Assembly (NCBI GenBank): GCA_032158295.1
Contig: CM063254.1
Coordinates: 1,612,001 to 1,676,000, forward strand
From: Pycnopodia helianthoides
Taxonomy: Eukaryota; Echinodermata; Asteroidea; Forcipulatida; Asteriidae
Length of the DNA: 64,000 bases
Direction: 5' to 3'
In this document: positions 1-64,000 of the stretch, piece by piece
How the letters are laid out: each line of letters starts with the position of its first letter
Numbering within the stretch: position 1 is the stretch's first letter
Translations under genes and position numbers: made by a program
The notes under the pieces: generated by a model
Databases searched by the model: none
Seen by the model: the letters and a program-made list of their open reading frames with translations, nothing else
What the model was told of the DNA's origin: nothing

Positions 1-280
1 GGATGAGGGAGGGGTTGATCAACTGGTATTTTTTTTTTATTTGGCCTATTCAATGCACTGACAGCGTGCCTGTTTTCTGTATTGTGCAATTTATTCCCCT
101 TGTGTACAGCTTTCCTGCCTACCATTATAGGGTTCAGATCAAAACAAAAGGTGTCAGGTGCATCAATCCATCCACTCTCTCCTAACCCTGGACCTAAATC
201 CCACCTCAACAAATAATAATAATAAAAAAGTGACTCTATATTAAGTATTGTTTGAAGCTTTGCATGGTGTGGAAAATAGG

Positions 281-490
281 AAGGAACTATAAATAAATAA
301 CTAGTCAACTTGCGAGTACAACCATGTGTAAATCTCTTTTGGGAGAGTGGTGGCTCTGAAAAGAGCCAGTGTGGTCTCGACGTTTCGAACAGTATACTCT
401 GCTGGTCTTCAGGAGAAGCCAACACTCTCCCAAAAGAGATTTACACATGGTTGTACCCACAGGTTTACTAGTTATTTATAGTTCCTTTCT
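281..490. repeat. Hairpin element with a histone-type stem-loop and hammerhead-like motif
   Basis: Arms at about 282-350 and 421-488 are inverted copies (share GTACAACCATGTGTAAATCT and CTCTTTTGGGAGAGTG). Between them the minus strand reads CTGAAGACC...TTCGAAACGTC, then GGCTCTTTTCAGAGCC. The minus-strand unit aligns with the 108-bp insert at 32730-32837. Confidence 0.8.
352..367 (-). other. Histone 3' stem-loop-like sequence
   Basis: Minus strand reads GGCTCTTTTCAGAGCC followed by ACCAC: a 6-bp stem and TTTC loop identical to the metazoan histone mRNA 3' stem-loop. No histone reading frame is nearby and it sits in a repeat, so it is not called a histone terminator. Confidence 0.75.
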
Positions 491-1960
491 ATGACTCTGC
501 ATTGTTGGTAGACCACTCTCGCTTGACACAAAGTGGCTCCAACAATTCATCACCTTTTTTACAAATTGACAAATCCACCATAAAAAATTTATTTTCAAAA
601 AGATTTGTTTCACAATTTTGATTCATTCATTGTTTTTCACCTTGATACATTCATTGTTGTTCCAGAAACCATAGAGGAAGATCCTCCATGCATAAACCAA
701 GTTTCATCACCTAAAACGTATTGGTTTCATGGTTATACTAATTAGCATGAACAGTGAATCGCTACAGTTGCAGTTTTGCATTTTCATGCCAATTCATACA
801 TTGAAACACACAGCACTGGCACTGTGCCAAATATGTATGACTTGCAGGTTTCATGAGGTAATAATTATAATAATAATTTATTCGATTTCTTGTGCACCCT
901 CTCCATCCGAGGATGTTCGAAGGCGCAAATTACAATTAAAAAAACCATAAAAAATACAGCAAATTACAAACAAAGAATTACATCAAAAAACAAACTAGGA
1001 GCTAAAAAGTGAATACCTTAAAAACAAGCAATACATTATAAAAATGAATACAAAAGTTAATTAGCACCAATGCAGTTCCTTCAGGATGGGCGTAAAAGAC
1101 AAACCGAAAACACCAAACAGATGCAAAGCAAAATTACACGAGGATCATAACAAGCATACACCCTCACCCCGTGTAACTTATAAGGGGGAACAAAACACTA
1201 TAAAAATGAATTACAAATTATAAGCCTCCCTGAACAAGTGAGGTGACCAAAATCTCTGTACGGCAAGGTTATAATTATGTGCAGTACTTTGCAAGCAGGT
1301 TGATTAAGTTTAGCATGGTGTTGGCGGGTTTAGGAATAAATAAATAGCTTTAAAAAATAACTAGCTTTAAAAAATAACAGCAAGATTGAAAAATATTGAC
1401 AGTTCTGAATGACTGAAGAAGTCGGCTTTATTTTGGAAGTAAAATATTCAAGATAACATGATAAGCTAGCAGTGTTCAATTTTAAATGCATGGAATTGTG
1501 GCTGTATGATGGGTTGTTCACTACGAGGAATTCATGTGAAACGCATTGAGCTGCTTTTCTTTTTAGGATTTGTATTTAAAAACCTGAGCTCTTTGGACTT
1601 GGCTCTTGCATAATGAGGTTTTGCACAGACTCAAGATGTTATTGAAAATATAGTTTTTGACATTATCAAAATGTAATGCATGTACATTTCACTCACTATA
1701 ACTGTTGAACAAGGAGATTCAATATTGTTTTCAGTTTATTTGATGTTTTACCTGGTGGAAGTTTCATTATTGGTTTTATTCTGAGTTTAATTATTGCAAT
1801 ATATTACCTGTTTTAACTTATTGAAGATTTTATGCTTCCCCTATTGTGATTTGTTTATATATATGCCATTTATTTAAATTGTATTGGAAAAAACATACAA
1901 TTATTTGTATTCATTACACTATAACAAGATATAAGCTGCAATGTTATGTAATAATAGGTT
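491..1960. other. AT-rich DNA without recognised genes
   Basis: Holds short ATT/AAT runs near 860-880 and an A-rich tract at 930-1050 that resembles the tail of an old retroelement. No open frame with coding character. Confidence 0.5.
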
Positions 1961-1965
1961 GGATG

Positions 1966-1982
1966 TGTGTGTGTGTGTGTGT
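1966..1982. repeat. (GT)n microsatellite
   Basis: About eight GT units. Confidence 0.85.
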
Positions 1983-2559
1983 TTGGGGGTGTTTTACCAA
2001 TAGAAACCGAGGACGTCCTCGCTTCGCTTTCATGTACGAAACCAATGGAGATGTTGCTATAAACAAATTAAACTAAGTCCAAACAATGGGAGAACAAAGA
2101 GAAGACTTGGATGTACAGGGTCGACTATGTGTGTGTGATGAGTGAGTCTCTACTATGATCACCACATTGATCAAAATCATATTATTAAAAAGCCCAGTGA
2201 TTTGACAGGTTTTTCTTCCTTTTTTGGGGGGGGGGTGGGTAGTTTTTCTCATTTTAGTTTTATGTGATCTGGTGTTCAGGATCGAGTTGTTATTCAAAGC
2301 ATCATACATTTATTTTAACACTTTCTGGAAAATGTGAACCTACATCAAAGGAAAAAGCAATTCTGTTGTAGATTGTAACTAGCTGGTGATGTAGAAATCC
2401 AACTCAATATGTGCTCCCTGGAAGTTCAGGGAGTCCAAAGATGTTTCTGGCGACCCATTTCCGGGTTGTCTTTATTTATTTTTGTCCGATCCCTGCAATC
2501 AATCTTCCACCTTTTACTCTTTATTTATTTTATTTAACTAATTTAATATTTGTCTTCTG

Positions 2560-2730
2560 CTGATAATTATTATTATTATTATTTATTTTTGTTGGGGATG
2601 TTTGTTGGGGTGTTTGTTTGTTTGTTTGTTTTGTTTTTTTTGGGGGGTGGGTTTTTTTCTTTTGGGGGGGGTTGTTTGTTTTGTTTGTTTGTTTGTTTGT
2701 TTGTTTTTTTTGAGGTTTAGAATTGGATAT
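2560..2730. repeat. T/G-rich simple repeat with (GTTT)n runs
   Basis: ATT repeats, then GTTT repeats near 2607-2630 and 2665-2705, separated by G runs. Read in frame it gives only low-complexity Lys/Thr/Pro/Gln peptide. Confidence 0.85.
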
Positions 2731-2779
2731 GGTGGATGGTTTTTTTTTAGGAGAGTTTAAGAAAAATACCATCCAGAAT

Positions 2780-4250
2780 TTTTAACAACACAAATTTAGT
2801 CTTGATCTATTCTTGTGTTTTTGTTCCAAGCAATGGTGATGTTTCGAAGATTATTTGTTTTAAATCAATTTGTTGTTTCACAAGCCATTGTGTTGTTTTG
2901 TTTTAATTTATTTCCCAGAAAGGAAATGCAATGATTTTTTTGTGATGAGTAACTGATCTAATTGGTTCATTGCAGTTAAAATACAATCCTTTCATGTTAG
3001 TTACTATATAAACACACAACATGTGAAAGACGTGTTTATTATTAGAAAAAAATGTATTAATTAATAAATAAAACAAAATGTATATGTATATTAGACCTTG
3101 GTAGGTCGTTTTTGAGATCAAGAAATAAATGATAAGTTGGTACTATTAAATTTTATTAAAGCATATGACGCAAATAATTATCATTTTCCATCAAGGCCAG
3201 AGGCATTTTGAAAGCATCCCATATTATTACTATCATCTCGAAAGGCAAAATATGTAGCCATTAATATATAATTTTTTTTAAAGAAACAAGGGCGTTATCA
3301 ATCAGCCATCGCCGTTTTTCTTTGAGTGTCATTTCTACATAATTTCTGAGTTTAGTTTAAAGATAAATGCGAGTTGAAAACTGGACACCACGGCCATATT
3401 GTTAGTGTCTACCAAGTATGGACAAACAGTCTTAAATTTGGACAAGGAGGTAGGAAGACGGTACACAGGGTTAGGTAGCAGTTTGACAACAACTTGATGA
3501 CGATAAATTTGTTTTCACTGGCTTTTCTCCTATGTGGTGCAGGGTTCATCCACTGTTTTACGATCATTAAATGATCAACAGAACTGGCGTAGATCCGTGT
3601 GAGAAATTGGGGATGATACTGAAATAATTATGCGTGCATTACCAATTAAATTACGTCTGCCATATCAACATTCGAATGGGAACAATACGAGCACAAAGCT
3701 ATAGAGAGCAGCATGAGGACGGGGCTTTGTGATGCAGTGACGATGCAATCTGACACCGGGCCCACTCATGCTAGTGCCTCTAACAACAATTATGAATATG
3801 CTCTCTGGTGCATTCTAAGCCTTTTTGTGTTTATCTTTTGCAGTTGAATCTGTCTGGGTTTTTTTCCTGTTATCTCTCTTACTTCTTTTGCAAAACCACG
3901 AATGAAAATTAGAGCATTATACGCCTAGACATAGTCTCGGGTGCATGCTTGGGTTGTCTTTTGAGGCATATCATTCTGTTATAATCCGTATGCGAACAAT
4001 AAGGGGCGTGCCGCGTCTTTCTCGTGATTGGTTGCAAAATACAAATGAATGTTGACAGCCCAGCAATTCTATTCTGTTTAGTTCACATTAGAAAGGTATA
4101 AGAAAAGAAGTGTTCGTCTTATTGTTATAATGTTCTCCCCCCCCCCGCCTCTCTCTATCTCTTTTTCTTTTCCGTTTTTTTAACTAGGCCCTATGCAAAA
4201 ATTATTCGAAAGTAATTAAAAATTCGAAGATACCCGTAGGCAATTTGAGG
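2780..4250. other. Intergenic DNA, nothing recognised
   Basis: No coding signal, tRNA or repeat family seen more than once in this window. Confidence 0.5.
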
Positions 4251-4254
4251 CACT

Positions 4255-4610
4255 TTAAAGCACACGTACAACATTGGTAATTTTCAAAGACTACTACTGT
4301 CCACAGTTTATAATGACCCAACATATACATGAAATAACAATCCTGTGAAATGTTAAGCTCAATCGATCTTCGGAGTCATGAGAAAACAGTGAAAAACCTC
4401 ATTATAAGTTTTCACTGTTTTCAAACATCGGATTTTATCACCAGTGATAAAGACTAACAGTTTTACTCATTTCCTGAAAACTTAAGCATTTCAAGCAAAA
4501 CTATTTCAAGGGAGGTTTTCCACTATGACCATCTTTATACCATGTGAGTTATGTGCAAATCTGTGAACATTCATATATTTAGTCTTACCAATGTTGTACA
4601 CACTCTTTAA
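4255..4610. mobile_element. TTAA-flanked inverted-repeat element, ACAACATTGGTAATT family
   Basis: Begins TTAAAGCACACGTACAACAT and ends ATGTTGTACACACTCTTTAA, so the termini are inverted and the edges are TTAA. A second copy is at 5398-5748. No coding capacity. Confidence 0.75.
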
Positions 4611-5022
4611 GTAACAACCATCATCTATGTGAATAAATGAGTGGGTTTGTTGTTACAGTGACAAAGTGTCTCTGCTTTCAAGTTCTTTTGTGTTGATTTA
4701 CATCCATAGGATCCACGGGATTGTTAGTTAGTATTTCCCCTGTATATTTAGGCCTACATGTAATTTTGGTTAGGCTTGAATGACAATCCTGACGGCCAAG
4801 ACCTGGTCATGCATGACGCCCGTCCCACGACTACCATGCTATCTGACTAAGCTACCCGTACACGTACAATAGTTTTGCCATACCTTGCTAGCAAGCTAGG
4901 TTCTTCATTGTAAAGTAAATGACTCGATGCATACCAGTTTGCTTTATATACCATCAACGTACATGTATGTTGATAATAATCTATAAAGTTATCAGTGAGT
5001 TTGCTTCTACTTATTGGCAATA

Positions 5023-5369
5023 ATGTCTCTTCACAACAATGATGTTGGGTGTGGTGGTAATCAGCCATTGGTTTTATATATTCATGTGAGTACAACTGAC
5101 ACACAGCAAGACACACGGCAGAAAGTTTACGAAAACACATCGGCGGCCAGTAGTTATCCACAGTTTGAGCTCCGCACAAAGACGGTACAGGGAAAGTCTG
5201 TATTCGATGACATGATGTCCTTGTTCTGGAACGAGATCACTCAGCAGGATTTCCAGAGATTGCAGATGGTTATTATTAACGGCTATGGGCAGATCAACAC
5301 TGGATGCTTGGGAGATAGTGAATTTACCGGAGCCTACCTCAAACTGATTCTACTTTCACTTGTACACAG
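5023..5369 (+). CDS. Exon 1 of the unknown two-exon gene
   Basis: 115 codons and two bases. Starts MSLHNND and ends with AG before GTAGGA. A GTGAGT at 5086 inside the exon resembles a donor, so an alternative 5' structure is possible. Confidence 0.6.
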
Positions 5370-8300
5370 GTAGGAAACACCGCCCCACTCGGCGGCTTTA
5401 AAGCATGTGAACAACATTGGTAATTGTCAAATACCAGTATTCACACTTTGTGTAACCCAACATATCAATGAAATAACAAACCTGTGAAAATTTAAGCGCA
5501 ATCGGTCATCAGAGTCACAAGAAAACAGAAAAAACCTCTTTACATGTTTTCACTGTTTTCAAACATGGGATTTCGTCACCGTGATAAAAACTAATTGTTC
5601 TACTAATTTCTCAAAAACATTAGCATTTCAAGCAAAACTATTTAAAGGGAAGTTTTCCCACCATGACCATCTTCGGACCATGTCAGTTACGTGCAAATCT
5701 GTGAATATTTATACTTTAAGTCTTACCAATGTTGTACACACCCTTTAACTGCACATTCAGTTTTGACGTTCTTTTCATTCATCAACATTTTCAATACGTA
5801 AATCAAAACAAATATGCAACTTGATACAGAGATTGGGTATATTATTTGATGAGTGCCTGGCGTGACACTTATTTCCCAACATGTAGAACGTTTTCTTGTG
5901 TATGCATGCCAAATTCACACTATGCAACTGTATCAACTGTTCACTATGACCGTAAACATAATCACAGCTGGGTAAATAATATACAACTGTTACTCACTAA
6001 AAAATGAAGAGGTGACGGTCGAATTTGGCAGCTTTTCAAAATAACTTTGAATTCTTGGAATGGTTTGTTGTTGTTGGTATTTAATCCAAATTGTGATTGA
6101 CACTTGCTTCAAATTCACACATGACGAAAGAATATTCCTGTAAGTCTTCGCTTGATGCACGTGTTCAAAATGTGACCATTGGACCTATGCTCCTTGTGCG
6201 CCTATTTGAATCCGGCAGTATCGGTGCACGTGGTCACCAACCATAGCTGGTGAGGATTTCGACAAATGTAACGGATCGTTCCAGTTTACAGATTCGATAC
6301 TGAAGCAAACAAAATAATATCAATTATTTCCGGTTACAAGAAGACCTTTGATAGATTAGTGGTCAGTATACGGAACAAGAATTGCAGTTTCACGTCAGAG
6401 TGTGCATGGTGCATATTGCGTACAATAGGGCCTACGTAATTGTTAAGCGCACAAGCCTTCGACAAGGGTCTATATAGCTCAGTAGTCCGCATTTTACTGC
6501 CAATTTATGTAAGAATTTAATTTAAAAATGCAGGTACGATTTACTGTGTTCTTCCATGGCACTATTCTAGACCCCAACATTTAATGTACAAATTGAACTG
6601 CCGTTTATGTTAAGTAAAATATTGACCTCTGAAATAGGACCAGAATGATTTTGATTTGATCCGTTAGATTTTGGTTTTAAAAACATTAGCAGATGTTACC
6701 AAAACAATTTATGAAACAATCAAGACTGCCAATAACATAAATTTATTTTAAAATAGCTTTGGTATGTTTGACGTGTTGTGCTCATAGATCGGCATGGCTG
6801 TCACCTCTCTGCTTCTAAACAATTTTATCGTGAAGGCATAAATATAAAGATATTCTGATACAATGATTACTTTCGCATTGACGGTAAAGGACCGACCCAA
6901 TTTTATTGTCATTCTTCGCAGCCCATTGTGATTCTGAGTAAGCTGCATTTTTGAAGGTCTTTTCGTTGTATTGGAAACTGTCTTTTGTGCGTTTGAATTG
7001 CAATGGAATGTTTGGCTTGAAGCGAATGGCAAATGGTCGGCTGGCGGCATTCGCTTATGCAGAATATAAAACTGCATGTTTATTGATGAAGGAGCCAAAA
7101 TTGAATATTGGCGCAGCCTAGACAAGAATACCAGTGAAAGAAAATAGAATTGTGTTTTAACATGGAGGAGGTTATATACACATACAAAAATAACTGTAAT
7201 GACAAGGAAAATATCACCTTCAAAGGGTAAAATACACGAGTCCAAAGCATCGCCTAGTTGCAGGCTTGTCACAACCATGGAGGTAAAGTGGTATGGTACA
7301 AGCATTGTACAACCGAAGCCGATCATGCATGCCCTCTTTTTATAGGCAACATGGCTAAATTGGAGGCGGTGTCCGGTAGATTTTAATGTTGTAGACCAAT
7401 AACATATTTTGTATGTAAAAATTTGTTAAACTGGAAAGAAAACCACATGTTTTGAGAAAAAGTGGTCGAAAAGGATCGAAGTTAGCCTTTTTGATATGGT
7501 TGACACTATAGGGGTGCACTATTTAGTTTGTGTGTACAAGCCTACAGACAAATTTACTCAAACCTAGTTTCATAGTAAACCTAGTTTCATATCTTAAATG
7601 GCTTATGAATTCAATCCAATGCATTGCGAGTAATAAATTGCACTTCCACACCTTTAAATGCCTGCAGCCGTCGTGCTCTACTGAACACTAGGTGCATTAT
7701 ATAGGCCCATAAGTTACTTCCTGGCTGGTTATATCTCGGAATTGTCAATTGTGCGTCCAAAATGATCCATTGTGCAAATTCAAGGAGTCAGTATTGTGTT
7801 GACACAAAAGTGAAGTTTCCATACCAGAGGTATGTATGGTTGACTGCCTATACCGGGTAAGCCTACTGGTTGGATTCGGTATTTAAAAAAAACACATGTC
7901 GAGCTGTACAATGTATACGTCACCGAAACCTCCATTGAGACTACGGTAAAGAGAACTGAATGATCTTGTTGAAATTATGAAACTTGGGCTTGCGGGCTCC
8001 GGCTTGGGTTCCGGCTGGGCTTCTACTAGGCTTTGGCTTAAACTTTGGCTTAGACTCTAGCTTAGACTCCGTCCTCCGAAGGTGCACGGTGTAAACAAAA
8101 TTGACAGAGTCGAAGACCAAGAAACTTTGGCTTCAGCAGCAACGTTGAAGAATACGCCCTACACGACCGCAGTCACTGTGCCGAAGTCATAAGTTCGGAC
8201 ACTAAAACTCAACATTGCCACCATCTTTGTCATGTTCCTTGAACGATATACCAAAGCAACAGTGAACACTGAATCTCGGTTTCTCAATACACGACCACCA

Positions 8301-9266
8301 GACTAATAATTATAGTTCCCTTTCACCACCAGTTTAGTTTAGTCCCTGTCCGAATGTAATGGCTTCAGAGTGGCTGCGGGCCGGAACGCCGAAAAGATTG
8401 TTCTTTTTCTTCATCAATTATCGGACTACTCGGTACTCAGATACTTGTACTTGTACTCGATGGCCAAAGTAACTTGAGCCACCCTAGTATTTTTGCTCGT
8501 CCCCAGCGCCTTGCCTTAAAACCAAAGGCGCTGGGATGGGCAAACGTATCGTTAACGTTAATGCTCAGTCCCATCATGCATCACACTCACACTGCACGCA
8601 CTACACGTATGACGTACTTCCTGAACAAGAATTTGTGCAAGCTGATTAGCCCATCCCAGCGGTCCTGGATAGGCCGCTGGGGCCGAGCGAACCTATTATT
8701 CAGCAGTATAGGGTCTACTTGATAACTCGACTAAAAAGTCCTACTTGACTACAACACTCAATTCAGTTATGAATTCATTGATACGAGATGGCAGACATTT
8801 AATTAATGGGACCGGGTACACCACGTCAGGTTGTACAGTTGAACTTGCATGTTGATATTGGACCCAAATTTCAATATTTCTGTCTATTTTTCCCAAAAGG
8901 TTTTCACCGGAGATGATTAACAACAACACCACCTCACATAAAGTAGCGGTAGTTTGTGCCCAGTGTTACAGTCACATATTTGTCCAGCATGCCAAATGCG
9001 TTCCTGCCTCGGATCCAGTCTTTCATTTCGTTCCGCTGACTACCGGGTACCAGCCATACTTGGTGAGTCCAGAGTTACCAGAGAAGATACCCTGGGTGAA
9101 GTGGGACACTAGAAGTTTCTTGAAGTCGTTGTTGCTCTCCCCACGACGAAGCATAAGCAGTGAGGACTACGTGTTAGGTCCCGACAGCCCAGCCAGGACG
9201 CCAAGATCAGGTTCACGCGCTGGTGGTAACAGGGAGATCACCCAGTCACCGACTAGTCCCTGGTAA
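5023..9266 (+). CDS. Two-exon gene of unknown function, 237 residues
   Basis: Exon 1 is 5023-5369 and exon 2 is 8900-9266. The donor (ACACAG then GTAGGA) leaves two bases; the acceptor (TATTTTTCCCAAAAG) is followed by one base that completes Arg, and the frame then stays open to TAA. An in-frame TGA at 4996 makes the ATG at 5023 the likely start unless a cryptic acceptor lies inside. I do not recognise the family. Exon 1 is mixed, with WNEITQQDFQRLQMVIINGY and a hydrophobic GAYLKLILLSLVHR end. Exon 2 has a CAQC pair, a Pro/Tyr-rich middle and a Ser/Pro/Arg tail (LLLSPRRSISSEDY). No signal peptide or clear membrane segment. The intron is 3.5 kb and carries an inverted-repeat element 28 bases past the donor. 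Support is from phase, splice sites and the polyA signal, not homology. Confidence 0.6.
5398..5748. mobile_element. TTAA-flanked inverted-repeat element, second copy
   Basis: Same family as 4255-4610 in the same orientation; the two copies bracket exon 1 of the unknown gene. Shares internal blocks such as CATTTCAAGCAAAACTATTT. Confidence 0.75.
5750..8470. other. Intron of the unknown gene; one long minus-strand open frame at 6748-7326
   Basis: The minus-strand frame is 192 codons with a hydrophobic stretch (IFLVITVIFVCVYNLL) and a TATAAAAAG 5' of its ATG. I do not recognise it and found no second frame or splice partner. The rest shows no structure beyond short GGCTT(A/G) repeats at about 7985-8070. 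Confidence 0.35.
8500..8690. repeat. Inverted-repeat element with GCGCTGGG hairpins
   Basis: CCCAGCGCCTT at 8502 pairs with AAGGCGCTGGG at 8525; CCCAGCGG and CCGCTGGGG recur at 8655-8683. Probably a small non-coding transposon fragment. Confidence 0.5.
8900..9266 (+). CDS. Exon 2 of the unknown two-exon gene
   Basis: One base plus 121 codons and TAA. Reads FSPEMINNNTTSHKVAVVC at the start, then VHFVPLT-like FHFVPLTTGYQPYLV and a Ser/Pro/Arg-rich tail ending QSPTSPW. Higher G+C than flanking DNA. Confidence 0.62.
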
Positions 9267-9383
9267 CTACCGTCAACGACAGGCATGGAAGGACTCACCT
9301 CTTGCAACAATGTCCGATAATCACTTTTCCGGAACTAGAATAATCCTTATAGTAGGACTCATGCTCTTCATCACGTGACTCTT

Positions 9384-9389
9384 AATAAA
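9384..9389 (+). terminator. Polyadenylation signal AATAAA of the unknown gene
   Basis: AATAAA 118 bases after the TAA, on the coding strand. A second AATAAA lies near 9713. Confidence 0.45.
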
Positions 9390-10930
9390 GAACAATTTCC
9401 AATCAGGGAGAAATCCAAAATTGCCATTCACCATTTCTGGGTCAGCCTGCATGACTTGTTTGCTGGGGTCAGCCTGACTCAGAATGTGGGTCAGTAATGT
9501 GTTTAGGGCTCAGATTTCAGGTCTTGTTGACCCGGATATGTGTATAGGACCCATACAGACCTTTCTGCTGGTCAATTCTGATCCAGGAATATTAACGAAT
9601 GAAAATCATCCAGGACCTTACCGGAACCAAAACCAAAATCAATTTGGTTTCATGCCTGTTTAAAATGTTGCATTATTTTTTAATTTTCTATTTTTACAAT
9701 TGTGGTATAACAAATAAATATGTCGATTCATTCTGCGGGACAACTCATGGTGTATGATCTCTTTTACCTGTCAAAATACGCTATTAAAGTCTACTTTTTT
9801 CCAAGTCCATTCTCACATTGCGTAAAACCCCACTCCATAAGTGTGTACACGTAAATGGCATGCATACTTCGGAAGCTTAAGTACTTGTATTTGAAAGGCG
9901 CTAAAACTGACTCAAGATCTCGCTGTTTGCAATTCGTCAGCTTTTGATGGTGTAGCCCATCATTTGAATTTCGTAATAATGGTTTGTGTGAATGTCACAC
10001 TTCCATGAGCAGAGGTGCAATTGTTAATAACAGTGCCCTACATTGTACTGCTGTTCATGACATTTCGTTATCTTTTCAATTGGCGCATGCTTTTTGCTAT
10101 AAGACGTTTTGTGAATTATACAAGAACATGGTCAGTAAGATTAATTACATATGTATTACGATTCAATAATAAAGGTATAGAGCCTGTACATTAATGTTAG
10201 AGACGGATAGCTAAATGGTTAATGTAACAGGAAATCTGGGTAGTTTTGTCTGCGTTTCATCACTTTTATGAAAGACTTCCTTTGAAAACATACATCATGA
10301 CGATTAAGTGTTTGCACAAACGTTATAGGTTATATAAACCCTACCAATAAATATGCGCCATTTTGTTCATCATCTCGGATCAATGTTCCTCAATTAGACC
10401 TAAGTTAGGCCTAACCTCAGAAAATACATATCAAACAAGTCAGTAAATTTTGTGAGAATTGAGTTGGCAAAGAGAAAAGTTAATTAATGTTAAAGGTTCG
10501 ATAATTGTAGAGTGACGTTTACTGGATGTTCACTGTTGCTTATTCGCTCATCCCATTAATGAAACTGAAACACGAGTTTTTATAAAGTCACATATTAAGT
10601 CACGATTTGGCAAAATGTTGTCACTATTAGCTGAATCCTAAAACGGTAGCTTTTGTAATCTGCTATTTTTTTTAAAAGTTATTTATTAAGTTTTTTGTCA
10701 TGATCCAAACTGTTTGTAAATGAGTATAAAGATCATGACGGTACCTTCGTAAATCTAGCCTTAAGTGAAAAAAATTACGTCAATATTTTTAATCACGAGT
10801 AGGATTGTTGTATAAATTGTGTATTCTACTTTTAAGTTAATTTTGCTTGTTGAATCGCATCAAGGGAGGTGGTCCAAGAATATCTGATTTGACAGCGACT
10901 TCTGCCAATACTGTATAAATAGGGGGTTTG
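9390..10930. other. Intergenic DNA, nothing recognised
   Basis: No coding frame, RNA gene or dispersed repeat identified. Confidence 0.5.
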
Positions 10931-10933
10931 TTT

Positions 10934-11261
10934 GAACTTACAGAATTGGTAAGAAAAAAACTTGTAAAATATACTTTTTGATCACAGATTTACGTAAAAC
11001 ATACACGGTCTAATGATGATGATAGTAGAAAACATCCATTGAAATATTTCTGTCTGAAATGCCATATTATCATTTGTTGAATCTATATGATTTCATGCAA
11101 ATGTGTAATCGGTTTTTCACTATTTTCTCGTGACCCAGATGGCCGATCGATCTCAAACTTCTACAGGTTTGTCAGTTTATGTATATGGTGGATTACATAA
11201 AGGGCTTACACTGCAAGCAACTGTTTTGTTAGCAAAAACCAACTCTGTAATGTTCCTTTAA
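10934..11261. mobile_element. TTAA-type element, ACAGAATTGGTAAG family, internally deleted copy
   Basis: Matches the family at 20365-20758 but lacks about 65 internal bases, including the GCTCAGTGAGC hairpin, and has a degraded left end. Right end is TGTAATGTTCCTTTAA. Confidence 0.75.
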
Positions 11262-11264
11262 CAA

Positions 11265-12520
11265 AGATTAGGAAAGGATCGTACAATCCTTGCATTTGAA
11301 TGTTCTAAAATGCGTCAAACGTGCAAGAAATGGGAAGTGTTCATTACATTATCATTATTATCATGTAGTTTGGTTTACTTGGTAAGTTGGTACCTAACAC
11401 TGTATGCATGTACATGTACTTATAACCAAGGACTGTATTACACTACAGTCAGTGCAGTCGATATTTACCCGTCGTTTCTTTAAGTAGGGAATTGTATAAT
11501 ATAATAAAATGATGATGGGTGGGGGACCCTGACATCCCATTATTATTGCGAACGTCTCGATACGGAACTTGATTGTTCCCAGGGACCCACCTCTACGGTC
11601 ATGGCGTTGTTTTGGCCCGTGAATACGCGATGTGATCTGTTTAGGACTCTGTGTAGAGCTGTCTGACCCTGATTTACGAAAATTAATGTCCATGGGAAAA
11701 TAGAGAAATAAACCAATTTCTGTGCAGTCATGTACATAACAATATGCATTGGGAAATGCAGGGGAAAAAAGTTTTGGAATAAAGGGTTATTTACACTTGC
11801 GTTTTAGCCTAATGTCAAAGAAGTGTATTTCGTAAAACAACGGTGAGTCCTACAATTAGACAAATACAAAGGGTTATTTGACGAATACAAAGTTTTTGGA
11901 TTAAGGGTTATTTGACCAACTACATTTTGTATAGTGCAAGTTTTTAAGGTATTTTTCTTACTAAGAAATCAAAGATCACAGCGGATTTATTTTTCCAGAA
12001 AGAAATGAAGTAAGCTCCAACAATGTTAAGGAAGCAACTAGATGTATGTTTTATTTCAGTTTAAATTAAACCTTGGATCAAGTGTCAAACAGAGTTACTT
12101 CTCCTGTATTGTTTTAATTCAGTCCATCCATCTTCATTTGGCGTGGAGCTGTCGGTCGATTGCCCCTCATTGTTTCCTTATTGTTATTTGAAACCTGCAC
12201 ATAAAAACGTGCCACAGAGGAGCTCACGTCGAAACACACAGCAAGAACACTAGAGTGTAATGTACAACTGGATCCTACCACGGATGATTCTAAAAACTAA
12301 ACGAGCTTTACAGAAGTGAAGTTTGATTGGGATTCTACCGAGCCTTAAGGCACGGAGGGGATTACGTGAATTGTTATTGTAAGACTTAATGACGTAATTC
12401 TCCATGGCTTTGAAGAAGACAAAGCAAACTTGTTTCTTTAACCTTCAGTGGTTCTCGACATCAGCAGACGAAACCCCACCCACGGCCAAGTCAATGACTT
12501 CAAGCCTGTCTTTGTATAGC
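11265..12520. other. Intergenic DNA, nothing recognised
   Basis: Two overlapping minus-strand frames near 11394-11749 show no family features. Confidence 0.45.
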
Positions 12521-12526
12521 CTGCCC

Positions 12527-12655
12527 AATTTGGGGCAGAGGGTCCCCCCAAATGTTCCCATAGAACTCCCCCCCAAAAAATCCCCAAAAGAATTCCCGAG
12601 ATTCCAAGCACACAATGAAGACACAATAGGGGTGGGGGTACCCTCTGCCCCATAT
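12527..12655. repeat. Dispersed inverted-repeat element (GGGGCAGAGGGT ends)
   Basis: Ends TTTGGGGCAGAGGGTCCCC and GGGGGTACCCTCTGCCCCAT are inverted. Second copy at 28882-29024. Confidence 0.7.
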
Positions 12656-13471
12656 CGAGCACCAATCGCTACCCCCGGTACATAATTAACGTTTTAAAAA
12701 GTTTCTTTCCCATAAAACCCCCTTTTAGCGAAAAAAAAGAAAGTTTGAGGTCATGCGTTACACAATGATGCGGATCTGTATGCAGACATTGAACTATATG
12801 TTGACCAAAAAGTGCAGATCCAGCCACATTCAAAGCTAAGCTTTTCATAAAGACCCAAATACTACCTTATACTGATAATTATTATTAGCATTCCGGAGAC
12901 AAAACGACAATAACGGTATTCTACACAAGATTTCAAATTTTCGATGTCAAAAGCAATAACTGTGTTTTATTGAGAAATCATGACAAATAGCGCATGCAAT
13001 ATCATTCTCAGTACAGTTCTTTCTTCATTGTTTTCTGACTCTTTAAGAAATTCAACCGAAAATAAATCCATAGTTAATTTAAGATATGAACAAAATCCTA
13101 TCAATTATAAATACACATCACTGAATGAAAACAAAAACACTTGCGTTTTAACCTATGTCAAAGAAGTTGGTTATTTCGTAAAGCAGTGGTGAATCTTACA
13201 ATGCATGAATAGTCCATTCAAACATACAGCACCTCCACCAACACATTACAAAACATCAAAACTAAGGTCCTAAAAGTTGCCTGATTTTATCATATACGGC
13301 GTTTTGTCGAGTCTCAATGAGATAACATAGAGGTGGTTTTTGATACCTAACAATGCTTACAAATGTGACCACTTTCACCACTGTCATTTCTTCTGTTGCC
13401 AGTTTCTTTGTCACATTCCCTTTGTAACACAACTTCTTACATACTCTTCATGACTAAACCATTTCTACAAG

Positions 13472-13892
13472 GAGCAAGTTCGGGTGGCGACTAAACTTGA
13501 CTAGACCGACTAGACTAACCAGACACCATAGAGCACAGGGAGATTCACTAAAGATAGGTTGCAGTATGACGTAAATCGGCCATCTTTACGGGCAGTTTAG
13601 AACAAACAGTCGTGCGTTTCGTGTGAGAACGGCGTGCAACACGCGCGCATTTAACGAAACTCACTTCACAATTGGTTAGTGAACAACGCGGCTGCGTTAA
13701 TAAGTTGAGCGTTTGACGCACCTGCAAGCCAAAATGCAATTTGCCCGTAAAGATGGCGTCTTCTTGGAACTATCAGTTATATCGAACCATGCACTGGAGC
13801 ATGGTCGAATGGTCAATTCGAGAGCTACGTAACAGTTTCTGGTCCCAATATACGGCTCTGGTCAAGTCTAGTCGCCCACCCGAACTTGCTCA
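13472..13892. mobile_element. GAGCAAGTTCGGGTGG element interrupted by another element
   Basis: Ends GAGCAAGTTCGGGTGGCGAC and GTCGCCCACCCGAACTTGCTC are inverted. Compared with the shorter intact copies at 27394-27576 and 36046-36228, the sequence breaks after CAGGGAGATT and resumes near 13783. Confidence 0.75.
13549..13783. mobile_element. Inserted element, GATAGGTTGCAGTATGACG family
   Basis: Near-identical to 61976-62204. Inner inverted blocks CATCTTTACGGGCA and TGCCCGTAAAGATG lie near each end. Open frames inside are conserved only because the copies are similar. Confidence 0.75.
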
Positions 13893-13899
13893 AGGGAGA

Positions 13900-14990
13900 G
13901 GGAACATAAACCTAGATTGGTTTCCTCCAAGCCTCGGTTTGAGTTTCATTGATTTGAGTTGAATGCGACTCAATGAAGTTGGCTGCACTATAGTGACGTA
14001 ATTCCACTGAAAGCCACGCCCACTTCATGCAAACTGGCTCCACCCATTACCAGAAGCCCATAGGAAATACATTAAACTCTTGTCTTTGATGATTTGTAAG
14101 AACAAAAGAGGACACAGTAGTTAAAGAGTATGTTTTCAAAGCAACACTCATACAAAATAAGTCCAAGGTAAATATTATTGCATTACTACTGTGTCATATT
14201 TTGTAAAAATGTAATGAATAAAATAAAAAAAATAGTCTTATTTAACTTTCCTTCCAGAAGTTAAACTGCCCTTCTCCCACGTAAGATTTTTTTTATATAA
14301 ATAAATTAACATACACAATGAGGTCCTACCGAAGTGGTATAATGATTTGATTGCAACATTGTGTGAATAGGTTTATGCAAAGACAAAAAAAGAGTTATTT
14401 CAAATTTAAAATATCATGCAACACTATTCACATGACCATTCACAAGTCATACGGACGATAGCATGTTAGTTACCAGTTTTTGTTAAAATGTAAAAAGAAA
14501 AATGAATATAAATTAAAATTGTACTTGTATAAAACCTAAAAGGAATTCAGTATTGGCCTAATAAATTATTTGTTATGCTTTTAAAATGAGATGTTTATGA
14601 ATCCAATGTTACACGTTACAATGGTTCAGCTGCATAGCCTACTACCTAATATCATTCAATCAAAAACACATCATAAAAATAGACTGCCAAACATTCGGTA
14701 CATGTGATTGTAAGACAGTCACTTGAATCTGTGAGACAGTAACATATACCATGAAAAACTGGTGCGTCAAATAACAAATTTTTAAATTGATATGCTGAAT
14801 TTCGTCGTGGATGGCAACAAATGACAACATATGACATCATGAAAATCACTCCATGCAACCTGCTTTCAGGTATTGTTTTGTAAACGAAATGCAAGTCAAT
14901 GTATATTCGGTTTGCGGTAACACCATGTGTATAATTATCTACTTTGCTGTGTAGATTTTGTTCTTTAGAGAACTTGTCTTGCTATTTGTT
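13900..14990. other. AT-rich intergenic DNA, nothing recognised
   Basis: No coding, RNA or repeat signal. Confidence 0.45.
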
Positions 14991-14994
14991 CTAC

Positions 14995-15110
14995 TACCGC
15001 GGAGTAGATTTTCGGAATTCGGGAGACTTCTCAGTTCTGAAAAGAACTGTCCTGCTTTTTAACTACTACCTGGGCGGGAGGTAGGAAATCGGGCAGGACT
15101 ACTACTTTAG
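14995..15110 (-). repeat. Hairpin repeat carrying AGTTCTTTTCAGAACT
   Basis: Minus strand contains a histone-like stem-loop variant followed by TCTCCCGAATTCCG, resembling the order stem-loop then TCTCCC seen in the 281-490 element. Flanking CTACTAC and GTAGTAG blocks add hairpins. Confidence 0.5.
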
Positions 15111-15267
15111 CTTTATGGATCGGGGGACTGAAAGTCACTGTTGAATTGATCTTTTCATGTTTTCTCCACAATAATCACAGTCAAGCAGAACAACTTCTCA
15201 GGTTGTTCACTTTACAGTTATTTTTTTCATGATTAAAAAATGCACCCAAAGAGTATTTCAGATCGCT

Positions 15268-15421
15268 ATAGATGGATTGCAATACGCGTCATTGACCGCC
15301 ATCTTTGATGTAAAACGATGGAAAAGTGCACCCATGTACGCACTACGCAGACTCTCAGCCAATGATAGCTCTTCACGCGTGCACAATTCATCAAAGATGG
15401 TGGTCAATGCAATCCGTCTAT
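15268..15421. mobile_element. Inverted-repeat element with TAGATGGATTGCA ends
   Basis: TAGATGGATTGCAATACG, then GACCGCCATCTTTGATG, are mirrored by CATCAAAGATGGTGGTC, then CAATCCGTCTA. A diverged copy ends near 44316. Confidence 0.65.
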
Positions 15422-16055
15422 TAAAAGTGTACTCCATCTAGTTGTGGATGATGGGTATACCCTTATGTGGTAGAATATGCTAGTATAATGTTAAGATGCA
15501 GCTTTCTTCCATGTATGTCAATGCATCCAACTCATGCTATGATTTCCACTAGAATTGATTACTTGCATACAGAAAACTTAGTAGCACAGCATGATCAAAA
15601 TTTACTGTTTCATTTCATTCAATTAATGTTTTAAAATATAAAATTCGTTTGCCAAATTCGAATCATGATTGTGGTTTTTCGTGCCTTGTGGTTCAGTAAA
15701 TAATATATTTATAAAAATGTTAAAATTTAAGTGTTGATATCAATCAGAATACAATTCATTGAATTTCTTTTCACAAAAAATGCCGATCAAATTAGAGTTC
15801 ATCCAGCAAAAAAGAATACATAGGCCTACCATAACAACTCCTTTTTAATTTAAAAACAATTCGGATTGATGATTAAAACAAACACTAACTCCAGAAAATG
15901 ATGACAGTTTTCAAAATAAGCTACATAAATATGAACGTAAAGGATGACTAATGTGGTTTAAAACAAAGAGGAAGAAAATTGTTGTCTATGGACTAATTCA
16001 CCCACCATTGTTGTCTTCCATTATGGTTCCAATATCATAACACTCATCAAGTACA

Positions 16056-16248
16056 GGGCCCAATTTTATAGAGCTGCTTAAGCACAAAAAGTAGCTAAGC
16101 ACAACAAAATTATGCTTACCAGAATAAGGTTACCAGCCAAAATATTATGTCACATGTACAATTTGTGACTGGTATCCTGCTGATTTTTGCACTGCAGAAA
16201 ATTGTTAAGCAGTATTTTCTGCTTAAGCAGCTCTATGAAATAGGGCCC
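16056..16248. mobile_element. GGGCCCAATTT-ATAGAGCTGCTTAAGCA hairpin element
   Basis: Ends GGGCCCAATTTTATAGAGCT and AGCTCTATGAAATAGGGCCC are inverted; the interior has ATGCTTACCAGAATAAGGTT. Other copies: 45916-46107, 53192-53376; degraded ones near 17033, 18000-18160, 32560-32700 and 36770-36890. Confidence 0.75.
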
Positions 16249-17356
16249 AGATTAGAATGCTTGTCCCTGTATTAGACAGAAGGTCTATAGTTCAAAAGGA
16301 CATAATGCTTTAATAGCATGTCACCAACTATGTAATGACAGACTGTAATTACGTAGTGGTTAATGGATTAGTCTCTGTACTGAACGCGTAAAGCTGGATT
16401 GTACTGAAAGAAAAACTTCAAGACAACAACAACTTGAACCCAGTTCCTACTTCATACAATATTTGAAAAAAAAAATAATAAAAATGTTCTGTGGAAACAA
16501 TGTAAACTTGTCCTTGATTACAATATCTCTGTCAATCAAGCACCTTTTGAATTACTTCCTGGTCAAGATCAACAGCAGAGTGCATGTGTGTACACTAAAC
16601 CGATGATGAGACCTTTCTTGCCTCAGTGAGGGGGCTGTTTAAGCTTGCGACATCAAAACGCAAAGGGTGTCCCAGTCTACTCAAGGATTGTTAAGTGCAG
16701 AACTCTACATCAACTCATTTTGGTTTTAACTTACAGTCCATTCTCAACAACAATTAGTTTCCACGATTCTTTTTTGTCTTGTGAGGTTTAAACTAAAATC
16801 AAAACCTTATGGTTCCAGATATTACAGCATATTGGTATTATACAATAATGTACAGCACACATTAAACTCTATAGATATAACTAAAATCAAATTATATTTG
16901 ATTAATTGAGAAGATTTTAATAATAGCTTAACAATATACAAAGCGTCCTACACTCACAATTCTTATCATTTACAAATACATTCAAAATGCCTTCCCATGA
17001 TATTTTCAAATATTGCATTTGCATCAATAGTCCGGGCCCGATTTTTATACAGCTGCAAACCACACCAAATTGCTAACACAATCTGTATGGGCAGAAACAG
17101 GTTACCAGCCAATAACAGGTTACCAGCTAATAACAAATCAACCTGTTTGACTCATGTTCAACCAACTTATAAAATCTGTTAAAAGGTAGGGTCATAAATT
17201 GGTTTTTGTCACCACAATGCTGACGTGTTTGTCAAGAAAGATGCAATAAAAGTCACCTGTGAAAGTTTTAGCTGAATACAGTGTCTACTTGTTGAGAAAA
17301 CAGCAAAAAAGCTGTAAGGGTATATTTCATCAAAAGCATTGACTATATCCGCGTTT

Positions 17357-17786
17357 AGCGAGGTGACAGCAGGTACCAAGTTCATCTCTAGCAAGGTGGC
17401 AGTGGGTACCAACCTCATCTCTAGCAAGGTGGCAGTGGGTACCAACCTCATCTCTAGCAAGGTGGCAGTGGGTATAACCTCATCTCTAGCAAGGTGGCAG
17501 TGGTACCAACCTCATCTCTAGCAAGGTGGCAGTGGGTACAACCTCATCTCTAGCAAGGTGGCAGTGGGTACCAACCTCTATCTCTGAGGGCAAGGTGGCA
17601 GTGGGTAACTAACCTCATCTCTAGCAAGGTGGCAGTGGGTACCAACCTCATCTCTGGCAAGGTGGCAGTGGGTACCAACCGCATCTCTGGCAAGGTGGCA
17701 GTGGGTACCAACCTCATCTCTGGCAAGGTGGCAGTGGGTACCAACCGCATCTCTGGCAAGGTGGCAGTGGGTACCAACCGCATCTA
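17357..17786. repeat. 33-bp minisatellite, about 13 units
   Basis: Unit contains GCAAGGTGGCAGTGGGTACC followed by AACCTCATCTCTA. The 11-codon period gives long but meaningless open frames on both strands. Several units carry one-base gaps. Confidence 0.95.
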
Positions 17787-18199
17787 AGGCCGCAGCGATC
17801 GCAAACAGACACCACAGAAATTGGAATCTCCAAAATGTGCTTGAGACGAGTTTTGGATCATATTTTTTCATGTACTTTTTATTGATTTCTAATCAATGGG
17901 GGCATTTCAGAAGAAGAACAAATGTTGAAGGATGTTTTCAACCATCTCCGTCTATATAACAAAATATTCGCGTCATTACCAAAGTATGAACCTACCTAAT
18001 ACACAAACTGATATGAAACTGGCCCCCTGTGTCTGATCTCATATAGCTGTGAGATACATAAAGGACTGTAGTATTTGGCTGGTAACCTCTTCTTGCTTAC
18101 CATTATACTTATGTGCTTAGAAAATTTTGCATGCTTAGCACATTTGATGCAACTGGGCCCTGATCGTTGCTGTTTGTTACCCTGTAAAACATGGAAGAG

Positions 18200-19480
18200 G
18201 ATATAATTACTGTGCATTGATAGGGGCCCTCAGCTTACCGTGGCAATCACAAACAGTAAACAATTCTCTGCTATTATGGTTTGTGCTAAATTTCTGAACA
18301 GCAGTTTTACCAGAAAGATTTCACATGCAACCAGCAAGACTGTCTAATATCAACCAGTGAGATGAGCCGACGACGCGCTCATACTTTTGTCAACCAAACC
18401 GCCGATTCCCGCTTAACCACAATTATTGCCATTAGAATAGGCCCAGACGATGCTGAAATCATCTTTAAAATATATTCATATGAGGGAAGCAAAATGAGTC
18501 TTAATAATGCAGTTTAAAATAAAAATTAATTCAATAATTCATGCCAGGAAGGTTGAGAGATTCCACATTATAGAATATAATATAGACTTCCCTATATGAA
18601 AATCCACTTTTAAAATGTTGGACAGCAAGAAATCAAGTAAGCTTGAGGTAACTTCTTCATACATCCTCATACACAAGCATTACTCTCTGAAATACACCAA
18701 AACAAAAACTCAAATGTACAGCAATATTAATGACCCAGAGAAAATATGATTTTACCCTTCTGTCTGGGGGGGAATATGTGAGCATATTGTCATGCCAGCG
18801 CAAGAAGGTTGATATTGCAATACAACATTGTTTTGTTATTTTGAGGAAAGTTAAAACCTCACTGCAGTTAAAAGAAAAAACAATTAAAAGGTTGTACCTC
18901 AGTCAAAGCTACCTTAATGCAATCACAGCACACATGTGTGTAACTGCAACACATTGTTCTTACAGAATCACCATATGTAGGAGCCAAAACCAATACAATG
19001 AGATGCAACCTTGCTTGCTGTACGACAGAACCACCTGCATGTTTAGCAAGAGTATTACCCCTGAGTACATCAACCTAGTGGCACTGACCTAACAATGTCG
19101 AACACACACTTGACTCATGTTGAATGTTTGCATATGCCTTCCTCTATCCATTACATTATACTGGATGCTAGTATTACAAACCCTGCATGGTGCTAGATTG
19201 TCTGAATGAAACACGCTGGCAACCTCGTCCCCAGGGTGTGTCGAGCAGTACCAGGTTGACCGCTCTCTCACCCTGGTATTGGATCATTGGCATATCCAAA
19301 AAATTTGGATACATATGCAAATTAGAATAGTCTGGCTGCTTTTCGAAATTCACATCTTCGTCATGGTCTCTGTGGTCCGGTACCAGATTTAATAGCCTGT
19401 TTGTACATTGGTTGCCGGCCAGCTGTTTTGACAAACCATGGGGACGAGGTTGACACGCTGGCACTTGGTGGTGATAAACG
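18200..19480. other. Intergenic DNA; unrecognised 120-codon frame at 18730-19092 (+)
   Basis: The plus-strand frame begins MTQRKYDFTLL and has no motif I recognise, no polyA signal close by and no splice partner. Probably chance. Confidence 0.3.
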
Positions 19481-19486
19481 GCACAG

Positions 19487-19619
19487 TAGTCCAGGATACC
19501 AGACTAAACACTCTCTGAAGGAAGCAACTAGGTATGAAACAGGGCTGCACAGTTAGTCCAGTATACCAGACTAAACACTCTTTGAAGGAAGCAACAAGGT
19601 ATGAAACGGGCTGCACAGG
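19487..19619. repeat. 67-bp tandem duplication
   Basis: Two copies starting TAGTCCAG(G/T)ATACCAGACT and ending GGGCTGCACAG, with a few differences. Confidence 0.85.
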
Positions 19620-20364
19620 AAATAGAGCCATCCAAATGATTTATTCAAGCAAGTTGCATATTGTAGACTAAAGGCAAACTTGTGGCAGCATAGCTACATT
19701 GAAGAGAAGAAACAAGGAATAGAGATAAACATTATAAAAGCCAACACTGTTTTTGCTAACATTCATCAAATAAATTAAGCATTCCCTTTGAATTGAGAGA
19801 AGGGTCACATGATCATGTTTAACCAATCTTAGTTGGCTGTTACAAGGCCAATTTACAGGAAACAAGTTCCAGGTCATTTATTCACATTTCAGTTTTCTCA
19901 TTATTTTCTTGAGGGATAGTGAGTTACAACTAGGAGTATGTATCTTGTGCTGCCCAGTGTTCTTTGTGCATGCAGTGTAGATGGTTGCCTCAGGGCATTG
20001 CCCTATGTGTCATGTCTTAGAACAGCTGGAGTTAATACAGCGAGGAAGCCAAAGAACATGCAAAACAACTTTGTTTGGTTTTTAAAATATACATTACATA
20101 TATATTTAAAAAAAATTATATTCAGTTGCAAGATGCATTATACTTGAACAGGGTGAAGTATGAGGAAAGTTAGCAAAGCAGAAATATTTCACTATACTGA
20201 TATAGCATCAATGTTAAGCATATTTTTAATAAACCATTGGGCACTCAACTCTAGTCATGATGTCTGCAAACACAGGTATACACACATTATTCACAAGTAT
20301 GCATCCCTGAGGCCATCTCTATTGTTGAAACGGATATTCACTTCCATTTGTTTTTGCCAAATGT

Positions 20365-20758
20365 TTAAAGGAACATTACAGAATTGGTAAGACAAAAACT
20401 TGTAAATTATACTTTTTGATCACAGATTTACATAAAACTTACACGGTCTAATGATGATGATAGTAGAAAACATCCCTTGAAATAATTCTGTCTGAAATGC
20501 CGTATTTGATGAGAAATGAATAAACTAATTTTCCGATTGGAGTTTATCGCTCAGTGAGCGTTTTATTCATTTGTTGAATCTATATGATTTCATGCAAATG
20601 TGTAATCTGTTTTTCACTATTTTCTCATGACCCAGATGGCCGATCGATCTCAAACTTCTACAGGTTTGTCAGTTTATGTATATGGTGGATTACATAAAGT
20701 GCTTACACTGCCAGCAACTGTTTTGTTAGCAAAAACCAATTCTGTAATGTTCCTTTAA
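20365..20758 (+). mobile_element. TTAA-flanked element, ACAGAATTGGTAAG family, full length
   Basis: Starts TTAAAGGAACATTACAGAAT and ends ATTCTGTAATGTTCCTTTAA (20-bp inverted termini including TTAA). Internal hairpin GCTCAGTGAGC flanked by GAATAAA and TTTATTC. No coding capacity. Confidence 0.85.
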
Positions 20759-20834
20759 TGTATTAAGAAAGAAATTGTATGATACCATTGGTCAAAGTTA
20801 CACAGATTTTAGTATCTTATCTGAGAAGGACAAA

Positions 20835-20840
20835 TTTATT
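20835..20840 (-). terminator. Possible polyadenylation signal of abLIM
   Basis: AATAAA on the minus strand about 285 bases after the abLIM stop. It is the first canonical hexamer found downstream, but AT-rich DNA makes chance hits common. Confidence 0.25.
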
Positions 20841-21121
20841 TTCCTTATGAGTTCTCATGATAAAACCATTATGAATTGTGTTGGTAAGTACAAATTCTCT
20901 GCTTTTAAGTTAAAGGAAAACCAAGTATGATTTGATATGTTTTTCTTGCTAACCTCTCCTTCTTTGCTATATTGTAAGTTTTAAATGTTGTTATTGTTGT
21001 AACTCTTCCCCGGAGTATGGGGTTTGTTCCGGGTTTTTTTTTTTGAATAAAATTAATACAATACAATTATTCTTTCCTTTGTGTGTAAACTCACCAGGGT
21101 ATAAACATAACTTGTCAGGTG

Positions 21122-21235
21122 TCAAAAAAGCAAGCTCATCTTTTTCAGCTCTACTTGCCGCCATCTTGGTAGCATAAAGTAATCTTCATAAGGCATCTGA
21201 AATGCTCGGTAGAAGTCTTCAAGTGACAGATGGAG
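21122..21235 (-). CDS. ABLIM: abLIM last exon: second half of villin headpiece and stop
   Basis: 37 codons and TGA, reading LHLSLEDFYRAFQMPYEDYF, then MLPRWRQVELKKMSLLF. LS.EDF...F.M....F..LP.W.Q..LKK...LF is the headpiece C-terminal subdomain; the terminal LKK..LLF is the F-actin contact surface. The Gly usual in F-G-M is Gln here, and the usual Arg-His at the junction is Leu-His. Acceptor TTCTTGTCTTTGAAG. Confidence 0.95.
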   Translation of the reverse strand, partial: LHLSLEDFYRAFQMPYEDYFMLPRWRQVELKKMSLLF

Positions 21236-24200
21236 CTTCAAAGACAAGAAAATAACAACAAGAACGTCAACACAAACATTGAAAACACAATACACTGGGT
21301 TCGGGGGTTTGGAGTGATTTTTGTGATGTGGGGCTAAGTACCCCCTCTTGGGGCATACACTTGATAGCAGCTTTCTATGTCTATGACTGGTCCCTGTCCT
21401 TATCCGCAAGGATAAGGACAGGCACTGCCCCGGTCTATTAATCAAAAGGAGGGTCACTGCTAGACTGGTCCCCTGTCCTTATCCGCAAAACCGCAATGAG
21501 ATGCGAGGTCAAAGGTGCATTTGTCAGGATCCCTTCAAAGCCGGTCTCTGGCGTTATTCACGAGCCTCGAAGTGTGACGCCAGATGTTCGGGCTACTTTT
21601 TATGGTGGGTGACTTGATGAGGAAAGTCATGCAACCAGAGAGACGAAGATTTAAAATCACAAGCAAAGATTCAAGTGTCTCTTACCTCCAAGTTATTTCT
21701 GTCAACATCTTTTGGCAATCTGTAGTTTGTTGTTAGTAAGGTCCCCAAGGGATAAATCTGAAATATATGTAAATAATTAGAGATGGGGTAAAAAGAATCC
21801 TGGCAGATCCGACCATTATCAAATTGGTACCTTTATCAATTAAAGGTCAATTATTTTGGAACCTTTATCAACTACAGGTCAATTAAATTGGTACCTTTAT
21901 CAACTATAGGTCAACTACATTGGTACCTTTATCAACTTCAGGTTAATTAAATTGGTACCTTTATCAATTAAAGGTCAATTATTTTGGAACCTTTATCAAC
22001 TACAGGTCAATTAAATTGGTACCTTTATCAACTAAAGGTCAATTATTTTGGAACCTTTATCAACTACAGGTCAATTAAATTGGTACCTTTATCAACTACG
22101 GTACAGGTCAATTAAATTGGTACCTTTATCAACTATACATGTAGGTCAACTACATTGGTACCTTTATCAACTACAGGTCAATTAAATTGGTACCTTTATC
22201 AACTACAGGTCAATTAAATTGGTACCTTTATCAACTTCAGGTTAATTAAATTGGTACCTTTATCAACTAAAGGTCAACTAAATTGGTACCTTTATCAACT
22301 AAAGGTCAATTAAATTGGTACCATTATCAACTTTAGGTCAATTAAATTTGACAATAAATTCTAGAAATTCCACCATTGTATGGAAATTCTGTCTGATACT
22401 TTATTCCATTTGTCAATTTTTCAGGATCTTAAGTGTGTTTTATAAAAAAAAGTTTAGAGCAAAAAGCTTCAAATGAAAAATATTGAGCATGCAACAACGT
22501 TCTTATTTACAACTAATTGGGTTAAAACACACAACTTTCTTGTACTGTAAGTAGTGTGTACTCTCAAGTACATGTTTTTTTCCTTCTCTTTTTGAATACA
22601 TGTATTGATTTATGAGCAAGAAGATTTAGCAGCTGAAAATAAAAGTTTGACAATGCACACAATGTCCAGGTGAGCATTGTACAACCATAATAAGCCATTT
22701 GCATGTTAAATTTTAATATTGTTTGGTACAATGACATACTTGATCACAAGTTACCACTTAAATTTGAATTCCTCAGACTATAGAGACAGTATGTCACATG
22801 ATTCGGGCAAGCTTTGGCGTAGTTACGGGAAAAGACGGTGGACACCCATACACAATTCTGAATGAATGTGTATGGCACAATGGTACCAGGTTTGCTCATC
22901 TAGGGTTGCTATACAAAAGCTTGCCCCGAACATTTGACATAGCAACTGTCTCTGGTAGTCTGAGGAATTCAAATTTAAGCGGTGACTTGTGACTAAGCAA
23001 GTCGTTGTACAAGACTTTATTCAAATCTAGCTCGCAAATGGCTTATTGCAGCTTTTATACCAAGACGCTAGAGAGTGCCTTCAATAGTAGTATGAAAGTA
23101 GACCATGCACTTTGTTTATTGTCACAGATGTGTCAAATGATCAAAGATCACTTGAATAGTGTTCCCTCACACGCATGGTACGCACCATTATGTCCAATGT
23201 GGACTAATATATTTGACACCAAATTTTTAGCTATGATTGGGTCGGACATAATGGTTTGTGGGACATAATGGAGTGGACATGTTGGACACAATCGGTTGGA
23301 CATAATGGTTCAAAAATGTCATCGGACATAACGATGCGTACCAAAGACATGTCGTCAGCGGTGACCGCCACATTCACCATTTTGGCAGTCAACAGGTAAG
23401 TGTGTAATTTTGCACTACACTGTATAACACAGAGGGACATCGTCTCCCAAAATGACACAACCAAGATGATGATGATGAGGTCAAGGTGAATTGGGTCAAT
23501 ATCTCATGCATTTCACTGACAGAAGTTTCCCAAACTGTTGCAAAGTTACATAGATTACAAATCAAAATGGTTGAAACCACAGCATTGTATGCAATACATG
23601 CATGAACAGGAAACACTTTAGAATCATTCACTGGCAGAGATGATACACAGCATGCAGCAAGCATGGATTAATGACCACGTAACATGCACAATCCAACTGG
23701 CCTTGACTCATCCAAATAACTGATGTATCGATACCATAATGTTTTTTGAAGATGTAATTCTAATGTTTACAGCAAGATACCTGTGTGATTCAATAGCATT
23801 GTTTGCGGTACTCAGAAAGCACTGCATTGGTCAACATTAACTGTTATTAAGAAATGATACATAATTGCATCTAGTAAATGGTGCATTAATCCCATGAATC
23901 TGCTAGTTTTTAATAACAAGTCCCTGTAAAACTACCACAAAACACCTAAACGTAGTCATGTTTGCTCAGGAAATCTGGACAATGTTATGATGTGTTTATT
24001 CTGACTTTGCGAACTGAAATAAGAACCAGAAGTTTGGGGCAGACAAATTATCACACAGATAGCAGTATTTCAAACAAAGATATTTTAAAATGTTTTACTA
24101 AGCATAAGTTTTTGTTTAAAACCAACTAAACCTTTCATGTTGTTAACAACTTTGTTGTACATTGATTGTTTTTTGAGACGTAATTTCAAGATAGTTGCTT

Positions 24201-27200
24201 TCAAGTTCCCTTTAGAGGTTGCACCCAGTGGGTTGATTTTAATATCAATCCATTGCTTTTTTCTGGTTATCACTTGTGTAGTATTCTTTTTTCAATGCAC
24301 AATGCAGCCGTTTGTAAAATGGGCTATATAAACAATGTTGTGTTGTATTGTATTTTTATTGTATTGTATTGTATTGTATTGTATTGTACTGAACAGAAAG
24401 TTGTCATACTGTATTCCACAATAACAATTACAAATGATGAGTTGATTTATACATGTAAATTATTGACATTTCATGACACAGTGACAGAACGGTGAATCAA
24501 CACTCATACATCAACACTTCTTTCATTGTTACATTCACATTACAAGTACAGCTATAATTATGACAGACTGATGACCAGAGCAATACCAGTATGACAATAA
24601 TTGACAAGGTCATGTGATATAACCGTATGTCAACAACTGTACACAATGATGAGTAGATCAAGAATGCACTTTCATTGTTAGTTTCTTAATCACATCAGTC
24701 AAACTACATGCTAATAGGCCGTAAAACTCAACCATATGGGTCTTGTCATCCAGGGGTTAAACAGCAACATAATTTTAAAAGAGCAAACATTTTCAAAGCT
24801 AGTATTTATCACATTATTGGTTTTTTTTAAGAGTTTTCCTGCAATCACAAAGTCAATTTTTGAAACCTGTATCAATTTGCGTGGTAAAAATCTTGAGAAA
24901 TTGGTAAATTAGATCTTGTTATCATATTCTTTCACTAGAAACTTTCTTCCATAAGAGTTGTGCTTATTTTGAGTTTGCTCAACTATCATTGAAATACAGT
25001 GAATCTTGAGGAACATTGTTCTTAAATAACTCGAGAACATCTGCTACTTTAATCACTGTTTGACCCCCACTCTATTCCCTCAGATGGTTGGCCATATGGT
25101 CTATTCTAACCTCTCGTTGTGGTTTCTGTGATCATTCAATGAAGAGTAAGCAGAAAGAATGTAAAAGGTGTCAAGTTAGAATCACATGCATAAGATTCCA
25201 GTCAATGTTGTTATCATCGAATCTCAGTAGTCTTTAAAATAGGTTTCTTCGTGGCAAGCTTCTCCAAAAACTGTTAGATTTGTTGGGGTGATAGTGACAT
25301 AAACTACCTATCCTAGGATCAATTGTGCCAATTAAGAGCACCGACATTTTGAACATCGATGAAGTAAACACACCATCTCCATTAGCAATTAATCCACAAA
25401 ATGACTAAACATTCAACTTTTCTGAGCCCCCCCCCTCCCCACCCAAAAAGCAAAACAAAAAAAGTGTGAATAAATGACTTGATCTCTCGGCTTATAAGCA
25501 TTTCATTAGCATGGTGCATAGCCTGGCTTTGTTGTTTTATGCGTTAGACAACTTTGCATAGACAAGTGAACTTTAACACTAACAGGTTTGGCTCATGAAC
25601 ACGGAGACTTGAAAGAGGGAATAACAGTTTTTCAAACTGACAAAACTTGGCCTAGAATGAAACAATTCAGTCCAAAGTTATTTCCACTGAATTCCCTTAT
25701 ACAAACATTTCAACCTCTCTCAAAGACTTTAACATTAAGATATTGTGACTTTTTTTTATCATCTAATTGCATCGTACTTAAAGGAACATTACAGAATTGG
25801 TTTTTGCTAACAAAACAGTTGCTGGCAGTATAAGCACTTTATGTAATCCACCATATACATAAACTGACAAACCTGTAGAAGTTTGAGATCGATCGGCCCT
25901 CTGGGTCACGAGAAAATAGCAAAAAAACGATTACACATTTGCATGAAATCATATAGATTCAACAAATGAATAAAACGCTCACTGAGCGATAAACTCCAAT
26001 CGTAAAATTAGTTTATTCATTTCTCATCAAATATGACATTTTAGACAGAAATATTTCAAGGGCTGTTTTCTACTGTCATCATCATTAGACCGTGTAAGTT
26101 TTGTGTAAATCTGTGATCAAAAGTATATTTTACAAGTTTTTTTTCTCACCAATTCTGTAATGTTCCTTTAATTTACTAAGAAATCCCCCAAAGATGAGGT
26201 AAATTATTGCTATGGAAACGGCTTCTTTTGATGTGGGTGGGGGGAGGGGCTGGTTTGGGTGACACGTTTATTTGCATGGACTCACCACAGGGATGTTGGA
26301 CATTGATTTGCCCTTCTCTTTAGAAGACGGGGATATCTGTTCCTTAGAGTGATTCCTCTGATATAAAGCAAGGCATGTCAGTGAAGAAGGAAATATCGAT
26401 TAGTAAGGAAAATGATCCAGATGAATTGTTAGTGTGAGACCAGAGTATCAGGATAGAATGTCCAAAGTCATTCAACCATTCCCTTCATGCAAAGGAAAAA
26501 ATGTTTCAAGAAAGTGTGGTGCAAGATGTATAAATGGGTTAATAATGACTTGTTACCGTGACAACAAACATCAGTCCAATTGTATCTACAAAAGGATTAT
26601 TGTCAAAGGTGTTCGATTGTTGATAGTTGTTACCTAGTTCAGTTCAACTTACAATAATTATTTACAATTAAAATAAACTTAAACAGTTGCACAATGTGTA
26701 AGTCACATTTGGGCTGGCACTCGGTACCAGTAGAAATGGAAACAGATAGTTAGAACATACATACTAGGACGTCAAGACATGAACAAAAGATACATTAGTT
26801 TGATTTGGATCTCCATTGTGACTATGACGTAGTTTTTATAGACCACGGCTCACACCTACAATCCCGGCCAAAATGCTTGGGCTACTTGACAATAAACATA
26901 CCCTCCCCGCTCCCCCGCTCAACGTTGTTAGGAGCCCAGACCGCTCAATGAGAACCAACATTGAACGGGGGCCAGGGGTGGGGGCCCAACGAGATATGGC
27001 CGGGATTGTAGCTGCACTGCATCTGTCATAGACCTTATTCATGATGTGGTCATCTTTGTCCCTGCCTACACTGTGATAGCTCCTATTCTCATTTCATATA
27101 AAGGAACCAGACTAATTGCCTTCCAACCTCAGTTTGGTTTTCATGGGAGTGAATGTCAACGGAAGCCGCATGGCTTGAAAATAAACACCATTGACTCCTA

Positions 27201-30200
27201 AAATGTGGTCACTTTTTAAAAATTTGCCTGAAGTCTGAAAAAACTGATCATCTAAAAACCAGCTCAAACATGGGATGACTCAACTACAAAGCCCTCTCCG
27301 CTATCATGCCTTAAGCCTTATACTGCTGCTCAAATGTCCTAAGCTCTTCAAAGTTTTGCTATTCAGAATCGGGTTACCAGTTAAAACACTAAGGGCAAGT
27401 TCACGTTGGCGACTAGAGTGACTAGACTAACCAGAAACAGTGTGACAGTGTGTGACGTAGCTCTCAAATTGACCAGATCGACCATGCTCCAGTGCATGGT
27501 CCAGCTAATCAATCTCCCTGTGCTCTATGGTTTCTGGTAAGTCTAGTCACTCTAGCCACCCACCCGAACTTGCTCTAGGTTATGTACATTATTGGTGACC
27601 TTTTCTTATCAAATCAAATGGTACACTTCTTAACAGCTCAAAGAAATTAAGCTATGACACTGTCCACTCAAGAATGAAAGACACTTAATTTTAACCCTTC
27701 ACTGAGGGGAAACTATGGCTTATTGGTATGGGTAGACCTACAAAGGGCATAGATACCAGTCAATGTTGTTATCATCAAATCTCAGTGGTCTTTAAAATAG
27801 GTTTCTTCGTGGCAAGCTTCTCCAAAAACTGTTAGATTTGTTGGGGGTGATAGTGACATAAACTACCTACCCTAGGGTCAAGGATTGTGCCAATTAAAAA
27901 CACCAACATTTTGAACACTGATGAAGTAATAATCTAATAAAAGAAGGAAATCTTTTGGTTTTCAGAGAATGAGTTATAGTAATTTTTACTACAGGTTCAA
28001 GTTGAGAAATGAAAATATTTATCCTCAATACAATTTGACCACCTGAAAGAGTTTTGTTAAAAAAAAAAAAAACCTGCTGAATTCGTCATTTTATATTTTG
28101 CAGTTCAACGCGAGATTTAAACTCAAGTCTTAAAAGCATCTGCAAATGCACTAAAATCTGCTTGCAGGCAACACTTTCCCATGATGCATCATCCCGGTGC
28201 TGGTTGCCAACAGATCATAACTTACTTGAACCCCTTTAGTTTTTCTCATCTCTCCGTGTCCTTTTACCTTTTGCTGAACGACGCTTGGCAAAGAGCGCCC
28301 TCTGGTGATTCTGAGCATACGTAGTTCATCCTCTGATGAGCCCATCCTGGAGAAGTCCACATCACTGGCGTAGCCGTTGGGGCTCTGGAAGCCAGGGGGG
28401 CTCTGGAATCCAGGGGGGCTCTGGTATCCGATACTGAACAGGACTGAGATAACCGGGAGGACTTAGGCAACCTCCTGGACTACGATATCCATCTGATAAA
28501 CCTGACAGCAATAAAATAAGTTACACATATTATTATTATTATTTTTTTAAATTTATTTATTGATAACCAACAGCGGTTAGCCGCCACTAACAGGTATCAT
28601 CAAAATAAGAAATAAGAAAGCACTGAAAACATTCAATAAAATAAATATATAAATGTTTAAGAAAAACCATTAAAAAAGTAAAAAATATATAACGATGTAC
28701 AAATTATATATAATAAAAATAAATAAACATGAAGCCTAAGTGATTCAATAATATGCAAAACAACCTTTAAATGACCTAAGTACGAGAAGATTATTAGTTA
28801 TCACACAGTGGAATACCAACAAATATAGTGCTTCTGCACAAAGTTTATTAGACCAGTAGACCAATGTCATTTTCTATAGCCTGCCCGACACACTATTTTC
28901 CTCTTGTATAGAACTCCCCCCCCCCCAAAAAAAAATCCTCAAAAGAATTCCTGAGGTTCCAAGCACACAATGAAGACACAATAGGGGGGGGGGGGGTACC
29001 CTCTGCCCCATATTGAGCACCAATTGTCATTTTCTTGCAGTTAAGGAACTTACCATCATTGAACCAGCTTGGAGGACCACTTCTTGAACTCAGAGGCAGG
29101 GAACTAGACTTCCTGTATGCATCAGTCTATATCACAAACAGATCAGCTTTAGTATGGTGTGTGAATTATTAGAAATCTATTCACAATGATTGCTTAATGC
29201 AATGTCCAATTCAAACTTGAATGCCTTATCAACATTCCATAACAAAATGTTAACAATGCTGAACTGTTGTAAGTACAATTTACTGTTAAAAACCTGCTGA
29301 GACAATCGCAATGATGTTTGGAAAGATACTATATGTTTATGGAGAATTGTAAAAAGCAAATATCAACATATCAACAATGAACGACAAAACTTGAACATGA
29401 GTATATACTCACTAGGCTCATGTTGCGCATGTTGGCTGGCAAAGTGAAACTCCTCTCTGTGAAGGAATAATATAAATATGTTACAATGTGCTTTGGTCAC
29501 CTTCACTGTGAATTAATTCTGGGTATCCTTGAGGGAAACATTTGTATAATTATGACGGCACTTGTTGCATGTAATTCTCTAATAACGCAAACTTCCATGC
29601 ATTAACCACCATCATAGAGCAGCCATTTTGTCTTTCTTCCATTTAAATTGATGGCCCTTTTCGAAACCATGGCTTGGGCTTAGGCTGTGGCTTAGGCTGT
29701 GGCTTAGGCTCTGTCAGTCATTTTGATAGTGTACACTTTCAGTAAGGGACTTCAAACAGGCAGATGGTGCCTGAGCCGGAGCCACAAGCCCAGCCGTGGT
29801 TTCAACAAGGGCCTATAGTAACCAAACCAAGGCTGGAAGTAAAAAATAGTCTGGTCCCTTCATGTAGAGTGAATGACAGTATTCATGCATTCTACATACA
29901 GGACACTTGACAAAGATGGCTGCAGCATGAAACGGTCTACTAATGCACAATATTCAAGGTTAGACAAATCTATTAGTTTGTTATCAACAAGTAACATGTT
30001 ATTGAGATCAATAGTTTATCTAGTAATCTAGTTGTCATCATTTGATTTATTGATTTTTTTTCTATTTGGACGGTAAAGGAGTTGGATTGGAGGAACTTTA
30101 CCTGCATTTTTGAAGTATTAAAGAAACCACATAATCATTATATGTGCGCCCAATTTTGTCACTGCCAAGTTGGCCCATAATGCTTTGTGAAATCAAACAT

Positions 30201-33200
30201 CCTGATAGATTTTCTCACAGCATTGACAACAAATCCAAGACAAAGTCTACAAATATCTCTTTAGTGTTATCTGTTCAAGTCTTCTCGTTGGGGTTTCATT
30301 GATTGACATTATGATGTAGACTCCAAATGGTTAGCAAAACCCAGTGGTCCACATGGCTAGCACACTCAGCCCAAACACGGTTAGGAACAAGTGCCTACCA
30401 TGGAGGGGAAAATCCCCTCACTCAAACCACAGTGTTAAAGCATTTACTATCATGATGGTAAGTTCTGTGTGCAGAACATAAGTCTTTTTGTTCAGTGAAA
30501 ACAAATACGTATTGAGAATAACTACATACGTACTTTAATTCTAATTCTGACCCACGCCAATGTATGACTATATAGCACTGAATACCCAATACTTTTTTCA
30601 ATTCCTGCAAGAAAATATTGTCTAACACCCAAAGAGGGAATTAAAACCGAGACCTGCATTTCAGAGCATGTCTGACAATGATTGAAGGCAGTGCATTATA
30701 ATCATACGTCTGGGAAAGGTATAACTAAAACTACTTGTATTATCTGCAATGCAAGAATTACATCAAATACAGGCCTGGAATTACACATAGCCATGGCCTC
30801 CGTTGTCCTGCTCTTGGCCTTGGTGCCCCTTCAAAACTTTCCCATAGACTTTAAGATTTTCCAATGGAAGTGCCCTTTGCAAAGTGAAAATGGCCTTGCC
30901 CTCTCAAAGATGAAATTCCAGGCCTGCAAATACATACACTTTCCATAACAACACAACGAATGAATAAAACGTGTCATGGCAAGTACAGTAATTAATGGAT
31001 GAGACATCATCATGACATTGGCAGTTGATGACACCATCTACACTGTGCTGAATGAAACAAGAAGTCACATGATCATCATGTAAATGAGAAATAAATATGA
31101 TATGTACATCATGGTAAAATGCAGAAACATGGTCTGTGCTAAATGAGCACACTGACTATGAAGACACATCCTGTTACTCTACATCAACAATGAATTCTCT
31201 TATTTCAAGCACAACAAACTGGCAGCCTTCATACACATATCAGTAGCCCAAAGCTATACCCCCATCTTAACCCTCCTACTGTCAGTGACTCTTGGCAACA
31301 TTTTCCAGTGAGTTGACCAACCATTTGAAACCATTCGACTGCCAAGGTTGTGTACGGTGGCACAATTGTGCACAGAACTAACTGTGTACTGTGTACATGC
31401 ATTCCCTCATGGTATCATATTGCGAATGGCATAGTTTAAAACCACAGTGAATGGTATTGAATAGTCAGACAGCAAGAGGGTTAATAATAATATAATATTA
31501 TGACGTATTTGTATAGCGCCTACTGCAGGCCAGCCTCTAAGCGCTTAACATTCAGTATTTTCCTGCAAGGTATTGTGGAACTACGTTTTGAAGTATTAGA
31601 CTTGTTCCTTTACATTGCACCTTGTAATGGTTCACAAGGTACTGTGGCACAATATGCTGCCAATCAAACCAGCCGTCGATTTCACCAAACTCTTCCTAAC
31701 TTAGGATTAATCTTAGGACTTAGGACGAGTTAAGTTTCGTATCCATAGACATTAGGACACATTGAACCCATCCTAAGTTAGGACGAGTTACTCATCCTAA
31801 CTCGAGATAGGATTAATCCTAGCGCTTCATGAAATTGGCTGCAGGTACACCGGGGCGAACTCCTTCTCTTTTCGATAAGTGCACTGGGTTCTTTTACGTG
31901 CATTACACAACACACGGGACCAACGGCTTTACGTCCCGTTCGAAGGACGCAGCAATAATGGTTAAGTGTCTTGCTTAAGGACACAAGTGTCACGACCAGG
32001 ACTCGAACCCACACTCTGCTGAACAGAAACACCAGGGCTTGAGTGCGGTGCTCTTATCCGCTCGGCCACGACATGCCATCATGAAGTAAGCCAAGTCCTA
32101 AAGACAGTACGGAAACTGATTTGGTAGAAACAAAAAAAACCTAAAGCATGCACATGTCTTCCCATTAATGTAGAGATGACAACCCGAACTTGAACAAACA
32201 AAACAACTAATAATGAAAAACACAATGTTGGATCAAGGGGCTGTTATCAACTCATGCAATCAAAACTGAAGTCAGTCAAGCAAGGCATTTGTTATTCACA
32301 ATAATTATCAAAATCAATCAATTTCATTTAGAATATGGTAATGTGTCTAACAAACAGCACTATTCTCCAAAACATACAAACTTGTTTTCAAGTTTCCTTA
32401 CTAATCAATCTCTAAGATAAATGTTGCAAGAGCTCAGTATCATCTACACTGTATTAAAGCACATCAACAAAATGCAAACTTGGCATCAAAACAGGGCAAA
32501 ATGTGAGAACAGTATGGCGGCAACCTATCACCCAACGATTGTGACATCAATATCCCTTACATTGGCCTTCGCATTGAGTACCAGCCAAAATACCACATAA
32601 TGAATACTGCCTGTGACTGGTACTCACTGCTCAGCTAGCTTTTGCTAAAAAGATAAGCCTGCTATGCATTTTTCCTCCTTAGCAGCTGCATAAAATTTAT
32701 TATGATTCAACTAATTAACCTGTATTAATCATTCTCCTGAAGACGATCAGAGCATACTGATCGAAACGTTGAGACGTTAACTACCGGTTCTTTTCAGAAC
32801 CAACAATTACTCAAAAGAGATTTTAACATGGTCTTAGTAATTAACCTGTATTAATTGCTAAGCAAATGTCATATCACAACACAAATTGCTATGGTGATAG
32901 AAAACGTCTTAGAAAGAGTTTTTTTTAAATCAGCCCAAAGACTGTACTTAATTCTAGGCCTACTACAATAGTTGACCTATTTGTCGATGCCAACTATGTC
33001 CCTACACTATCATACATGTAGTATTAAAATCTTGTCCTGACGGTTGAATCTAACTGGCACTGATCATTTGAAAGGTGTTTCTTGTTTTAATTCCCTTTTC
33101 TTTTTTTCTTTTTTTTCATTACAAGTATTTCATTTCTGTTATGTTTTGTTTTATTACTTGACTCTCTCTTGTGCACTTTGTTTCATATTTTTCTCTTTGA

Positions 33201-36200
33201 GTTCACTGCACATCGAGTGCTATTAGTCTGGTCCATTGAAATAACAATAAAAATAGTAATAATAACAATAATGACGATAACTATAACAGTAGTAGTTAAA
33301 ATAGTACTTAAAAACACAGGCTGCCAGGATTTTTTCAAATGATATCAGTTATGACTAAAGAGGAGTTGAAACACTACAGGCAGTGAAGTCAGTACAGTCA
33401 GTGGAAATTTGTTATGCCATGGAATCTCCATAAGCTGACTATACATTTCAGATAAATTGGTGTAAATTTGAGTGTACTTTTCTAGCAATAAATGACTACT
33501 GTAAAGCTAATGTGCCTTGTCCCTTTCTTACAGTAAGCAGAACTATAAACTACCAATTCTACAAAGGGACAGTCTTGATTTGGCTGAAAGTATGCACAAG
33601 CATTGAAGATCGCTCTACAAATAAGCACTGCATTGTATGATAGTGGCTTCTTACATCGCGCTCATATCCGTCACTCAGTGACGCTCAAGGTGCTTCAACA
33701 TTCAGTATTTTTCTGCGAGGTATTGTGGAGCTACATTTTGAAGTATTAGACCTGGTCCTTTACATAGCACCGTGTAATGGTTTACAAGGTGCTGTGGCAC
33801 AATATGCAGCCAATCAAACCAGGAACACCCCCATTGGTTCTCTAGGCTTACAAGGCTAGGCTTAAGAGAGAATGATATATAAGCTTGGGCGATACCACGA
33901 TATTATCGAATATCGCGATACTAGTTCTGAAACGATTACGATATCGGGTCACGTTTTTTTTAATCGTGATATCGGTAAATCGCGATATCGTTAAGTATCG
34001 CGATGTATTTCCTGGCCGAGACGATCTTGCAACAATAAATCTCCTTGTCGAGACGATATTTCAACAATAAATCTCCTTTTCGAGACGATTTGCTGCAACA
34101 AAGAGTTGGAAGTCACAGACCGCAACCGCAAGGTTCCCAAACAGATCCGATCCGACGGGGTTTAGTCTTCGGAAAAAAACCAACATCAAAGCCTTAGCGG
34201 TCAGGCGGTCTCACACAGACGGGTGTTATCACTTGCAATATCACGTGCGTGTTGCGGACGTGCGAGTAGTGTGATCTAATTAGCTATGCACACATAAAGA
34301 ACAGTCTGTCATGCGCAGTTAAAACATTAAATGTGTGTAAGTAATAGGCCCAGGTTTTCATACCATAGGTTTAGAGTAAAACCCGAAGAATAGGTGATTG
34401 GAACAACGATATAAATGTTAGGTCAATCATAGCCAAAACTCACACCGTGAGATTTGTAGTAAATTGACGTCATAAAAAAATAATCGCGATTATATCGAAT
34501 ATCGCGATATATTCTTGACGATATATCGTGGCTGAGAAAAAGCGATATCGCCCAAGCTTAATGATATAAGATAAAAAAACCTGTCTGTTTCACTTTGATA
34601 CATGTATTGGGAATGTATGATTGTACAATGACAACTATACAGAGATGAATAGGATTCTAGAATAATATATGCTCTTATCATGGTACCTTCCATTACAGGG
34701 TCACCATTACGAAGAACAGAAAAATATTGCACAACTTTTTTGCAGATCTTGTATTTGACAAGTTTAAGCACATTTTATTGTTTGCTGACAAAGAGCTGGA
34801 TTAGTGACTTAAAAATAAATATAAAATTAAATTCCATCATTAGTTTTCAATTTGTTGTTCATAAAAGAGCACAATTAAAAAATAGAGGCCGTGATTTGGT
34901 GGTTTATATGATGTAACATTATTTTAACATTCACAAAAAGCTCTAAAAGTATGAGACACCAGTGATTTGGAGAAAGTACACCATGTCATGATTTCTTTTT
35001 GGAAGGTGTTGGTGGCTCTGAAAAGAGCCAATTGGTTTATTCTCAATGATAGCATCCTGTATACATCATCAGGTGACTGATGGCATGTACAGTGCAATAG
35101 CTAGTTCATGATAAAGGATCGTCTAAAGTACAAGAGTCTTGTACTTGAAGTTTGTGTTTATGGTGTGTTTCTTGAATTCTAGATGACCAGAATGAATCTA
35201 CTCTTTCGAAAAACTAATGTTGTCAAAGCCATGTCCCTTGTACCAAAGCAAAGTTTGTAAATAATTCAGGAAAGCTTAAACCTAAACCAAAACGCAACTC
35301 TGACTGTGTGTGACATCTCTGCAAACTACGACAACAATCATGTCTCAGTAATCATGAAGTGAATGTACAACAGAATCCAACCGCCATGATATTATTACAC
35401 TTCAATGTCTTCTGTTCTACTTGGTATGCAGTTCACATGCATTGTAATATGTAAAATGTTAAACTACTGTTAACTCAAACTGATAGACTTCCTGTACCAC
35501 TTGGCAGATTTACAGCTACAAAAGTGACACACAAATTCATTCTTCAAGAATGGGTTTTTAAAAAAGAAACTCATTACAAGTTTGGCTAGAAATCAAAATG
35601 AGTTCTGGCATAGACACAAGTGTTATCTTAATTTTTTGTTTTAAAGAAACTAAAGTGAAGTGGTGTCCAACAGCTCATATATCAGTTACAATGGGGAAAA
35701 ATGCAAAGTTTTTTATTTTCAGTACTTGATTATTCAACTGAAAGCCAATTCTGAAAACAGGTAATAATCACTCAAATTGATCGGCAACACCTTTAAAGCG
35801 TTATGAGTCAATCAATTTGTAGCATGCTCATGAGACATGTTGCCTCATTGTCATCATCAATGTGTATCTTACAAGGTATCAACCTGGATCTACACATTGA
35901 GACTCAGATTAAAACTTTTAAAAAACGGGTGTCCAAATAGTTTTCTTGAAATACTTTTACAATAACAAAGGGGTGTCAAAAGGGCACCCGAGGGAATTGC
36001 CTCTGGCTAACCCCATTTTGATAGAATGACTAAAAGTGTGTCATTGGGCAAGTTCGGGTTGGCGACTAGAGTGACTAGACTAACCAGAAACAGTGTGACA
36101 GTGTGTGACGTAGCTCTCGAATTGACTAGATCGACCATTCTCCCGTGCACGGTTGAGCTAGTCAATCTCCCTGTGCTCTATGGTTTCTGGTAAGCCTAGT

Positions 36201-39200
36201 CACTCTAGTCGCCCACCCAAACTTACTCTCATTGTTGCCAAGTTGGTACAGTCAGTCTTAGGTGCAGCAGCAGCAATAACTAATGCACTCAATGAGCATG
36301 CCTTGATGATACAACTTAGTACTGCAGTCACCTGAATACGCAGGCCTGTGTCGTCTTCGCTCTCGTAAGCGAAGTGGTGCTGTACACATAGAACAGATGG
36401 TTCAAAAATATACATTCAGTGGATCAACTACGGTACCTGTCAAAACTCAACAGTTTTCAACTTGGGCAATTGATAGCATATTTAAAGCATTGCAACTTCA
36501 ATTCCTAAAATACATCATTTTGCAGCAGAGTGGACAATTATCAAACGCTTCTGATTTTAGATTTGCCCTTTTTATGATATCAAAGAAGAAGAAAAATTAC
36601 AAGTAAATCTCTTATTGAGTTTACAAAATCTATCAACTTTCAACAACAACATTTCCAGAAAAATCAGAGATTTCTCAAGCTAAATGTGTTTTTACAGTTT
36701 TCTTTAAAACAGCCAAATAAAGCTTTTATGCACAAAAATATTCTGCGCAAAAAAAATTGCTTCCCAACAAAAATGGGCTACCAGCTAAAATATCATACAA
36801 CACACATTGCTTGTGACTGGCTCCCTGTCAAGACTTGCTTAGCAAATAAATTGATTTACATCTCTGCTAAAACATCTTATAAAATTGGACATTGGCGGCA
36901 AATGATGATGATCATGAACTAACAAAGCTAAAACATCATCAAGTAAAGAATGGAAGATCTTAGACCTTTGATGAGTGTTTGCATGTTTAGGGGATAAACA
37001 AGGAACAATGCTGGAAGCCCACTGTTCATACAATTTCAGAGAAAAAAATATCCACAACTAAAAAAAATCACTCGCAAATATCTTAATTCAGTTTTTGCCT
37101 TTGAAAATAAATAAAACACAGAAATGCCAAAATGATTTTTGAATGCACGAGTTTGTCAGTGGTCTGCTGTAATTGTTACTTTTAAATGTCTACTTCAAAC
37201 CAAGTAGGTAGTTATAGGTCATGAAAGAGCTAAGTGTGTCATGAACTTCTTCATGAACAACACCTTATGTTATCATTACAGGTGCCAGGTTTTTTTAATG
37301 GATGACTTTGCTGCGATGGTTGATGTTGTCAAACATCACCGATTACCACAACTAGGAGAGACAAACATACCTGCATTCGCTGATGATGCATATCTCGTCG
37401 ATATCGGAGGTTCTTTCTTGGCCGAGGGTGTCCTGGATGCACTACGAGGGTCTAGATTATCCAACTTAGTCTTAGACAATTCCTCCTTCAGTATCTCCTT
37501 GCCCAACGCTGATGGCATCTTGTCAACCTCATCTTTCATCTCATTCTCCTCTTTTCTCTCGTTAGCGTCAAGGTCTAAATCTCCTGAGATTTTTTGAAAG
37601 GGTTTGTTTTTAAAACGTTTTATTGAAATGAAGCAGAATTTTGAAACACAGCTACAAAAATTCTTAAGGTAAACTGTGAACTTAGTTTTCTTTCTCTGTT
37701 AACATATTAAGTGCTGAATTTATGTACAAGCGCTGTAACAGAGAGATCAGTCACCAAAAGTATGCTGGCATACAAGTAGGTAAATAGGATTATGCCTACA
37801 AAAACGCCAACCGTGAGCACTGCTTTGTCACATGGTAAGTACACGTGGCTCCACAAAAATAGACCTTTATCTTACCATGTCCATCTTTGTCAGGATCCTT
37901 GAGTACACAGTGATAAACCAAAATTCTAATGGCATTCCACACAAAAGGGACCAGACTATTCTGTCATGTCCGAATTGGCGCCTATGGCTGTTGCTAAGGG
38001 TGTTGCTAAGAGCAGCCTATGCTTCATTGCATGTTACCATGGTGATCAAGCCACAGCCACAGCCACTAATTAGGAAACGGCCTCAGTTTGCTTGAACACA
38101 TTGAGTTGTGTATGGATGATAACCAATTAGGCTGAATCATAATGAAGTGCTATTGCCTTTTTTTTTGAGATATCGCCTAACTAACAAGGCCGGACGGCCA
38201 CTTCAAGATGAGGGCTACACTTCACTGATTCGGGGCTGTCGACCCAAATCAACTATCACCCAGGGGCACATTGCCACCTACTCCTGTTGCTGAAACAGGG
38301 TTAACCCCTTCACAGTCCATTAGGATGTCGGCATGGGTATCATCCAGGCTGTTAGAGCAGAATGCACTACCCTCCCATTTTTTACGAAGCAACTACGGTT
38401 AAGTGCCTTGCTCAAGGGCACTAGTGTCTTGACCGTGATTCGAACCCACACTCTGCTTCTGACAACACCAGAGCTTGGGTCCAGTGCACTAGACCGCTCG
38501 GCCATGACACGCCACATTCGCCACGGCTGCATTTATGGTATCACAGAAAGACAACTTTTTTCAATGTTTTCATTTGAAAGTATTCATTTATCATTCCTTC
38601 AAACTAAAAGAAAAATTACAATCTACTTCTAAGACAAAAACGGCATTTTCATGAACGAAGCCATTGGTGTTTATCCCTCACCTACAGACTTGCTCCACCA
38701 TCGTTTAATAGTAGGCGGGAACGGGGGACCAGGCCAGTCTTCTCTCTCTACTTTCAGGGGCTCATTAGGTGGCGGCTTCTTGGCAGCCGGGAACTTGGAT
38801 TCCTTGATGAGGTTTACGGATAGTTCCTCATCCTTCACTGGTTTCGGTTTAGGCATGAGGCTCTCAAAAGCACTCTTAGGTCTAGGTCGACCATAACGTC
38901 CTGCAAAATATCCAGCAGAGAGATTAAACTTTATATCACAATCAAATCTGTCAAAAAAATGCAATCAAATAACTGGGACTCTATCATGAAGTATTGATAA
39001 TCGCTTATTGTTTTGATTTTTGTGTGTGTTGGGGAAGTCACCAACTGAATTTACTTTTACAATAAAACAAATCATATTTTATTTTAAACAGTTAAGCCTT
39101 GTTTTCATCCTCTGCAGTGATTGGTAAAGGGCATATTAGACTCAGTATATGGACTAAATTTTAAGAAACCAACAAGTAAGTTTCTCCACTGACAAAAATG

Positions 39201-42200
39201 TCGCATTTTGATTGGGAAATGGCAATTAAATTGTTTTTTTTAAACATTAAATTTCAAAACAAGAAAACCTCAAAACCTGGAAATATAATTACGTTTATTA
39301 TTATTATTATTATCGATTAAGGCTTATGTATGTTGTTACCGAATTGAGTAATAATAGGTACAGTTTGACTGTTGGCTTTCAGTGGCAATGTCAAAGCTTA
39401 TGTAGTAATCTAGCCATAGCCACAGCCACAGCCATCAGTCTAGTAACAGCCTCAACGTTTGCCTACAAGCCAAGTCTTCCAAAATCCTTCCCCTCGCCTT
39501 TTCATGGTTTTGATGAATTGATAAGTATGATACAGCAATGCTTAGCCATGCTCAGATGGGTTTTGACGACCAATGTCAATTGGTTTAGCTTAAATGATGG
39601 AATTTGATGAATATGAGATTGTTTTTGGGGGGGAGTTTACGCAGGTCAATGAACTTTGTCTGCTATCAACATTACACTGTCCCGGATTGATTCTTACCAT
39701 GAGACCATTTTTTCACCTGCGGGGGGGTCACTCTAGTAGTCTGGCCTTTGTATTTATTATCCTCCGCTGATGAAAGAAAGAGTGATTCGTCATACATGCA
39801 AAAATAAAAACTAAACCCAAACAAAACTCTTGAAAATCAAGACAAAAGAAAATGAGAAAGCGAACAGGCAGAAAAACAGCCATGTAAATCAAAGAAGATA
39901 GCAGAAGAGGACAAAAAATGGAAAGAAATATATTGTATTTTAGCTTTACCAAGAGTGCATCACAGAAGTAAGAATTTAGAACGGCATACATCTATCATGT
40001 AAGCAATGGGCCATTTTGGGACATTGGTTGGCAGCAGAAAAAAACCCAAGTGAATGCACCTTGGAGCTGAAGCTCTACACCAAGTGCACCTTGCAAGCTG
40101 AAGCTATGCACCAAGTAAGTGCACCTTGCAAGCTGAAGCTATGTACCAAGTAAGTGCACCTTGCAAGCTGAAGCTATGTACCAAGTAAGTGCACCTTGCA
40201 AGCTAAGCTATGCACCAAGTAAGTGCACTTGCAAGCTGAAGCTATGTACCAAGTAAGTGCATCCTTGCAAGCTGAAGCTATGTACCAAGTAAGTGCACCT
40301 TGCAAGCTGAAGCTATGCACCAAGTAAGTGCACCTTGCAAGATGAAGCTATGCACCAAGTAAGTGCACCTTGCAAGCTGAAGCTATGCACCAAGTAAGTG
40401 CACCTTGCAAGCTGAAGCTATGCACCAAGTAAGTGCATCTTGCAAGCTGAAGCTATGTACCAAGTAAGTGCACCTTGCAAGCTGAAGCTATGCACCAAGT
40501 AAGTGCACTTGCAAGATGAAGCTATGCACCAAGTAAGTGCACCTTGCAAGCTGAAGCTATGCACCAAGTAAGTGCACCTTGCAAGCTGAAGCTATGACCA
40601 AGTAAGTGCACCTTGCAAGCTGAAGCTATGCACCAAGTAAGTGTACCTTGCAAGCTGAAGCTATGCACCAAGTAAGTGCACCTTGCAAGCTGAAGCTATG
40701 TACAATAAGTGCACCTTGCAAGTGAAGCTATTACATTAAGTAAGTGCACCTTGCAAGATGAAGCTATACACCAAGTAAGTGCACCTTGCAAGCTGAAGCT
40801 ATGTACCAAGTAAGTGCACCTTGCAAGATGAAGCTATACACCAAGTAAGTGCACCTTGCAAGCTGAAGCTATACACCAAGTAAGTGCACCTTGCAAGCTG
40901 AAGCTATACACCAAGTAAGTGCACCATTGCAACTTGAAGCTATGTAACACAGTAAGTGCACCTTGCAAGATGAAGCTATACACCAAGTAAGTGCACCTTG
41001 CAAGCTGAAGCTATACACCAAGTAAGTGCACCTTGCAAGCTGAAGCTATACACCAAGTAAGTGCACCTTGCAAGCTGAAGCTATGTAACAAGTAAGTGCA
41101 CCTTGCAAGCTGAAGCTATGCACCAAGTAAGTGCACCTTGCAAGCTGAAGCTATAAACCAAGTAAGTGCACCTTGCAAGCTGAAGCTATGCACCAAGTAA
41201 GTGCACCTTGCAAGATGAAGCTATGCACCAAGTAAGTGCACCTTGCAAGCTGAAGCTACACACCAAGTAAGTGCACCTTGCAAGCTGAAGCTATGTACCA
41301 AGTAATTGACCATGCAAGCTGAAGCTATACACCAAGTAAGTGCACCTTGCAAGCTGAAGTTATAAACCAAGTAAGTGCACCTTGCAAGCTGAAGCTATGT
41401 ACCAAGTAAGTGCACCTTGCAAGCTGAAGCTATGTACCAAGTATGTGCACCTTGCAAGATGAAGCTATACACCAAGTAAGTGCACCTTGCAAGCTGAAGC
41501 TATGTACCAAGTAAGTGCACCTTGCAAGATGAAGCTATACACCAAGTAAGTGCACCTTGCAAGCTGAAGCTATAACCAAGTAAGTGCACCTTGCAAGCTG
41601 AAGCTATGCACCAAGTAAGTGCACCTTGCAAGCTGAAGCTATGCACCAAGTAAGTGCACCTTGCAAGCTGAAGCTATGCACCAAGTAAGTGCACCTTGCA
41701 AGCTGAAGCTATGCACCAAGTAAGTGCACCTTGCAAGCTGAAGCTATGTACCAAGTGCACCTTGCAAGCTGAAGCTATGTACCAAGTAAGTGCACCTTGC
41801 AAGCTGAAGCTATGCACCAAGTAAATGCACCTTGCAAGATGAAGCTATGTACCAAGTAAGTGCACCTTGCAAGCTGAAGCTATAGCACCAAGTAAGTGCA
41901 CCTTGCAAGATGAAGCTATTACACAAGTAAGTGCACCTTGCAAGCTGAAGCTATGTACCAAGTAAGTGCACCTTGCAAGCTGAAGCTATGTACCAAGTAA
42001 GTGCACCTTGCAAGTGAAGCTATGTACCAAGTAAGTGCACCTTGCAAGCTGAAGCTATACACCAAGTAAGTGCACCTTGCAAGCTGAAGCTATGTACCAA
42101 GTAAGTGCACCTTGCAAGTGAAGCTATTCACCAAGTAAGTGCACCTTGCAAGCTGAAGCTATAAACCAAGTAAGTGCACCTTGCAAGATTAAGCTATAAA

Positions 42201-45200
42201 CCAAGTAAGTGCACCTTGCAAGCTGAAGCTATGCACCAAGTAAGTGCACCTTGCAAGCTGAAGCTATGCACCAAGTAAGTGCACCTTGCAAGCTGAAGCT
42301 ATGCACCAAGTAAGTGCACCTTGCAAGCTGAAGCTATGTACCAAGTAAGTGCACCTTGCAAGCTGAAGCTATGTACCAAGTTAGTGCACCTTGCAAGCTG
42401 AAGCTATGCACCAAGTAAGTGCACCTTGCAAGATGAAGCTATGTACCAAGTAAGTGCACCTTGCAAGCTGAAGCTATGTACCAAGTAAGTGCACCTTGCA
42501 AGCTGAAGCTATGTACTAAGTAAGTGCACCTTGCAAGCTGAAGCTATGTACCAAGTAAGTGCACTTGCAAGCTGAAGCTATGCACCAAGTAAGTGCACCT
42601 TGCAGGCTGAAGCTATGTACCAAGTAAGTGCACCTTGCAAGCTGAAGCTATGCACCAAGTAAGTGCACCTTGCAAGCTGAAGCTATGCATTAAGTAAGTG
42701 CACCTTGCAAGATGAAGCTATTCACCAAGTAAGTGCACCTTGCAAGCTGAAGCTATGCACCAAGTAAGTGCACCTTGCAAGCTGAAGCTATGCACCAAGT
42801 AAGTGCACCTTGCAAGATGAAGCTATGCACCAAGTAAGTGTACCTTGCAAGCTGAAGCTATGCACCAAGTAAGTGCACCTTGCAAGCTGAAGCTATGCAC
42901 CAAGTAAGTGCACCTTGCAAGCTGAAGCTATGCACCAAGTAAGTGCACCTTGCAAGATGAAGCTATGTACATAATGTTTCTTATAAAATTATTTCTTTGA
43001 TAGTTTTAATCTTTGGTGTCTTTAAATATAAAACCATGCATATCAAATCACATTCTCCTCGTTGTTGTCGAATAAGGGAATTTATGCAAAAGTCATCCAA
43101 AGCAACAGAAGTAAATTAGATAAAGACAGAATAATGAGGACTTTGTGAATGGAAATTTGTTTCTAAATGAAGAAGAAAGTGCTGCAATTATTTGTGTTGG
43201 GCTGGCAAGACGGCAAATTAAGGCAACTGCAACCCATGATTATACCAGATTAAAGCTTTTCAACAACACACACCTGGTACTGAAATAAAACTGACATTGT
43301 CAAGACTCTTTATTGCTACTTGTTCTCAGCAAATAAATCGCTTCATGAAACAGATCCTGACCCCCCAAAAAATAAAGATAAAGTAAATGTAGCTGATTGA
43401 CGCCTCTACAACACAAGATTCTATAGCTGAGCTGGATGATGGTAAAGAGTGGAAGAGCAAACACGAATTCACATTCTGTCACATTATTGAAACCCTCCAC
43501 CTGTTTTTTTAGTTCAGCAAACGTGTAGAGAATGAATTGTCAGTGTCAATGGATGATGCATGCTGAAGTGAAATGTTAGTAGAGGTTGAACCATGGAGTG
43601 ATCAAATGTATTTACCCTTGTTGACATATTCTGATGAATGGATAATCACAACCAGCCAATGTAGCCCAACATACAAAGCAGGAACGGAAGAGAAAAAAGG
43701 ACTGCCATGAATGCTTCGATCATTCTATGCTTCTAAGACTGCGTCTGATACTAGGGCTCAAATTTTACACTGGACCGCTGGCCCGAGGCCAGTGATTTTA
43801 GCATCGGGCCAGTAAACTCATGTCTGGACAAGTCCGGTGGTCTTGTGTTTGTGTTCAAATGTTGACTTTCAGTCTGATAAACACAATTCTGTTGATTATC
43901 AAAGACTACTTACCCCTAATATAAAAGTTAGATAAATCTTCTCTTAGCGCTTTTTCAAATTCAAACAGTTTAACTATTAACCTGTGTTGGCATTTTTTCT
44001 TCTTACTTCAATTCTGGTCTTGTACTCAAAATTCCGGTTCAGTAAATATTTTGAGCTACAAGCCCTGCGGTCTTGTGAGTTTTCCCCTGAAATTCTAGCC
44101 CTGGATACTAATGTGTCTTTGGAAGTGACTCTGACTTGAATAGCACTTAGTCCCAAGTACAGACCCCTTACATTGGCCGCCACCGTTGATGGAACGTGTT
44201 CACGCGTAAAAGGCTATCATTGGCTGAGAGTTGTGCGCAGTGCGTAGTGCACATTCCCATTGTTATTCATCCAAGATGGTGGTCACTGATGTCATGTGCA
44301 ATCCATCTATTGGCATAGCCCTAGCCATTACTTCAGAACACAGCGCTAGCTTGGATCATTTACATTTCCTTTCATGCAGGCTTTCTACACTTGTTTAACA
44401 TTCAGACAACATTTACAACTGTTTTATACACAACATTTTAAACCACAGTTACACTCTCTCTTTTTTTTAACACAAAACACTCTAGTGGTCCAAGCCACTA
44501 GCCAACTGCACATAAAACACTATGAGGAATACAACAAAATGGTTGCTTTTCAAACATAATGACAATTCATATTCATTTGAGGAACATAATCAAGATGATG
44601 GCAGCATGATAAAGATCTGTTGTGCTCGGTTTATTTTGCAAAACCAAATCAGATAAAATTTAGCATCATTTCCCAAAGATGACAGTCTTCCAAGCAATAA
44701 TGAGCACGTTTAATCAAAGACTAGTTAACCATAGTTTGACTAACTCCGATCCCAGCGCATGCAAGTCGACGATGGTTGGCCTAATCAAGTAGACAATCTG
44801 TGACCAGCGAGGTTGGTCCCATCACTGGTTACCAATAGCCGTGTTAATCACAGGGTGCAAAGAGGACCAGCCACCAACCACTAATTAACCATTGGTCCTT
44901 GATCGAACTTGCTCTCTATTGTAAATGAAGTATGAACAGAATCATACCGGTACCAACTTTACGAAACAAGCATTGAGGTGAACACGTAATGAAGTGTCTG
45001 TTCTTTTGATATCCTCCATTGTTGTAACATACAGACCAAACACAAAGCATAAGCAACAATAATGCAATGTGCATACCATCAATGAAATGGATTGACAACT
45101 AAACACATATCTCTACAAATCAAACACAAAGGTGACACCATGTGTAACAAATTCCTACATAGATGTGAGAGAACAACCAGAAAGTTTGGGTTTACACAAT

Positions 45201-48200
45201 CAACCTAATCTTGGCTTTAGTGATCCTTCTTATACTGCTCCCATGGACTTTCTGATTTACCTTCTATTAAAGAAAAAAAGAGTCCTGTTTGTTTAGTCAA
45301 CTTGTCTTTACCTGGTCGGTGAAAATTGGGACTTGTAGGCGGTTCGGCAGCCGTGGAGACGATCCTCGGGTAGAGCTTCTTGGTATCCAGGGCATCAGGG
45401 GAGAGATAACTCTGTGAGAAGTCCGGACTCTGCGGGCTAAGGCTGTTTGATGAGCGTGTTGGAGTTAAGGATGGGGAATGGAATCTACTGCTGCTTGGTG
45501 ACAGGGATCTAGCACGAGGTGATGTCTGAAACAAACATAGCAACTCACAGTTATCAACAATAAATAGACAGATAGATAGATAGATAGCATTTATTGTCCA
45601 CATTAAAAATTTAAAAAAAATTGATTTCCACTGGAAAATGGGTAAAAACTAAACATTAAATATGTTTTACAATATCATAATATGTAGGCGTGGAGTACAA
45701 CGAACAGAAGAGTGTACTGTTTCAGTTGAACAAAAATACACCGATATAAATGGATAACTCAACCAATACAAATGTAAGAACTTCAGTTGTAGGGAATTGG
45801 ATATAATTATACTCAAAAGCTTTGGTTCTTCTATCTGGAAAAAAGAAACGCTTATTCTTTACCCTTGATGCAAGAATTAAATCATTTAAATAGTTTGCAA
45901 TACCTCTCGTGGTCTGGGCCCAATTTCATAGAGCTGCTTCAGCACAAAAAGTAGCTAAGCACAACAAAATTATGCTTACCAGAATAAGGTTACCAGCCAA
46001 TCTACCATATCACATGTACAATTTGTAACTGGTATCCTGCTCATTTCTGCTTAGCAGGCAATTGCTAAGCAATATTTTCTGCTTAAGCAGCTCTATAAAA
46101 TTGGGCCAAGGTGGTTAAGATAATGGTTGTGGGTAGAACTCTAATCCAAGTGGATTTTTTCCACAGCAGTCTGATAAGTTTACAGTGGCCAATAATCAGT
46201 GTAGAAAATCCTTTAACCCAAATCCTATAGACCCATTGCACAACGCTCAGCGCGCATACACGCGTGTCTCCTGTCCGCCATTTTGGGTGTCGAAACGTGC
46301 ACAAAAAGATGGTACACATGTTTACGCACCAATGCCCGTGTAAATACCTGTACCATCCTTTTGTGCACGTTTTGACACCCAAAATGGAGGACAGGAGACG
46401 TACGTGCAAGTGCACTGCGTGTTGTGCAATGGGTCTATAACAAAATTTCTTCAAGGTCATTAACATAACATTCTGACCCACATTAAAAGTTAAAGGAACA
46501 GAAAAAGCTCACCAATCTGTTTCGGTTGTAATCATACAGCATTGCATTCTCCTTTAGTTTTAAAGGAGATAAATCTACAATCTGAAAGGAAATGTACAAC
46601 TTACAATTATTTTCTAATTTCCAAAGATATGCCAAAGGATTACACTTCCATTCAAAATATATCTGGAATACCAGCAGAAAAAAAAATGATGTTGATTCAT
46701 CGAGATTTAAAGATAAGATTTCTGAATGGTGGTTATGATCAACAAAATTATTGAATGGTTTTTAGTCAAAAACCTTTTCATAAATTTGATACAAGTACAA
46801 AGTTGTTAAAGAAATTTGACTGTCTTCAAATACTATCGAGTGGAAGGAAAATGTGGCGTGTTGTGGCCAAGCGGTTAAGAGCACCGGACTCAAGCTCTTG
46901 TGTTTATGACCAGCAGAGAGTGGGTTCGAGTCCTGGTCCTGACGCTTGTGTCCTTAAGCAAGACACTTAAACCAAATTTATTGCTCCGGCCTTCAGATGG
47001 GACGTAAAGCCATATGTCCCGTGTGTCGTGTAATGCACATTAAAGAACCCAGTTAAACTTATCCCAAAGAGAAGGGGTTTGGCGCGTGTTTCTGGCAGTG
47101 GCTGCAGCACCTTTGTAAACCACAAAATCCCTGAGAAGACATCAATCATGGTGACTGGTATTTACAGAACAAATGTGCTCACCAATTTGATGAAACTATC
47201 ATAGGTTGTGGGTGTTTAAAAAGGCACTGGACACTATGTGTAGTTATTAAAAAAAAATTGTTAGCATAGAAAATTACTAGTAACAAGCAATGGAGAGCTG
47301 TTGATAGTATAAAACATTGTGAGAAACAGCTCCCTCTGAAGTAATGTAGTTTTTGAGAAAGAGGTAATTTCTCACTCAAATAATAAATAACTTCAGCGAA
47401 GCCTTTGTTATGCACCTGAAAGCACACAAATTTTGCAACGAGGGTGTTTTTTCTTTCATTATTTTCTTGCAACTGCAATGAGCAATTGAGTCAAAATGTT
47501 TACAGATTTGTTTATTTTATGCATATGATGGATATACCAAGTTAGAATACTGCTTGTTGACAATTACCAAAGGTGTCCAGTGCCTTTAATGAAAACAAGA
47601 GGATAGAGTGAATGTACACTTCCAAGCCCAATGATGTATCCTACCTTTCAGGACCATACTTTTTTAAGACCACATTCATAATGTAATTGTTTATGTTGAG
47701 TTCATCTTCTTCACTTACCTTTAGGTTTTTACTGCAGTCAGGGTGCCAGATTTCAGTACCTTTAAAGACAAAAAAAATAGGAAGAAAACCACAGTTATTT
47801 ATAGTAGCTGTTTTATATTCAACCTTGTTCCCATGGGTCAGGAACTAAAATCAATCCCTCTTGTCAGTACTCCATGGAAGGGAGACACAGACAAACAACC
47901 TGACAGGCTTTTGAGAAGAAAAAAAAAGACTGCTTGATGCGCATGCTTGTTTAGAGTGCTTGAAGGGCACTTAGCACGTGTGTGTCAAAGATATAATTAG
48001 TTTGATGCAATCACACATAATACATACTTTATTTACTTTTTGTATTTCATTACACATCCAACAGTGCAAGCGCCAAACAACAAAATAAATAGAAGATGAG
48101 AAATGTTTAGTTTTAGAAGTGGGAGGAAAAACTAAATTGGGAAACCCACACAATCAAGTAGGTACAGAAAAACCCAAATCCACATGCAAGGGCTCCAGTC

Positions 48201-51200
48201 TGAGGCGGGATTTGAACCAAGGTCCACAGAGGTGAAAGGCAGGGAAAGAAACCCCACAAGGACAACCCTCATCCCCAACCTAATGCTGTACGGGGGTCAC
48301 AATAAGCTGCATACAGCTGAACATGTCACAAGTTCATAGAAGAATGAGAAAATACAAGTTGTTTTATGTCTTGATACCGATTGAGTGCATGAGTAGAATG
48401 GATCAAATTCTAGAAAGTTACATGGCCAGATTGATACATCAATAGAAACGACATCAATACATCAATAGGAATGACGTTGCTTTATATTAGCTTTTGCAAA
48501 GGATACACTTTTATTCTGAACTGTTGTATCCATCTGCATTAGTTGACCTTCACTTTAAAGAAAGAAAGATGGCCGCGCATGAGTTACTCCCAAATTAATA
48601 TAGCACAGGTAAAATATGACAGCTTATTGGCAAGTTGCTTTCCATTGACTGCGATAATTGTGTCTACGATGATGGATAACAAGGTGGTTTGCAGGAAGCT
48701 ATGTGACAGACAGACCCAAGATTCAGTCAAGCGTCAAGGTGAATGATGATTAACTAGCTTCTTACAACCCCCAACATCTCTCTCATAGATCAAACCTGTT
48801 CTTAATTACTATCCACCTCAGACAGTCAAGTTATTACATTGTTTATATTTAGAGTGGTTGTGTCAGTGACTAACTTGTGTTGCTCTTTGTGTGCTCGTAA
48901 TGTTTCTGAATGTTGTACAATATAACATGATCTATTATCATTCATTATAATATCTATGCCAGTAACCCAAAGGGCACCATAACCCACATTAGAGCCCAGT
49001 AACCCATAGGGCCCCGTAACCCATATAAGGGCCAGTAACCCATATGACCCGTAACCCATATTAGGGCCCAGTAACCCATAGGGCCTCCTAACCCTTTATC
49101 AGGGCCCAGTAACCCATAGGGCCCCATAACCCATATTAGGGCCCAGTAACCCATTGGGCCTCCTAACCCATATCAGGGCCCAGTAACCCATAGGGCCCAG
49201 TAACCCATAGGGCCCAGTAACCCATAGGGCCCAGTAACCCATATTAGGGCCCAGTAACCCATATTAGGGCCCAGTAACCCATAGGGCCCGTAACCCATAG
49301 GGCCCAGTAACCCATATCAGGGCCCAGTAACCCATAGGGCCCAGTAACCCATAGGGCCCAGTAACCCATAGGGCCCTGTAACTCATAGGGCCCATTAGGC
49401 CCTGAATCCTAAAGGCCCTTACCCACAGGGCCATGTGAGTTCTAGGTCCCTGTAACCCATGGGTCCCTGTAACCCATATAGCCCCTGTAAACCCTGGATC
49501 CCTGTACCCACAAGGTCATGTAATCCTAGCTCCCTGTTTTGAACCACTATTTGAAAGCGTTTTCACTCAGCATCAATATATTTTTTTCATTTTGATCAGT
49601 TTGTTTTGTAGATTGATTTGATACTAACCCTGTATGTACATGTCTTCTCCTTCAGCGAAGTGACTACCACAACGACCACACTTGGCACAAGTTGGGTGGT
49701 ACCTCTTATCACCTGCCTACATCACATAAAATAAACACGGATAATATCAATCAATATTTAGACTGGCTTAGGATTTAACAGATTGTGAGGTGCTAAATAA
49801 CTCCTTTGGATGTGACTGACTGTACAAACGTATTATGTGCACAGCCACAATCATGGGTACACATTTTTTTCGTGTCCATGTTATGAACAACACTTTGAAA
49901 ACCAGTGATGTAACAGTTATTTCAATGTTTTTTTGTAAACTAATTAACCAGGGCTGTGTGAATGAAGAGTAGAAAGTACTTGAGTTTGTCGAAAACAAGA
50001 TCTGCAAAGAGTTACTCAATATTTATGTGTTGTTCATTTGGTGTCTTTGTAACAAAAAGTGTACCCATGATTGTGGCTGTGCACATATGCACAGTAACAA
50101 AGCACTTTGAACCAATGCATTCACCATAAAGAAACTTCAGGTTTTGATTTACTATTCATTTTGTATTATGGTTGAGGTTTTCATTCAACTCTTTGGAAAT
50201 AAAGGCCAAAGTGTTGATGTCATTTTGATGGAATCAATGAATGGTCTACATCTATGTAGCTTCATGAGTCTACGTTATGTAAACTAGATTCAATCACTTT
50301 CAGCATTCAGCTTTGTGCATTAACATTATGTACACCCATTTCACTGGCAAGCATTCTATGTGCCAGCTTTGGCTTCGATAATTTTCAGCCTTGACAAAGG
50401 TAAAAAATTGACCCATCAACTTGTTTAGGAAAAGAGTGCTCGGGAAATTCACCTTCAAGCTGCTCGGTTTATGCATAACCACTCCGTCATAGAATACTAA
50501 AGAGTTTCAGGGGGCAATAGACCTTCCCTGTTGGGACATTGAGGGGAAATATCACACAGTAGTACATTTATAACTCAATCATGCCTGGAATCCAGTCTCC
50601 CATTACATGTTAAGCAAGCATAATAAACAAAAATAATGTGGAAACAAGCAGGCATTGTATCCCCTGCTGTCAAAACTCACTTATATAATCTGACCCAGAA
50701 CTGCATTTTTTTTTATTGTCACCTCAAAACATTCTTGAACGCAAGAGTCCCTCAAGAGATGAAACCAAAGCCGGTCTGTGCGGTTTCCATTTCCAGAAAT
50801 TAATTCTGGGTAATTTTGCTGTCCTGTTATGAGTCTGGAACTAGGGCTGTTAAGCCGTAGGGTTTACAACTGCTTGCAATAACCCAAGCATCATTGCAAC
50901 TCCCCCCCCCCCCCCACCCTCCAGAGAAAATGACCAGTGGTCTCAAACCAACCTGCTAAAAAAACCTTACAGGCAAATACCTAGCAATAAATCCCATCAG
51001 TTCTTGTTGTAGTTCATGTCAGATAATGTGGACTTTGGGAATCTAATTGTAGGAAGTGTGGGAAAATATCAAACGGCCTACAACAACAACCTGAAACTAG
51101 GCCTGGATGTGCAGTGCTTGGCGAGCAGCAAGTAGTAAGAAACTGGTGTAAGATTAATCTGCACAGTTACTTACTTTACATTAATTATAGACACAAAGTG

Positions 51201-54200
51201 GCAAAACTCTGGTGTTTGAATGATTTGCATGCCTTGATGTGTTAAACTTCATTATTGTCAGTATCAAATTTCAACAAATTAAGGCAGAAAGATCATTTGT
51301 ACAACTGGTTTTCTGAAATCTGTGATCAATATTATGTGATTCATCATTGAATTTTCCTTCTTTTACTTTTCACTACAAGACAGTTGTTCTTTTCCTATCC
51401 AGTATTGCTTGTTGTTTTAGTGCAGCCATCTTTTATTTCCCATTCAAATCAATGTTGTCAAACTGAGGCTAAAAGGGAAACTGGTCCAGCTCATTGGATA
51501 CAGAGCTAACCAGTTTCCTCAGTTGCTACAACACACAGTAAAGCTGATACAAATGGTGTCAGCATTGCTCTATGTATATCGACTTCATCAGTGAATTCCA
51601 CGAGGAATCTAGTCCATGAAGCCGAGGAATTGCAAGAAGCTTTCTACAAATAGAGCCTTAATGCAATTACTACGTCCTTGTCATTGCAGAGATGTATTGT
51701 GGAGCATTCATTGTTACATACCTCCAGCACTCGGCCTGTAATGTACTGCTCACAGTGTGAACATCTTACTCCAAAGTTTTGCTGGTAATGCTTCTCACAG
51801 TAGGGCTTCCCTTCCCTAAAAACAAAATAAGATCAAAATCAAAATTCACTGACTCCTATAATGATGCCAGAATAATGTACAATTATTTCCAATACCATGA
51901 TAAGAGGCTCTGTGTTTTTGACTAATAAGAAATAAGTTGACCACTTTGTCGTACGATGATAAATTCACAGTAAGCTGACGTAAGTTGATGCATATTCACT
52001 GATCATGGCACATTTTACCTTGAAATTTCAATTTACTTTAAAGTTGCTATTTCACAACGTAATTAAGTTAGTCACAAAGCATTGAATAAAAGACTTAAAT
52101 CAAACATAAAGAACCCGGAATTTCAATTAAACTTTTGTCCTCGGAATTGACATTTTACAGTCATAAATAATCATGACTTCAATTACTGTTGTTTCACTTA
52201 GGCCTTGTAAAACTAATTGGTGAAGTGTCATCCATTAAATGATGGGTTAGAACCATTTTTCTCAGAGACCACAAATGCTTCATGTTGGGCCTCCCTACTT
52301 AGATTTGTATCTGTATAAAAACTCTATATTATCAGCCACAGCAGCCCTCTTTAAAGGCCCTGTACACTATTGGTAAGATCGAAAAACACAATGTTCACAG
52401 ATTCACACATAACTTACATGATTTAAAGTAAGTAATGGTAGAAAGGGTTCCTTAAAATATTTCTGCCTAAAATGCTATCGTTTCTGAGAAACGAGTAAAA
52501 CAATAGTAATTATCGCGCGCGATAATTTGAAAAAACAGAAAACACATAAGATCTCTTTTCACTATTTTCTCGTGACCTCGATGACCAATTGAGCTCAAAC
52601 TTTCACAGGTTTGTTTGTTCATGCATATGTTTAATCACACAAAATGTGGACACTGATTTTGAGCTGTTACCAAAAGTGTACAATACCTTTAAAGGGAAGG
52701 TATACGTTTGGTAATCACTCTTAAAATTAATGACAATAAAAACTTATTTGGTTAGAAGAACAGCAGCTTTCGATAGTATAAAGCATTTTGAGAATCATTT
52801 CACTTCGGAGTAAATATATCGGATTTTATCAGAAAAAAATTCAATATGAAAAGCGTTTCTGTCGGAAACATTTCTCAGATTGTGTATTCCAATGGCGGAT
52901 TGCTCTTCCTGCGTGGACAAAACCGTTCCGGATTTTCGGCGATATCTCAAAAACGCTACCACCTTTTGAAATGATATTTTCACAGGTTAGTTTTATTGTA
53001 TACATCTATATTTATATAGGATTAAAACAATCGATAGATTCCCAAAACCAAAGGCCTTTAACGTGTTCCCTGTAATGAAGACATAAATAATGAAGACAGA
53101 CATTTGTCACTCCAAAGAGTTGACAGAACATTGCTCCTTTCCAGTCTCCATTTGGTTCCATTGATCCTAAGCATACGGTCGGCAAGCATCAGGGCCCAAT
53201 GCATGTTATATAGCTGCTTAAGCCCAAAAAGTAGTTAAGCACAGCAAAATCATGCTTACCAGAATAAGGTTACGGGCCAAACAAACCATGTCACATGTAC
53301 AATTTGTGACTGATTTCTGCTTAGCAGAAAATTGTTCAGCAATATTTTCTGCTTAAGCAGCTCTATGAAATTGGGCATCAGGTTAAATGTAGAGGGTGAG
53401 AAAACCTAATGCATTAACTGCTGGTGTGGTTGAGATTTCGCACACTTTGCATAATTCACTTTATGCAATGTAGGCTGCTTGACATTATGCAAATCTACAT
53501 GCTAAGCCAGTCAACTGAGCTGCATGGCAAGTTACTTCAGCAAAACGATAATGAGGACCAAGTATTGGAACAATAATGGTATTTTTTGGCAGGAAACCAA
53601 TTTCTGCTAAGCAAGTTATTTCTATCCTAAGAAGAGTTTTGAGCTAAGCTAGCTTAACAGACACCTACCTTCCCATGTATTCCCCACTGAGAGGCTTGCT
53701 ACAGACGGCACACTTGAAGCAAGTAACATGCCAGTGTTTCTCCAGAGCAATCAGAGCCTGTCCATTCACTATCTCATGACTACAATGGGCACAACCTGGT
53801 CATTAGACAATAAGATATATCTCATGACTACAATGGGCACAACCTGGTCATTAGACAATAATATATATCTCATGACTACAATGGGCACAACCTGGTCATT
53901 AGACAATAAGATATATCTCATGACTACAATGGGCACAACCTGGTCATTAGACAATAAGATATATCTCATGACTACAATGGCACAACCCGGTCATTAGACA
54001 ATAATATATATCTCATGACTACAATGGGCACAATCTGGTCATTAGACAATAATATATATCTCATGACTACAATGGGCACAACCTGGTCATTAGACAATAA
54101 TATATATCTCATGACTACAATGGGCACAACCTGGTCATTAGACAATAAGACATACAATTCAACCCACTGTCAACCTCCACACAATATCAACGTATCAAAC

Positions 54201-55198
54201 CAATTACATTCAGGGTTGGATTTACAGGGAGGTCATTCTTGGCTTAAGAGCACTTCAAGTACGTTCCCATATCAATCCTGAAGTTTTAAAGAAAGTGCCT
54301 TGTTCTCTGCGAAAATGGACTTACCCCAAAACATAAATTTGTTCTAAGCATAGACTTCTTGCACTAGACATAGCAACTCTTCAACTTTTAAGCACTTTCT
54401 TTTGTTGTGATTTGTGAAACAAAAAAACAATGTAGATCTCTGTTTCAAGATTCAAAGTACAAATCGCTTAACTTAAAAGCAAAAATGTCCAGTGGAATAC
54501 TTTTTCAGTATTGGTGGATACATCATCGTTAAATTGTTAATCGTTGGATCGGTAATCGTTAGTTTCAACCATCAGTTTTAATCTGGTAGCTCAATGATTA
54601 TAAATGTAAGCAGTGCCTATCCCTAGAGATAAATTTCAATCTGTAAAATACTGTCAAAATCATTTGACTTGACATTTATATGTACGGGGCCCAGTTTCAT
54701 GGCTCTGCTTACTGCCAAATTCTGTGCTTGCGATCACCATTCTCCGCTTACTGTGCAAGTGCCGACTTTCTACACTAGCTGTGTAAGCGAAGAATGCCTA
54801 GTAACGTGGAGCACGCACGCGCACAGACAAAAATTCCCTGCTAACCTGTGAAATACGCTTGACGTAAGTGCGGACTTTCCTTCTTCCGTAAGCACCGATT
54901 CTTTGCTTATGGTAAGCAGAGCCATGAAATTTGGCCCAGGTGTGTTACAGAAGTAGTTCAGGAAATCGTTTTCAATTCACAGTAGATTTTAACACACTTT
55001 TGTTCTAAGTTTTGTTACTTACGTATGGTGGCAGTAACAGCTTGCTTAGGTTTGTTGGATGACTTCGACTTGGAGCTCTTCTTGTCCTTGGTAGGGAGTG
55101 TGCCATTAGGAGGTCCTTCTTTAGCAGCTGGACTACATTTGGTGCATAGGACGTCATTGCCATTGTATGTCACCTTCTCCCCAGGGGATATAGTCAAC
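21122..55198 (-). CDS. ABLIM: Actin-binding LIM protein (abLIM/UNC-115 family), 14 spliced exons, 5' end missing
   Basis: Spliced coding region read on the minus strand: 55198-55023, 53795-53669, 51815-51722, 49716-49629, 47759-47719, 46581-46513, 45525-45312, 38900-38682, 37583-37371, 29456-29413, 29126-29054, 28501-28268, 21757-21686, 21235-21122 (1778 nt, about 590 codons). Seen: AG/GT borders on every internal exon, matching phases at each junction, LIM zinc ligands (CAHC, HVTCFKC, YCEKHY, CSHC, YHPTCAKC, IWHPDC), a Ser/Pro-rich linker with REDWPGPPFPP, and a villin headpiece ending LKKMSLLF. Known for the family: four N-terminal LIM domains and a C-terminal headpiece link F-actin to signalling in axon guidance and muscle; the protein acts at the actin cytoskeleton. 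LIM1 and most of LIM2 are absent here, so upstream exons probably lie beyond 64000. Oddity: exon 12 does not keep one open frame. An orphan dematin-type protein is unlikely because dematins lack LIM domains. Confidence 0.93.
21394..21421. other. Perfect 12-bp hairpin with GCAA loop
   Basis: CTGTCCTTATCC, GCAA, GGATAAGGACAG. It lies in the last abLIM intron; a half copy follows near 21470. Confidence 0.7.
21686..21757 (-). CDS. ABLIM: abLIM exon: first half of villin headpiece
   Basis: 24 codons, phase 0 at both ends, reading IYPLGTLLTTNYRLPKDVDR and NNLE. (I/V)YP...L......LP.DVDR..LE is the N-terminal subdomain of the villin headpiece, where the Asp and Arg are conserved structural residues. 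Acceptor ATATATTTCAG, donor GTAAGA. Confidence 0.95.
21810..22345. repeat. 32-bp minisatellite, about 16 units
   Basis: Unit is ATTGGTACCTTTATCAACTA then CAGGTCAATTAA, with alternating variants (GGAACC for GGTACC, AAAGG for CAGG). Inside an abLIM intron, about 50 bases upstream of the headpiece exon. Confidence 0.95.
22360..24220. other. abLIM intron; degenerate GGACATAATGG repeats at 23190-23340
   Basis: About six imperfect copies of GGACATAATGG with spacing near 20 bases. Nothing else recognised. Confidence 0.5.
24250..24392 (+). repeat. Retroelement 3' end with (TTGTA)n tail
   Basis: AATGGGCTATATAAACAATG followed by TTGTA pentamers to about 24390, a common 3' end of invertebrate non-LTR elements. 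Confidence 0.5.
25194..25372 (+). repeat. Dispersed repeat, copy 1 of a pair in one intron
   Basis: Very similar to 27751-27927 in the same orientation, for example CTTCGTGGCAAGCTTCTCCA. Confidence 0.8.
25778..26171 (-). mobile_element. TTAA-flanked element, ACAGAATTGGTAAG family, reverse orientation
   Basis: Full-length 394-bp copy with TTAA at both edges and the GCTCACTGAGC internal hairpin. Confidence 0.85.
27394..27576. mobile_element. (GA)GCAAGTTCGGGTGG element, intact copy
   Basis: Left end GGGCAAGTTCACGTTGGCGA and right end CCACCCACCCGAACTTGCTC are inverted; central palindrome near CCAGTGCATGG. Confidence 0.75.
27751..27927 (+). repeat. Dispersed repeat, copy 2 of a pair in one intron
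   Basis: Partner of 25194-25372, about 2.55 kb away. Confidence 0.8.
28268..28501 (-). CDS. ABLIM: abLIM exon with a broken frame: Gly/Tyr/Pro repeats and pre-headpiece segment
   Basis: The strong acceptor (TTATTTTATTGCTGTCAG) opens in the frame expected from the upstream exon: LSDGYRSPGGCLSPPGYLSP. That frame then runs into TGA. The frame that joins the headpiece exon reads GYQSPPGFQSPPGFQSPNGY, then SSEDELRMLRITRGRSLPSV and QQK. Both halves share the same SPPG(Y/F) pattern, which suggests a one-base difference near 28429-28443. An internal acceptor (GGTTATCTCAG, exon from 28443) also restores the frame without any indel. Phase 0 at the 3' end joins QQK to IYPLGTLL exactly as in the family. 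Confidence 0.8.
28510..28760. repeat. A/T-rich retroelement remnant
   Basis: ATT run, then a block AACAGCGGTTAGCCGCCACT with a short palindrome, then an A-rich stretch. Resembles the 3' end of a SINE or LINE in reverse; not assigned. Confidence 0.35.
28882..29024. repeat. Dispersed inverted-repeat element, copy of 12527-12655
   Basis: Shares CAAAAGAATTCC and CAAGCACACAATGAAGACAC; C and G runs are expanded. Lies 30 bases from the donor of the exon at 29054. Confidence 0.7.
29054..29126 (-). CDS. ABLIM: abLIM exon: KSSSLP linker segment
   Basis: 24 codons and one base, reading TDAYRKSSSLPLSSRSGPPS and WFND. Resembles the K(S/A)SLP.Y stretch near the C-terminal linker of vertebrate abLIMs. Donor GTAAGT is strong; the acceptor GATATAG has a weak pyrimidine tract. 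Phase fits the exons on both sides. Confidence 0.8.
29413..29456 (-). CDS. ABLIM: abLIM short exon: linker before the headpiece
   Basis: 44 bases: two leading bases and 14 codons reading RSFTLPANMRNMSL. Acceptor TTCCTTCACAG and donor GTGAGT. Phase fits both neighbours, which is the main support because the peptide is short. The upstream intron is 7.9 kb and holds the hAT-like element and a SINE. Confidence 0.75.
29650..29814. mobile_element. GGCCCTTGTTGAAACCA inverted-repeat element
   Basis: Left GGCCCTTTTCGAAACCATGG and right CCGTGGTTTCAACAAGGGCC are inverted. Interior has GGCTTAGGCTGTGGCTTAGG repeats. Related fragments near 7985-8100 and 37950-38090. Confidence 0.7.
29830..31480. other. 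abLIM intron, nothing recognised
   Basis: No coding exon, RNA gene or multi-copy repeat identified. Confidence 0.45.
31485..31680 (+). repeat. Dispersed repeat with GCACAATATGC(T/A)GCCAATC
   Basis: Shares most of its length with 33660-33825, including TTGAAGTATTAGAC and the end CCAATCAAACCAG. Confidence 0.7.
31681..31841. mobile_element. Palindromic CCTAACTTAGGA element inside a repeat
   Basis: Repeated and inverted copies of CCTAA(C)TTAGGA, GGACGAGTTA and TAACTCG; separates the repeat at 31485 from the SINE body at 31842. Confidence 0.5.
31842..32077 (-). mobile_element. tRNA-derived SINE
   Basis: Minus strand: A box-like TGGCCGAGCGGATAAGAGC and B box GGGTTCGAGTCCTGG, then the body CTTAAGCAAGACACTTAACC and GGGACGTAAAGCCGTTGGTC. 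Same family at 46853-47130 and 38330-38516. Confidence 0.8.
32712..32855 (+). mobile_element. 108-bp retro-unit with 18-bp target duplication
   Basis: TAATTAACCTGTATTAAT occurs exactly at 32712-32729 and 32838-32855. The 108 bases between hold CTGAAGAC, GATCAG...CTGATC, GAAAC (hammerhead-like order), then GGTTCTTTTCAGAACCAACA (histone-type stem-loop), then CTCAAAAGAGATT. The long, variable-type duplication implies retroposition rather than a DNA transposon. Confidence 0.8.
33660..33825 (+). repeat. Dispersed repeat, second copy of 31485-31680
   Basis: Shares TTCAACATTCAGTATTTT(T/C)CTGC and the CCAATCAAACCAG end. Confidence 0.7.
33880..34560. mobile_element. hAT-like non-autonomous transposon with 8-bp target duplication
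   Basis: Termini TAAGCTTGGGCGATA and TATCGCCCAAGCTTA are perfect 15-bp inverted repeats, extended by ATATCGCGAT-rich arms. Flanks are ATGATATA at 33872-33879 and 34561-34568. An 8-bp duplication is typical of hAT elements. No transposase frame; 681 bp. Contains a 32-bp tandem near 34015-34085. Confidence 0.85.
34570..36040. other. abLIM intron; histone-type stem-loop at 35014, otherwise nothing recognised
   Basis: No coding exon seen. See the separate stem-loop entry. Confidence 0.45.
35014..35029 (-). other. Histone 3' stem-loop-like sequence, second exact copy
   Basis: Minus strand GGCTCTTTTCAGAGCC followed by ACC. About 40 bases 5' on the same strand is CTGATGA. Likely a degraded member of the 108-bp retro-unit family. 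Confidence 0.7.
36046..36228. mobile_element. (GA)GCAAGTTCGGGTGG element, intact copy
   Basis: Left GGGCAAGTTCGGGTTGGCGA and right TCGCCCACCCAAACTTACTC are inverted; near-identical to 27394-27576. Confidence 0.75.
37371..37583 (-). CDS. ABLIM: abLIM exon: charged linker
   Basis: 70 codons with two leading bases and one trailing base. Reads DLDLDANERKEENEMKDEV, then GKEILKEELSKTKLDNLDPR. GKEILKEEL resembles the GRLILKEEM block of vertebrate abLIM linkers. The middle is highly charged and could form a short helix. Acceptor AAAAATCTCAG, donor GTATGT. Confidence 0.9.
38330..38516 (-). mobile_element. tRNA-derived SINE, 5' part
   Basis: Minus strand GGCGTGTCATGGCCGAGCGG and TGGGTTCGAATCACGG (A and B boxes), then AGACACTAGTGCCCTTGAGC. 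Body truncated. Confidence 0.75.
38682..38900 (-). CDS. ABLIM: abLIM exon: dematin-like linker block
   Basis: 72 codons with two leading bases and one trailing base. Reads RYGRPRPKSAFESLMPKP near the start, REDWPGPPFPPTIKRWW near the end. The DWP.PP block is shared by abLIM and dematin linkers. The frame is open on the coding strand, and codon use is richer in G+C than the flanking introns. Acceptor TATTTTGCAG, donor GTGAGG. Confidence 0.9.
38980..40040. other. abLIM intron, nothing recognised
   Basis: Short ATT run near 39297; no exon or repeat family. Confidence 0.45.
40048..42970. repeat. 35-bp satellite array, about 80 units
   Basis: Unit AAGTGCACCTTGCAAGCTGA then AGCTATG(C/T)ACCAAGT. 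Variants mix (CTG/ATG, GC/GT/AC), with scattered one-base gaps. Lies in the 6.4-kb abLIM intron between exons ending at 45312 and starting at 38900. Each unit carries GTAAGT on the plus strand, opposite to the gene. Confidence 0.97.
42985..44155. other. abLIM intron, nothing recognised
   Basis: No coding or repeat signal identified. Confidence 0.45.
44161..44316. mobile_element. Diverged copy of the TAGATGGATTGCA element
   Basis: Ends near CATTGGCCGCCACCGTTGATG and CATCCAAGATGGTGGTCACTG, then CAATCCATCTA; compare 15268-15421. Confidence 0.5.
44702..44912. mobile_element. Inverted-repeat element (ACTAGTTAACCA ends)
   Basis: Left AATCAAAGACTAGTTAACCA is mirrored by TGGT-type ACTAATTAACCATTGGTCC near the right end. 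Single copy here. Confidence 0.45.
45217..45263 (-). CDS. Candidate alternative terminal exon of abLIM
   Basis: A good 3' splice site (polypyrimidine tract, then TTTAATAG) precedes 47 bases that, joined in phase to the exon ending at 45312, read EGKSESPWEQYKKDH and stop. The gap between the two is only 48 bases, so this could instead be simple read-through of the same frame, which also reaches this stop. Either product would lack the dematin-like blocks and the headpiece. No clear AATAAA was seen just downstream. Could be chance. Confidence 0.3.
45312..45525 (-). CDS. ABLIM: abLIM exon: Ser/Pro-rich linker ending FHRP
   Basis: 71 codons plus one base, opening TSPRARSLSPSSSRFHSP and closing PPTSPNFHRP. 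Very rich in SP and TP pairs, so likely disordered and a probable target of proline-directed kinases (inference). The FHRP-G ending matches a short conserved block of vertebrate abLIM linkers. Acceptor TTTGTTTCAG; donor GTAAAG is weaker. Reading on past the donor stays open for about 30 codons; see the separate candidate terminal exon. Confidence 0.9.
45570..45591. repeat. (GATA)n microsatellite
   Basis: Five GATA units in the abLIM intron just 5' of the exon at 45312-45525. Confidence 0.85.
45916..46107. mobile_element. GGGCCCAATTTCATAGAGCTG hairpin element
   Basis: Inverted ends GGGCCCAATTTCATAGAGCT and AGCTCTATAAAATTGGGCC. Interior nearly identical to 16056-16248. Confidence 0.75.
46226..46439. 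mobile_element. Long-arm inverted-repeat element (TATAGACCCATTGCACAAC)
   Basis: The two halves are inverted over nearly the full 214 bp, for example CCATTTTGGGTGTCGAAACG against CGTTTTGACACCCAAAATGG. Flanked by TA. Confidence 0.75.
46513..46581 (-). CDS. ABLIM: abLIM exon: post-LIM linker
   Basis: 23 codons, phase 0 at both ends, reading IVDLSPLKLKENAMLYDYNR and NRL. The position and the pattern of an acidic start, then (A/S)(I/M)LYD, resemble the segment after LIM4 in vertebrate abLIMs. Acceptor CATTTCCTTTCAG, donor GTGAGC. Confidence 0.8.
46853..47130 (+). mobile_element. tRNA-derived SINE, longest copy
   Basis: A box GTGGCCAAGCGGTTAAGAGC, B box GGGTTCGAGTCCTGG, then the body CTTAAGCAAGACACTTAAACC, GGGACGTAAAGCCATATGTC and AAGAACCCAGTT. 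The head looks like a Leu or Ser tRNA but does not fold as a functional tRNA. Confidence 0.8.
47216..47589. mobile_element. TTAA-flanked element, GGCACTGGACAC family
   Basis: Ends AAGGCACTGGACACTATG and AGGTGTCCAGTGCCTTTAA are inverted, with TTAA at both edges. Lies 130 bases downstream of the donor at 47719. Confidence 0.75.
47719..47759 (-). CDS. ABLIM: abLIM short exon: last ligands of LIM4
   Basis: Only 41 bases: two leading bases and 13 codons reading TEIWHPDCSKNLK. IWHPDC ends the LIM4 domain, as in other abLIMs where the corresponding stretch is G(T/S)E(I/V)WHP.C. Strong acceptor (TTTTTTTTGTCTTTAAAG) and GTAAGT donor. Too short to stand out as an open frame alone. Confidence 0.9.
48120..48290 (-). 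mobile_element. tRNA-derived repeat of a second type
   Basis: Minus strand GGTTTCTTTCCCTGCC, then B box TGGTTCAAATCCCGCC and CAGACTGGAGCCCTTGCATG. Confidence 0.5.
48955..49520. repeat. Telomere-like minisatellite, 17- to 20-bp units
   Basis: Units GGGCCCAGTAACCCATA, often with TTA between to give TAACCCATATTAGGGCCCAG. Each unit has TAACCC, and many have TTAGGG. Decays past 49380. Inside the abLIM intron, about 110 bases from the exon at 49629. Confidence 0.93.
49629..49716 (-). CDS. ABLIM: abLIM exon: core of LIM4
   Basis: Reads AGDKRYHPTCAKCGRC, then GSHFAEGEDMYIQ. YHPTCAKCGRC supplies the His and Cys ligands that bridge both zinc sites, and FAEGEDMY is the usual strand before the last ligands. 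Ends with one base (G) before a GTTAGT donor. The telomere-like array at 48955-49520 lies directly downstream in the intron. Confidence 0.95.
49836..50087. mobile_element. Inverted-repeat element, GTGCACAGCCACAATCATGG family
   Basis: Left GTGCACAGCCACAATCATGG and right CCATGATTGTGGCTGTGCAC are perfectly inverted over 20 bases. Second copy at 56041-56290. Confidence 0.8.
50100..51700. other. abLIM intron, nothing recognised
   Basis: A C run at 50903-50916; no exon or repeat family identified. Confidence 0.45.
51722..51815 (-). CDS. ABLIM: abLIM exon: end of LIM3, start of LIM4
   Basis: Reads EGKPYCEKHYQQNFGVRC, then SHCEQYITGRVLE. The YCEKHY motif closes the second zinc site of LIM3, and CSHC opens LIM4. 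Acceptor GTTTTTAG and donor GTATGT. One leading base; the exon ends on a full codon, which fits the next exon starting at phase 0. Confidence 0.95.
52351..52692. mobile_element. TTAA-flanked element, GGCCCTGTACACTATTGGTAAG variant
   Basis: Ends AAAGGCCCTGTACACTATTGG and its diverged mirror near AAAAGTGTACAATACCTTTAA. A perfect 20-bp palindrome, AATTATCGCGCGCGATAATT, is at 52508-52527. Confidence 0.7.
52689..53061. mobile_element. TTAA-flanked element abutting the previous one
   Basis: Starts TTAAAGGGAAGGTATACGTT and ends near GGCCTTTAA; it shares the TTAA at 52689-52692 with the left element. The inverted ends are weak. Confidence 0.5.
53192..53376. mobile_element. GGGCCCAAT-GCTGCTTAAGC hairpin element
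   Basis: Inverted ends GCTGCTTAAGC and GCTTAAGCAGC plus the interior shared with 16056-16248. Confidence 0.7.
53669..53795 (-). CDS. ABLIM: abLIM exon: first zinc finger of LIM3
   Basis: 41 full codons reading CAHCSHEIVNGQALIALEK, then HWHVTCFKCAVC, then SGEYMG. All four ligands of the first LIM3 zinc site and the first ligands of the second site are present, and QAL.AL.K.WHV.CFKC is the usual abLIM LIM3 signature. Leading GT joins the C left by the upstream exon to give Arg; trailing AG joins the G of the next exon. The acceptor (CTAATGACCAG) has a poor pyrimidine tract and lies at the edge of a 48-bp tandem array that copies this same exon border. Confidence 0.95.
53765..54156. repeat. 48-bp minisatellite made from the LIM3 exon's 3' splice site
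   Basis: Eight copies (counting the exon itself) of a unit whose minus strand reads TTATTGTCTAATGACCAG, then GTTGTGCCCATTGTAGTCAT and GAGATA. The first copy's second part is the start of the exon 53795-53669. Units differ by only a few bases, one with a 1-bp gap near 53980. Confidence 0.95.
54686..54938. mobile_element. GGGGCCCAGTTTCATGGCTCTGCTTA hairpin element
   Basis: Ends GGGCCCAGTTTCATGGCTCT and AGAGCCATGAAATTTGGCCC are inverted (one gap). Related in style to the GGGCCCAATTTCATAGAGCTG family. Confidence 0.7.
55023..55198 (-). CDS. ABLIM: abLIM exon: end of LIM2 and LIM2-LIM3 linker
   Basis: Acceptor CTATTTACAG at the 5' side and donor GTAAGT at the 3' side. The exon starts with one base completing a codon and ends with one base. 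It opens with LTISPGEKVTYNG and CTKC, matching the last zinc ligands of the second LIM domain in abLIMs. A Lys/Ser-rich low-complexity linker follows (KDKKSSKSKSSNKPK), expected to be flexible. The preceding exon (phase 2, carrying the HPxCFxC part of LIM2) was not found in 55200-64000. Confidence 0.88.
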
Positions 55199-55564
55199 CT
55201 GTAAATAGTTACAGACACAACATCATTAGCAATGACATTGTGAGTATGAGGTTATATACAACGTACAGTAGCACTGGCTATGGTATTGTAATGCTTTCTG
55301 ATATGATCGTCAGATAGACACTACTCTTTTAGTTGAGAATCCACAGTGCAACTACATCTCAAATCACCAACATGCTTAAAAAATAAATGGACAAATCATC
55401 ATGGGATAAGCACAAAATATCCATGAACTTTGGTGTGACCATTCACAAGCATGCAGTCACTGAACGTCTGTTCTGAAAAGTTTCTTCATTTCATTCCCGG
55501 TAATAATAAATTCTTGTGTCAAGAAACTTCCCTTTTTCGTTTCTTCCTCTTTCCGGGGGGAAGT

Positions 55565-55956
55565 TTAAAGGGACATTACAGAATTGGTAAGAATCTTTTT
55601 TGTAAAATATACTTTTGATCACAGATTTACATAAAACTTACACGGTCTAATGATGATGATAGAAGAAAACATCCCTTGAAATATTTCTGTCTGAAATGCC
55701 ATATTTGATGAGAAACGAATAAACTAATTTTCCGATTGGAGTTTATCGCTCAGTGAGCGTTTTATTCATTTGCTGAATCTATATGATTTCACGCAAATGT
55801 GTAATCGGTTTTTCACTATTTTTTGTGACCCAGATGGCCGATCGATCTCAAACTTCTACAGGTTTGTCAGTTTATGTATATGGTGGATTACATAAAGTGC
55901 TTACACTGCCAGCAACTGTTTTGTTAGCAAAAACCAATTCTGTAATGCTCCTTTAA
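55565..55956 (+). mobile_element. TTAA-flanked element, ACAGAATTGGTAAG family
   Basis: Full-length copy with TTAA edges; same orientation as 20365-20758. Confidence 0.85.
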
Positions 55957-56040
55957 GGGCAGTTAAAAGTGGAAGATTTGATTAGTTATTTGACACATTG
56001 TTAATAATTCTGTCTGTCATGTTCCCACCAGATATGCACA

Positions 56041-56290
56041 TGTGCACAGCCACAGTCATGGGTACACATTTTGTTGTGTCCATGTTATGAACAACACTTT
56101 GAAAACCAGTGATGTAACAGTTATTTCAATGTTTTTTGTAAATTGATTAACCAGCGGTGTGTGAATGAAGAGTAGAAAGTACTTGAGTTTGTCGAATCCA
56201 AGATCTGCAAAGAGTTACTAAAATATTTATGTGTCGTTCATTTGGTGTCTCTGTAACATAAAGTGTACCCATGATTGTGGCTGTGTACAC
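56041..56290. mobile_element. Inverted-repeat element, copy of 49836-50087
   Basis: Starts TGTGCACAGCCACAGTCATG; interior nearly identical, including TGATGTAACAGTTATTTCAA. Confidence 0.8.
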
Positions 56291-56299
56291 ATACAATAA

Positions 56300-57160
56300 C
56301 TTGATTCAAATGAGCATTCATGTGACATGCAAACGATCACCAAAATCGATTTAACACAACCTGATGCGTCATGTGCACAAGGTCTGTACTTTCCATATCA
56401 CTCTAATGTAATACTATACCCAGGAAGACTACAAATCACACATTGTGTTGCATAGATGTAACATTGGACGATCAAAGATGGAAATCTGGTTGTCAAGTTT
56501 AAAACAGTGAAATACATCAATAATATACTTTCTATTTGTCAACTGATGCAGTACCACAATTTTGTTTTAGAATAGTACTGCAAAAAACAGGACCTATGGC
56601 ATTTGAGACAAACATTAAAAATAAGTAGAAAAGAACCACCTCAAATTATTTTGAATATATTTAGTTTCTGTGCTTGATGTTAATGATTAATCATTCAACA
56701 AAAACTAATTAATTATTTATTATTTGATTTAAGGTGCTCTCTTATTGTACTTTCCGTGAACAATTTGACGCAAGCACGCTCAATTGTAGAGCTCATTAAT
56801 TAGAGTTCTAAAACAGGTAAAACCTTAGAAGTTGATACTCTGAATTGCTCAAGGTAAGGACAATGAGCTAGCACTTTTAACTTGAAATCTAGTTAGTCAC
56901 TTAGTAGAGTTAAACCTAAATCTAGTTAGTCAACTAGTAGAGTTAAACCTAACTTCAGACCAAAGAGTAGTCATTGATTAAAAAATCTACCATTAAGTGT
57001 ACATAGTTGTGTTAATCATTGTCAACTTCTGACCATTACCAGATTTAATGAGAATTAACTACAGGGAATGGCAGAGCAATCTACATGTAATTTCAAGCCA
57101 TTTATGACATGATTATTCATAGCTAGCTTTACTGCTGACTCCACTGCTTGATAACAGTGG
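56300..57160. other. Nothing recognised; short CTAGTTAGTCA(A/C) duplications at 56890-56945
   Basis: Two copies of AAATCTAGTTAGTCA followed by GTAGAGTTAAACCTAA. No coding signal. Confidence 0.4.
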
Positions 57161-57164
57161 AAAC

Positions 57165-57240
57165 CAATGTGGTCACTTCATACCCAAGTCACTTTGTACC
57201 CAAAATATCATACCCAGGTCCCTTTGTACCCAATCCACCT
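57165..57240. repeat. Short inverted relative of the 16-bp minisatellite
   Basis: About four degenerate units of CATACCCAAGTCACTTTGTA, the reverse complement of the array at 57523-57693. Confidence 0.7.
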
Positions 57241-57522
57241 CATACCTCAATTGTCACTGAGTCTCATGTGGTTGGCCTGCTAGATAAAAAACCTGTGTAT
57301 CACGGGCGTGCGTGGTTATTTACGTTGTTTGTTGGTAATGGCTAAATTTGGATTAACTTTTAAAAAAAAGGTTAAAACTGTGTGGTATTCCTAATCAAAA
57401 TGCGATTAAAATCGAGCCATACTTGCCCATCTGAATAGAGTAACAACGAGACACTTAAGTTTTAGTACACGAAGGTTGGATATAACATGGAGGAAGAAAC
57501 CCACAATGTCACGTGATATGCG

Positions 57523-57693
57523 TATGACCTGACTTGGGTACGAAGTGACTTGGGTACGAAGTGACTTGGGTACGAAGTGACTTGGGTACGAAGTGACTTG
57601 GGTACGAAGTGACTTGGGTACGAAGTGACTTGGGTACGAAGTGACTTGGGTACGAAGTGACTTGGGTACGAAGTGACTTGGGTACGAAGTGAC
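57523..57693. repeat. 16-bp minisatellite, about 10 units
   Basis: Perfect units GACTTGGGTACGAAGT, almost without variation, implying recent expansion. Confidence 0.95.
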
Positions 57694-58429
57694 CAACATT
57701 CTTGGAAACTTAACACCTCCAGCCTCACTTTGGATGTCACACTGTTAACTTGAACTACTACTGCTTTGTTGAGTCACACTTGCAGTGGGATATAATAAAC
57801 AATTCAATATTTGAAAACATCTGCTCTAGAATGCGGAAGGGGTTGACTTTAGGTCTACTTCAAATCCACATTTTTGAGGCAACGGAATTTACATTAAAAA
57901 CAACTGATACAAATGATATTGTTACAACTTTATTATGCTGCCCCTTGTCTTGTTCCCTGCAGCAATATTAAATATTGACAATTGAAATAAGTACCGAGTC
58001 TCATTATACAGAGAAAGTTTCAGTCTATTTTCACTTAAATTCTCAGTCACATGGTTGAGTGAAAGATGATAAGATGGCTGCACTATGATATAAGTCTATG
58101 TGACTGGGAGCACCAAACTATCAGGGAAAAGAGGATGCAATATGAGTAAAGATAAAGTTGGTTAGTTCATGACCCACGTACATGTATGGCCATGATTCAT
58201 TAGTAATCAGGGATTAAAGTCAACAAAGTATCAAGCTGGCACTACATCATTCAAATAATGACGACAAAAACACAATAAAGGAACTACTTTCTATGTTAGC
58301 ATTTGCCCAATGGTGTTTCAGCGTGTTTAAACATGTGAATGGACATGACAGCTTATACTGAACAAAAAATTGAGTTGATCATATTACTACATGTATGACC
58401 CGTTCTGTAAATTGAAATAGGTCAACCAT

Positions 58430-59085
58430 TTGCGGCCGCTATGGGCATTTTGGTACAAGCCGTTTGTGGCCACTATGGCATTTGGTACAAGCCGTTTGTG
58501 GCCACTATGGCATTTTGGTACAAGCGTTTGTGCCACTATGGGCATTTGGTACAAGCCTTTGTGGCACTATGGCATTTTGGTACAAGCCGCTTGTGGCCAC
58601 TATGGCATTTTGTACAAGCCGCTTGTGGCACTATGGCATTTGGTACAGCGTTTGTGGCCATATGGCATTTGGTACAAGCCTTTGCGGCCGTATGGCAATT
58701 TGGTACAAGCGCTTGTGGCCATAGGCATTTGTACAGCCGTTTGTGGCCACTAAGGCATTTTGGTACAAGCCGTTTACGGCTGCTATGGGCATTTTGGTAC
58801 AAGCCGTTTACGGCCGCTATGAGCATTTTGGTAAAGCCGTTTGTGCCACTATGGGCATTGTACAGCCGTTTGCGGCCGCTAGGCATTTGGTACAAGCCGT
58901 TTGTGGCCACTATGGGCATTTTGGTACAAGCCGTTTGCGGCGCTATGGGCATTTTGGTACAAGCCGCTTGTGGCCACTATGGGCATTTTGGTACAAGCCG
59001 TTTGTGGCCACTAAGGGCATTTTGGTACAAGCCGCTTGTAGCCGCTATGGGCATTTTGGTACAAGCCGCTTGTAGCCGCTATGGC
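58430..59085. repeat. 34-bp minisatellite, about 19 units
   Basis: Unit GGGCATTTTGGTACAAGCCG then (T/C)TTGTGGCCACTAT. Many one-base gaps, and G/C-rich palindromic GCGGCCGC and GTGGCCAC variants. Long open frames here are an artefact of the repeat. Confidence 0.95.
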
Positions 59086-59099
59086 CTCTAAAGGGTGGA

Positions 59100-61960
59100 A
59101 TGTTAATACTGTGGTTTTCACAGTATTCTTAACACACATCTCAAATAAACATTGATCATATTAAGTTGGAATGCCACTTTGGATAGATGCTATTTTAACT
59201 TATCAAAACATTCGTTTTAGAAATCAAACTCCCTGAGCGCTCTGAGGGTAGATATCAGAGTCATTTCATTTATTGAGTTGACTTGCTCTGACATATGTAT
59301 GTCACTGTATCTCTAGTGTTACCATGGTGATCGTTTGCATACATCTGTTGGGGCTTATACATTTCAGAAAGAGGACCACAATCCAACTGTATTAACCCCT
59401 CGCTCCTAAATCATACAAAACCAGTCATACCCACTTGCAATCTACAGGGGGAAATACTGTTTGATTAACAAGATTGGACATGGCTGATTTAAAAACATGG
59501 CCTAGGCATATATTTCAACTTCCCTCAATTACGGACAAAATGTCATGGGACTCCACGAAAGGGTAATGTTAGCAACCCGGGATGGAGTTCAGAACCTGTT
59601 TCAGATGGAGAGACTTTCATTCTTTATTAATGTCTTGAAGACTGCAGCCATGTTAGAGCAAAGACTCGGCAGAGTTAGTATACCGTGTTGGAAGCAGTGC
59701 TGTGGTGTTAGTGCTGAGAAGGAAAAGATGTGTAAGAATCAATGAGCATCACATTTGCTTCCTGGATAAATACAATGAACTTGATCCGCCCAATCTGCTG
59801 ACAAAATGAGCCATCAAATGCAATGTACGCAAAGATCATGCATTTCTCTCTAGACAAAAATAATGGTACTACCAGGTGAACATGTATGCTGTTGTGAAGT
59901 CAAGGTGTCCATACTCATGTGCATTTCAGCTACGTCCAGCTCCTCTAATCACCAGAACACATTACAGTAGGGCGACCAGCACATACATGTACATTCATTA
60001 TCATATATGACATGCATTTCATACCACTTTGTATGATATCATGTAGGAAATATATTCCCCGGGGGGTCATTGTCTGCAATAATCATAATTAATAACAGTC
60101 ATGAATTCATCTTGAACAGCAACATTTGAAAGATAATGCACAGCATTGGTAAAGTGAACAAATAATGACGGGATGCTTGGGATGGTACAAGATGGTTTTT
60201 CAAAAGAATCAATTTGTTACAACATTGTACGTGCTATTCCTCTAATGCTCAAGGAGTATCGCAAATAACTTTTGACTTTTTGGGGAGGGGAAAGATGTAC
60301 AGATGTTTTTTTAAGTAGTGTGTAATGGGTAATTGCTTTGGTAAGCTTGTGAATGTTTTTGTTAAGGTTTAACATAGACTGGGTTCAAATATAAACATTT
60401 TGAGAAAGACAGAATTTGAAACAAAAAAAATTTTCAACAAATTAAAGTGCCGACCGTTGGCTAAAAAAGATTTTGAAAACAATAATAAAAATGCCTTTTT
60501 ACTTCCATTATCAATGAAATTAAATTCATCTTGGAAAGAAATAAACAATAATTGGTTCAATAATCATAAACAAAAAAGTTGCAGTTTATTAGATCTATTA
60601 ACCCTTACTTGTCACTGACTTCTTGTTGGTCTTATGTTAAAAAAGCATGTACTATTGTTGCACCAGTCACTACTTGGTGATTTTTTTTTTTAAATGTATG
60701 TGAGGAACAACTCCTTTGAGGTGTTAAACAAGATATAACAAATATGGATGTGTTTTTTTTTACAACTTATGTCTTGTGGAAAATGATAAGTATTGATTGT
60801 TTGGTGTCTCCTGAATTAGAAAGAAAAAAAAACACTTTAAAAAAACTATAGACAGTTCTAAAACCATCAATCACCAATGCTGTACATTATCTTTACGACA
60901 GACAGATAGAGACAAAGTCTCTTTCCTCATTGGAATATAACATGCTTTTTCTTGCTCTCTGGATGTCAGCTTCTGCCATGCACTCGGAACAATGTTTGCT
61001 TTGTAAGGTGAGAATAAGGCCTAAAATTAATATGAAAATTAGTCATTGCTATCATAAGCATTAAAAAAGCTGCTATTTAATTTTTTTAAAGGACGCTGTT
61101 TAGGAAAGTTGTTAGTAGCGGAAGAAATTAAAAGTAGTTGGTTAGTTAGCCTTGAGCTCAGCAGCCATGATCCATGATACTAAGTACACCCCTGCTTATT
61201 AAATGGTACAATCCTGTCATTAACTTTCAGCCAGTGATAATATTTTGGCCGTTACTTTATGGAATACTGCACTGATGATTGGGGGGTGGATCTCCCTTGA
61301 AGTGAACAGTGAGGGATCCTTTACAAACCTACAGAGGCTGCACTGAAGGTGACAGTGAAGACAGAAACAGCAGCCTAGTCTCTTGTCAAGTGAAACTTCA
61401 TCACCGCTATCGAAGGCATGCCTGGAGGAAACAACCACAAACACATACACAAGACACAAACCAAAGAAATGACAGAAGAGAAAGAGGAAACAAAAATGAA
61501 CTGAAATAAAAAAATATATTTATCAGACAAATCAAATTACAAAAGACACCTGACATTTTCAGCACTACAACCTTATTCAAAACACTGCAAGTAACTACAA
61601 TCCTGCTCAAGTGAGACAGTTCAAAGTATCTTGTTCACCTGCTTAATAATGTTTTAGTCATTAAAATTGTCTTCAACACACTGATTTTTTGCAAAAAGTA
61701 AGTAACATTTTCAGCCAACAACACATCTCAATCTGCGAAGCATTGTCAATGCCGCATTATATGTGGGAATTTGTTGATTGTCATGCAACATACACCGATG
61801 TTGGAAATAAATACGGGCAATTCAGGAGCCAGACATTTTGAATAAAGCCACAGGTACATGGGTGTGTTTTGCTGGTCGTAACCCATTACTATTTTGTTGG
61901 ATTGGTTAATCACTGGCCAATGACTGAAACAGTTATTGGTTTAATATGAGCACCAAAATG
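59100..61960. other. Nothing recognised
   Basis: Searched the minus strand for LIM1/LIM2 patterns (CxxC, HPxC) and found none convincing. Several 60-80-codon frames on both strands lack motifs. Confidence 0.45.
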
Positions 61961-61975
61961 CAGCCCTGGACAATA

Positions 61976-62204
61976 GATAGGTTGCAGTATGACGTAAATC
62001 GGCCATCTTTACGGGCAGTTTAGAACAAACAGTCATGCGTTTCGTGCGAGAAAGGCGTGCAGCACGCGCGCATTTCACGAAACTCATTGCAGGGTTGGTC
62101 AGTGAATAACGTGGCTGCGTTAATAAGTTGAGCGTTTGACGCACCTGCAAGCCAAAATGCAATTTGCCCATAAAGATGGCGTCTACTGGGAACTATCTAT
62201 AGAC
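61976..62204. mobile_element. GATAGGTTGCAGTATGACG element, second copy
   Basis: Near-identical to the insert at 13549-13783. Starts GATAGGTTGCAGTATGACGT and ends GGGAACTATC; flanked by TA. Confidence 0.75.
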
Positions 62205-62209
62205 AATAA

Positions 62210-62830
62210 ACCAACACATTCATAATCAGCTGCAGGCTAGCTTTATAGGCAGCTTGATTATACCACAGACTCAATCATAAATGAACCATGGAGGGAACCA
62301 AGCAATCTGTCATTCAGCTGAACACAACTGTACACACAGACATGGAAAGGAATGACAATCATACATGTAGACTTAAAAAAAAGTTGAAAAATCATTTAAA
62401 AGACACAAGAAACTAAGCAAGTTTACAATGCGACGCATGCAAAGCTTGAACTTTTAATGCTGAATAATGCACATCTGCAGTATATCATGCACTGTGATTC
62501 ACCATAGCAGTAACTTTGTTCACCGAGTACAAAAAGCTTTTGAAATAGAAGGAGCGATAATTCCCCTAAGTTTATTTTATTCATTCCAGTCATGGCTGGT
62601 ACCCATCACTGCAAATAAAAACTCATTACCATAAACAGAGTCTACAATATAGAAAGACTGAATTTTAGTTGAAGGAGAACTGGGACGCCAGGTAACAACT
62701 GAAAAAATGCTCATTTAAACATTTTCTTCAAGTCTGGTTAACAAATGTATCAAGTCTAAAAAAAGAGGGGGGAAGGAACAACTTTAAAAGATATTTTCAA
62801 AAAAAAATTAAGGAAAAAGTAATTCATGTT
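62210..62830. other. Nothing recognised
   Basis: No coding, RNA or repeat signal. Confidence 0.45.
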
Positions 62831-62832
62831 GC

Positions 62833-63226
62833 TTAAAGGAACATTACAGAATTGGTAAGAAAAAAACTTGTAAAATATACTTTTTGATCACAGATTTACA
62901 TAAAACTTACACGGTCTAATGATGATGATAGTAGAAAACATCCCTCGATATATTTTTGACTGAAACGCCATATTTGATAAGAAATGAATAAACTAATTTT
63001 CCGATCGGAGTTTATCGCTCGGTGAGTGTTTTATTCATTTGTTGAATCTATATGATTTCATGCAAATGTGTAATCGCTTTTTCACTATTTTCTCAGGACC
63101 CAGATAGCCGATCGATCTCAAACTTCTACAGGTTTGTCAGTTTATGTATATGGTGGATTACATAAAGTGCTTACACTGCCAGCAACTGTTTTGTTCGCAA
63201 AAACCAATTCTGTAATGTTCCTTTAA
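62833..63226 (+). mobile_element. TTAA-flanked element, ACAGAATTGGTAAG family
   Basis: Full-length copy, TTAA edges, several private substitutions. Confidence 0.85.
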
Positions 63227-64000
63227 AGGAGTCCGCATTGATTGAGTAGCTATTGGATGAGAGACACTCAACCAGCAGGATTTCAGATCTGACTACTCAA
63301 AATGCAAATTCCATGTCGGTTCACCCCTCATTGGAATACAGTCTGCATATAACTCAATAGAGGATCAAATATAGCAAAGCGGTTAATAATCACATCATAA
63401 CCGGGTATGAACACACAGCAAGCCAGGGGCGTCATCATGCTATGATCTACTTCCATACAGAACATCCCAGACACACTAAACAGCGCATCACCAGATATAC
63501 CGTCTGCCATTTTGGAGGTCAAATCCAAACTGAAGGGTAGGGTGCATGATTCAAACTGTGCCTCATGCACCACAATACAATGCATGCTGAAGATGCATTA
63601 GCAATAAATACATACCCCCCCTTACTCCCCCCACCCCCAAATAGGAAAAAATAGAGATATATATTCACAGCAGTAGTTTTATAGCACAAACCTGCACCCT
63701 GGGAAATAACTCGTTAATAGGTACTTTCCAGACGGCTTGATCACTCATGTGTTAACAATCTCTTCAAGGAATGTTGCACATTCCATAATAAAGTTAACCC
63801 TCTAGAGTCTGATCAGCCTCATTGGGCTCCCAGCTCATGTCCAACTCCACCGCAAGATCCAATCTTATCGAAAAGGACGATGCATGCGATTAACAGTCCC
63901 ATGTGATGGATGCAGTCTTTCAAGTTGGACGACAAAATCTTAATGAACGATTGTATTTAGGTCATGTTCATCGGTTTGGATTAGACAAGGATCAAAGTGG
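63227..64000. other. Nothing recognised up to the window edge
   Basis: A short minus-strand frame near 63795-63880 ends ELDMSWEPNEADQTLEG and a stop; too short to call. Confidence 0.35.

Follow-up and report, generated by a model that had tools for sequence, protein, structure and literature searches.

A splice junction that lies within a tandem array, so that its acceptor is repeated just upstream of the exon, raises the question of which copy is spliced and what, if anything, the others do to the message. This is the situation in the window, the 64,000-nucleotide stretch of the sea star Pycnopodia helianthoides that was analysed here, where an exon of the actin-binding LIM protein gene abLIM begins inside a 48-bp repeat. 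TRF finds 8.0 copies at 53770–54154 (96% matches, score 714), and eight copies at this level of agreement exclude a chance origin. On the minus strand, each copy comprises 22 intron bases ending CTAATGACCAG, followed by the first 26 bases of the exon encoding the third LIM domain (LIM3); the position and make-up of this unit had been given correctly in the initial annotation. The unit spans an exon–intron boundary and copies a splice signal, the property by which the arrays called mirages are recognized. A 501-bp query (53700–54200) has a single match in the 479-Mb, 742-contig genome, in a search that skips simple repeats. The elements are as follows, with the array taken from TRF and the per-copy listing, copies 1–7 from that listing and the acceptor matrix described below, and copy 8 from the listing.

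53669–53795, minus strand: true LIM3 exon of abLIM, 127 bp, with acceptor AG at 53796–53797 and donor GTAGGT from 53668
53770–54154, minus strand: mirage-type tandem array, about 8 × 48 bp
53770–53817, minus strand: copy 8, the true junction
53818–53865, minus strand: copy 7, AG decoy, first exonic base 53843
53866–53913, minus strand: copy 6, AG decoy, first exonic base 53891
53914–53961, minus strand: copy 5, AG decoy, first exonic base 53939
53962–54008, minus strand: copy 4, 47 bp, GG at the acceptor and one exonic base fewer, first exonic base 53986; predicted to be unusable as an acceptor
54009–54056, minus strand: copy 3, AG decoy, G replaced by A at exon position +1, first exonic base 54034
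54057–54104, minus strand: copy 2, AG decoy, first exonic base 54082
54105–54152, minus strand: copy 1, outermost AG decoy, first exonic base 54130
55023–55198, minus strand: upstream abLIM exon, ending ATAC before GTAAGT; its intron (53796–55022) carries the seven upstream copies

The copies are not all equivalent. The acceptor AG is intact in six of the seven upstream copies (seven of eight when the true junction is counted), and only in copy 4 is the CTAATGACCAG intron end replaced by CCGG; C or A variants distinguish further copies. The seven decoy acceptors proposed at the outset thus exist as seven upstream copies, six of which retain an AG. The accompanying proposal that any upstream acceptor would keep phase holds for the 48-bp units and fails for copy 4, because that copy is 47 bp long. 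Similarly, the predicted truncation applies to the six AG-bearing copies, whose frame reads CAHCSHEIY(L/I)IV and then TAA TGA, a stop after 12 codons, while copy 4, if translated, would be in a different frame. The lost AG and lost base of copy 4 are changes such as would be expected of unconstrained copies.

The identity of the host gene is well defined. A hand-joined translation of LIM3 and the next exons matches PDB entries 2dj7 (actin-binding LIM protein 3, E 8.7e-20) and 1wig (KIAA1808 protein, E 7.9e-24) as well as Pfam LIM, confirming the earlier assignment of the array-bearing exon to abLIM LIM3, of which it encodes the first part. Searches with starfish proteins place the exons in one minus-strand abLIM gene, which extends between about 61.4 and 21.1 kb. 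Identity of the LIM3 exon to its counterpart is 97.6% in Asterias amurensis, 92.9% in a protein from a relative (P0001) and 76.2% in Patiria. Among the best 120 of 5,683 matches in a search with P0001, the best named ones are from Asterias amurensis (85%) and Patiria miniata (82% and 77%), followed by Amphiura, sea urchins and sea cucumbers. This ranking spoke against amphioxus, the host that the resemblance to mirages had suggested, and very probably places the host among asteriid sea stars. A lancelet-derived fluorescent protein had no match in the genome, a weak negative in a search that lacked a positive control, and a COX1 family search likewise gave no match.

Several other features of this gene were observed along the way. 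An exon at 61326–61421 (HAFDSGDEV...CSLCR) looks alternatively spliced, because it is present in the database proteins P0022 (Asterias amurensis) and P0024 (Patiria) and missing from P0001 and Patiria P0023. In the exon at 28379–28502, a coding repeat of 18 bp (QSPPGF) exceeds that of P0022 by one unit, and a one-base shift of the frame seems to occur between SPV and SIGY, near 28435. Between its exons at 45.3 and 39.8 kb, the gene also contains about 84 tandem copies of a 35-bp unit (40046–42967).

Proteins from relatives bear on which junction is used. P0001 has 479 amino acids and is encoded on a 2,291-base contig; it very probably derives from a spliced message, because in the window two of the introns that it spans have lengths of 1.2 and 1.9 kb. 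Its junction, in the relative's sequence rather than that of the individual sequenced here, reads ATIR-CAHCSHEIVNGQ with no insert. P0022 has the same ATIR-CAHCSHEIVNGQ; the equivalent stretch of P0023 and P0024 is ATIR-CAQCSKEILNGQ. These four proteins carry the true junction in relatives; they do not show that the decoys are ignored in this species, because they come from other animals, which may lack the array, and P0022–P0024 are database proteins.

Acceptor strength was compared by means of a small matrix for which 15 other abLIM acceptors were used; these themselves score between −1.6 and 9.9 when each is left out of its own matrix. The true acceptor scores 4.1, the six AG decoys 4.1, 4.1, 3.0, 4.1, 4.1 and 4.1, and copy 4 −0.3. 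The matrix is crude, because two unrelated intron AGs upstream of the array, at 54277 (6.9) and 54174 (4.5), outscore the true site. In sequence, the decoys and the true acceptor are near equals, and the true site would be set apart by the exon that it opens and by the donor downstream. With the score of the true acceptor matched by five decoys and nearly reached by the sixth, the decoys are likely to be used at a low level.

Taken together, we consider it very likely that the array is a mirage-type minisatellite, formed over a splice junction and tolerated as a by-product, with the exon-proximal acceptor in use. A 48-bp segment joining the last bases of the intron to the first bases of the LIM3 exon would have been duplicated in tandem and spread to eight copies via slippage or unequal exchange. 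The real exon would be the only copy joined to the remainder of the exon, the other seven being intronic. Splicing would most likely still run from the donor at 55023 to the acceptor at 53795, because the latter opens an ordinary 127-nucleotide exon that has a donor of its own downstream. Any of the six AG decoys, if used, would bring in the stop after 12 codons and presumably send the message to nonsense-mediated decay. Because the exon-proximal acceptor would be the one used, the array could be tolerated, as a by-product of a minisatellite-rich genome.

The initial annotation knew of no described case of this kind; such cases are in fact described in amphioxus, including an array of a 3′ intron end and a 5′ exon part (PMC3087553, PMC3902484). 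Amphioxus mirages are tandem repeats of intron–exon boundaries, reported in Adh3 and the globins BflGb6 and BflGb9 (PMC3087553); troponin C was later added, and repeats in PGBD5 were likened to them (PMC3902484). The abLIM unit resembles them in spanning such a boundary and carrying a splice signal, and it is closest to BflGb6, where a 3′ intron end and part of the 5′ exon are likewise copied, while the BflGb9 mirage involves the 3′ boundary of an exon (PMC3087553). Units of 10–72 bp and somatic instability are reported for the Adh3 mirage, and another amphioxus case has six and three units in two haplotypes (PMC3087553), whereas the abLIM array is known from one assembly. Mirages reportedly leave normal splicing undisturbed and have been discussed as a route of intron gain in cephalochordates (PMC3087553, PMC3902484). 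The abLIM array differs in phylum, gene and sequence; the published mirages considered here are from cephalochordates and this one is from a sea star, a difference in phylogenetic occurrence that involves no structural criterion. Among the titles and abstract openings listed in literature searches, with most subscription journals outside their reach, none was a mirage-type case from an echinoderm.

Two human systems offer further parallels. Internal tandem repeats at human exon–intron boundaries alter gene structure and account for 27 reported intron modifications (PMC2812944), and these, like the abLIM array, are minisatellites at such boundaries, although they occur in recent segmental duplications. 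In ABCA7 intron 18, a variable-number tandem repeat (VNTR) has a 25-bp unit beginning with a splice donor, and retention of one unit introduces a premature stop (PMC5954066). It shares with the abLIM array a tandemly repeated splice signal beside an exon and a premature stop if a unit is retained, but it copies a donor where the abLIM array copies an acceptor. In addition, the structures in the first system are RNA-supported and the effect of length in the second was measured in people, whereas the abLIM array is known from DNA only.

The abLIM array is not the only one of its kind in this genome: arrays that copy a splice signal were found at three of 50 LIM loci including abLIM, two copying an acceptor and one a donor. 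The exon ends at the two further loci, L015 and L051, were read from the sequence alone. At L015 (C19, ~2.0243–2.0247 Mb), a minus-strand LIM exon ending KCAICNRSISQG before GTGAGA continues into an array with a 155-bp unit (about 2.7 copies, locus positions 1081–1495), whose units repeat the exon end and the donor, GGGGTGAG. Of the 43 exon bases that precede the donor, 34 agree with the next copy; alignment with the copy after that gives 36 matches in 48 columns, and both further copies have the GTGAG donor. As read, this array is a donor-side mirage. At L051 (C15, ~0.187 Mb), an array with a 101-bp unit (3.8 copies, 1089–1467) stops precisely at another LIM exon's acceptor, CTCTCATTGCAG before AAACCAGCC. 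The CTCTCATTGCAG acceptor recurs in three upstream copies (exonic side 1165, 1266 and 1367), and in each a second TCATTGCAG comes 12 bases further on. The unit does not include the exon itself, and the domain match at this locus contains stops. A 63-bp array at L047 was rejected as a mirage because it starts about 26 bp inside the intron, and an array at L046, also considered, appears to be intronic. L018 carries a 12-bp CAG-type repeat 52 bp past the domain match.

Whether such placement is special was assessed at two scales. In the window, arrays with a period of at least 10 cover 10.2% of the sequence, and one of 32 abLIM junction points (16 acceptors and 16 donors, the exons at 29.1 and 21.2 kb being left out and donor points being block ends that are possibly a few bases off) falls inside an array; an array over a splice junction is therefore less surprising than it might seem. 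Across the genome, 80 loci (L002–L081) were surveyed around 50 of 53 LIM matches and 30 of the 135 kinase matches listed, for arrays with a period of at least 10 and a score of at least 50; expectations were taken from the flanks, where arrays cover 3.96% of the DNA (8,034 of 202,800 bases, L015 and L031 excluded). With domain-match ends serving as proxies for exon ends, many of them within coding sequence and some loci overlapping, arrays lay within 30 bp of three of 160 ends (8.4–8.5 expected), within 60 bp of six (10.4 expected) and within 100 bp of seven (13.0 expected). For the 100 ends of the LIM loci alone, the counts were three, six and seven (5.6, 6.6 and 8.2 expected), and for the 60 ends of the kinase loci alone they were zero at all three distances (3.0, 3.8 and 4.8 expected). 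At a further locus (L082), no array with a period of at least 8 was present within 100 bp of the nine EGF_CA matches examined. There is no sign that arrays are enriched near domain-match ends.

These data bear on the most serious competing explanation, in which decoys and stops together cause copy-number-dependent unproductive splicing, such that decay of mis-spliced message lets the length of the array set the level of abLIM. Six AG decoys, five of them at the score of the true acceptor and each followed by TAA TGA, are what this explanation calls for, and decoy-bearing arrays do recur, at the three LIM loci. There is also a human precedent, in that longer ABCA7 VNTRs correlate with lower expression and more exon 19 skipping, and the donor of one VNTR unit can be used; yet the isoform retaining that unit is rare (2 ± 1%) and VNTR size is without effect on it (PMC5954066). 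Moreover, one abLIM decoy, copy 4, has decayed, the relative's transcript behind P0001 is normal, arrays are not enriched near domain-match ends, and amphioxus mirages are said to leave splicing undisturbed (PMC3087553, PMC3902484). We therefore regard this explanation as unlikely. The initial annotation had suggested that the array might tune abLIM or act as a splice-fidelity trap; neither the relative's junction, nor array placement, nor the arrays at L015 and L051 support either role. In its most far-reaching form, the array would be a copy-number-tunable poison-splice element, its instability changing in heritable steps the share of abLIM message lost to decoy acceptors, and junction-copying minisatellites would recur across sea star genes and feed both variation in expression and the origin of new splice forms. 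We give this broader proposal little credence.

An assembly artefact, in which the number of copies was expanded or collapsed, is more improbable still. One mirage in a draft amphioxus assembly was apparently misassembled (PMC3087553), but the abLIM copies carry private changes (the lost AG with its 1-nucleotide deletion, the G to A change, and the C or A variants), and a 385-bp array would fit within one long read, its contig being 20.6 Mb. Recursive splicing, in which the AG/GT junction of a decoy would serve first as an acceptor and then as a regenerated donor so that a second splice repairs decoy use, is the least probable of all: AG is followed by GT in five of the six AG decoys and in the true copy (by AT in copy 3), but the regenerated donor C/GTTGTG differs from the flanking GTAAGT and GTAGGT donors and the copies are just 48 bp apart, which is short for an intron.

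The tolerated mirage-type minisatellite that we favour belongs, as far as the literature was searched, to a described kind in a new lineage; the present cases add that mirages occur, and apparently recur, outside cephalochordates. That splice-signal arrays are present at three of 50 LIM loci suggests that mirages arise wherever minisatellites are abundant. With near-identical decoys next to the true acceptor, the abLIM array also constitutes a natural test of how the spliceosome chooses among equals.
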